Part shown: in pieces, positions 1 through 35,368 of the stretch | Numbering within the stretch: position 1 is the stretch's first letter | How the letters are laid out: every line of letters begins with the position of its first letter | Source of the DNA: a virus | Virus record (IMG/VR): IMGVR_UViG_3300030419_005853 | Coordinates: 1-35,368 of that record | DNA length: 35,368 nt | Reading direction: 5' to 3' (one strand) | Notes under the pieces: model-generated | What the model was told of the DNA's origin: nothing | The model's database searches: none | What the model saw: only the letters and a program-made list of their open reading frames with translations | Made by a program: the position numbers and the translations under genes

Positions 1-26
1 CCCTATCTTAACTAAGTGGAGGATAT

Positions 27-3000
27 GTGAAGTTTGCTCATATTAGCGATACTCACATTAAAAATTTAAAATATCATTACGAGTATCGGATCATCTTTGA
101 GCAGTTGTACGAAAAACTGCGAGAAGAAAAGGTCAATTATATTATTCACACTGGGGATGTTGCTCACACAAAGACACAGATCTCCCCAGAGTATGTAGAT
201 ATGTGTTCGCAGTTTTTTGAAAATCTTGCAAACATTGCCCCTACCTATGCGATTTTAGGCAATCACGATGGTAACTTAAAGAATAGTAGCCGTCAAGATG
301 CCTTGACGCCAATTTTTAATGCACTTAATCATCCAAATCTCCATCTCCTGAAGGACTCTGGAGAAACAAACATTGATAATAAATTTTGTTTGAACGTTCT
401 TTCGGTGTTTGATCGTGAAAACTGGATCAAACCAACTAATTCGGATAGAATCAATATTGCCCTTTATCACGGATCGATCAGCAACTGCAAAACAGATGTT
501 GGGTGGGTCATGCTGAACGGTGAAGATACGATGGAGATTTTTGATGGATTTGATTTTGCAATGCTTGGTGATATTCATCGTCGTCAGATCCTTGACGATG
601 CTGGTCGTATCTGGTATGCCGGCAGCACCGTACAACAGAACCATGGAGAAACCAACGACAAGGGTATTCTTATTTGGGATATTCAATCAAAGAACGATTG
701 GAACGTCGAGCCGTTTGTGTTCAAGAATCCAAAGCCGTTCATTACTTTGGAACTCACGCCGAAAGGCCGCATGCCCAAGGGAACGAATGTCCCGGAGGGC
801 GCGAGACTTCGGCTCGTAAGCAACAACAATCTACCATTGAACATAATGAAGCGAGCAATGGATATTGCCAAGCATCGGTTTAAACCAGAGACGGTTACTT
901 TTCTTAACCGTGCAGCTGGTGAGCGTGGTGACGTTAGCGAGATTACCGATACACTTAAAACAGAGAATCTTCGAGATATAAATATTCAAGAAGAATTGAT
1001 GGACGAATATCTCAAAGATTTTCAAGTGGATGCATCGACAATGGATAAGGTATTTGATCTTAATCGTAAATACAAAAAGATAGTTGAAGAAAAGGACGAT
1101 ATCTCCAGAAATGTAAACTGGAAATTATCGAATTTTGAATTTGACAATTTGTTTAATTATGGAGAAAACAACAGTGTTAGTTTTGGCGAACTTAATGGCA
1201 TTACAGGGATTTTTGGGAAGAACTATTCTGGGAAGAGTAGTATTATTGACGCTGTGCTTTGGACTCTTTTTAACACAACCTCGAAAAATGAGCGCAAGAA
1301 TCTCAATGTTATTAATCAGAATAAAGAATCCTGTCGAGGGAAATTAACCATTGTCGTCGGACACCGGGTATATACTATTGAAAGGACAGCAGAAAAGTAC
1401 ATCAAACGCCTAAAGGGAGAAGAAACCCTAGAGGCCAAAACTGATCTTAATTTTGAAGTATATGATGAAGTAGGTGGAGATACGATATCTCTGAACGGAC
1501 TAAGCCGGATTCACACAGACGCGAATATCCGCAGACATTTTGGGGAATGTGAAGACTTTTTGATCTCCTCGATGGCTTCTCAGCATGGCGCTCTCTCGTT
1601 TATTGATGAGGGTTCAACGAGACGTAAAGAGATCATTGCTAAGTTTTTGGATTTAGAAATTTTTGAAAAGAAATTTAAATTAGCAAAAGAGGACTGTACT
1701 GATCTTAAGGGCGCCCTCCGTCGTCTTGAGGCGCGCAATTATGATGAAGAGATTGAGACAGCGTCTATCGAATTGCAAGACAAAAGAGACGAATTAGAAA
1801 CTCACAAAAGTAGATGCGAGGAACTAAAACTAGAAATTGAAAATGTAACAACAGCCTGTGCCGCTCTGAAGAACAGCATCGAAGCAATCCCAAAAGAAGT
1901 GATTAACGTTGTTGATACAAGAAAAAACATTAGAAACAGGCAATCCCAAGTATCATCTTTGGAGGAGTCCAATGAACGATTGTCAATAGAGTTATCGGAA
2001 AAACAAGGGATTATTGCAAAAATTGATGATTATGTATCAAAGATAAATATTGATTCTTTATATAGGCAACAAAAGACTGCTGATGAATTAAAGATGGAAA
2101 GAGCCATTGAACAAGCAAAACACGCGGATTTGATCCAGCAGATTGAAGACATTGAACGTAAATCTAAATTGCTTGATGGGATTCCTTGTGGGGTGAGTTA
2201 TCCTCAATGTAAATTTATTAAAGATGCAAATATTGCTGTTGCAAATCGCCCACACGTTGAAGAACAAGAATCGATTTTAAAAGGCGATCTTGAGAACATT
2301 GAAAAGAAAATTCACAGCATGCGCCCCGATTTTATCGAAGAGCAGGTCAGTAGATATGAAAAGGTGGTTGAAAAGAAATCAATCGCGATAAATGAAATTA
2401 CAGAGATTAATTTGTCTTTTGAGAGAAATCAATCATCGATAGAACGCATTGGGTATGAATTAAAAGAGTTAGAAGAAAAGAAAAAGAAATATGAAGAAAA
2501 TAAAGAGGCCATTGAAAACTTTGAAGAATTTACAACCGAACTTGACACATGTAATTCCAAGTTAGAAAAAGTAGAAAAGCAGTATGCGCGCTGCCAAGAA
2601 AAAACCCTGAATCTCTATAAAGACGTGGGTTCGATGGAACAAAAGGTTGAAAGTATCCAAGATCAAAAACAGGAATATGTAAGTTTACAAGAAGAGTATT
2701 CAGCTTATGACCTCTATATGCGATGCATGCATACGTCTGGTATTGCCTATGATATTATTAAAAGAAAATTGCCAATAATCAACCAAGAGGTTGCAAAAGT
2801 GCTTGCCAATATTGTTGATTTTGAGATCTTCTTTGAGGATTCTGGCAAGAAGTTTGATATATTTATTAAGCACCCTCGTCATGAGCCACGTCCTATTGAA
2901 ATGGCCTCCGGAGCAGAAAAAACTTTGTGTGCCATGGCAATTCGTTTGGCGCTTTTGAGTGTGTCGTCACTACCTAAGAGCGATTTATTTATTCTCGATG

Positions 3001-3176
3001 AACCGGGAACAGCCTTAGATGAAGAAAATATGGAGGGTTTTATCCGCATCTTGGAACTAATTAAAGTGTATTTTAAGAATGTTTTGCTTATTTCACACCT
3101 TGATTCACTCAAAGACTGTGTTGATATGCAAATCGTGATTGAAAAAAAATCAGGATACGCAAAAGTAAGTCAATAG
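27..3176 (+). CDS. SbcD-SbcC (Mre11-Rad50; T4 gp47-gp46) fusion protein
   Basis: A 1049-residue nuclease-ATPase for DNA-end processing and recombination-dependent replication; in T4 the two halves are separate proteins, gp47 (339 aa) and gp46 (560 aa). Residues 1-190 are a metallophosphoesterase: D8 and H10 in ISDTH, D44 in HTGDVAH, N79-H80-D81 in GNHD, H148, and H184 in GDIH. Residues about 370-1049 are an SMC/Rad50-type ATPase: Walker A G397-S404 (GKNYSGKS), long coiled coils, a central Cys pair C721/C728 at the expected zinc-hook apex, an ABC signature near 960 (ASGAEK), and Walker B 987-992 (LFILDE). The start is GTG at 27 with GGAGG at 18-22; the ATG at 25 is followed directly by a stop. 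Fusion of the two subunits in one chain and the C-x6-C hook, in place of the usual C-x2-C, are unusual. Function rests on family motifs. Confidence 0.95.
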   Translation: MKFAHISDTHIKNLKYHYEYRIIFEQLYEKLREEKVNYIIHTGDVAHTKTQISPEYVDMCSQFFENLANIAPTYAILGNHDGNLKNSSRQDALTPIFNALNHPNLHLLKDSGETNIDNKFCLNVLSVFDRENWIKPTNSDRINIALYHGSISNCKTDVGWVMLNGEDTMEIFDGFDFAMLGDIHRRQILDDAGRIWYAGSTVQQNHGETNDKGILIWDIQSKNDWNVEPFVFKNPKPFITLELTPKGRMPKGTNVPEGARLRLVSNNNLPLNIMKRAMDIAKHRFKPETVTFLNRAAGERGDVSEITDTLKTENLRDINIQEELMDEYLKDFQVDASTMDKVFDLNRKYKKIVEEKDDISRNVNWKLSNFEFDNLFNYGENNSVSFGELNGITGIFGKNYSGKSSIIDAVLWTLFNTTSKNERKNLNVINQNKESCRGKLTIVVGHRVYTIERTAEKYIKRLKGEETLEAKTDLNFEVYDEVGGDTISLNGLSRIHTDANIRRHFGECEDFLISSMASQHGALSFIDEGSTRRKEIIAKFLDLEIFEKKFKLAKEDCTDLKGALRRLEARNYDEEIETASIELQDKRDELETHKSRCEELKLEIENVTTACAALKNSIEAIPKEVINVVDTRKNIRNRQSQVSSLEESNERLSIELSEKQGIIAKIDDYVSKINIDSLYRQQKTADELKMERAIEQAKHADLIQQIEDIERKSKLLDGIPCGVSYPQCKFIKDANIAVANRPHVEEQESILKGDLENIEKKIHSMRPDFIEEQVSRYEKVVEKKSIAINEITEINLSFERNQSSIERIGYELKELEEKKKKYEENKEAIENFEEFTTELDTCNSKLEKVEKQYARCQEKTLNLYKDVGSMEQKVESIQDQKQEYVSLQEEYSAYDLYMRCMHTSGIAYDIIKRKLPIINQEVAKVLANIVDFEIFFEDSGKKFDIFIKHPRHEPRPIEMASGAEKTLCAMAIRLALLSVSSLPKSDLFILDEPGTALDEENMEGFIRILELIKVYFKNVLLISHLDSLKDCVDMQIVIEKKSGYAKVSQ

Positions 3177-3186
3177 GAGATGCGAA

Positions 3187-3909
3187 ATGAAACTGTTAAT
3201 AGAGAATTGGAACAAGTTCCTCAGTGAGCAAGAGGGTGCTCCGGAAGAGCAAGGACAACAAAGACAATATAGCAGTAATGATTTTTGCACAGAATATCCG
3301 AACGCCTGCAAGGGTGTTCTTGGAACTCAGAGAGCTAATATGCCTCAAGTGCCAGATGTGGGTGATTTCGCAGCAGATTTAGCAGCACCCCCACCAGAAG
3401 GTATTGAAACCAATGAGCCTGAAAAGATTCCGGATCTCGGACAAGCAACAAAAGCGTATTTAAATTCATCGGATGATGCAGGCGAATGGCCGCGAGGAGA
3501 TCAGGTTGAGGTTAAGGAAATTCCCGGCATAAACCCTTCCGCCCTTACTCCCACTCAGAAAGACACATACATGGATAACGCACTAAAGAAGGTTGCTGCC
3601 GGCGAACAGGCTGTTTCTAAAGGTGGCGGATGGACTCCATGGGATGGCGCCGTGCTGGTTTCGAAAGACAATTACCTATTGGATGGCCACCACCGGTGGG
3701 CTGCTACCATTATCTATAACGATAAACACCCAGAGGATCAAAAGCCGATGACTGTACAAAAAGTGATGATGCCAATTGACCATCTTCTAAAGGTCGCCAA
3801 TGCGTATACCGATGCTGCTGGTGGCACTCGCCACTCTGGTGGCGGTACAACGATGGAAGAGAGCCTTACAGCACAGGCTTTAAAAGAATTTATAGGCACG
3901 AAGGAATAA
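3187..3909 (+). CDS. ParB-like domain protein with capsid-targeting-like N-terminus
   Basis: 240 residues. The N-terminus MKLLIENWNKFLSE resembles the T4 internal-protein capsid-targeting peptide MKTYQEFIAE, with a possible gp21-type cleavage after L-S-E14. Residues about 20-100 are a Pro/Gln/Glu-rich linker that looks disordered. Residues about 110-220 contain the ParB/sulfiredoxin-like core, with the motif LLDGHHRWAA at 164-173, preceded by a predicted strand and followed by helix-rich sequence. In this superfamily D-G-H-H-R lies in the nucleotide/phosphate-binding pocket (CTP in ParB, nuclease or kinase activity in other members). AGGAG at 3175-3179 sets the start. It lies just upstream of the FtsZ-like gene, and a second ParB-like gene lies just downstream of it. 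DNA binding and head packaging are inferred. Confidence 0.7.
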   Translation: MKLLIENWNKFLSEQEGAPEEQGQQRQYSSNDFCTEYPNACKGVLGTQRANMPQVPDVGDFAADLAAPPPEGIETNEPEKIPDLGQATKAYLNSSDDAGEWPRGDQVEVKEIPGINPSALTPTQKDTYMDNALKKVAAGEQAVSKGGGWTPWDGAVLVSKDNYLLDGHHRWAATIIYNDKHPEDQKPMTVQKVMMPIDHLLKVANAYTDAAGGTRHSGGGTTMEESLTAQALKEFIGTKE

Positions 3910-3912
3910 ACA

Positions 3913-5043
3913 ATGTCAGAAGAAAACGATAACAACGATTTTGATTTTGCAGAAGCAGCAGTTGATGAAAACCCTGCAGATCTAAATCCGCCAGATGCTT
4001 CAACAATGGATGATTTTGATTTCATTGAGCACTATGGCGAGGAAGAAGTGGTCACCCACGAAAACCTTCTCCCAGAGAATACGGCAGTCTCTCCGCTAAA
4101 CTGCGCAGTGATTGGCGTAGGGGGAGGTGGCGGCAAAATGGCCAAAGCATTTCTGGATGCTGGGTTTAATCGCACTTTGCTCGTCAATACCACTGCTAAA
4201 GACATTCCTACTGGTGTACCTGATGAAAATGTTGTCTTAATTCCAGATGCAGATGGTATCGGAAAGAACGTTGCTCTCGGCAAATCAGTGTTTGATGCCA
4301 ACAGCGCTGTTGTGGAAGATGCTCTTCGCACAAAGCTCGGAAACGTGGACTGGCTCATTGTGTGTGCCGGTGGTGGTGGTGGCACAGGTTCCGCTGCAGC
4401 TGCACTACACCCAGTACTAGAGCGCTATCTTAAGTCCGTTCAGGCAGAAGGCGACATTGTTTATGTAGTGTCGTGGCCAACGGCACAAGAAAATATTAAT
4501 CCCACAATTAGCAAGAACGCACTTTCGCTTCTTAACGATGTATCAAAACACACACACTGCGTACTTGATAACGAAAGACAAGTTAAGTTACTGCGCGGAA
4601 AGGTCGGAATGTTGGGAATGTTCCCGCTAGCGAATAAGTCATTTGCTAAGCTTTTCGCACAGATTCTTAAATTATCATCAGAGCCGTCACCGATCCAGTC
4701 ATTTGACTCGAAGGATTTGGAAGTGTGCTTAAGAACAGACAAGAGAATGTTTATCGGCTCAACAATGATTCCAAACCCGGCGACCCCAAACCTAGGCTCG
4801 ATGATTCTGCAGAACTGCATGAAACGTTCTCCGTGTCCTCCCCCGAAGGGGAAGCCGAAAACAGGAACGCTTTTATTGATTGCTTCTTCAGAGATGGCAA
4901 ATGATCCAGAAATAAGCAAGCATCTTGACGCCGCAATTGGATACGTCGGAGGGAGAACGGATACTTTATTTTCTGGAGTATACATTAACGATAACGTTCC
5001 CGGGCTGATCGCGATACTATGTATGAATGGGTTAACAACATGA
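3913..5043 (+). CDS. FtsZ/tubulin-superfamily GTPase
   Basis: 376 residues. Residues 1-60 are an acidic, probably disordered extension with two DFDF motifs. The GTPase domain starts at about 62: AVIGVGGGGGKM (65-76) matches the FtsZ N-terminal Gly loop, VNTTAKDI matches the FtsZ INTDAQ region, and CAGGGGGTGS (151-160) is the tubulin/FtsZ signature loop GGGTG(S/T)G. SFDSKDLEV (263-271) aligns with the T7 synergy loop N-x-D-x-x-D, keeping both Asp (D265, D268) with Ser replacing Asn. The C-terminal part (about 290-376) resembles the FtsZ activation domain. It should polymerise with GTP and form filaments in the host; phage relatives by fold include PhuZ and TubZ. It is coupled by an ATGA overlap to the next gene, another ParB-like protein. 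The superfamily assignment is firm; the role in this phage is inferred. Confidence 0.87.
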   Translation: MSEENDNNDFDFAEAAVDENPADLNPPDASTMDDFDFIEHYGEEEVVTHENLLPENTAVSPLNCAVIGVGGGGGKMAKAFLDAGFNRTLLVNTTAKDIPTGVPDENVVLIPDADGIGKNVALGKSVFDANSAVVEDALRTKLGNVDWLIVCAGGGGGTGSAAAALHPVLERYLKSVQAEGDIVYVVSWPTAQENINPTISKNALSLLNDVSKHTHCVLDNERQVKLLRGKVGMLGMFPLANKSFAKLFAQILKLSSEPSPIQSFDSKDLEVCLRTDKRMFIGSTMIPNPATPNLGSMILQNCMKRSPCPPPKGKPKTGTLLLIASSEMANDPEISKHLDAAIGYVGGRTDTLFSGVYINDNVPGLIAILCMNGLTT

Positions 5044-5639
5044 AAAAACTATTTGAAAATTGGAACACATATATCAACGAAAACTTACCTACGACAACGC
5101 GTGTAGTCAAAGGTCCGGCAGAACCGCAACAGCAACAGCAGCCAGATCCAAATGATCCGTTTGGTGGTACTCGCGTCGTCAAAGGCCCGGCAGAGCCGCA
5201 GGATCAAAATAAGACCGCAGCGGCAGTAAAACAGGCAACAGTTAAAGCATCTGCTTTGGCAGCAAAACTGCAGCAGGTACTAAAATCACTACAGGGTGCC
5301 TTGTCTGAAGCTAGGATTAGTTTTGACGATTTAATTGTTGAAACTGGCAACACAAAACAGGGGATTCTTGGCGCCTATCAAGATGTTTTGGATGGGACGC
5401 GAAGCAGAACCCCCGAAGCTCCAATTAAGGTTAATTGGATCGAGGAAGAACAAAAATTCTTGGTTGTAGACGGTTTACACCGATTAGTGGAATTTATCGA
5501 GAAGGGGCAGACATCTTGCTATTGCGAAATTGATTGGAATTCAGGTAGTGGTAAGTGGAAATTGCCCGTCAAAGAAGAGAGACTTAAAAACTTTTCACTA
5601 AATGAGTTGAAAAGAAGTATGAATGGATTAACAAAATAG
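5040..5639 (+). CDS. second ParB-like domain protein with capsid-targeting-like N-terminus
   Basis: 199 residues, starting at ATG 5040, which overlaps the stop of the FtsZ-like gene (ATGA). An in-frame ATG at 5019 is rejected because the N-terminus from 5040, MKKLFENWNTYINE, parallels the MKLLIENWNKFLSE of the gene at 3187. The linker carries a duplicated 11-residue unit TRVVKGPAEPQ and a Gln run. The ParB/sulfiredoxin-like motif is VVDGLHRLVEF (142-152), with D144, H147 and R148; the second His of DGHHR is Leu here. A possible prohead-protease site lies after I-N-E14. Coupling suggests co-expression with the tubulin-like GTPase. DNA association and packaging into the head are inference. The divergent motif makes catalysis less certain than in the upstream paralogue. 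Confidence 0.65.
   Translation: MKKLFENWNTYINENLPTTTRVVKGPAEPQQQQQPDPNDPFGGTRVVKGPAEPQDQNKTAAAVKQATVKASALAAKLQQVLKSLQGALSEARISFDDLIVETGNTKQGILGAYQDVLDGTRSRTPEAPIKVNWIEEEQKFLVVDGLHRLVEFIEKGQTSCYCEIDWNSGSGKWKLPVKEERLKNFSLNELKRSMNGLTK
5097..5201 (+). repeat. internal duplication of an 11-codon unit
   Basis: The residues TRVVKGPAEPQ occur twice in the second ParB-like protein, at 5097-5129 and 5169-5201. The two DNA copies differ at several third-codon positions, so the protein sequence is conserved more tightly than the DNA. The copies are separated by a Gln/Pro/Asp linker. This may be a repeated peptide binding site. Confidence 0.8.
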
Positions 5640-5648
5640 GAGATTACA

Positions 5649-6152
5649 ATGGCTAGACGCAAAAACACAAGAAGGTTTGATCCTCGTTACTTTATGGACG
5701 AGAAGACTGACATTATTAAAGAGGGGTTCACGACAACAGGACCCGATCCTAGCAAAGCGCTGTCTCAACAGCAAATTGAGGCAATCATAAAGTTGAAAGG
5801 CATGGATTGGTGGAAGAAAGCTGGCCCACATATAAATGGGGAGAATATTTTTGACTTTCTCGATCCTGCTTATGCCTCAGAGATTGTGAACTTACAAGAA
5901 AGACTCTCCCCAGAATCAGCGCGGAATGCAATAGAGTTTGCACGCAAAATCGCTGACACTATCCGCCAGCAGGGTGGAAAAATGCATGCCGGTGATCTCA
6001 TGGATCATGGTGTTAGTGGGCAGGAAATACGTAATTTTATCGGAGCTATACAACTAGATCCAACAGTGGGGCAACTCGAACAAGGTCGACCTGACGGAGC
6101 CAAAGTGGTACTGCAGGGTGATCGAGAATTGGCAGTTGTAGAAGCAGCATGA
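5649..6152 (+). CDS. hypothetical protein, RFDPRYF N-terminus
   Basis: 167 residues, not recognised. TAGGAGA at 5637-5643 supports the start. The N-terminus is basic and then reads RRFDPRYFMDE, followed by K-x-x-I-I-K-E-G, which might be a prohead-protease-like site. The middle (about 35-125) is helix-rich; the segment around KGMDWWKKAGPH is the most distinctive. The C-terminal third is less ordered. Its stop overlaps the next start (ATGA), so it belongs to the same operon as the ParB-like and tubulin-like genes. It is possibly a packaged or scaffold-associated protein by context only. Confidence 0.6.
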   Translation: MARRKNTRRFDPRYFMDEKTDIIKEGFTTTGPDPSKALSQQQIEAIIKLKGMDWWKKAGPHINGENIFDFLDPAYASEIVNLQERLSPESARNAIEFARKIADTIRQQGGKMHAGDLMDHGVSGQEIRNFIGAIQLDPTVGQLEQGRPDGAKVVLQGDRELAVVEAA

Positions 6153-6718
6153 AGATTACTAAGTCTAAGTTAAGGGAACTTATCAAAGAAGAGGTAGAGG
6201 CTGTCTTATCTGAAATTGAAGACATGAGCCTTAAGGGTAATGCCGGCGAAGACTTCGCAATTCCAAGTGCTGCTTGGGACAGAGCATTCCGCAAAAACGG
6301 AATCAAGATTTCTTATCATGGACGGATGGGAGTAGAAAGAGACGAGTGGAGTAAAGACAAGGCACAGGACTATAGCGGCATCACTTATTGGCCACTGTAT
6401 CCAGTTAAAGGCGGATACATGGGCGCCTATGGAAGAATTTATAATGCACTTTCAGATAGCGGTGGAGGACATGCTTTGCATCTCGTAGATGCTGCCATCG
6501 AAGAAGCAAAAATGATGTGTGAACGAGGTGAATATGTAAAAACAGGTAGATATGAAACTTCTGGTGTAACTCCCGCCGCATGCAAAAAGATGGGCTGGAT
6601 GACTCCTGCTGGAGATGGTGTAGACGATGTGCGTGAGCTTAACTATTCCGGCGCTGCTGGCGCAGCTAAGAGATCCGCATCGTTATCTGGAAAGAGGGAT
6701 GACGAAGAGCACACTTGA
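6149..6718 (+). CDS. hypothetical protein with KITKSKLRELIKEE-type N-terminus
   Basis: 189 residues, not recognised beyond its N-terminus. It begins MKITKSKLRELIKEEVEA, an amphipathic Lys/Glu helix also found, with variation, on genes at 9126, 15991, 16352, 17502 and 19728. Candidate gp21-type cleavage points are I-K-E and L-S-E. The body contains aromatic and Gly-rich stretches (YWPLYPVKGGYMGAYGRIY) and a helix AAIEEAKMMCERG. The start overlaps the upstream stop. The TGA stop at 6716 is followed by C, and the same frame continues through three codons into the small gene at 6728, so a readthrough form is possible. Confidence 0.65.
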   Translation: MKITKSKLRELIKEEVEAVLSEIEDMSLKGNAGEDFAIPSAAWDRAFRKNGIKISYHGRMGVERDEWSKDKAQDYSGITYWPLYPVKGGYMGAYGRIYNALSDSGGGHALHLVDAAIEEAKMMCERGEYVKTGRYETSGVTPAACKKMGWMTPAGDGVDDVRELNYSGAAGAAKRSASLSGKRDDEEHT

Positions 6719-6727
6719 CCAGACAAA

Positions 6728-6889
6728 ATGAGTTCAGTTGAGCTTGAAGAGAAGATAAAGAAAGTTAAAGGTGGATATAAAGCAACATCTAAAAGTGGAA
6801 GAGAATTATCTAAGAAGCCAAAACCGAAAAAAGACGCACAAGCACAACTGGCAGCAGTTGAAATATCAAAGGCAAAGAGAGGTAAATAA
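6728..6889 (+). CDS. small Lys-rich protein
   Basis: 53 residues in the same frame as the gene ending at 6718. The core reads YKATSKSGRELSKKPK followed by QLAAVEISKAKRG, a short module that I recall at the C-termini of other viral proteins; no search was made. No clear Shine-Dalgarno precedes its ATG. It would therefore depend on reinitiation after the 6716 stop, or on readthrough of that UGA to form a C-terminal extension of the upstream protein. Its stop overlaps the next gene (TAATG). It could be a nucleic-acid-binding tail judging by charge alone. Confidence 0.55.
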   Translation: MSSVELEEKIKKVKGGYKATSKSGRELSKKPKPKKDAQAQLAAVEISKAKRGK

Positions 6890-7089
6890 TGATGGCACAA
6901 ACTAAAGCATTTGTGGATACGTGGTTGGAGAAACTAACATCACGCAAGTTGATGGTGTGGACAACTGCCACGGCACTTACCCTTGCTGGCCATGTTACGA
7001 GTGAAGATTGGGTAATCATCTCAGCAATCTATATTGGTGGTCAAACAATTATTGACGGCATCGCTAGATTGCGGGGGTATAATGATTAA
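6889..7089 (+). CDS. small two-helix membrane protein, possible holin
   Basis: 66 residues (63 or 65-66 depending on use of ATG 6889 or 6892; GAGAGG at 6877-6882 fits either). Two hydrophobic segments are visible, about 20-36 and 41-57, separated by a short polar turn, with the N-terminal helix and the C-terminus charged. Small size, paired membrane helices, and a position directly before a spanin-like gene are typical of holins. The segment after SRK and the IGGQTIIDG segment resemble small phage holins that I recall. No endolysin is seen nearby, so the lysis role is a context-based inference. Confidence 0.5.
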   Translation: MMAQTKAFVDTWLEKLTSRKLMVWTTATALTLAGHVTSEDWVIISAIYIGGQTIIDGIARLRGYND

Positions 7090-7465
7090 GAAACAAATTT
7101 TAGAATTTGCATTGAAAAATTGGAAGTTGATCTTGGTAGCACTTCTTTTAGTTGTCGTTGCTATGAAAAACAGGCACGACTACAAGCTTATGCAGAAAGC
7201 ATATGAAACGCAAGCAGAGTCACATGAAGCACAAATTGCGGGACTCAAAGAAATACATAAGAAAGAAATAGAAGAGAAGCGCCTGTTGATGGAAAATTAC
7301 ATGGAATCAATAGCTGCAATTGAAAAGGAATATGAAGACGCTCTTGAGATGATTGATCAATTAAGAGAAGACAAAAAGGGAGAATATTCTAATAAGTTCA
7401 ATCGAGATAGAGAAGAACTAATTAAAGATATAGAAAAAACTTTTGGGATTCAATATGTTCCTTAA
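7082..7465 (+). CDS. membrane-anchored coiled-coil protein, possible i-spanin
   Basis: 127 residues, starting at ATG 7082, which overlaps the upstream stop by 8 bases and has a G-run upstream. The earlier in-frame ATG at 7034 lies inside the membrane-protein gene and is rejected. One N-terminal transmembrane helix (about 14-28, LILVALLLVVVAM) is followed by about 90 residues of charged heptad-like helix, the layout of Rz-type inner-membrane spanins. The next gene overlaps its 3' end in another frame, as Rz1 genes overlap Rz, but that partner lacks a lipobox Cys. Confidence 0.5.
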   Translation: MIKKQILEFALKNWKLILVALLLVVVAMKNRHDYKLMQKAYETQAESHEAQIAGLKEIHKKEIEEKRLLMENYMESIAAIEKEYEDALEMIDQLREDKKGEYSNKFNRDREELIKDIEKTFGIQYVP

Positions 7466-7877
7466 AATGCTAATGATGTTATCTTTGACCGCAAACGCAA
7501 CAGAACCGGCCAAATTTACTTTTTTGGAATATAAGCAGCCCGCACCCTTCGAAGGGGTCCTGTTTGATGAGTTTGCCATATCCACTGTATTATCTGAGTA
7601 TGATATTGCTGCGTATGCTTGTCAAATTAGGATTGATTATGAACTTAGCAAATCACAAGAGAAACATTTATTCGAGTTAGAAAATTTAAAAATAGAACAC
7701 AAAGCTTTAACAGATGAGTACGATTTGTTTATAATACAGAAAGACAAAGAGATCGATCTACTCGCCAATGCATTAAAAAAAACTTCACCCCGCTACAAGT
7801 GGTTGTATTTTGCTGGTGGGATCCTAGTTGGCACTGCAGCATCATATGGCGTATATAAGGTTATAGATGAAAGATAA
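7455..7877 (+). CDS. exported or membrane protein with C-terminal anchor, next to spanin-like gene
   Basis: 140 residues from ATG 7455; a TTG 12 bases upstream lacks a ribosome site. The N-terminus MFLKMLMMLSLTANA resembles a short signal peptide with cleavage after A-N-A. Then comes a PAPFEGVLF motif, a helical and probably coiled middle, and a C-terminal transmembrane helix (WLYFAGGILVGTAASYGVY). It overlaps the upstream coiled-coil membrane protein gene and the downstream gene. The arrangement suggests an envelope-acting protein of a lysis module. It is not a typical Rz1 because it has no lipoprotein Cys. Function unknown. Confidence 0.5.
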   Translation: MFLKMLMMLSLTANATEPAKFTFLEYKQPAPFEGVLFDEFAISTVLSEYDIAAYACQIRIDYELSKSQEKHLFELENLKIEHKALTDEYDLFIIQKDKEIDLLANALKKTSPRYKWLYFAGGILVGTAASYGVYKVIDER

Positions 7878-8265
7878 ACATTTAAACAAAATCGTTGCTA
7901 TTGAAAAGGCAATTGCTGAAAAATACGGAGAGGAAGCAGTACAAAATCCTCGCGCCAATTGGGATAAAGATAAGGAAAAAGAATATCTTGAACAAATGAA
8001 AGAATTTTATAAAAAAATTGACAAAAACAGACAGTGGGAAGATAAAGTTGATGTTAACGGTGTTAAGGTTTCAAAAAAACTACTTAATAGGGAACCTTTA
8101 AAGAACTGTTCAGTTTGTGGGGTGTTTCCAAAAAAACCCATGGATGATGTTTGTTTTGTAAAATTTGATTGTTGTTACAATTGTTATATAAATTTTGTCG
8201 AAGACAGAGAAGAAAGATGGTTAAAAGGTTGGAGGCCAGATGAAACTAGACTCAAAATTATTTAA
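7867..8265 (+). CDS. hypothetical Cys-cluster (zinc-ribbon-like) protein
   Basis: 132 residues, unrecognised family. The N-terminal half is a charged helix. The C-terminal half has C81-x2-C84 and C103-x2-C106 with further Cys at 96 and 102, then a conserved-looking EDREERWLKGWRP tail. Paired CxxC motifs separated by about 18 residues suggest a structural zinc site. The start lies inside the end of the previous gene and the 3' end overlaps the next gene by 26 bases. The coding sequence is noticeably richer in AAA/AAT codons than the head genes downstream. Confidence 0.6.
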   Translation: MKDKHLNKIVAIEKAIAEKYGEEAVQNPRANWDKDKEKEYLEQMKEFYKKIDKNRQWEDKVDVNGVKVSKKLLNREPLKNCSVCGVFPKKPMDDVCFVKFDCCYNCYINFVEDREERWLKGWRPDETRLKII

Positions 8266-8581
8266 TGAGATAATTAACGAAGCGCTTGAGGGCGCAAAAG
8301 AACAGGTAGGTAGCATGGAAAGAGGGAGAGGACCAAGGAATCCCTATCCGCAAGATATGCCGCAAGAAGTTTATTACAGAACTGATCCGAGGGAGATTGA
8401 TCCGGATCATGTTAGGTACCAGTTAATGCAAGCTTCGGAGGCTGCAGCTAAGATAAGTCAGATGATCAATGACGAAGAAATCCGCGATGGACTAATTCAT
8501 GCAAAGATTGGCAAAGCCTCAGACTACTTAACTTCAGTACTGCACTATTTAGAGTATAAAGAAAAGAGAGGAGAACGCTAA
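8240..8581 (+). CDS. hypothetical protein with capsid-targeting-like N-terminus
   Basis: 113 residues. The N-terminus MKLDSKLFNEIINEALEG contains I-N-E followed by A, close to the T4 gp21 consensus (L/I)-x-E before a small residue. The middle is Pro/Arg-rich and the C-terminal half is helical. It overlaps the previous gene by 26 bases and ends TAATG into the next. Its last 60 bases contain one ACTACTTA and one ACTATTTA, which may be chance. No function recognised. Confidence 0.6.
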   Translation: MKLDSKLFNEIINEALEGAKEQVGSMERGRGPRNPYPQDMPQEVYYRTDPREIDPDHVRYQLMQASEAAAKISQMINDEEIRDGLIHAKIGKASDYLTSVLHYLEYKEKRGER

Positions 8582-9123
8582 TGGCAACGGTATATGAAAT
8601 TATCCAAGGGCTATCACAAGCTGCAGCTAATGCTTATGATGGAGCACTAGACGAAAATGGAGAAGCACTTGAGGTAGGACTACAAAGAGAAGAAGGACGC
8701 CCACTCCTAGACAAAAGAGTTATGGATGGGTTCAGTGTTAGGTGTTATGGAGACATGATGTGCCTTTCATACCACTCCGAAGTAACGCTAAAAGAAGTTT
8801 ACTCTAAGGGTTTTGAAAGCGAGATCGAACAAAGAATGTCCGACATTATTTCTTTCTTAAAGAAGGAATATCGAAAGATTACTAAAAGCTCCGTCTCTTT
8901 AACAAACGAGGGTGAAATTGATATTCGAGTAGAAAACACCTCTCGCGTTCGTTCGTGGGTTGTTGCAAAGATGCACTATAAAATTGGTACCATGGCCGAG
9001 GAAATGGTAGTTGGTGCGCCATCTACGGATACACTTGATTCTAAATGGAAGACATTTCTCGATCAAGGCGATCTTGGAAAAAGGCCAAAGAATGACACCA
9101 GACCTAAGAACTCGGGAGAATAA
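8581..9123 (+). CDS. hypothetical protein
   Basis: 180 residues. It starts in a TAATG overlap with a GAGAGGAGA ribosome site just upstream. A mixed alpha/beta core spans about 45-150, with strands such as FSVRCYGDMMCLSYHSEVTL, a long charged helix ending in FLKKEYRKITK, and SLTNEGEIDIRVEN. The C-terminal 30 residues are basic and polar. It sits two genes before the large terminase and could be a head or packaging accessory protein by position only. Confidence 0.6.
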   Translation: MATVYEIIQGLSQAAANAYDGALDENGEALEVGLQREEGRPLLDKRVMDGFSVRCYGDMMCLSYHSEVTLKEVYSKGFESEIEQRMSDIISFLKKEYRKITKSSVSLTNEGEIDIRVENTSRVRSWVVAKMHYKIGTMAEEMVVGAPSTDTLDSKWKTFLDQGDLGKRPKNDTRPKNSGE

Positions 9124-9125
9124 GA

Positions 9126-9869
9126 ATGAACATATCCCGCTCTGATTTATACAGAATCATCCTCGAAGAATACGCCAAAGAAGAGGGCATCACATTATCT
9201 GAAAACAAGGCTGATGATTTGCTTAAGTGGCTTCGCGGTGGAGAAAAGCCAGACTGGGTTGACGATGAACGTGAAATTCCAGACCCCCCAGAGGTACCAG
9301 ATGCTCCCCCTGCCGCCGCTGACACAATGCCATTTGGACCTTCGGACATCCCATCGGACGACGCGCCAGAGCGAGATGTTAGCGGCTTCCAAGATCGTGC
9401 CGGTCCACCTTTGGAAGATCAGCTTATGGATCTGATTCAAGGTTTACCACCAGAAGAGGTGGCTGATTTATTTCAGGCAGTATTTGAGAAGATCCCCGGC
9501 GTAGAGCTTGGATCTGGCGAAGATTCTGAAGGGCCGCCCCCCACGGAGTACGGCGGCGAAGAGCTAGAGTTGAGACAAAAACAAGGACGTAGGATCGGAT
9601 ACGAGGAAGGTTTGCAGTTTGAAAACTTAATGGAACTTGTTCGCGAAGTTATTGAGGAAGGACACTATCACGATGTCGATCCTGCATATGATGTAATGAA
9701 GGGAGAACAACCCCCCGGACCAGATGATGAGTTTGATCTGGGTGATATGACAGATGTAGAGTTGGTAAATCAAGCTTGGAAAGATGGAATCGAAGAGATG
9801 ATTGTTCTAGACGGCGAGGGAGATCTTGCAAATCGAGAAGAACTGTTAGCGGCTATGAATGATGTATGA
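9126..9869 (+). CDS. acidic hypothetical protein upstream of terminase
   Basis: 247 residues, very acidic and Pro-rich. The N-terminus MNISRSDLYRIILEEYAKEE is of the Lys/Glu amphipathic type, with I-L-E followed by E. Residues about 45-110 are a disordered Pro/Asp linker. A helical segment FENLMELVREVIEEGHYHD repeats the same amphipathic flavour internally. The stop overlaps the terminase start (ATGA), so translation is coupled. It occupies the place where T4 has gp16 (small terminase), but it does not resemble gp16. Function unknown. Confidence 0.6.
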   Translation: MNISRSDLYRIILEEYAKEEGITLSENKADDLLKWLRGGEKPDWVDDEREIPDPPEVPDAPPAAADTMPFGPSDIPSDDAPERDVSGFQDRAGPPLEDQLMDLIQGLPPEEVADLFQAVFEKIPGVELGSGEDSEGPPPTEYGGEELELRQKQGRRIGYEEGLQFENLMELVREVIEEGHYHDVDPAYDVMKGEQPPGPDDEFDLGDMTDVELVNQAWKDGIEEMIVLDGEGDLANREELLAAMNDV

Positions 9870-11449
9870 GTTTCCAATTAGACAAAAAGCAAAGAGTAAA
9901 AGAAATAGTAAAGTGTGGTAAAGATCCCTCCTATTTCCTAAACACGTACGCCCGCATATCACACCCGATGCATGGTCTTATCTTATTTGATACTTACAAG
10001 TTTCAAGATGATCTTTTAAAAGACTTTAACGACTATCGGTTCAACGTTATATTAAAGGCTCGGCAGCTGGGTATATCAACAATCACTGCTGGGTATATTG
10101 TCTGGATGATGCTATTCCATCGTGATAAAGCAATTCTTGTCATGGCAACCAAATTTGCAACAGCAGGAAACTTGGTTAAGAAAGTTAAAAACATTATGCG
10201 CAATTTGCCGGATTGGTTAAAGATCGCCACAATTACGGTTGATAATAGAACTTCGTTTGAGTTATCTAATGGTTCGTCTATTAAGGCGGCATCCACCTCT
10301 GGCGATGCAGGTCGTTCCGAAGCTCTATCTCTTTTGGTGTTGGATGAGGCTGCACACATTGAAGGATTAGAAGAGTTGTGGACTGGTTTGTATCCTACAT
10401 TGTCAACCGGTGGTCGTTGCATTGCACTGTCCACTCCAAACGGAGTCGGAAATTGGTTTCATAAGACATGTGCTGATTCAGAGTCGGGAACAAACAATTT
10501 TAATTTAACCACTTTACCGTGGGATGTTCATCCAGATCGCGGGGAAGAGTGGTATAAAAAAGAAACCAAAAACATGTCAAAGCGACAGATTGCGCAAGAG
10601 TTGGAATGCAACTTCAACACATCCGGAGAAACAGTTATAGATCCCGAATGCATGGAGTGGCTCTTGGGTAATACAAAGGAACCGAAATACAGGACCGGAT
10701 TCGACAGAAATTTTTGGATTTGGGAAGAATTCGATCCAACCTGCAATTATCTGATGGTTGCAGATGTGGCCCGCGGTGACGGCGCCGACTATTCAGCTTT
10801 CCATATCGTAAAATTAGAGACCTTAGAAGTGGTAGGAGAATATCAAGGAAAGCCAACATTGGATATGTTTGCCAACTTGCTTAATCAGGTTGGTAGAGAA
10901 TTCGGAAACTGCATGCTGGTGGTTGAGAACAATAACATTGGTTATTCTGTATTGGATAAACTAATTGAGTATGCGTACCCTAATCTATATTATTCAATTA
11001 AATCTACACACGAATATATTGAACAATACCAAGCAGAAACAAGAACCAGCGCAGTACCCGGATTTTCGACCACAATGAAGACTAGACCTCTCATTGTGGC
11101 AAAATTGGAAGAATTCATTAGAAATAAACTAATTAAAATATATTCATCTCGCACAACTAACGAAATGAAGACATTCATCTGGAGGAATGGTAAACCACAA
11201 GCAATGAAAGGTTATCACGATGACCTTATAATGGCTCTTGCAATTGCGTGCTGGGTTAGAGATACTGCACTACAAGCAAATGCAAGAGAATTAAATTATC
11301 AAAAAGCCTTTGTGGATGCAATATTTACTAGCAAAACAACCATGAATACACAAATTAAAGGACAAGAGGGCTATAAAAAAGACAATATCCTTGATAGAAT
11401 GAATGAGGCTAAAGGTTTTTACGAGCAATACAAATGGATTATAAAGTGA
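9866..11449 (+). CDS. terminase large subunit (T4 gp17-like)
   Basis: 527 residues; T4 gp17 has 610. This is the packaging motor ATPase and headful nuclease docked on the portal. The Walker A region is ARQLGIST (65-72), where the usual Lys of GK(S/T) is Ile and a Lys sits directly before the motif, a known TerL variation. Walker B is LLVLDEAAHI (156-165, D160/E161). The C-terminal RNase H-like nuclease shows D300 in ADVARGDG, E354 in VVENNN and D452/D453 in HDDLIMALA, matching the gp17 acidic triad. The start overlaps the upstream gene (ATGA). It is followed directly by the portal gene; in T4, genes 18 and 19 lie between them. Confidence 0.95.
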   Translation: MSFQLDKKQRVKEIVKCGKDPSYFLNTYARISHPMHGLILFDTYKFQDDLLKDFNDYRFNVILKARQLGISTITAGYIVWMMLFHRDKAILVMATKFATAGNLVKKVKNIMRNLPDWLKIATITVDNRTSFELSNGSSIKAASTSGDAGRSEALSLLVLDEAAHIEGLEELWTGLYPTLSTGGRCIALSTPNGVGNWFHKTCADSESGTNNFNLTTLPWDVHPDRGEEWYKKETKNMSKRQIAQELECNFNTSGETVIDPECMEWLLGNTKEPKYRTGFDRNFWIWEEFDPTCNYLMVADVARGDGADYSAFHIVKLETLEVVGEYQGKPTLDMFANLLNQVGREFGNCMLVVENNNIGYSVLDKLIEYAYPNLYYSIKSTHEYIEQYQAETRTSAVPGFSTTMKTRPLIVAKLEEFIRNKLIKIYSSRTTNEMKTFIWRNGKPQAMKGYHDDLIMALAIACWVRDTALQANARELNYQKAFVDAIFTSKTTMNTQIKGQEGYKKDNILDRMNEAKGFYEQYKWIIK

Positions 11450-11457
11450 GAAAATAA

Positions 11458-13464
11458 ATGGCACCAAGAAACAACAAAAAAGGAAACAACCCGATAGACA
11501 GTCAGTCAAACCTCTTTAAAGCTCTGACTCGACTCTTCTCCGGGCCGATTGTGAACTACCGCTCACAGTCCGGACGAAGGATTAGGAGACAGCATCTAGA
11601 TAAATTTTCATCTAGATTCAAGAGTGCGTCAGGGCAACAGTTCAAGAAGACCTTATATAACCCTCTAGACGTTGTAGCAACGAATGCGATATCAAACCAA
11701 AGACGCTCCGAGAGATATATTGATTTCGATCAGATGGAATACATGCCAGAGATTGCATCCACGATGGATATATATGCAGATGAGATGACAACTTATTCCG
11801 ATTTGCGGCCTATGTTAAATATCAATTGCGCAAATGAAGAAATCAAAGCAGTTCTAGCAGTGCTGTTCGACAACATATTAAACTTACAATACAACCTTTT
11901 CGGTTGGGCACGCACAATGTGCAAGTACGGGGATTTCTTTTTGTATCTTGATATTGATGATAAATATGGCATTAAATCAGTTATTGCATTGCCACCACAA
12001 GAAGTAGAAAGATTGGAAGGGCAAGATTCAACAAATCCAAACTATGTCCAATATCAGTGGAACTCAGCAGGAATGACATTTGAAAATTGGCAAATCTCTC
12101 ACTTTCGTATTCTCGGCAATGACAAGTATGCACCATACGGAACTTCTATATTAGAACCAGCCAGACGCATTTGGCGACAACTTACTCTTATGGAAGACGC
12201 AATGATGGCTTATCGTGTTGTGAGATCTTCTGAACGCCGAGTATTCAAGATTGACGTTGGAGCAATACCGCCTCAAGATGTTGAGCAGTATATGGAAAAG
12301 ATTGTAACACAATTGAAAAGACACTCAGTAGTGGATTCCAAGTCAGGGAGAGTTGATTTGCGCTACAACCCAATGTCTATTGAGGAAGATTACTTTATTC
12401 CCGTAAGAGCCGGCTCCGCCACGGATATTCAAAACCTTGCCGGCGGAACCAACACAACCGCTATTGATGATGTTAAATATCTTAGAGATAAGTTATTCTC
12501 TGCTCTTAAGATTCCACAATCCTATCTCACAATGGGAGAAGGTGCTGAAGAGGACAAGACAACCCTTGCACAAAAAGATATTCGTTTTGCAAGAACGATC
12601 CAAAGGTTGCAGCGAGTCATCATTGCGGAACTTACAAAGATTGGAATTATCCATCTTTATACTCTTGGCTTCCGCGGCGATGATCTTTTGGCGTTTGATC
12701 TTAGCTTGAACAACCCGTCTAAGATTGCTGAGCTTCAAGAAATAGAGCACTGGAAAGCAAAATTTGATATCGCCGCTTCCGCAACAGAAGGATTCTTTTC
12801 GAGAGGCTGGGTAGCAGATAACATCTTTGGAATGTCACACGAAGAATTTATGCGCAATCAGCGCGAGATGTATTACGATAGAAAACATGACGCGTCACTT
12901 CAACAGGTTGCTGAAGCCGCAGCCGCCGGCGAGACAGCCGGCGCCCTCGGAGGAGGAGGCGATTTGGGAGGCGATCTGGGAGGTGACTTAGGTGGAGGAG
13001 ATTTGGGAGGCGATTTGGGTGGACCAGAAGAAATGCCCGCCGGTGATGCCGGCGCAGCTCCAGAAGGCGGCGGTGACGAGTCGCCTCTTCTGGCGGTACC
13101 TCCGGGAAGCCGTAAGTCTCCGCGCCTTACTCCGGGAGCCAAAGGAAAAGTTTATAAGCCAGTTGACGTTGATAAACGCTCATCAGGAGCAAGAAGTAGG
13201 TCTTATGCTGCAAAGCACTCAAAAGAGAAAGGGGGCTCTTCAATAAGAAATGTACTCCCCGGGGCCGGCGATTTGAGAACTTTAGCAAGAATGGATGGGG
13301 TATCAGTAGGTGTTTATGAGAATGACCTATCTATTTATAATTTGAAAGAGGAATTAGAAGAGGAAAAGCTTTTCGAAGTTAATGATTCTGTTCGAACTTT
13401 AATAAAAGATTTGGAAATCAACAAAAATAAATTATCGGAGCAAAAAAATGAAAACAACTCATAA
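11458..13464 (+). CDS. portal protein (T4 gp20-like)
   Basis: 668 residues; T4 gp20 has 524. It forms the dodecameric DNA portal at the head vertex and docks the terminase. Similarity to gp20 is clear in residues about 80-420: RYIDFDQMEYMPEIASTMDIY, then FKIDVGAIPPQDVEQYMEKI, then a segment matching the gp20 NMSMTEDYW region (NPMSIEEDYFIPVR), and YLRDKLFSALKIP. After about 480 there is a non-T4 extension: Ala-rich, then Gly-Gly-Asp-Leu repeats, a Pro/Ser/Arg-rich segment and a helical tail. The extension may be disordered and removed or internal in the head. The last 17 bases overlap the next gene. Confidence 0.93.
   Translation: MAPRNNKKGNNPIDSQSNLFKALTRLFSGPIVNYRSQSGRRIRRQHLDKFSSRFKSASGQQFKKTLYNPLDVVATNAISNQRRSERYIDFDQMEYMPEIASTMDIYADEMTTYSDLRPMLNINCANEEIKAVLAVLFDNILNLQYNLFGWARTMCKYGDFFLYLDIDDKYGIKSVIALPPQEVERLEGQDSTNPNYVQYQWNSAGMTFENWQISHFRILGNDKYAPYGTSILEPARRIWRQLTLMEDAMMAYRVVRSSERRVFKIDVGAIPPQDVEQYMEKIVTQLKRHSVVDSKSGRVDLRYNPMSIEEDYFIPVRAGSATDIQNLAGGTNTTAIDDVKYLRDKLFSALKIPQSYLTMGEGAEEDKTTLAQKDIRFARTIQRLQRVIIAELTKIGIIHLYTLGFRGDDLLAFDLSLNNPSKIAELQEIEHWKAKFDIAASATEGFFSRGWVADNIFGMSHEEFMRNQREMYYDRKHDASLQQVAEAAAAGETAGALGGGGDLGGDLGGDLGGGDLGGDLGGPEEMPAGDAGAAPEGGGDESPLLAVPPGSRKSPRLTPGAKGKVYKPVDVDKRSSGARSRSYAAKHSKEKGGSSIRNVLPGAGDLRTLARMDGVSVGVYENDLSIYNLKEELEEEKLFEVNDSVRTLIKDLEINKNKLSEQKNENNS
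12946..13022 (+). repeat. Gly-Gly-Asp-Leu codon repeat in portal tail
   Basis: A purine-rich low-complexity tract encodes about five imperfect copies of G-G-D-L within the portal C-terminal extension. It is probably a flexible linker that varies in length between relatives. It is also a candidate site of slippage. Confidence 0.8.
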
Positions 13465-14278
13465 CAAAAAAAGAAACACAGCATTTGTTTACGAGGCTCT
13501 CATAAAAGAGGCAACTGCTTCCATTTTAAAGAAAGATCACGAGAAGCAGAAGAGGGTTACGAATATCCTTAAAAAGTATTTTGGACCCAATAGCATTTTA
13601 ACTAAGGACTTAGAGTGTTATAAATCACTTTATGAAAAGCAGAATCTTGAACGAGATGTGTCAGAGAAGATTCTTAAAGAAAGCAAGCTGCGGAAAAGAT
13701 TAATTGATCCAAGTGTCCTGTTCAATACCCAAACTGAAATGATAAATGATATAAATAAAGAATTAGAGCCGTCTGTGTTCGGCAATTTTGTGCCAAACTA
13801 CAAAACTTTGGCATCCATATCACAAATTTTTTCAGACAAAGTGTCACCGCGCGATCAGGTTTTGTTAGAGAATGAAATATTAAGCGGTATGTCAGTGTCC
13901 TCAGATGACAACAACTCCGATCCGATTGATACTCTGGTCTACAACAAATTTGTTGGAAAGTTTAACGAGAAGTATGATGGAAATCTTTTAGAAGAACAGA
14001 AGAGATTACTTTCGCATTATATCTCTTCTTTTACTGACAACGCGCTGGAGCTTAAAATTTTCCTGAATGAAGAAATCTCACGTCTTAAGACAAAATTAAA
14101 AGAGGCCACTCTTGAGGACGCAATAAAAGAAGACTCTGACATGGTAGACAAAACAAACAGAATTATTGAGCAATTAGAATCGTTTTCCAAGTCTGGAATT
14201 GACGATCATGTTCTGCTGACGGTAATGAAAACACAAAACTTAGTAGAGGAGATCAGCAAAGATGGCGATAGTAATTAA
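13448..14278 (+). CDS. hypothetical head-cluster protein between portal and protease
   Basis: 276 residues, almost entirely charged helix (Lys/Glu-rich, few aromatics), with a basic N-terminus MKTTHNKKRNTAFVYEAL. It overlaps the portal gene by 17 bases and the next gene by 17 bases. CGGAG at 13436-13440 supports the start. In T4 the small prohead-core genes 67 and 68 lie between portal and protease, so a core or scaffold role is plausible from position and composition. I see no direct sequence match. Confidence 0.6.
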   Translation: MKTTHNKKRNTAFVYEALIKEATASILKKDHEKQKRVTNILKKYFGPNSILTKDLECYKSLYEKQNLERDVSEKILKESKLRKRLIDPSVLFNTQTEMINDINKELEPSVFGNFVPNYKTLASISQIFSDKVSPRDQVLLENEILSGMSVSSDDNNSDPIDTLVYNKFVGKFNEKYDGNLLEEQKRLLSHYISSFTDNALELKIFLNEEISRLKTKLKEATLEDAIKEDSDMVDKTNRIIEQLESFSKSGIDDHVLLTVMKTQNLVEEISKDGDSN

Positions 14279-14804
14279 GGTTGGTGCCGACGCCCAAGAT
14301 CCACCCTCAGTTAAATTAGAATTAAACATTCGCAAGAGTATGAATGGAGATCTCATGATTTTTGATCATGGTGATATTGACATAGTTTTATCTACAAAAA
14401 CCAACAAAGTGATTGCTTTTCCTAAAGAAACAATGAACGACATGGTTTACGGTGCCCAAAATCGACTGTTTGCTCATTTACGGAAAAAGGGGCTTGTCAT
14501 TCCTGAATCGATTCAAGGAGGCTCCTTTTACGGTTCCATAGAAGCGACATTAGAAGAAGCCTACTCAGAAGAGCTTAGTGCTCCCAAAATGGCGCTAATA
14601 AATATCTCAAGATTTATTGACGAAGAGAGGCCATACTTTGAGTCAGTTGAGGCAATCGTAGCTATGGACGACGAAGAACTCATCCACCCAGATAAGACAG
14701 ATTCAACAGAGTTGGGCGAGGTGCCCCACTCTAACGAGAAGGGCTCGATTAGAACAGGTTTTGTTAGAGATCCCTATTCTTTAAGCTATCTTTATACTTT
14801 GTAG
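14262..14804 (+). CDS. hypothetical head-cluster protein
   Basis: 180 residues. The beta-rich N-terminal half (VKLELNIRKSMNGDLMIFDH, then DIDIVLSTKTNKVIAF) is followed by helices and an acidic stretch around AMDDEELIHPD. It lacks the amphipathic tag carried by several neighbours. It overlaps the preceding gene by 17 bases, which implies coupled expression with the portal and the helical protein. No family recognised. Confidence 0.6.
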   Translation: MAIVIKVGADAQDPPSVKLELNIRKSMNGDLMIFDHGDIDIVLSTKTNKVIAFPKETMNDMVYGAQNRLFAHLRKKGLVIPESIQGGSFYGSIEATLEEAYSEELSAPKMALINISRFIDEERPYFESVEAIVAMDDEELIHPDKTDSTELGEVPHSNEKGSIRTGFVRDPYSLSYLYTL

Positions 14805-14813
14805 GATTATCTT

Positions 14814-15677
14814 ATGTCTGAGATGAAATTGATAATGGAGAACTGGCGCGATTTTTCTGATCGTGATAAGCTCTTGGAAAATCAAGAATATATTACAAAA
14901 GTTCTTGGGATCAAGATTCCCCTTAATGAATCATATCCCTACTCGTCTGACCTCACGGAGCAAATATTACAAGAACAGTTACTCCTTGAAGGTTTTTTTG
15001 ATGATGCGGTTACTGCCGTAAAGCAAGCAGCTCAAGGGTTGGGAGACAAAGCACGCCAAGCAATTCAAGATGGAACAGCGTGGGTAAAGAAATTTGGACA
15101 AAATGTGGGACAATTAATGCACGCCTTGTGGGTAATATTTAGAGACCCTAGTAAAGTCAGCGATTACGTTGAAATACTAGATGAAAGAATGAATATTCGA
15201 AGAATAGGAGAAATGGATGGCTTTGTTGATAGTGCAGTATCTATGTTAGCGAATACCCCAGCAGCCATCATTGCTGATAAAATAAAGAATCTCTGGACAA
15301 CCACGAAAGAAAAATATGAAGCCATGGCCTCTAGCTGGAAAAAAGCTCTTGTAGGATCTACAATGATGGTAATGCTTCAGTATATATTTAATAAGATTGC
15401 CTCGATTATGCAAAATGTGCGTAATCTGTCAGATAGCGGAGCAGAAGAACTTACAGATCAAGCTAGGGAAACGATCGGAGAGGAGCTTAAAAACAAAGTG
15501 CTTTCTTTCTTTGAAGAAACTTTTGGTCAAATTTTTACAAAACTATCTTCCTATGTTAGCGGTGTGGGTGTGTGGGTTGAATGGCTATCTAAAATTGTGG
15601 GAGGTGTAGATTTTGTTGCTAAAAATCTTTTTGGCACCACCCGCGGATTCTTACAAAAAGCTCAAGGAGAAGTATAA
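14814..15677 (+). CDS. hypothetical protein with ENW-type N-terminus and hydrophobic helix
   Basis: 287 residues. The start ATG 14814 has AGGAT at 14803-14807; ATG 14823 would be too far from it. The N-terminus MSEMKLIMENWRDFSD shares the K-L-x-x-E-N-W pattern of the two ParB-like proteins. Two further stretches with L-x-E cleavage-like sites (KLLEN, LLLEG) fall in the first 60 residues. The body is helical and amphipathic, with a strongly hydrophobic segment about 180-205 (KALVGSTMMVMLQYIF). A packaged protein that acts on membrane during ejection is one possibility; this is inference. Confidence 0.6.
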   Translation: MSEMKLIMENWRDFSDRDKLLENQEYITKVLGIKIPLNESYPYSSDLTEQILQEQLLLEGFFDDAVTAVKQAAQGLGDKARQAIQDGTAWVKKFGQNVGQLMHALWVIFRDPSKVSDYVEILDERMNIRRIGEMDGFVDSAVSMLANTPAAIIADKIKNLWTTTKEKYEAMASSWKKALVGSTMMVMLQYIFNKIASIMQNVRNLSDSGAEELTDQARETIGEELKNKVLSFFEETFGQIFTKLSSYVSGVGVWVEWLSKIVGGVDFVAKNLFGTTRGFLQKAQGEV

Positions 15678-15680
15678 CTA

Positions 15681-16004
15681 ATGGAACTTTTAACATTCAT
15701 ATTGTGTGCCTACGGGCTCACTCAAATTCTTGTTTATGGAAAAGTATTAGACAAGATTAGGCCGAAGAAAGGCAAACTAGGAGAATTAGCGAATTGCCCA
15801 ATGTGCATGGGTTTTCATGTGGGTTGGTTTTTATTGTTGCTTTCTCCGTTTACAGAACTATTTAGTTTTGATGTAAGTATAACTAATTTTTTCCTCCTTG
15901 CATGGCTATCATCTGGAACATCTTATGTGCTGAATATGGTCTTCGGGGACTCAGGGATACAGTATTCAACAAAAGCGGAGCCAACAAAAGATGAAAATCA
16001 CTAA
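15681..16004 (+). CDS. small three-helix membrane protein with CPMCMGFHVG motif
   Basis: 107 residues with AAGGAGAAG upstream. Three hydrophobic segments are visible: about 3-20, 44-60 and 66-88. Between the first two is C-P-M-C-M-G-F-H-V-G, the pattern of the DUF1360 family of small membrane proteins (C-x2-C-x-G-x-W/H). The C-terminus is polar. Function in phages is unknown. It is isolated among head genes and overlaps the next gene by 14 bases. An ACTATTTA at 15857 falls in its coding region and is probably chance. Confidence 0.65.
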   Translation: MELLTFILCAYGLTQILVYGKVLDKIRPKKGKLGELANCPMCMGFHVGWFLLLLSPFTELFSFDVSITNFFLLAWLSSGTSYVLNMVFGDSGIQYSTKAEPTKDENH

Positions 16005-16287
16005 ATCTGAACTTAATAGAATAATTGCCGAAGAAGTCGAAAAAGTTACCACGCAACAGGCAAAGAAACAAATGCACAGCATGCGCCAAGGCAAAGGAAG
16101 TGCTGTTGCTGCTGGTATAAATGACCAAGAAAGAGCAATAATGATGAAGGTTTTGAAATCTCTACAAGCCGCGGCCGCCAAAGGAAACATTGCTAGCGGC
16201 GTTGTTCCACAAAAATTGGAACAGCTTTTGGCTGTATTAGAAAAAATCGTTGGTCAACAACCTCAAACCCAAGGAGAACAAGGATGA
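15991..16287 (+). CDS. small protein with KITKSELNRIIAEE-type N-terminus
   Basis: 98 residues. The N-terminus MKITKSELNRIIAEEVEKV is closely similar to that of the gene at 6149 and contains I-A-E, identical to the residues preceding the cleavage point of the T4 internal-protein peptide (F-I-A-E). The rest is Ala/Gln-rich helix. It starts inside the upstream membrane-protein gene. It is likely a small internal head protein by analogy; no enzymatic motif is seen. Confidence 0.6.
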   Translation: MKITKSELNRIIAEEVEKVTTQQAKKQMHSMRQGKGSAVAAGINDQERAIMMKVLKSLQAAAAKGNIASGVVPQKLEQLLAVLEKIVGQQPQTQGEQG

Positions 16288-16349
16288 GAACGTTTTGGAC
16301 ACAAAAGTGGATGCTTCAACCAGTCAGACATTGTTGTAAAGGATCTTAG
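16284..16349 (+). CDS. possible 21-residue micro-ORF
   Basis: The ATG overlaps the previous stop (ATGA) and is preceded by a good ribosome site, AAGGAG at 16271-16276 with AAGG at 16280. It ends just before the next gene. The peptide has no recognisable feature. It may simply couple translation of the gene at 15991 to that at 16352. Coding status is uncertain. Confidence 0.22.
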   Translation: MRTFWTQKWMLQPVRHCCKGS

Positions 16350-16351
16350 CT

Positions 16352-16876
16352 ATGAAATTAACACTAAAAGAATCAGAATTGAAAGAATTAATTGCCTCAG
16401 AAGTTGAAAGCATGATTGAGAATGGAGAGCTTGATGAGGGGATTTTAGATAGAATTGGCGCCCGCGTTGCCGGCGCAGGAACAAGATTGAAGGGAGCAGC
16501 CAAAGGGCTCGCCTCGAAAGCCGGCGCAGCAGTGACCGGTGCACAAGCCGCAGGAGTTAGAGCGCTTGGTGGAGATGACGAGGGGCTTGCCGCGTATGCA
16601 GACTTTCAAAAGCAAATGGGTGATATGCACAGCGCCGACGCCAAAGACCAAGCAAAAGCAGTGCAGGCGAAAAAGATCTTGAGCGGAAAACTTAAAAAAT
16701 TAAGTCGCCTAAACCTTGATCTACAAAATGATATTAAAACGCTGGGACTGGGAGGAGACAAAAGAGTTGTTAAATCTTTACAGCAGTTGGAAAATGCACT
16801 TGTTGCAATTTCAACATTGGTTCACGGTGATGAGAAGGCTCAACCAGCCGCACAACAAAAAGCAGCAGCAGAGTAG
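16352..16876 (+). CDS. Ala/Gly/Lys-rich protein with amphipathic N-terminal tag
   Basis: 174 residues. The N-terminus MKLTLKESELKELIASE leads to G-E-L-D-E followed by G, a plausible prohead-protease site at about residue 30. Residues 31-70 are a low-complexity Ala/Gly/Lys/Arg helix, and the C-terminal half is coiled-coil-like with an Ala/Gln tail. AAAGGAT upstream supports the start. Small, basic and Ala-rich composition plus a position just before the protease gene suggest an internal head protein. Inference only. Confidence 0.6.
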   Translation: MKLTLKESELKELIASEVESMIENGELDEGILDRIGARVAGAGTRLKGAAKGLASKAGAAVTGAQAAGVRALGGDDEGLAAYADFQKQMGDMHSADAKDQAKAVQAKKILSGKLKKLSRLNLDLQNDIKTLGLGGDKRVVKSLQQLENALVAISTLVHGDEKAQPAAQQKAAAE

Positions 16877-16891
16877 GAGAAATATAGAACT

Positions 16892-17509
16892 ATGGCAAAA
16901 GTACTTTTACGAGAATATTATGAATTATGCGAAGGTGGCGTTTGCCAAGACCTACTAACAGAAGCAGAGAAGCGCTTTGTTGCAGAAGGTGGTATGATTC
17001 TTTCAGGAATTATGCAAAAATCAGACACTCAGAATGGAAATGGTCGCGTATATCCGCACAAAGTCCTAATGCGGGAAGTCGAAAACTACAGTAAACTTGT
17101 TAAAGAGCGCCGCGCCTTGGGCGAGCTTGACCATCCCGATGATTCAGTTATAAATCTTAAAAATGCCTCACATATGGTTACCGACGTTTGGTGGAACGGT
17201 AAAGATGTGATGGGAAAAGTTCAGGTTCTTAACACTCCTTCTGGAAATATTCTTCGTTCACTTGTTGAGTCGGGCGTGAAATTGGGAATCTCTTCTAGAG
17301 GAATGGGTTCCGTTAGCGAGAGCGCCGGCGCCACCATGGTAGAGGATGATTTTCAGCTTATATGTTTTGATTTCGTTTCTGAGCCATCCACTCCCGGAGC
17401 GTTTATGATGAAAGAGGCAAAAGATTTAACAAAATCAAATATTTTCACCAAATCAGATAAAATAAACAGACTACTTAATGACATAATAGGAGATTTCAAT
17501 AATGCGTAG
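16892..17509 (+). CDS. prohead maturation protease (T4 gp21-like)
   Basis: 205 residues; T4 gp21 has 212. This is a serine protease with the herpesvirus-assemblin-like fold that matures the head by cutting after (L/I)-x-E. The catalytic His is H81 in GELDHPDD. The Ser is in GISSRGMG (S134/S135), and an Asp follows in CFDFVSEPS (D160). The N-terminus MAKVLLREYYELCEGG ends in L-L-T-E followed by A, a possible autocleavage site. TAGGAGA precedes the start. Its presence makes the many L/I-x-E N-termini in this window testable substrates. Confidence 0.93.
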   Translation: MAKVLLREYYELCEGGVCQDLLTEAEKRFVAEGGMILSGIMQKSDTQNGNGRVYPHKVLMREVENYSKLVKERRALGELDHPDDSVINLKNASHMVTDVWWNGKDVMGKVQVLNTPSGNILRSLVESGVKLGISSRGMGSVSESAGATMVEDDFQLICFDFVSEPSTPGAFMMKEAKDLTKSNIFTKSDKINRLLNDIIGDFNNA

Positions 17510-19724
17510 ACTCAATAAAATATCTCGTAGAAGATTAGAAGAGATTATTAGAGAAGAGGTCGAATTTAAAACGACCAGAGAGGCTAAAGAGAGGCAATCT
17601 CTTGAGTTATTCGAATCAAGAATGAGAGATGTGAGAAAAACCATCTTCGAAGGTAGACAAGATTTAGAAAGCAAAATTGTCATTAAATATTTAGAGAATG
17701 CCGGCGCGACCATCAAAAATCCAATGTCGATTGACGAGGGGCTGTGGGATAAAGCTAAAAATATGCTAGCCAAACTGCGACTTAGCAAGAGCACTGGCGC
17801 CGAGGCAGAGCGCGACAAGCTTCAAGCGGCCGCAGACGACGCAGCATCAGCCGAGTTTAGCACGCTATTTTCGCAGCTGAAGGCTGCTCCCGGTTTCGAT
17901 AAGTATCCAAACAATACAAACCAAGAAGACTTTGATTATATTACAATGGGTCTTGGACTTCTTTGGAACGCGCTGGATTCAGCACACAAGGCAGGATTGG
18001 TTGAGACAGACACTGCCAATAACCTAATTGACAATCTCAAAGGATATGTAGACGGTCTCAATAAAGATCTTTCTTATTCGTATCGTTATCTTAAGGAAGA
18101 GGATGATGAGATTGAGCAGCTGGACGAGAAGGTATTTACAAATTACAATAAAGTAGATAAAATGCTCGATGCCTTAGAGAAGGGAATAGATCTATCAGAC
18201 AAACAATACAAGTGGCTAGGCAAGCAATATATGAAGCTTGATAAGGAGTTTGTTAAGAAGGGCGGAGAAGCCGGCGTAGAGTTAGATCCCACCGCGACCC
18301 GCGGCTGGACAAACAAGGAATCCGATCTTCATGCGCGCATGCAAGATATGTTTGGTTTGGATGGCAAAAAACCACCAACACCCGACCCTTCCCCAACACC
18401 CGACCCTTCTCCATCACCGGATCCCTCACCATCACCAGAACCGTCTCCGTCACCAGAGCCTGAGCCAGTAGATCCAACAAACTGTATTCCGGGCGTAGAC
18501 CCGGGCTGCGAAGGGCCAATGCCAGCGCCTCCGACACCAGATATTGGTTCGGGCGGACCTAGTATTGGTGCAACTGAATTATCAGGCTTGGGAGATCTGT
18601 ACGGTCACGCTGGCGATGTATCAGCGCGCGCCGGTGAATTAGGAATTAAACATGGCGCTGAATTTGGCGGTGCACAATCAGCTATTGGCAAGTCAGCGCT
18701 TGAAGGAACTTTGGCTTATCTAGGCCCGGGCTTCCTGTCAAAGCTAGCTGGATTCGCTCTTCCCGTGGCTGGAATCGGAGCAGTTCTTGGACTAGTTGGT
18801 AAGAGAGTGCTCGGACATTCCAGAGAGGGAGCACTTAAGAATGTTTCTAAGACCATGGTGCCTCTCGATGCCGGAGATTATAGTACTGAGCAAGAAAAAC
18901 TAGACGATGCCGGCGCGGACGCTGCTGCAGCAGAAAAGGCGGCAGATCCCGCATGGGACGCCCTCCGCGGAGGCGATGCAGGTGCTGGCGCAGCCGGAGC
19001 CGCCGGCGGAGAAGCCGGCGCAGGCGAAGAAGAAGGTGGAGGTCGCGGAGACATTTACGTATTCAAAAACCCAGCAGATGGACAAGGCATGCAGTCGAAG
19101 CTCTCTAAGGGTGGAATTAAAGGAAAGGATATGAGTAGATTAATGAAAGGACTCCGAGCAGATTTAACTGGAGCCGGATTCAACGTTCTGGAAGAGGCGA
19201 AGAGAGAAACCATTTCTCTTGAGCAAACTCTCGCTGCAATTGAGCAGATGGAAGATCAGGCACAAAAAGAGATTGCGAAGAAGGCAGTTGTAGATATGCT
19301 TAGGCAACATGATGTTCGACTTGACCCACAATCTAGTTTGGCACTCAAGGCTTACGATCCAACTGATGTTCAACTCCGACCCGGTGAGCCGGGAGCCACA
19401 GCACCCCCGCCGGTTAGCGTTACTGGCGGCGATGAAGAGCTTCCAGATCGCCCAACGGTACATTCTCCCGAAGAGGTTGAGCGCGAACGCGCCGGCGGCG
19501 ACGGAAAACCGCCGCTCGATCCCGCACAAGCACAACGTGCCGCAGATTCTAATGCTGCTATGGCCGCTCGCGGAGCAGGTGCTCCCGGTCAGCCACCAGA
19601 GCTTGAGCCATGTAAGCCCGGATTTACTCGCAACAAAGAAGGCGCTTGCGTTCCTTTCGGTACTCCGGGAATCAACGAAACCTTACAGCGGTGGCACAAA
19701 ATAGCAGGAATTATAAAGGGGTGA
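17502..19724 (+). CDS. large mosaic virion-type protein with Pro-rich repeat
   Basis: 740 residues, unrecognised as a whole. It starts with RRRLEEIIREEVEF, the amphipathic tag, overlapping the protease gene by 8 bases. Residues about 85-280 are helical; 292-322 are a P-(T/S)-P-(D/E)-P-S repeat. Residues about 330-400 are Gly/Ser-rich; 408-432 are hydrophobic and could insert in a membrane (KLAGFALPVAGIGAVLGLVG). Residues 460-515 are an Ala/Gly/Glu low-complexity stretch, then mixed helical sequence, another Pro-rich linker, and the terminus LQRWHKIAGIIKG. That ending resembles RMKKLAGIN at the end of the scaffold protein. It is probably an internal or ejection protein. Size and modularity suggest domain shuffling. 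Confidence 0.6.
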   Translation: MRRLNKISRRRLEEIIREEVEFKTTREAKERQSLELFESRMRDVRKTIFEGRQDLESKIVIKYLENAGATIKNPMSIDEGLWDKAKNMLAKLRLSKSTGAEAERDKLQAAADDAASAEFSTLFSQLKAAPGFDKYPNNTNQEDFDYITMGLGLLWNALDSAHKAGLVETDTANNLIDNLKGYVDGLNKDLSYSYRYLKEEDDEIEQLDEKVFTNYNKVDKMLDALEKGIDLSDKQYKWLGKQYMKLDKEFVKKGGEAGVELDPTATRGWTNKESDLHARMQDMFGLDGKKPPTPDPSPTPDPSPSPDPSPSPEPSPSPEPEPVDPTNCIPGVDPGCEGPMPAPPTPDIGSGGPSIGATELSGLGDLYGHAGDVSARAGELGIKHGAEFGGAQSAIGKSALEGTLAYLGPGFLSKLAGFALPVAGIGAVLGLVGKRVLGHSREGALKNVSKTMVPLDAGDYSTEQEKLDDAGADAAAAEKAADPAWDALRGGDAGAGAAGAAGGEAGAGEEEGGGRGDIYVFKNPADGQGMQSKLSKGGIKGKDMSRLMKGLRADLTGAGFNVLEEAKRETISLEQTLAAIEQMEDQAQKEIAKKAVVDMLRQHDVRLDPQSSLALKAYDPTDVQLRPGEPGATAPPPVSVTGGDEELPDRPTVHSPEEVERERAGGDGKPPLDPAQAQRAADSNAAMAARGAGAPGQPPELEPCKPGFTRNKEGACVPFGTPGINETLQRWHKIAGIIKG
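18375..18467 (+). repeat. 18-base tandem repeat encoding PTPDPS-type units
   Basis: About five degenerate 6-codon units encode Pro-Thr/Ser-Pro-Asp/Glu-Pro-Ser in the 740-residue protein. Early units favour Asp and later ones Glu, and the codons diverge progressively along the array. Such Pro-rich spacers usually form extended rods between domains. Confidence 0.85.
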
Positions 19725-19727
19725 TAA

Positions 19728-20141
19728 GTGAAGAAGTCAGATTTAAAGCAGCTTATCAAGCCACTAGTAAAAGAATGTATACATGAAGTCCTTCTAGAAG
19801 AGGGGCTTCTGTCTAATATCGTTTCTGAGGTTGCAAAAGGAATGCAAGGGGATCTTGTAGTGGAAACAAGAACCACAACTGACCACAATCACCAGAATAT
19901 AAGAGAACAGAAGGCAGCTAACAACGAACAAAAGCTTGCCAATCGCAAGAAGCTGATGGATGCAATCGGATCCGAGGCTTACAATGGCGTTAATTTGTTT
20001 GAAGGCACAGAAGCTATGACTGCTCACGAAGCTGCAGCGCCAAAAGCCGGTTCAATCGATCTTGGAGATCCTAGGGACTCTGGTGTTGATATTAGTTCGT
20101 TAGTTGGAGGCGCTTCACGTATGTGGAGCGCAATGAAGTAG
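19728..20141 (+). CDS. small protein with amphipathic N-terminal tag
   Basis: 137 residues, GTG start at 19728 with a strong AAGGGGTGAT ribosome site. The N-terminus (MKKSDLKQLIKPLVKE, then CIHEVLLEEGLLS) is the longest tag-like helix in the set, with V-K-E and L-L-E sites. The middle is polar and rich in Asn/Gln/Lys. The C-terminal third is Asp/Gly/Ser-rich. It lies between the 740-residue protein and the bS21 homologue. No function recognised. Confidence 0.6.
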   Translation: MKKSDLKQLIKPLVKECIHEVLLEEGLLSNIVSEVAKGMQGDLVVETRTTTDHNHQNIREQKAANNEQKLANRKKLMDAIGSEAYNGVNLFEGTEAMTAHEAAAPKAGSIDLGDPRDSGVDISSLVGGASRMWSAMK

Positions 20142-20148
20142 GTGATAA

Positions 20149-20385
20149 ATGGCTAAAAAACCAGCACATGTAGTAGTAACCTCTCGCGAATGTAGAGGAA
20201 ATCAGGAAAGAATGATAAGAAGGTTTTTAAAGAAAACCAAAAAAGAAAAGATAATTGAGAAATTTAAAGAGAAGCAGAGATACAGAAAACCATCAGTAGC
20301 CAAAAAGGAAAAACACCAACGAGCACTTCGAAAACGAGAAAGAGAACAAAGAAAAAGACTAAGAGCACAAAAAAGAAGAAAATAG
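20149..20385 (+). CDS. ribosomal protein bS21 homologue
   Basis: 78 residues, extremely basic. The pattern matches bS21 (about 70 aa): a short beta-like start (HVVVTSRE), then RMIRRFLKKTKKEKIIEK, then the Arg/Tyr/Lys-Pro-Ser segment RYRKPSVAKKEKHQRA, and an Arg/Lys-rich helical tail. In bS21 these correspond to the first helix, the K-P-S/T turn and the second helix that contacts the 16S 3' end. Cellular bS21 sits near the anti-Shine-Dalgarno on the 30S subunit and helps initiation; some aquatic and huge phages carry it. AGGTGAT upstream supports the start. It is the last gene before the first ACTATTTA element. Another basic nucleic-acid-binding protein is the main alternative. Confidence 0.75.
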   Translation: MAKKPAHVVVTSRECRGNQERMIRRFLKKTKKEKIIEKFKEKQRYRKPSVAKKEKHQRALRKREREQRKRLRAQKRRK

Positions 20386-20387
20386 TT

Positions 20388-20395
20388 ACTATTTA
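20388..20395 (+). promoter_or_regulatory. ACTATTTA octamer 1 (putative late promoter)
   Basis: Lies 3 bases after the stop of the bS21-like gene and ends 35 bases before the ATG at 20430. It is the first of nine such octamers in the gaps of the structural region. Promoter function is inferred from recurrence and position. Confidence 0.5.
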
Positions 20396-20429
20396 CAATG
20401 AATATACATAATTTAGGAGATAATACATA

Positions 20430-20855
20430 ATGGCCGATCAATATTGGAAATTAAAGCCGGGACTGAACAGCGTCGGGTCTTACCAAGTAAGTGGGATGCC
20501 CTTTGCTAGCGGCAGCATAGCGGCATCCAGCGCAACGCAAGTGCGATTCCCAAGCGTAACGAAGTGGATTCAGATTATAAACAAAACAGAAAATCCACTA
20601 ACAGTAGGGTTCTCCCGCGCCGGCGCTAATGGAACCCCTAGCAACTATAATTTTGCTGTCGATGCCAGTGGCTCCACCCGCGGATACGGCAAGTCAGAAG
20701 TGTTGGATTTAAAAGTTGGCGAGATCTGGCTTAAAGGATCCAATAATGTTGACGTGATTGCCGGCTTAACAACGATTAATACCGGGTCAGTCTCGATGAG
20801 CCCAGAGACCCCGTCAACATCGAGAAGCTGGTCGGGTTCTGCAGGGGTTGGCTAG
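20430..20855 (+). CDS. putative virion surface or decoration protein
   Basis: 141 residues, beta-rich and Ser/Gly-rich with no Cys. Typical segments are TKWIQIINKTENPLTVGFSRAG and SEVLDLKVGEIWLKGSNNVDVIAG, suggesting a jelly-roll or Ig-like sandwich. TTAGGAG before the ATG is a good ribosome site. It has its own octamer upstream and is followed 3 bases later by another beta-rich protein. Its position in the late gene block supports a virion role. No exact family named. Confidence 0.55.
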   Translation: MADQYWKLKPGLNSVGSYQVSGMPFASGSIAASSATQVRFPSVTKWIQIINKTENPLTVGFSRAGANGTPSNYNFAVDASGSTRGYGKSEVLDLKVGEIWLKGSNNVDVIAGLTTINTGSVSMSPETPSTSRSWSGSAGVG

Positions 20856-20858
20856 TAA

Positions 20859-21629
20859 ATGGCTAATTTCGGATGGGCATATGTAAACTGTGAAGATACT
20901 GGTTCTCATGAGATCGCTAGAGGTCCATCTGGATCGTTGCAGTTTATTACGGGTTCGCCCGGAATTTATACCACATCTGGTTCATATTGGTTATCTGCAT
21001 CATATGACGCGCCATGGTCCGCCGGCATTGCCGACGAGCCCGTTCTAATATTATCCGGTATTTTAGCTATCGGCAAAGAGCAAACAAATACTCCGAGTAA
21101 ACCAAAAGATGGTGGCGGAGGTTTTTTATATGCAAGGACTGATGGTGCATTATACTGGAGAAGCTATGAGGGAATATACAACCTCACACAAGATACCGGT
21201 AGTTCTGTAGGTCCATCTGGCTCCGTCCAATTTAAAAAAGCCGATACAAATGAATTTACAGGATCATCCGCATTTGTCTTTGAATTATCGAATAAGGTTT
21301 TATCCAGCAGCTGCGGCGTACAGTATTCTTATACCGGCTCAATCGGAAAGTCTGGCGAGCACGGAACATATACAATTGCACTAAGTGACTATTTGGTCGG
21401 AGTAGACTCACAGCAGGCGGTGACGCTAACGCTTCCTGCTGCTACCGCCGCTGGCTATGGGCATTCTTATGTAATTAAAGATGAAACCGGACAAGCCCAC
21501 ACAAATAACATTACAATAAACACAAATGGCTCAAACACTATCGATGGCCAAAATTCAATCATTCTGGGGTCACCTTATATCTCTATCTCCATTTATTGTA
21601 ATGGGAAGACTGGTTGGCACATCTATTAA
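20859..21629 (+). CDS. putative virion or fibre-like protein
   Basis: 256 residues, Ser/Gly/Tyr-rich beta protein. The N-terminal part contains repeated GPSGSLQFITGS/GPSGSVQFKKAD motifs at about 22 and 118, a pattern seen in phage fibre and surface proteins. The C-terminal 80 residues (AVTLTLPAA to the end) read like the small beta domain that closes several phage virion proteins, ending with GWHIY. The next gene ends similarly with HWKVY. It starts 3 bases after the upstream stop, so translation is probably coupled. Confidence 0.55.
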   Translation: MANFGWAYVNCEDTGSHEIARGPSGSLQFITGSPGIYTTSGSYWLSASYDAPWSAGIADEPVLILSGILAIGKEQTNTPSKPKDGGGGFLYARTDGALYWRSYEGIYNLTQDTGSSVGPSGSVQFKKADTNEFTGSSAFVFELSNKVLSSSCGVQYSYTGSIGKSGEHGTYTIALSDYLVGVDSQQAVTLTLPAATAAGYGHSYVIKDETGQAHTNNITINTNGSNTIDGQNSIILGSPYISISIYCNGKTGWHIY

Positions 21630-21650
21630 GAGGTAAAAGGATGCCTCAAC

Positions 21651-21658
21651 ACTATTTA
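21651..21658 (+). promoter_or_regulatory. ACTATTTA octamer 2 (putative late promoter)
   Basis: Lies in the 90-base gap between virion genes and ends exactly 62 bases before the ATG at 21720, the same spacing as octamer 4 before the gene at 26121. Confidence 0.5.
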
Positions 21659-21660
21659 AG

Positions 21661-21717
21661 AATGAAGGAGTATTCTGCTCTTTCATTTAATGCTTTATTT
21701 TTAAGGAGGGTTTTTAA
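21661..21717 (+). promoter_or_regulatory. 5' leader hairpin plus strong ribosome site
   Basis: A 10-base-pair hairpin (21661-21670 pairing with 21678-21687, one G-U pair, 7-base loop) follows the octamer. The block TTTAAGGAGGGTTTTTAA occupies 21700-21717. The same 18 bases at the same distance from the ATG precede the gene at 26121. This probably stabilises the mRNA and drives high translation. Confidence 0.6.
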
Positions 21718-21719
21718 AT

Positions 21720-22808
21720 ATGGCTTATAAATTCTTATCAGGAACTTTAGGCATGCCGATTTTCGGCGTGGGTCCGTCTCACCTTGCGGAGTCGGTTTTC
21801 TCAGGTTCACTTTTAGTTTCTTCTTCACGCGCTAGCGTGTTAGTGGGGGGCGGACTCGGTGGTGTTAGTGCATCTATGGGTCTCACGGCTTCCTCTATTG
21901 TAGCAAGTCTCGATCTCACAAGGCCGAGCCGTTTTGGTGCACTCAGAGCAGCAACAGTTGACGCAACAACAGACTTTACTATTGATGGTCTGGTGCTAAC
22001 TGCAGACACTATCTCAAATGATGCAGACTTAACTATTGATTGTACTCATGACATCATATTATCTGCTGATGGCGGTAACGTCAAGATGGATGATGGACAG
22101 AGCAACACCGTTTTCGATTTTGACGTCGATAATGTTAAATTGAAGATAATGGATGATGCCGACGATGGCGACTACTTCGAAATTTCGACAGCAGCCGCTG
22201 GAGCAACGACAATCACAACGGTTGACGATGACGGCAATGAAGCTGATCTTATTGTTGATGTTGATGGTGAAATCACTCTCGACGCTCATGACGCTGCTGG
22301 TGTTATTTTCGCGCAAGCGGGCACAAGTCAGTTGTCTGTTATCGATGGTATGCTTAAGCCCACGACCGATAACGATATCGATCTTGGTTCAGCAGCTAAT
22401 TCTTTCAAAGATGCTCACATTCAGGGAACATTAACTGTAGGAACCGTTACGGCAACTACTCTTAATGCAACTGTTCTCGACAACACCCGATCAATTGGAA
22501 ATGCGAACGCAAACTTGGGAACTGGTTTCAACTATGTAACCACGTCCTTGGCTGCAGATCGTACTTACCTCTTGCCGGCCACTTCGGCTGCTGATCGCGG
22601 TATGACTTTGACGGTCAAAGCAAACGAGGTGCTGGGTACTGGCGCCGGAACTGCATTTAAGATGATCATCACTGGCAACCATGGAGCAACGGGTAAGTCG
22701 AACATGCTCATTGACGGTGCAAAAACGATTGAATTGACTACTGCAAATTCCGCTGTTAACTTAGTTTACGTTGGAGATCACACTGGCGGACACTGGAAGG
22801 TTTACTAA
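21720..22808 (+). CDS. putative virion surface protein with beta-helix-like repeats
   Basis: 362 residues, Ala/Asp/Thr-rich. The middle (about 75-245) consists of short strands with D-x-T-I-D/D-I-I-L-type turns, e.g. DFTIDGLVLTADTISNDADL and then DHDIDLGSAAN-like segments, as in phage tail-spike or head-fibre beta-helices. The C-terminal domain (NLGTGFNYVTTSLAADRTY to HWKVY) resembles the closing domain of the gene at 20859. No Cys is visible apart from one near 103. The strong shared leader implies high expression, so an abundant head-decoration or fibre protein is likely. Confidence 0.55.
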   Translation: MAYKFLSGTLGMPIFGVGPSHLAESVFSGSLLVSSSRASVLVGGGLGGVSASMGLTASSIVASLDLTRPSRFGALRAATVDATTDFTIDGLVLTADTISNDADLTIDCTHDIILSADGGNVKMDDGQSNTVFDFDVDNVKLKIMDDADDGDYFEISTAAAGATTITTVDDDGNEADLIVDVDGEITLDAHDAAGVIFAQAGTSQLSVIDGMLKPTTDNDIDLGSAANSFKDAHIQGTLTVGTVTATTLNATVLDNTRSIGNANANLGTGFNYVTTSLAADRTYLLPATSAADRGMTLTVKANEVLGTGAGTAFKMIITGNHGATGKSNMLIDGAKTIELTTANSAVNLVYVGDHTGGHWKVY

Positions 22809-22850
22809 GATTTAATTCTTTTGAGATTCCTACAGTTTCTATATTCTTAA

Positions 22851-22877
22851 GTCCCCACTTCGGTGGGGGCTTTTTTT
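22851..22877 (+). terminator. intrinsic terminator after virion gene
   Basis: GTCCCCAC, loop TTCG, GTGGGGGC form an 8-base-pair stem with one G-U pair, followed by seven T. It ends the transcript of the gene at 21720 and precedes octamer 3. Confidence 0.9.
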
Positions 22878-22899
22878 ATAGCATTTCGTCTTTTAGAAC

Positions 22900-22907
22900 A
22901 CTATTTA
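22900..22907 (+). promoter_or_regulatory. ACTATTTA octamer 3 (putative late promoter)
   Basis: Lies 22 bases after the T-run of the terminator and 33 bases before the ATG at 22940. It would drive the scaffold and major capsid genes. A small AATTA-TTA-TAATT hairpin follows it. Confidence 0.55.
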
Positions 22908-22939
22908 TTTTGAATTATTATAATTTTAGGAGTTAATTT

Positions 22940-24082
22940 ATGTCCAATTTACTGCAAGAAGCCATTGTAGATGCAAAGGCTCTTCGCGAAGTGGCATTGA
23001 AAAATGCAGAGACCGCAATTATAGAGAAGTATTCCGAAGAGGTTAAGTCAGCCTTGGATAAGCTTCTAGAGCAAGAAGAAGATCTTGGCATGGATATGGG
23101 AATGGCCGCCGCAGATCCAGCAATGGATATGGGTGGTGACGCCGCCGGCGCTGCAGGCGATGTTGCACAAGACGTCCCGCTTGCATCAGCCGATGATGAG
23201 GAGTTATGTCCATGTCCCGGTGAAGGCGAAGATGTCGAGGTCTCAGTAGATTTGGACGAGCTTCAAGAGGCAGTAAAAGCTCTTGAATCAGAAGCCGAAA
23301 TTGACATTAACGAAGAGAACATATTAGAACTTTTATCAGACGACGAAGAGATACAAGAAGCCGCGACTGATGCTGGTTCGTTCGCTGGGTCCGAATCCGA
23401 AGAAGGTGGTTCAGAATCCGGCGCAACTGAAGCCGGAGAAGCTGCCGCGGAAGAAGCCGATAGTGATGCTATGTCATCCCTAGAAAACCCTAAAACCCCC
23501 CAAAAAGAAAACGTTGACTATCTTGATTCTTTAGTTGACGCTATTACTGAAAAGCTTACTGTTGATATGGGCGCCGACTTATCTGGTTGGGCTGGTCGCT
23601 CATCAGCGGACAAAAAGCACGAAATTGAAAAAGAATTAGCACATCGACGCTCTACTGATGTAGAGGAAGAGATGGAAGCTTTGAAAAAAGCTCAAGAAGA
23701 TTTGGTTTTCGAAAATAACCAACTCACTGAGCGAAACAACCAATACGAGCAGGCATTACAAGAGTTAAAGGAGAGTTTACATGAAGTAAACCTTTCTAAT
23801 GCTCGCTTGCTCTATACGAACCGAGTATTGAAAAATACCTCCTTAAATGAGCGGCAAAAAAATAAAATTGCCGAAGCGCTTTCTGGCGCCGGTTCAGTTG
23901 CGGAAGCAAAGACGATCTATGAAACGCTTCAAAGCACAGTGGAGTCCACTCCCAAGGGTGGTCCAAAATCGCTGAGCGAGGTCATTAGTAGCCGTTCTTC
24001 TGTAATCCGCGCGACTCGTCAAGAGTCAACTTCATCCGATCCGTTTACGGATAGAATGAAGAAACTAGCTGGAATAAATTAA
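22940..24082 (+). CDS. prohead core scaffold protein (T4 gp22-like)
   Basis: 380 residues; T4 gp22 has 269. An N-terminal amphipathic helix (NLLQEAIVDAKALREVA) is followed by a long acidic, Ala/Gly/Glu-rich middle (about 50-190) including a CPCPGEGED segment. The C-terminal 170 residues are coiled-coil-like, with NARLLYTNRVLKNTSLNE, a segment typical of gp22 homologues as I recall them, and an end DRMKKLAGIN. It lies directly before the major capsid gene, as in T4, where gp22 forms the internal core and is degraded by gp21. Many E-containing L/I-x-E sites fit that fate. Confidence 0.82.
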   Translation: MSNLLQEAIVDAKALREVALKNAETAIIEKYSEEVKSALDKLLEQEEDLGMDMGMAAADPAMDMGGDAAGAAGDVAQDVPLASADDEELCPCPGEGEDVEVSVDLDELQEAVKALESEAEIDINEENILELLSDDEEIQEAATDAGSFAGSESEEGGSESGATEAGEAAAEEADSDAMSSLENPKTPQKENVDYLDSLVDAITEKLTVDMGADLSGWAGRSSADKKHEIEKELAHRRSTDVEEEMEALKKAQEDLVFENNQLTERNNQYEQALQELKESLHEVNLSNARLLYTNRVLKNTSLNERQKNKIAEALSGAGSVAEAKTIYETLQSTVESTPKGGPKSLSEVISSRSSVIRATRQESTSSDPFTDRMKKLAGIN

Positions 24083-24094
24083 TCATAAAATTAT

Positions 24095-24105
24095 AAGGAG
24101 GTGAT
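24095..24105 (+). promoter_or_regulatory. full-length Shine-Dalgarno of the capsid gene
   Basis: AAGGAGGTGAT matches the complement of the bacterial 16S rRNA 3' end over 11 bases, 6 bases before the ATG. It is the longest such match I noticed in the window, as expected for the most abundant virion protein. Confidence 0.85.
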
Positions 24106-24111
24106 TTTAAA

Positions 24112-25953
24112 ATGGCTGGAATAATTGATAGATTAACCGAAGGAGTGGTTAATCGTGATATGCAGGCCGAAGGTTCTGCATTACTTAATAAGTGGGAGAG
24201 AACTGGTCTTCTTGAAGGACTGGACGATTCCCGTGGCCGTCAGACAATGGCGCGCCTGCTTGAAAACCAAGCAAAGGAGCTTCTCCGCGAGCAAAGCTCC
24301 ATGAGCGCTGGTGACGTCGAAGGCTTTGCCGCCGTCGCGTTCCCCATCGTTCGTCGTGTGTTCGCAGGATTGATCGCAAACGATCTCGTTTCCGTTCAAC
24401 CGATGAGTCTACCAAGTGGTCTTATCTTCTTCCTTGACTTCGTATTCTCACCCGATTTGGGTGATGCAAGTCCGGGAGCTGCTAGATTTGGCAACTCTGC
24501 CAACAAGTCAATCTACGGTACTAACCAAGTTGGTTCCCAGATTACTGGTGGTGTCGATCTGGTCGCTACTGACGGTGCTGATCTTTCTGGTCCTCGTACC
24601 AGTGGTCGTGGTTACGCATATGCGTCCGCAACTGGCTCTGTTCAGGTGGCCGATCACGCAACAGCTGGTGGTGCAACCGGTGCTATGGTTGTGGATCAGT
24701 GGCTGATGGGCGGTGGCAACACGGTAACGTACGCTACCAACGCTCAGCTTAAGAAGATTGATTATGATCCCGATCTTGTTGCTTTGTCTGGAAGTTCTAC
24801 GAGCTATCGTGTTGTTCTCATCGAGGCAACCAAGTCCGAGATTCACGACAATGGCAATGACACAGACGTGGATTTCGACAACCTTAGCGCATTCGCTATC
24901 AGTGGCGCTTCCTTGAACACGTTCTTGGGTGCTGTTACTGATGATGCCCACTGTACTCAGATTCGTCGCTTAACATCAGTTATTAGCGCTAGCGATTCTA
25001 CCATGGGTCATGATGTTGTTCGATTCGCTGCTATCGGTCTTGCAACCAATATCGCTTCGGCTTCTGCTGCTGGCGTTCTTGGTATTCAGGCTCCGATTCG
25101 GGACGATCTTACTAACGCTAGCGCCTTGGGTGCTGTTATTGGTCAGACCGAATGGGCCCTTGAGGGTACAACGCAGATCCCAGAGATCGACATCAAGGTG
25201 GACAGCATTGCTGTTACCGCGCAAACCAAGAAGCTCAAGGCTAAGTGGACTCCGGAGTTAGGTCAAGACCTTAACGCCTACCACAACCTTGATGCAGAGG
25301 TGGAGCTTACTTCAATCCTCTCTGAGCAAATTGCTCTTGAGATTGATCGTGAGATTCTTGCGGACCTTGTTAACGGTGCAACCGCTGCAACATACTACTG
25401 GGCTCGTTCCCCCGGTATGTTCTTGGACCGCACTACTGGTGTTGAGGTTGGTGCTAGCTCTGCTGCCCCTGACTTCACCGGTACAGTGTCCGAGTGGTAT
25501 GAAACTCTGGTCGAGACCATCAACGATGTGTCCGCTCAGATTCACCGCAAGACCCTGCGTGGTGGCGCTAACTTCCTCGTGGTTTCACCTGAAGTTGCCA
25601 ACATTCTTGAGTTCACTGCTGGATTCCGTGCTTCCGTCACTGCTGACGATGAGACCGGAACTGTTGGTGCAGTCAAGGTTGGTTCGCTGAGTAAGAAGTT
25701 CGACGTTATCGTTGATCCTTACTTCCTGCGTAATGTGGTCCTTGTCGGCCGTCGCGGATCTTCTTTCCTTGAAAGCGGATATGTGTACGCACCGTATGTA
25801 CCACTGCAAACCACACCTACCATCTTCGGACCAGAAGACTTCGTGCCCAGAAAGGGCGTGATGACTCGTTATGCCAAGAAGATGGTTCGCCCCGATATGT
25901 ACGGCTTGGTCGTCGTTCGCGGTATGCTTGGTGAGTCAGGCGCTACATCCTAA
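24112..25953 (+). CDS. major capsid protein (T4 gp23-like)
   Basis: 613 residues; T4 gp23 has 521. Matches to gp23 are visible at the N-terminus (LLNKWERTGLLEGL, LLENQAKELLRE), at NDLVSVQPMSLPSGLIF, in the core about 355-420 (VDSIAVTAQTKKLKAKWTPE, QDLNAYHNLDAEVEL) and at the C-terminus (YVYAPYVPLQTTPTIFGPEDF, MTRYAKKMV). Gp21-type maturation could occur near L-R-E61, matching the gp23 cleavage after residue 65. The extra length lies in residues about 130-350, a Gly/Ser/Thr/Asp-rich insertion probably forming a surface domain. Codons are strongly biased to highly expressed choices (CGT, GGT, GCT, AAC). It shares the scaffold promoter. Confidence 0.95.
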   Translation: MAGIIDRLTEGVVNRDMQAEGSALLNKWERTGLLEGLDDSRGRQTMARLLENQAKELLREQSSMSAGDVEGFAAVAFPIVRRVFAGLIANDLVSVQPMSLPSGLIFFLDFVFSPDLGDASPGAARFGNSANKSIYGTNQVGSQITGGVDLVATDGADLSGPRTSGRGYAYASATGSVQVADHATAGGATGAMVVDQWLMGGGNTVTYATNAQLKKIDYDPDLVALSGSSTSYRVVLIEATKSEIHDNGNDTDVDFDNLSAFAISGASLNTFLGAVTDDAHCTQIRRLTSVISASDSTMGHDVVRFAAIGLATNIASASAAGVLGIQAPIRDDLTNASALGAVIGQTEWALEGTTQIPEIDIKVDSIAVTAQTKKLKAKWTPELGQDLNAYHNLDAEVELTSILSEQIALEIDREILADLVNGATAATYYWARSPGMFLDRTTGVEVGASSAAPDFTGTVSEWYETLVETINDVSAQIHRKTLRGGANFLVVSPEVANILEFTAGFRASVTADDETGTVGAVKVGSLSKKFDVIVDPYFLRNVVLVGRRGSSFLESGYVYAPYVPLQTTPTIFGPEDFVPRKGVMTRYAKKMVRPDMYGLVVVRGMLGESGATS

Positions 25954-26010
25954 TACATAAACATTTGATATGTAATAGGTAAAAAGCACGACTAAACGTG
26001 ATACAGAAAG

Positions 26011-26042
26011 CCCCTACCTCGAAAGAGGTGGGGGTCTTCTTT
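26011..26042 (+). terminator. intrinsic terminator after major capsid gene
   Basis: CCCCTACCTC, loop GAAA, GAGGTGGGGG form a 10-base-pair stem with one G-U, followed by TCTTCTTTAT. The GNRA tetraloop and long GC stem make it a strong terminator. Confidence 0.88.
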
Positions 26043-26051
26043 ATGGTGATA

Positions 26052-26059
26052 ACTATTTA
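26052..26059 (+). promoter_or_regulatory. ACTATTTA octamer 4 (putative late promoter)
   Basis: Directly follows the capsid terminator and ends 62 bases before the ATG at 26121, the same geometry as octamer 2. Confidence 0.55.
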
Positions 26060-26063
26060 TTAC

Positions 26064-26118
26064 AGATAGGGGAGACTCTATCTATATTTATTCAAAATAG
26101 TTTAAGGAGGGTTTTTAA
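26064..26118 (+). promoter_or_regulatory. 5' leader hairpin plus strong ribosome site (second copy of the design)
   Basis: AGATAGGG, loop GAGA, CTCTATCT form an 8-base-pair hairpin with one G-U at 26064-26083. TTTAAGGAGGGTTTTTAA at 26101-26118 is identical to 21700-21717, while the hairpin sequences differ. Conservation of design and spacing argues for a functional leader. Confidence 0.6.
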
Positions 26119-26120
26119 CT

Positions 26121-26639
26121 ATGGGAAGTAAAAGAATAGGCTTGGCTAGAACCCAAGCGCTCTTGGAAAATTTGAAAAGAGATCTTGCTCTTGGAGCAGG
26201 CACACAACTTTCAGGTGCAATGAAGAAGGTTAAGTCCGTTTCGGCCGCTACCACTTTAACTGAGGCAGATTCCGGAAAGATCATTGATCTTAGCGGATCT
26301 GACTACGTGGTTAAGTTGCCAAAAGATCCAACCGCTGGGTGTGAATACACATTTATCAACACTGCTGCGATTGGTGGCGACGGCACTATCAATATCGATG
26401 CCAAAGATGGCGAAGAGTTCTTCAAAGGCACAGTCTTTGATCTTGAGGGTACAGCAGATTCTGCTAATGTCTCATTCAATGGCTCCAGCCACGATCAGCT
26501 TAAGATTGCAGCTTCTGCTGCAGCGCTGGAAAACATGGTTCACGTCATGTTCATCGGCGCTAACACTTGGCTGATTTATCATTCTTGGACGCTTGATGAA
26601 TCCGACATTACGGCCGGCACATCTTCAAGTAACGCATAA
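26121..26639 (+). CDS. putative head decoration protein
   Basis: 172 residues. The N-terminus GSKRIGLARTQALLENLKRD is a basic amphipathic helix, followed by a Ser/Ala segment and a beta domain from about residue 45 (TTLTEADSGKIIDLSGSDYVVKLP, GCEYTFIN, then TWLIYHSWT near the end). The domain resembles small phage surface domains that begin T-L-T-x-A-x-S-G-K. Its own octamer, leader hairpin and terminator frame it as a monocistronic, highly expressed virion gene right after the capsid. A decoration or head-fibre role is inferred. Confidence 0.55.
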   Translation: MGSKRIGLARTQALLENLKRDLALGAGTQLSGAMKKVKSVSAATTLTEADSGKIIDLSGSDYVVKLPKDPTAGCEYTFINTAAIGGDGTINIDAKDGEEFFKGTVFDLEGTADSANVSFNGSSHDQLKIAASAAALENMVHVMFIGANTWLIYHSWTLDESDITAGTSSSNA

Positions 26640-26663
26640 AATAATTAAAATATTTATATTTTG

Positions 26664-26694
26664 CCCCCCTACCTTCGTGGAAGGGGGGTTTTTT
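26664..26694 (+). terminator. intrinsic terminator
   Basis: Six C at 26664-26669 pair with six G at 26683-26688, continued by T-A and two C-G pairs around one mismatch, with loop TTCGT, then TTTTTT. It closes the transcript of the gene at 26121. Confidence 0.88.
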
Positions 26695-26708
26695 ACTATA
26701 TACATTGT

Positions 26709-26903
26709 ATGCATAAAGAATACGATGATATATTACAGCGCCTTTCTGAAATTGAAGAGAGAGTCGAGCAGCTTGAAAGCACCGTTGAGTCAACCGCAGC
26801 GGTGTTGGCGGAAATGTACGAACAGATAACAGAAATAAGAGAAGTCATTATAAGCCCAGCCTCTAAGTTTAATTCACTTTCGGGTTTGGGGCTTTTTAAG
26901 TAA
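26709..26903 (+). CDS. small coiled-coil protein lacking a ribosome site
   Basis: 64 residues from ATG 26709. After MHKEYDD, residues 8-47 form an uninterrupted heptad pattern (ILQRLSEIEERVEQLESTVE and onward), so it should form a coiled-coil oligomer. The tail is SGLGLFK. The ATG lies only 15 bases after the terminator T-run and no Shine-Dalgarno is visible. A relaxed octamer, ACTATATA, at 26695-26702 would give a nearly leaderless transcript. The clear heptads argue it is a real protein. Role unknown. Confidence 0.6.
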   Translation: MHKEYDDILQRLSEIEERVEQLESTVESTAAVLAEMYEQITEIREVIISPASKFNSLSGLGLFK

Positions 26904-26908
26904 ATGAA

Positions 26909-26916
26909 ACTATTTA
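26909..26916 (+). promoter_or_regulatory. ACTATTTA octamer 5 (putative late promoter)
   Basis: Begins 6 bases after the stop of the coiled-coil gene and ends 36 bases before the ATG at 26952. A short CTTTA-TAA-TAAAG hairpin follows directly. Confidence 0.55.
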
Positions 26917-26951
26917 CTTTATAATAAAGAAAACAGGGAGATCTATAAATT

Positions 26952-27323
26952 ATGGCAGTCACAGTTACCAATCAATCCAACCCGCTTGGCGCAAGACTTG
27001 TACAAGACACCGCTGCTACTAATTCAGCAGTAGATAATACGACTGGTGCCGCTGGCACTTTATATATGGTGGAAGTGGACAACTCTAGTTACAGTACTGC
27101 AGTTTATTTTAAGCTCGCTGACGCAACATCTGCCACAGCTGGCACTACTGCAGCAACTATGGTTTTTTATTGCCCAGCAAGCTCTAAGCGTAGTTGCGTG
27201 TTTCCGGAAGGTATCGCATTCTCTAATGGATTTAGTCATTGGTGTACCACCGGTGCCGCCGAAGACAACACCGGCGCCCCTACCACTACTCCCACTGTTC
27301 GTTATGTGACTAGTGCATCCTAG
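26952..27323 (+). CDS. small virion-type beta protein
   Basis: 123 residues, Ala/Thr/Ser-rich, beta-rich. AGGGAG upstream is a fair ribosome site. Strand-like segments include GTLYMVEVDNSSYSTAVYF and ATMVFYCPASSKRSC; three Cys are present. The pattern L-x-D-A-x-S-A-T-A-G-T-T-A followed by F-x-C-P-A resembles small structural proteins of T4-like marine phages as I recall them. It is monocistronic with its own octamer. A decoration or neck-whisker-like role is possible but not shown. Confidence 0.5.
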   Translation: MAVTVTNQSNPLGARLVQDTAATNSAVDNTTGAAGTLYMVEVDNSSYSTAVYFKLADATSATAGTTAATMVFYCPASSKRSCVFPEGIAFSNGFSHWCTTGAAEDNTGAPTTTPTVRYVTSAS

Positions 27324-27341
27324 TTAATTTTTTATAAAACA

Positions 27342-27430
27342 AAGGCAAAGCCTTGGGCTCTTCTTTTGGAGATCAAAATCTGAAAATGCCGATCTGCCAA
27401 AAATTTTCCCCGGCAATTTTTTGAGATTTT
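27342..27430 (+). other. structured 3' region with one large stem-loop
   Basis: The 151-base gap after the gene at 26952 holds a small AAGGC-AAA-GCCTT hairpin (27342-27354) and a large imperfect stem: AAAATCT at 27375-27381 pairs with AGATTTT at 27424-27430, and AAAATGCCG at 27383-27391 pairs with CGGCAATTTT at 27411-27420. CGTTTTTG follows. It probably terminates transcription or protects an mRNA 3' end; its length is more than a simple terminator needs. Confidence 0.6.
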
Positions 27431-27448
27431 CGTTTTTGATATTTTAAA

Positions 27449-27456
27449 ACTACTTA
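27449..27456 (+). promoter_or_regulatory. ACTACTTA octamer 6 (putative late promoter)
   Basis: Variant with C at position 5. It ends 19 bases before the ATG at 27475; the ribosome site AAAGGAG starts 5 bases after it, leaving room for only a very short leader. Confidence 0.45.
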
Positions 27457-27474
27457 TCTTAAAGGAGAACTACT

Positions 27475-27726
27475 ATGAACCCTCGTAGAAGATTACAACG
27501 TAAATTAGAGGCCCGTGCCCGCCGAAACGGTCACACTGCAATATCCGAAATCACGGAAACCGCAACGCCAACAACACAAGAGATAGTCCAGAAGGTGTCC
27601 GCTGAGATCACCAACGAGACCGAAAGCACGACCACTGCAACGAAAGAGACTATCACTGAGTCAACCAAGCCCACACCCAAAAAGAAAAGAAGCACACGAA
27701 AAACAACCACTACTAAGAAAAAATAG
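27475..27726 (+). CDS. small basic Thr/Lys-rich protein
   Basis: 83 residues. Basic N-terminus (NPRRRLQRKLEARARRNG), acidic Thr/Glu centre rich in T-E-T repeats, and a histone-H1-like tail KKKRSTRKTTTTKKK. AAAGGAG is its ribosome site. Charge blocks of +/-/+ suggest a disordered nucleic-acid- or capsid-binding protein, perhaps an internal DNA-condensing protein. No family recognised. It is followed by a terminator and has its own octamer. Confidence 0.6.
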   Translation: MNPRRRLQRKLEARARRNGHTAISEITETATPTTQEIVQKVSAEITNETESTTTATKETITESTKPTPKKKRSTRKTTTTKKK

Positions 27727-27750
27727 TGAATTTTTTTGTTAATTAAAATG

Positions 27751-27782
27751 AAGCTCAACATATGCTTGGGCTTTGCATTTTT
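27751..27782 (+). terminator. probable intrinsic terminator
   Basis: AAGCTCAA at 27751-27758 pairs with TTGGGCTT at 27766-27773 (one G-U), loop CATATGC, followed by TGCATTTTT. It is weaker than the GC-rich terminators upstream. Confidence 0.65.
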
Positions 27783-27785
27783 GAA

Positions 27786-27793
27786 ACTACTTA
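27786..27793 (+). promoter_or_regulatory. ACTACTTA octamer 7 (putative late promoter)
   Basis: Lies just after the terminator and ends 21 bases before the GTG at 27814. AGGAGGG begins 7 bases after it. It would drive the neck genes. Confidence 0.5.
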
Positions 27794-27813
27794 TTTAGTA
27801 GGAGGGAACCTGT

Positions 27814-29082
27814 GTGCCAAAGAACCTTAATCCAAGATCTGAAACTAGTGCAATAATATTAACGTCGACGGGCAGTGCTGCCCTTGTTGCCGCCGCATGT
27901 CCGTTTGGAGCATACACAGGCTCTGTTGACTTTTTAAGCGGTGCAGCCGCACAAGTTGCCTATACATATAAGAAACTAGGCGGCGATGTCTTAGACATCG
28001 AATTAACACCTGCGAACGTCTATTCTGCTTATGAAGAAGCGGTTTTAGAATACTCGTACATTATCAATCTCCATCAGAGCAAAAATGTGCTTTCAGATGT
28101 ATTGGGAGATGCGACTGGTACGTTTAATCATCAAGGGGTGAGACTTTCTGGTCCTGAGAGCGGCAGCTTGAGGTATCCCAGATTTCAATTCCAATATTCC
28201 CGTCGAATTGGTGATGGAATGGCGGCCGCCGGCGGATTTGGCGGCACAATCCCGGAATATTCGGCGTCCTTTACTCCGTCAAATAATAAACAAGATTATG
28301 ATCTTCAAGAAATCATCCAAAGCGCATCCGCAGCTGGAGTGGATGATCAAGGAAACTACGTCCCTTTTTCTGGGTCGGTCGGCTCCAAGAGAATTATCGT
28401 AACAAAGGTGTTTTTCAGGTCACCACGGGCAATGTGGCGTTTTTATGGGTATTATGGTGGAGTTGGTGTCGTGGGCAATTATTCTACCTACGGACAGTTT
28501 GCGGATGACTCAACATTTGAGATTATTCCCACTTGGCAGAATAAAATGCAAGCGATTATGTATGAAGACTCAATATATACGAGAACTTCGCATTATGCCT
28601 ATGAATTAATAAATAACAAACTCAGATTGTATCCAAATCCTAGCTATTGGGACAATACTTTGGCTAAAATATGGGTTCGATTCTATGTTGATGGAAATGC
28701 TTGGGATGAAGATGATAATTATGAGACCGGAGTGAAGGGTATCAATAATATGAATACGATTCCCTTTGAAAATATTCCATTCAAGAATATCAACTCTATT
28801 GGTAAACAGTGGATCCGAAAATACTGCCTTGCTTTATGCAAAGAGATACTGGGGCAGATTAGAGGCAAATTTTCACAAGTTCCAATTCCGGGCCAGAGTA
28901 TTACGCTAAACCATTCGGAGTTGCTAACTCAAGCAAAAGAAGAACAAACAGCATTGAGAGAAAAACTAACAGAAATGCTTAAAGAGATGGAGTATACTGC
29001 TCTCGCTAAGCAAGATAGCGAAAAGGCTGAAGCTGCGACAACAACTTTAAAGGGGTCGCCACTTCCGATATTCGTGGGGTGA
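27814..29082 (+). CDS. neck protein (T4 gp13-like)
   Basis: 422 residues; T4 gp13 has 309. GTG start with AGGAGGG 7 bases upstream. Head-completion proteins of this family sit under the portal and join head to tail. The recognisable part is the C-terminal half: HYAYELINNKLRLYPNPS, then KIWVRFYVDGNAW, QWIRKYCLALCKEILGQIRG and FSQVPIPGQSITLN, followed by a charged helix QAKEEQTALREKLTEMLKEM. The N-terminal 60 residues are Ala/Gly-rich and may be an added piece. The order gp13-gp14-gp15 downstream supports the call. Confidence 0.75.
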   Translation: MPKNLNPRSETSAIILTSTGSAALVAAACPFGAYTGSVDFLSGAAAQVAYTYKKLGGDVLDIELTPANVYSAYEEAVLEYSYIINLHQSKNVLSDVLGDATGTFNHQGVRLSGPESGSLRYPRFQFQYSRRIGDGMAAAGGFGGTIPEYSASFTPSNNKQDYDLQEIIQSASAAGVDDQGNYVPFSGSVGSKRIIVTKVFFRSPRAMWRFYGYYGGVGVVGNYSTYGQFADDSTFEIIPTWQNKMQAIMYEDSIYTRTSHYAYELINNKLRLYPNPSYWDNTLAKIWVRFYVDGNAWDEDDNYETGVKGINNMNTIPFENIPFKNINSIGKQWIRKYCLALCKEILGQIRGKFSQVPIPGQSITLNHSELLTQAKEEQTALREKLTEMLKEMEYTALAKQDSEKAEAATTTLKGSPLPIFVG

Positions 29083-29088
29083 TGAATT

Positions 29089-29577
29089 ATGGCCAATGAC
29101 TGGAGCAAACCGAAAAATCCACCACCACCCCTCTTCTTTGGGGAGAAAGAGCGCGATCTAGTAAAACAAGTAAACGATGAGTTGATAGAAAAGGTCATCG
29201 GACAGCAAATTCTTTATTACCCCATTGACATACAGAACACCAACTTTCACTCCTTATATGGAGAGGCTATAAAAAAGACGTTTTTACCTCCTATTCGTAT
29301 ATATGCCCTTGTTGAGTGGACAGATTACTCGACGGATTACATGGATAATGTTGGGATCGACAAGATTTGGGAAATTAACGTGCATTTTCACAAAAGAAGA
29401 CTGGAGGAAGATCAAGACTTGTATATTCGCGAAGGCGATTTTGTTTTGTACGGAGATTATTATTACGAGATAGTTAAATTAAGTGAAGATTCGAAACTTT
29501 TTGGTCAAGTTGATCACGGTTTCGAGATTTCTGCGAGATGTAGAAGAGCAAGAAAGGGGATGTTTGATGCTACCTGA
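29089..29577 (+). CDS. neck protein (T4 gp14-like)
   Basis: 162 residues, shorter than T4 gp14 (256). Features: FFGEKERDLVKQVNDELIEK near the N-terminus, IGQQILYYPIDIQNTNFH, LYGEAIKKTFLPP, and a beta-rich second half with GDFVLYGDYYYEIVKL. This combination is typical of the neck protein that follows gp13 in T4-like marine phages, as I recall. GGGGTGAT serves as ribosome site. The 3' end overlaps the next start by 11 bases, so the two are coupled. Confidence 0.65.
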   Translation: MANDWSKPKNPPPPLFFGEKERDLVKQVNDELIEKVIGQQILYYPIDIQNTNFHSLYGEAIKKTFLPPIRIYALVEWTDYSTDYMDNVGIDKIWEINVHFHKRRLEEDQDLYIREGDFVLYGDYYYEIVKLSEDSKLFGQVDHGFEISARCRRARKGMFDAT

Positions 29578-30469
29578 TAATTTTGATTTTGCGATGCTGC
29601 CGGAAGGGTCGTCTAAGACCACCCTTAAAGAAATTGGTATGTTAGACTCTTCCATAGAGACGATAGATTACTCTATAACTTCATGGCTGAAGGAAACTTT
29701 GAGTATTAGCGCCAGCACAAATGATGGCTTTAAGAAGGTGCCGATCATATGGCAAACGGCAGAAAGATCGTTCCAAATAAAAGAAGATCTATCCCTGAGA
29801 GACGATGCAGACGGATTAATATTGCCAATTATGAGTATCGAAAGGACCGCATTGACCAAAGATCCCACCAGAAAAGGTTCGTTTCAGGCACACCTATTTT
29901 CAAATAATAAGGACGGCAGGTCAGGAAGACTAGTGCTAGCAAAGCGCATAAAACAGGATAAAACAAGAAATTTCGCTGTTGCAGCCGGAACTAGGACCGA
30001 CGCTTCAGGAGAAAGACAGAGATATACGAAAAGGCCAAAGTCCAGATTAAATAAAAAAGTGGTCATTCAGACGCTAAGTATTCCGATTCCAGTTTATGTG
30101 AATGTGGAATATAAGATCACAATAAAAACAGAATATCAGCAACAAATGAACGAAATCATGACACCGTTTATATCTCGAACAGGGCAGATTAATTCTTTCT
30201 TGTTAAGACGCGACGGACATCTTTACGAAGCCTTTATCGATCAAAACTTCAATCATTCTAATAACATATCCACACTAGGAGAAGATATGAGGATGTATAC
30301 CACAGATGTCAATATCAGAGTTTTGGGGTATTTGATAGGTGAAGGCGATAATGATGATAGAAAAATAGTGAGGATAGATGAGAACACAGTAGAACTAAGC
30401 TGGCCAAAGGAAACAGCCGGTCTTCCGGGTGAAGAAGATATATTTGGCATAAAGACAAAGCCTATATAA
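29567..30469 (+). CDS. tail completion / sheath-terminator protein (T4 gp15-like)
   Basis: 300 residues; T4 gp15 has 272. The start ATG 29567 has AAGGGG upstream; an in-frame ATG at 29483 would sit deep in the gp14-like gene and is rejected. The diagnostic region is about 190-280: IPIPVYVNVEYKITIKTEYQ, NEIMTPFISRTGQIN, GHLYEAFIDQNF and NIRVLGYLIGEGDND. Gp15 caps the tail tube and sheath and binds the neck. Position between the neck genes and sheath genes fits the T4 order 13-14-15. The N-terminal third is less conserved. Confidence 0.62.
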   Translation: MLPDNFDFAMLPEGSSKTTLKEIGMLDSSIETIDYSITSWLKETLSISASTNDGFKKVPIIWQTAERSFQIKEDLSLRDDADGLILPIMSIERTALTKDPTRKGSFQAHLFSNNKDGRSGRLVLAKRIKQDKTRNFAVAAGTRTDASGERQRYTKRPKSRLNKKVVIQTLSIPIPVYVNVEYKITIKTEYQQQMNEIMTPFISRTGQINSFLLRRDGHLYEAFIDQNFNHSNNISTLGEDMRMYTTDVNIRVLGYLIGEGDNDDRKIVRIDENTVELSWPKETAGLPGEEDIFGIKTKPI

Positions 30470-30532
30470 TTGCACATCCTGAAGTGAAAGAGCTTTTTAT
30501 TACTTCTTGACGCGCCGTTTGAAACTCAAAAT

Positions 30533-30540
30533 ACTATTTA
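30533..30540 (+). promoter_or_regulatory. ACTATTTA octamer 8 (putative late promoter)
   Basis: In the 125-base gap before the first sheath gene, ending 55 bases before the ATG at 30595. I saw no strong terminator in this gap, only a weak GAAGT/ACTTC pairing around 30481. Confidence 0.5.
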
Positions 30541-30594
30541 ATTAATGATTGTAGTAGCAGATATAATTGCATTTTAAAGAGAGGAACAAAAATA

Positions 30595-33500
30595 ATGTCA
30601 GTCAAAAATTTTAAGTTTGTATCTCCCGGGGTGTTTATCAACGAGATTGATAACTCGTTTCGTCCAAGAGAAGCGCCCGTTATCGGACCGGTAATAATCG
30701 GGAGATCATCGCGCGGCATGGCTATGACACCAGTTAAAGTCAACTCATATTCTGAGTTTGTCGAGATGTTTGGAGATACGGTCCCCGGAGGGGGAGGAAG
30801 TGACGTTTCTCGCGATGGAAACTTCAAGAGCCCAATGTACGGCACCTATGCCGCGAAAGCATTTTTGGCTTCTGGTGTTGCACCGGTTACATATATTCGC
30901 CTTCTTGGAAATCAGTCAATTGATCAGGATGGCACAACATCGGCACTAGCTGGATGGAGAACAGAAGGCGCCTTGGCATCCGCACAGAATGATAATGGCG
31001 GCGCCTATGGGCTGTTTGTTTTCCCTAGTTCTTCGATTACCCAGAAGGGTCAAAATATCGGAACAGGCTCACTAGCGGCCGTTTGGTACCTCAACAGAAG
31101 TGCTTCCATACAATTAAGTGGGACAATGGCTGGATTAGGTTCAGATTTTGCAAATGCCCGCGGAATGTATACTGCACTTAAGACAGATGGTAATAACCTT
31201 TTCACAGTTCTTCTTTCTAGCTCTTACGGTAACGAAAAAATTAAATTCGGCTTTGATGACAGCGCCGAGTCGTTTATTCGCGATAGATTTAATACAAACC
31301 CACAGCTTTGTTCGGATCAGGGAGCCTTTTACCCAAGTTCGTCGGCTGAACAATACTGGCTTGGCGAAACTTTTGAACAAGAAGTTAGAGATGCAGTCGG
31401 TGCGACAACCAATCAGGCAGCTGTTGGTGTCATAATGCCACTTGCTTACACTAGAGGTAGCCAAATCGACGGGTCAACTCAGACTGATTCAACATGCAGC
31501 CCCGCTTACATGAAGATTGCGCAACACGAAGCGCGCACAAGCTGGTTTATCGGACAAGATTGGTCCGGTGATGCTACTGAATATGTACCAGAGGACATGA
31601 CGAAGCTTTTCCGCTTTGTTGGCCGCGGCCATGGAGAATGGCTGCGCAGAAACGTTAAAATTTCAATTGAGCAAATTAGACAATCTAACAATTCATCAAC
31701 CAAATATGGAACCTTCTCGGTTGTCCTCAGAAGCATGAAAGATTCGGATAATGCTGTTGTAGTTTTGGAGAGATTCGATAACTGCACACTGGATCCAGCT
31801 TCTCCTGATTTTGTTGGTAGAAAAATTGGAGATATGTACCAAACATGGAACACGTCAGAAAATAGACTCAAGACATATGGTACTTATCGAAACAGATCTA
31901 AGTTTGTATATATCGACATAAAAGAAGATGTTGCCAGCGGAATTGCTGAGCCAACTCTTCTGCCATTCGGATATTATGGTCCTCCAAGGCTTTCAAACGT
32001 TGGCGGAACTCCAACTGGTTCATACCCAACGAGAATCCATAGGCCCGGCGTGTCTAGTATGCCGATTACTGGATCTGTGTATGACGGACACATGGTCGGA
32101 AGAATGGTCTATGCACCATCTGGCAGCGAGACGTCCGGAATCAACGCATTCGGTGGCGGCTGGACAGAAGCATTTGCCACTTATTATAACGGAACTCCCG
32201 GCGGCGCTGTTGCTGCCGTGCGAGGAATAACGATCATCAGCGGATCCAACCCCGGCAAAGATGCTGCGGTTGGTGTTGCTCCGGGGGATTGGGCTCTCCA
32301 AGGGGGCGGACTCTCGAACACATTATCCTCATCGCTAGCATTTCCATCAATTCGCATGCGTTTGTCCGCATCCGAGGGCGGAATGACAGATCCGACCAAA
32401 GCATATTTCGGAATTCAAACCACTCGTACCCGTACAAGCACCACTTACGACCGTAGTTGTGGTGATGTTTACAGATTGTGGCATGATGGGTACCCAGATG
32501 ATCCGACAGAAAGCGGCCGCTGGGCAATGTCTCTCTCCGGAGTCATGGCATACGATTACATCTTCTCGTTGGATGATGTTTGTAAGTCATCCGCCGGAAG
32601 CTACTATTACTTGTCAGGCGCCCGGGCTAACGGCAACACAAGCACTGTTGGATCTTGGAAAGATCTGCTGAACGCCGGTTACGATAGCTTTACAGCTCCT
32701 CTTTGGGGTGGACATGATGGGTGGAATGTAATTTATCCAGATCCTGCTTATAACAAGGGAATGGCTGCTTCAGCAACTGAGGCCACCAGTTATGCTTATC
32801 ACACATGGAAGCGCGCCGCTGACTCAGTAGCAGATCCAGAGGTCGTCGATATGAATATTCTGGTAGCTCCCGGGCTAACCCACAACGGGTTGACGCAGAA
32901 TTTAATTAACATCTGCGAAGATCGAGGTGACGCACTAGCAATCATAGATCTTCCGGACGTTTATATTCCCTCTCACGAGCAATACAAATCTAGCAAAGCC
33001 GATAGAATCGGAACAACCGCACAAAATGCAGCGACTGCGTTGAAAGATCGGATGATCGACTCTAGCTACGGCTGTACATTCTATCCGTGGGTTCAAGGTA
33101 GGGATGACGCTACAGGGCGCTCGTTCTGGATGCCTCCATCAGTGGCAATGATGGGAGTCTTGGCTAGCTCGGAGAGGAAATCACATGTGTGGTTTGCCCC
33201 CGCAGGATTCAACCGCGGTGGACTCACCGAGGGTGCTGCTGGAATGCCAGTAACCGCAGTCACAGAGAGATTAACATCTAAGGAAAGAGATATCCTTTAT
33301 GAAGCCAGTATCAACCCAATTGCTTCTTTCCCGAATACCGGAATAGTGGTCTTTGGACAGAAAACTCTCCAAGAACGCGAATCCGCACTGGATAGAATCA
33401 ATGTAAGAAGATTGGCGATCTACCTCAAGAAGAATATCTCGATTTTATCTACTCAGATTCTTTTCGAGCAAAATGTCGAAGCAACTTGGAACAGGTTCAA

Positions 33501-33708
33501 GTCGCTAGTCGAGCCATTCCTTGCAAACGTCAAAGTACAGTTCGGAATTACCGACTATAAGTTGATTCTGGATGAAACAACAACAACCCCGGATTTGATC
33601 GATCAGAACATTTTATATGCGAAGATCATGGTCAAGCCAGCGCGCGCCATAGAATATATTGCAATTGACTTTGTGGTTGCCTCAACAGGAGCGTCATTCG
33701 ATGATTAG
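30595..33708 (+). CDS. tail sheath protein A (T4 gp18-like)
   Basis: 1037 residues; T4 gp18 has 659. Contractile sheath subunit around the tail tube. The N-terminus FVSPGVFINEIDNS and PVIGPVIIGRSSRGMAMTP with YSEFVEMFGD are sheath hallmarks. The C-terminal domain is clear: HVWFAPAGFNRG, GIVVFGQKTLQERESALDRI, NVRRLAIYLKKNISILSTQI, LFEQNVEATWNRFKSLVEPF, ending VVASTGASF. Between about 130 and 800 are large extra domains, probably exposed on the sheath surface, rich in Gly, Ser and Tyr. AGAGGAAC is the ribosome site. A paralogue follows directly downstream. Confidence 0.9.
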   Translation: MSVKNFKFVSPGVFINEIDNSFRPREAPVIGPVIIGRSSRGMAMTPVKVNSYSEFVEMFGDTVPGGGGSDVSRDGNFKSPMYGTYAAKAFLASGVAPVTYIRLLGNQSIDQDGTTSALAGWRTEGALASAQNDNGGAYGLFVFPSSSITQKGQNIGTGSLAAVWYLNRSASIQLSGTMAGLGSDFANARGMYTALKTDGNNLFTVLLSSSYGNEKIKFGFDDSAESFIRDRFNTNPQLCSDQGAFYPSSSAEQYWLGETFEQEVRDAVGATTNQAAVGVIMPLAYTRGSQIDGSTQTDSTCSPAYMKIAQHEARTSWFIGQDWSGDATEYVPEDMTKLFRFVGRGHGEWLRRNVKISIEQIRQSNNSSTKYGTFSVVLRSMKDSDNAVVVLERFDNCTLDPASPDFVGRKIGDMYQTWNTSENRLKTYGTYRNRSKFVYIDIKEDVASGIAEPTLLPFGYYGPPRLSNVGGTPTGSYPTRIHRPGVSSMPITGSVYDGHMVGRMVYAPSGSETSGINAFGGGWTEAFATYYNGTPGGAVAAVRGITIISGSNPGKDAAVGVAPGDWALQGGGLSNTLSSSLAFPSIRMRLSASEGGMTDPTKAYFGIQTTRTRTSTTYDRSCGDVYRLWHDGYPDDPTESGRWAMSLSGVMAYDYIFSLDDVCKSSAGSYYYLSGARANGNTSTVGSWKDLLNAGYDSFTAPLWGGHDGWNVIYPDPAYNKGMAASATEATSYAYHTWKRAADSVADPEVVDMNILVAPGLTHNGLTQNLINICEDRGDALAIIDLPDVYIPSHEQYKSSKADRIGTTAQNAATALKDRMIDSSYGCTFYPWVQGRDDATGRSFWMPPSVAMMGVLASSERKSHVWFAPAGFNRGGLTEGAAGMPVTAVTERLTSKERDILYEASINPIASFPNTGIVVFGQKTLQERESALDRINVRRLAIYLKKNISILSTQILFEQNVEATWNRFKSLVEPFLANVKVQFGITDYKLILDETTTTPDLIDQNILYAKIMVKPARAIEYIAIDFVVASTGASFDD

Positions 33709-33756
33709 AATAGACAGAAGGAACTTCTTTCGTCACTCTAAACAATTTTTTTATAA

Positions 33757-33764
33757 ACTATTTA
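33757..33764 (+). promoter_or_regulatory. ACTATTTA octamer 9 (putative late promoter)
   Basis: Between the two sheath genes, ending 23 bases before the ATG at 33787. The AAAGGAAC ribosome site starts about 7 bases after it. Separate control of the second sheath gene is implied. Confidence 0.5.
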
Positions 33765-33786
33765 TTCAAGCAAAGGAACAAAAATA

Positions 33787-35368
33787 ATGTCAGTCAAAAA
33801 GTTTAAGTTTGTCTCTCCCGGAGTCTTCATTAATGAAATTGATAACTCTTTCATTCCAAAAGAGGCACCCGTCATTGGACCAGTGGTGATCGGAAGATCG
33901 GAACGTGGTATTGCAATGCAACCAATAAAAGTTAATTCATATTCTGAGTTTGTCGAAATGTTTGGAGATTCTGTAGCTGGAGGCTCGGGAGACGATGTTT
34001 CCCGGGACGGAAACCTCAAGAGTCCAATGTATGGAACACTTGCTGCAAAAGCATTTTTAGATGCAGGCGTAGCTCCGCTGACCTATGTTCGCCTTTTGGG
34101 ACAGAAATCTGCAGATGCGGACGACACTATCGGCTCTTTACCGGGCTGGTATACTGTGAAGTCTCCTTCTACGCCCGCCGGAACTGATGTTAGTCAGTAT
34201 AACAATGGCGGTGCTTACGGGTTGTTTGTTTTCGTTAGTTCCTCTGTTGCAAGCAACTGTGAAGATCTTAAGACTGGCTCATTGGCAGCAGTTTGGTATC
34301 TGAATCAAAGCGCCTCTATACAACTGAGCGGCACTTTGGCGGGACCATCTGGCTCTGCCATCGGCGCTGACCCCACGCCCGGAGACTATGTGTCCCTCGG
34401 CGGCTATTCAACCATTGGAATGTATGCGCCAGTTAAGACAGATAGTAACAACCTTTTCAAAGCCTACTTATCTAGCTCTCTTGGAAATGAGACGATTACG
34501 TTCGGATTCGACGACTCGAAAAACACCTTTATTAGAGACAGGTTCAACACAAATCCTCAATTGGCCTCAGATGCGGGAACCTTTTATCCAAGCGCTGCAG
34601 CCAAACATTATTGGCTTGGTGAAACTTTTGAACAAGAGATAAGAGATTTATATGGATCCGATGCAGACACGGCAGCATTTGGAGTAATATTACCTCTTGC
34701 TTACACAAAGAGGGTCACTAGCGCCGGAGTGGTAACAGCCGACTTAGCTAAAAGTCCGCGATACATGAAGACTGCACAACATGAAGCCCGTACAAGCTGG
34801 TTTATTGGTCAAGATTGGAATGGTACCGCGTCCGAGTTTGTTCCGGAAGATATGACAAAACTATTCCGCTTTATTGGACGTGGCCATGGAGAGTGGCTTC
34901 GAAGAAACGTTAAGATTTCAATCGAAAAGATTAGACAGTCAAATAATTCAACGACCAAGTACGGAACCTTTTCAGTGGTCATCCGTTCGATAAAAGACTC
35001 AGATAACGCAGTGGTTGTTTTGGAAAGATTTGACAAGTGTACTCTTGATCCAAATTCCCACAATTTCATTGGTAGAAAAATTGGAGATATGTACCAAGAG
35101 TGGAGTTCTACAGAAAACAGATGGAAGACCCGCGGAGATTATCCAAACAACTCTAAATTCGTATACATAGATATCAAAGAGGACGTGAGTAACGGCATCA
35201 CTGAGCCAACACTGCTTCCATGGGGCTATTATGGTCCTCCGCGCCCGGCAAATGTTGGAGGTACCGACCCCGGCACCGGTGGTGGTGGAACGCCCATAAC
35301 TGGTTCTGTGACCGATAATCACCTATTCAACAGACTGGTTTATGCGCCTTCGTCTTCATTGGGTTCCC
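33787..35368 (+). CDS. tail sheath protein B, paralogue of A, cut by window end
   Basis: At least 527 residues, open to the last base, so only the N-terminal portion is present. It aligns with sheath A from its first residue: KFKFVSPGVFINEIDNSF, then AVVWYLN-type segments, HEARTSWFIGQDW, and FRFIGRGHGEWLRRNVKISI. Many blocks are identical to A, while surface loops differ in length, e.g. an extra loop of about 16 residues around codon 190. The ribosome site, the bases before the ATG and the first codons are also shared with A, which indicates tandem gene duplication. Whether both sheath types enter one tail is unknown. Confidence 0.9.
   Translation, partial: MSVKKFKFVSPGVFINEIDNSFIPKEAPVIGPVVIGRSERGIAMQPIKVNSYSEFVEMFGDSVAGGSGDDVSRDGNLKSPMYGTLAAKAFLDAGVAPLTYVRLLGQKSADADDTIGSLPGWYTVKSPSTPAGTDVSQYNNGGAYGLFVFVSSSVASNCEDLKTGSLAAVWYLNQSASIQLSGTLAGPSGSAIGADPTPGDYVSLGGYSTIGMYAPVKTDSNNLFKAYLSSSLGNETITFGFDDSKNTFIRDRFNTNPQLASDAGTFYPSAAAKHYWLGETFEQEIRDLYGSDADTAAFGVILPLAYTKRVTSAGVVTADLAKSPRYMKTAQHEARTSWFIGQDWNGTASEFVPEDMTKLFRFIGRGHGEWLRRNVKISIEKIRQSNNSTTKYGTFSVVIRSIKDSDNAVVVLERFDKCTLDPNSHNFIGRKIGDMYQEWSSTENRWKTRGDYPNNSKFVYIDIKEDVSNGITEPTLLPWGYYGPPRPANVGGTDPGTGGGGTPITGSVTDNHLFNRLVYAPSSSLGS

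Follow-up and report, generated by a model that had tools for sequence, protein, structure and literature searches.

The well-studied tubulins of phages are PhuZ, from nucleus-forming jumbo phages, and TubZ, from plasmid-like phages. PhuZ has a C-terminal helix, H11, and an acidic tail, and is without an N-terminal extension (PMC3678025). Delivery of proteins in the phage head is known from T4, with its capsid-targeting sequences and the gp21 cleavage rule L/I-x-E (PMC9026906), and from P1, whose ParB-like protein DdrB is packaged in the head (PMC5512222). In the window analysed here, the whole 35,368-nucleotide stretch of IMG/VR virus record IMGVR_UViG_3300030419_005853, a gene for a tubulin/FtsZ relative (Tub) lies between two genes, here termed ParB1 and ParB2, and the original prediction was that the three form a segregation or positioning system with head-delivered ParB-like proteins. 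The three adjacent ORFs are present as described, and purifying selection acts on all of them (pN/pS about 0.15-0.28; about 0.16 for tub). From the sequence, the ParB2 start is most likely at 5040 rather than 5019 because the tub stop (5041-5043) then forms an ATGA overlap with it.

27..3176, + strand: SbcD-SbcC (gp47-gp46-like) fusion with Metallophos and AAA_23/SMC domains (phrog_77, E 2e-48); upstream border of the cargo island
3187..3909, + strand: ParB1, ORF of 240 aa (phrog_2859, E 2e-10), with a targeting-like N-terminal peptide and a single ParB/Srx-fold domain carrying DGHHRW
3187..3228, + strand: ParB1 head-targeting-like peptide MKLLIENWNKFLSE; predicted cleavage after E14 (LSE), by the L/I-x-E rule of T4 gp21 (PMC9026906)
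3682..3699, + strand: ParB1 DGHHRW motif, of the GxxR type, invariant, as is Q124, across 17 relatives
3913..5043, + strand: Tub, tubulin/FtsZ-superfamily GTPase of 376 aa (PF00091, E 2.6e-10; model pLDDT 87; TubZ at Z 32.2)
4009..4035, + strand: Tub DDFDFIEHY motif in the disordered N-terminal tail (pLDDT <50); F35 in 35/35 family representatives
4369..4392, + strand: Tub signature loop GGGGGTGS, residues 153-160, invariant or nearly so
4696..4722, + strand: Tub T7 (synergy) loop QSFDSKDLE; D265 and D268, both invariant, match the E. coli FtsZ D-x-x-D in the alignment
5022..5043, + strand: junction repeat copy 1, the tub 3′ end (TATGAATGGGTTAACAACATGA), inside which ParB2 starts
5040..5639, + strand: ParB2, 199 aa, with a DGLHR motif; homologues L073/L074 and L075; putative ParB-like protein
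5040..5081, + strand: ParB2 head-targeting-like peptide MKKLFENWNTYINE; predicted cleavage after INE
5469..5483, + strand: ParB2 DGLHR motif, invariant in 3 homologues
5618..5639, + strand: junction repeat copy 2, at the ParB2 3′ end
5649..6152, + strand: cargo-type gene with the second targeting-like peptide (RKNTRRFDPRYFMDEK), found on 11 unrelated bodies
6149..6718, + strand: cargo-type gene with the third targeting-like peptide (MKITKSKLRELIKEE), found on 80 unrelated bodies
9866..11449, + strand: terminase large subunit (TerL; phrog_2, E 1e-52); downstream border
16892..17509, + strand: T4-type prohead protease (phrog_207, E 1e-55), the enzyme expected to cut the targeting-like peptides
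24112..25953, + strand: major head protein, gp23-like (phrog_138, E 4e-71)

Tub and its relatives

Tub is a genuine GTPase of the tubulin/FtsZ superfamily, as had been predicted from its motifs. It scores 41.3 bits on PF00091 (cut-off 33), its predicted model has the complete two-domain fold with TubZ, CetZ and FtsZ matches at Z 27-32 over 270-310 residues (TubZ, 4ei7, over 310 residues; CetZ2, 31.9; FtsZ, 28.7), and the GGGTGS loop, D265 and D268 are conserved throughout its relatives. The best fold match is TubZ, known from phage c-st and from plasmids of Bacillus, but Tub is without its C-terminal helix and tail, and neither a TubR-like HTH neighbour nor an iteron centromere was identified, though an HTH adaptor of dissimilar sequence may be present. 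The best sequence matches are to bacterial FtsZ (Tub profile, E 6e-9) and archaeal CetZ, with which the complete fold is shared, yet Tub and FtsZ, when structurally aligned, are only about 20% identical, the 44.4 bits on the FtsZ equivalog model TIGR00065 (E 1.3e-11) are below equivalog level (cut-off 295.2), and the conserved peptide is at the N-terminus of Tub instead of the C-terminus. PhuZ (phiKZ gp39 and that of 201phi2-1) is likewise a tubulin-fold phage GTPase with the G-loop and the T7 aspartate (phrog_4733, a weak match at E 2e-4). In the Tub model, however, the last strand comprises residues 365-374 of 376 with nothing beyond, so that H11 of PhuZ and TubZ is lacking, and it is the N-terminus that has a tail, disordered and with an invariant DDFDF..Y motif. 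The nearest named homologue found is gp138 of Bacillus phage G, annotated as a putative FtsZ-like cell division protein (Tub profile, E 5e-16), which the divergent Tub of locus L139 also matches (20% over 95%); the superfamily and the large size of the phage are common to both, while identity is very low and the type of phage different.

With 372 relatives in IMG/VR, tub is strongly conserved as a core gene in a large clade of T4-like phages, most of them marine, and its identity is 79-80% where that of the neighbouring SbcCD is 64% and of TerL 87%. Records bearing it reach 205 kb. Some lineages have tub between the genes for the major head protein and the head-tail adaptor, or just past the portal block, and several have a phoH-type gene near tub instead of head genes. 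Chimallin (phrog_4795) had no match in nine records of unstated completeness, those of 203-205 kb included, with a positive phiKZ control, though a diverged shell protein could escape such a search. Single-sequence tblastn found neither Tub nor ParB2 in INPHARED phages, nor Tub in PLSDB plasmids, and a search of the isolates with the most similar TerL, Flavobacterium phage immuto (47%) and Microcystis phage Mel-JY01 (44%), did not find Tub. The hosts of the clade are probably Flavobacteriia. This tubulin/FtsZ relative of a T4-like clade appears to be previously unrecognised; no description of it was found in the open-access literature, which is weak evidence of absence. Separately, a protein of 279 aa that begins like FtsZ (L077) is a candidate second phage FtsZ.

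The flanking genes and the junction repeat

Both flanking proteins open with the same type of peptide, and its likeness to head-targeting sequences is borne out by modular peptides ending in L/I-x-E and by the T4-type prohead protease of the same record. The ParB1/ParB2-type peptide is on 12 unrelated bodies and the two sister peptides on 80 and 11, a modularity that, at the level of sequence, is consistent with head targeting. These N-terminal peptides are present in 208 of 1853 sense genes, whereas none of 2392 antisense ORFs and 2 of 5119 internal windows have one, and so their occurrence is beyond chance. Both features by which T4-type capsid-targeted proteins are recognized, a peptide ending in L/I-x-E common to unrelated proteins and a gp21-type protease, were found. 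T4 IPI-III and Alt resemble the cargo genes in their short N-terminal peptides of this ending, their unrelated cargo and their protease (PMC9026906), but the peptides here (KLLxENWxxFLxE and the two sister types) are unlike those of T4, and packaging is here a prediction. PADLOC defence models were silent for five proteins of the cargo island. A 203-kb relative has a second site with arrays of peptide genes, some 90 kb away from tub, which weakens the idea that the cargo genes are all located at tub and that the proximity of DGHHR genes to it is a consequence.

That ParB1 is ParB-like is supported, at modest scores. Foldseek gave nothing below 1e-3, the first four matches being ParB at E 0.1-0.4, and therefore a second look was taken with VIA-align, in which the best 20 rows were all ParB, Noc, KorB, PadC, Srx or SbnI (Z 5.0-6.5) for a model of moderate confidence (pLDDT 62). 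The profile of the DGHHRW family gave only weak SerK echoes against PDB (E 0.26 and above), ParB and HTH Pfam models had no match in ParB1, and no HTH was predicted in it (low-confidence model). Past the ParB-N-like domain only about 30 low-confidence residues remain, and ParB1, as modelled, would depart from the canonical layout of ParB partition proteins, in which an HTH and a C-terminal dimer domain come after the NTPase domain. The DdrB-like ParB domains of the polyvalent proteins of P1 are similar in having the ParB/Srx fold, a place beside phage structural genes and no ParA partner (PMC5512222); the likeness is one of fold and setting, and ParB1 differs in being small and single-domain and in that it would rely on a T4-type peptide as its signal for entry.

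For ParB2, what stands of the earlier assignment is the ParB1-type N-terminal peptide, whereas the DGLHR string is the sole ground for the label ParB-like. The only echo in the library search was a sub-threshold SerK model (E 0.10), and in a comparison of the ParB1-family and ParB2-family profiles only 17 residues of the N-terminal peptide align. The DGLHR body occurs with two different N-terminal modules, that of the L075 homologue being different. On either side of ParB2 is a copy of a 22-nt junction that stems from the 3′ end of tub; this junction has 54 forward copies, none in reverse and 0-2 in shuffles, and a peptide gene is next in 21 of the 26 cases where the junction is not that of tub itself. 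Since it is flanked by repeated junctions, the adjacency of ParB2 to tub is best explained as a cassette effect.

Proposed roles and their alternatives

The reading preferred here, to which a probability of about 0.55 is given, is that Tub is a cytomotive filament GTPase positioning phage DNA or heads, with ParB1 and ParB2 as independent, probably injected, ParB-fold cargo cassettes. Tub would most likely polymerise in a GTP-dependent manner inside the infected cell, its flexible N-terminal DDFDF..Y tail would bind a partner, and through that partner the filaments may position phage DNA factories or move new heads, covering in T4-like phages without detectable chimallin part of the job of PhuZ in jumbo phages. 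The case for a positioning role draws on the analogy to PhuZ and TubZ and on the place of tub in blocks of head and tail genes; control of host division is nearly as compatible. The N-terminal peptide would bring ParB1 and ParB2 into the prohead, the gp21-type protease would cleave them after L/I-x-E, and they would be injected together with the DNA. Early in infection ParB1 may then be a nucleotide-dependent ParB/Srx-fold factor, as proposed for P1 DdrB, with a part in counter-defence or in nucleotide or DNA processing. Recombination at the 22-nt junction, a copy of the 3′ end of tub, would shuffle cassettes around tub.

Under the original proposal, injected ParB1 and ParB2 bind the incoming DNA and couple it to Tub filaments in a type-III-like system of segregation or positioning. 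This now seems distinctly improbable, as the trio is not kept together: among the 74 Tub loci flanked by 2 kb or more in each direction, a DGHHR gene is nearby in 19 and a DGLHR gene in 3, and both are present at one, that of this window. Set against the 55 loci without DGHHR within 2 kb are 24 tub-bearing records in which DGHHR is ≤1.2 kb from tub at 7 of 8 sites, upstream or downstream and in differing arrangements, and the loci L139, L140 and L195, found via DGHHRW and not via tub, where some 0.9 kb separates the gene from a divergent tub. In two records with a divergent Tub, the distance is about 15 kb, and Tub was not seen in 18 of 23 sampled DGHHRW records, some of which are fragments. 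The ParB-N fold of ParB1 is as a segregation protein would have it, but its model is without an HTH, no partition-site iteron array was found near tub, where apart from the junction only short scattered repeats occur, and the junction repeats account for the adjacency of ParB2. The closeness at 7 of 8 sites is a hint that ParB1 could be something beyond chance cargo, and a functional link is conceivable because DGHHRW genes recur beside tub. For ParB1 this keeps a place, though a doubtful one, for a mechanism unlike ParABS or TubZRC, in which head-delivered ParB-fold proteins depend on nucleotide to load on the incoming DNA and serve as adaptors for Tub filaments.

Two other explanations concern Tub itself. 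FtsZ binds its partners through a conserved C-terminal tail motif, and Tub could hijack or block host division by co-polymerising or competing with host FtsZ, such that cells enlarge or stop dividing. FtsZ being the best sequence match, the FtsZ-like ending without H11, and a conserved tail motif reminiscent of the partner-binding layout of FtsZ, though at the opposite terminus, are in keeping with this; the low identity to FtsZ, the location of tub within head and tail genes in some lineages and the retention of all catalytic and T7 residues, which a dominant-negative decoy need not keep, make it somewhat unlikely. In several lineages tub has the major head protein gene immediately on one side and the head-tail adaptor gene on the other, a position that would suit a non-cytoskeletal GTP-binding factor for head or neck maturation that forms no long filaments. 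Tub is, however, outside the head genes in other lineages, and the invariant T7-loop aspartates complete an active site only between filament subunits, so that such a factor is rather improbable.

A conserved tubulin/FtsZ-like core gene in an abundant T4-like clade in which chimallin went undetected would imply that an infection cytoskeleton is more widespread than thought, and that cytoskeletal organisation arose not solely alongside the phage nucleus. Tub is a new lineage that lends itself to testing, given its inverted layout with a putative partner-binding N-terminal tail and without a C-terminal helix, and the cargo island, with its three families of targeting-like peptides and its repeated cassette junction, would aid the prediction from sequence of injected early effectors.

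The island and its tubulin-like protein

The window, a viral contig of 35,368 bases, carries T4-type head genes (terminase, portal, prohead protease, major head protein, neck and tail sheath), and an island of small genes, flanked by an SbcD-SbcC fusion and the terminase, holds ParB1, Tub and ParB2, for all of which a pN/pS of about 0.15-0.28 indicates purifying selection. The fusion (27-3176), one 1049-aa protein joining SbcD and SbcC (gp47/gp46-like), recurs in relatives.

3187-3909: ParB1, with DGHHRW
3913-5043: Tub, the tubulin/FtsZ-like GTPase
5040-5639: ParB2, with DGLHR; its start at 5040 forms an ATGA overlap with the tub stop
5022-5043 and 5618-5639: copies of a junction repeat, bracketing ParB2
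5649-6152, 6149-6718 and 15991-16287: further genes with head-targeting-like N-terminal peptides, found also at many related loci

The original prediction of a tubulin-like GTPase is borne out by a match to Pfam Tubulin at E 2.6e-10, which exceeds the curated cut-off, and by a predicted model (pLDDT 87, built from 32 relatives) whose core can be aligned almost throughout with TubZ (Z 32.2), CetZ (31.9) and FtsZ (28.7); sequence matches in the PDB are to FtsZ, CetZ and c-st TubZ. As the signature loop and both T7 aspartates (D265 and D268) are kept across all Tub relatives, an active site completed between filament subunits is expected. PhuZ and TubZ end in a C-terminal helix, H11, and a tail, and phiKZ PhuZ lacks an N-terminal extension (PMC3678025), whereas the Tub model stops two residues past the last strand and bears a low-confidence, probably disordered N-terminal tail. 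That tail contains the motif DDFDF[VI]xxY, with F35 kept in all 35 representatives.

Scanning IMG/VR with two patterns yielded 372 Tub relatives, in records of up to 205 kb. The host is likely bacteroidotal; three Tub contigs occur among Flavobacteriales MAGs. Terminase comparison places Flavobacterium phage immuto and a Microcystis phage closest among isolates, and a search of both found no Tub. Among named homologues, the closest found is gp138 of phage G. In a tree, Tub is separate from phiKZ PhuZ and E. coli FtsZ and nearest to phage G and a divergent group, though deep branching is unreliable at such divergence. The divergent group, at about 120-135 bits to the Tub profile, comprises three related loci and one further record:

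L139 3703-4839, with a C-terminal extension absent from the main Tub group
L140 10076-11212
L195 4574-5707
G025 89490-90557

Another related locus (L077, 7148-7987) encodes a 279-aa protein beginning VIGLGAAGCNIADQF, FtsZ-like at its N-terminus and lacking the GGGTG loop, perhaps a second, degenerate FtsZ-like family. Weak PF00091 echoes in two further records (G002 153674-153886, G008 37715-37927) may represent the same protein.

Head-targeting-like peptides and probable ParB-like cargo

The N-terminal peptides that recur are of three types, KLLxENWxxFLxE, MKITKSxLxxIIxEE and RKNKKFIDPRYFMDEK, standing ahead of 12, 80 and 11 mutually unrelated bodies, respectively, and they are nearly absent from antisense ORFs (0/2392) and protein interiors (2/5119). 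Being short, N-terminal and on unrelated bodies, they resemble the capsid-targeting sequences of T4-like phages (PMC9026906), and a gp21-type protease is encoded in the window; the head-targeting character proposed for the N-termini of the two ParB-like proteins is supported at sequence level. Three unrelated types on about 100 unrelated bodies apparently constitute a vocabulary of head-targeting signals. A DGHHRW subgroup (L083 9647-10633, and relatives at L084, L087, L093 and L096) has similar targeting-like peptides at both termini, recalling T4 Alt, which is processed at two ends (PMC9026906).

That the island encodes two ParB-like proteins stands in part. ParB1 is a member of a large family of phage proteins (at least 258 confirmed relatives in a scan) with invariant DGHHRW and a conserved glutamine, mostly within a P-T-Q motif. 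Its model is modest (pLDDT 62), and every one of the best 20 VIA-align rows is ParB, Noc, PadC, KorB, Srx or SbnI. Neither an HTH nor a dimer domain follows the ParB-like domain, so ParB1 is not a canonical ParB. Varied proteins of ParB/Srx-type fold bind ATP, GTP or CTP (PMC12704722), and phage P1 DdrB, with a ParB-like domain, is head-packaged and lacks a ParA partner (PMC5512222). ParB2 has only its N-terminal 17 residues in common with ParB1 and is putatively ParB-like; an alignment of three copies of its body includes one that bears another N-terminal module.

Association of the genes and the proposed role of Tub

The three genes had been proposed as one head-delivered segregation system, and relatives do not keep them together. 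Of the 74 Tub loci whose flanks extend 2 kb or more in both directions, DGHHR is near tub in 19, DGLHR in three and both in the window only (1/74), and no Tub was seen in 18 of 23 DGHHRW records, some of them over 100 kb. Pure chance is nevertheless argued against by the proximity of ParB1-type genes to tub, since seven of eight DGHHR sites in 24 tub-bearing records lie less than 1.2 kb from it and one 4.9 kb off, these records being related and the independent events perhaps three or four. One of the 24 records has a second peptide array about 90 kb away from tub.

The junction, TATGAATGGATTAGCAACATGA, is the 22-nt 3′ end of tub, and same-strand copies of it precede one cargo gene after another (54 forward, 0 reverse; 0-2 in shuffles), also at related loci L070, L079, L113 and L119; away from tub, a peptide gene comes next in 21 of 26 copies. 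The simplest account would be a cassette island whose members are swapped via this short common junction, possibly acting in recombination, translation coupling or as a promoter.

The original observation is genuine and goes beyond a chance motif, with its centre in the GTPase instead of the trio. The location of tub differs among lineages: the gene may sit in the SbcCD-terminase interval, follow the portal block, separate the major head protein gene from that of the head-tail adaptor, or neighbour a phoH-type gene; mobile yet conserved, it has a function of its own. Interference of Tub with FtsZ is the main rival account of that function. PhuZ sets a precedent for both the positioning role and the transport of capsids (PMC9067925); chimallin was found in none of nine records searched, with the phiKZ control detected. 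The reading adopted here is that Tub would be a filament-forming GTPase that organises infection by positioning DNA or heads, its N-terminal motif recruiting a partner, and that ParB1 and ParB2 would be head cargo independent of it.
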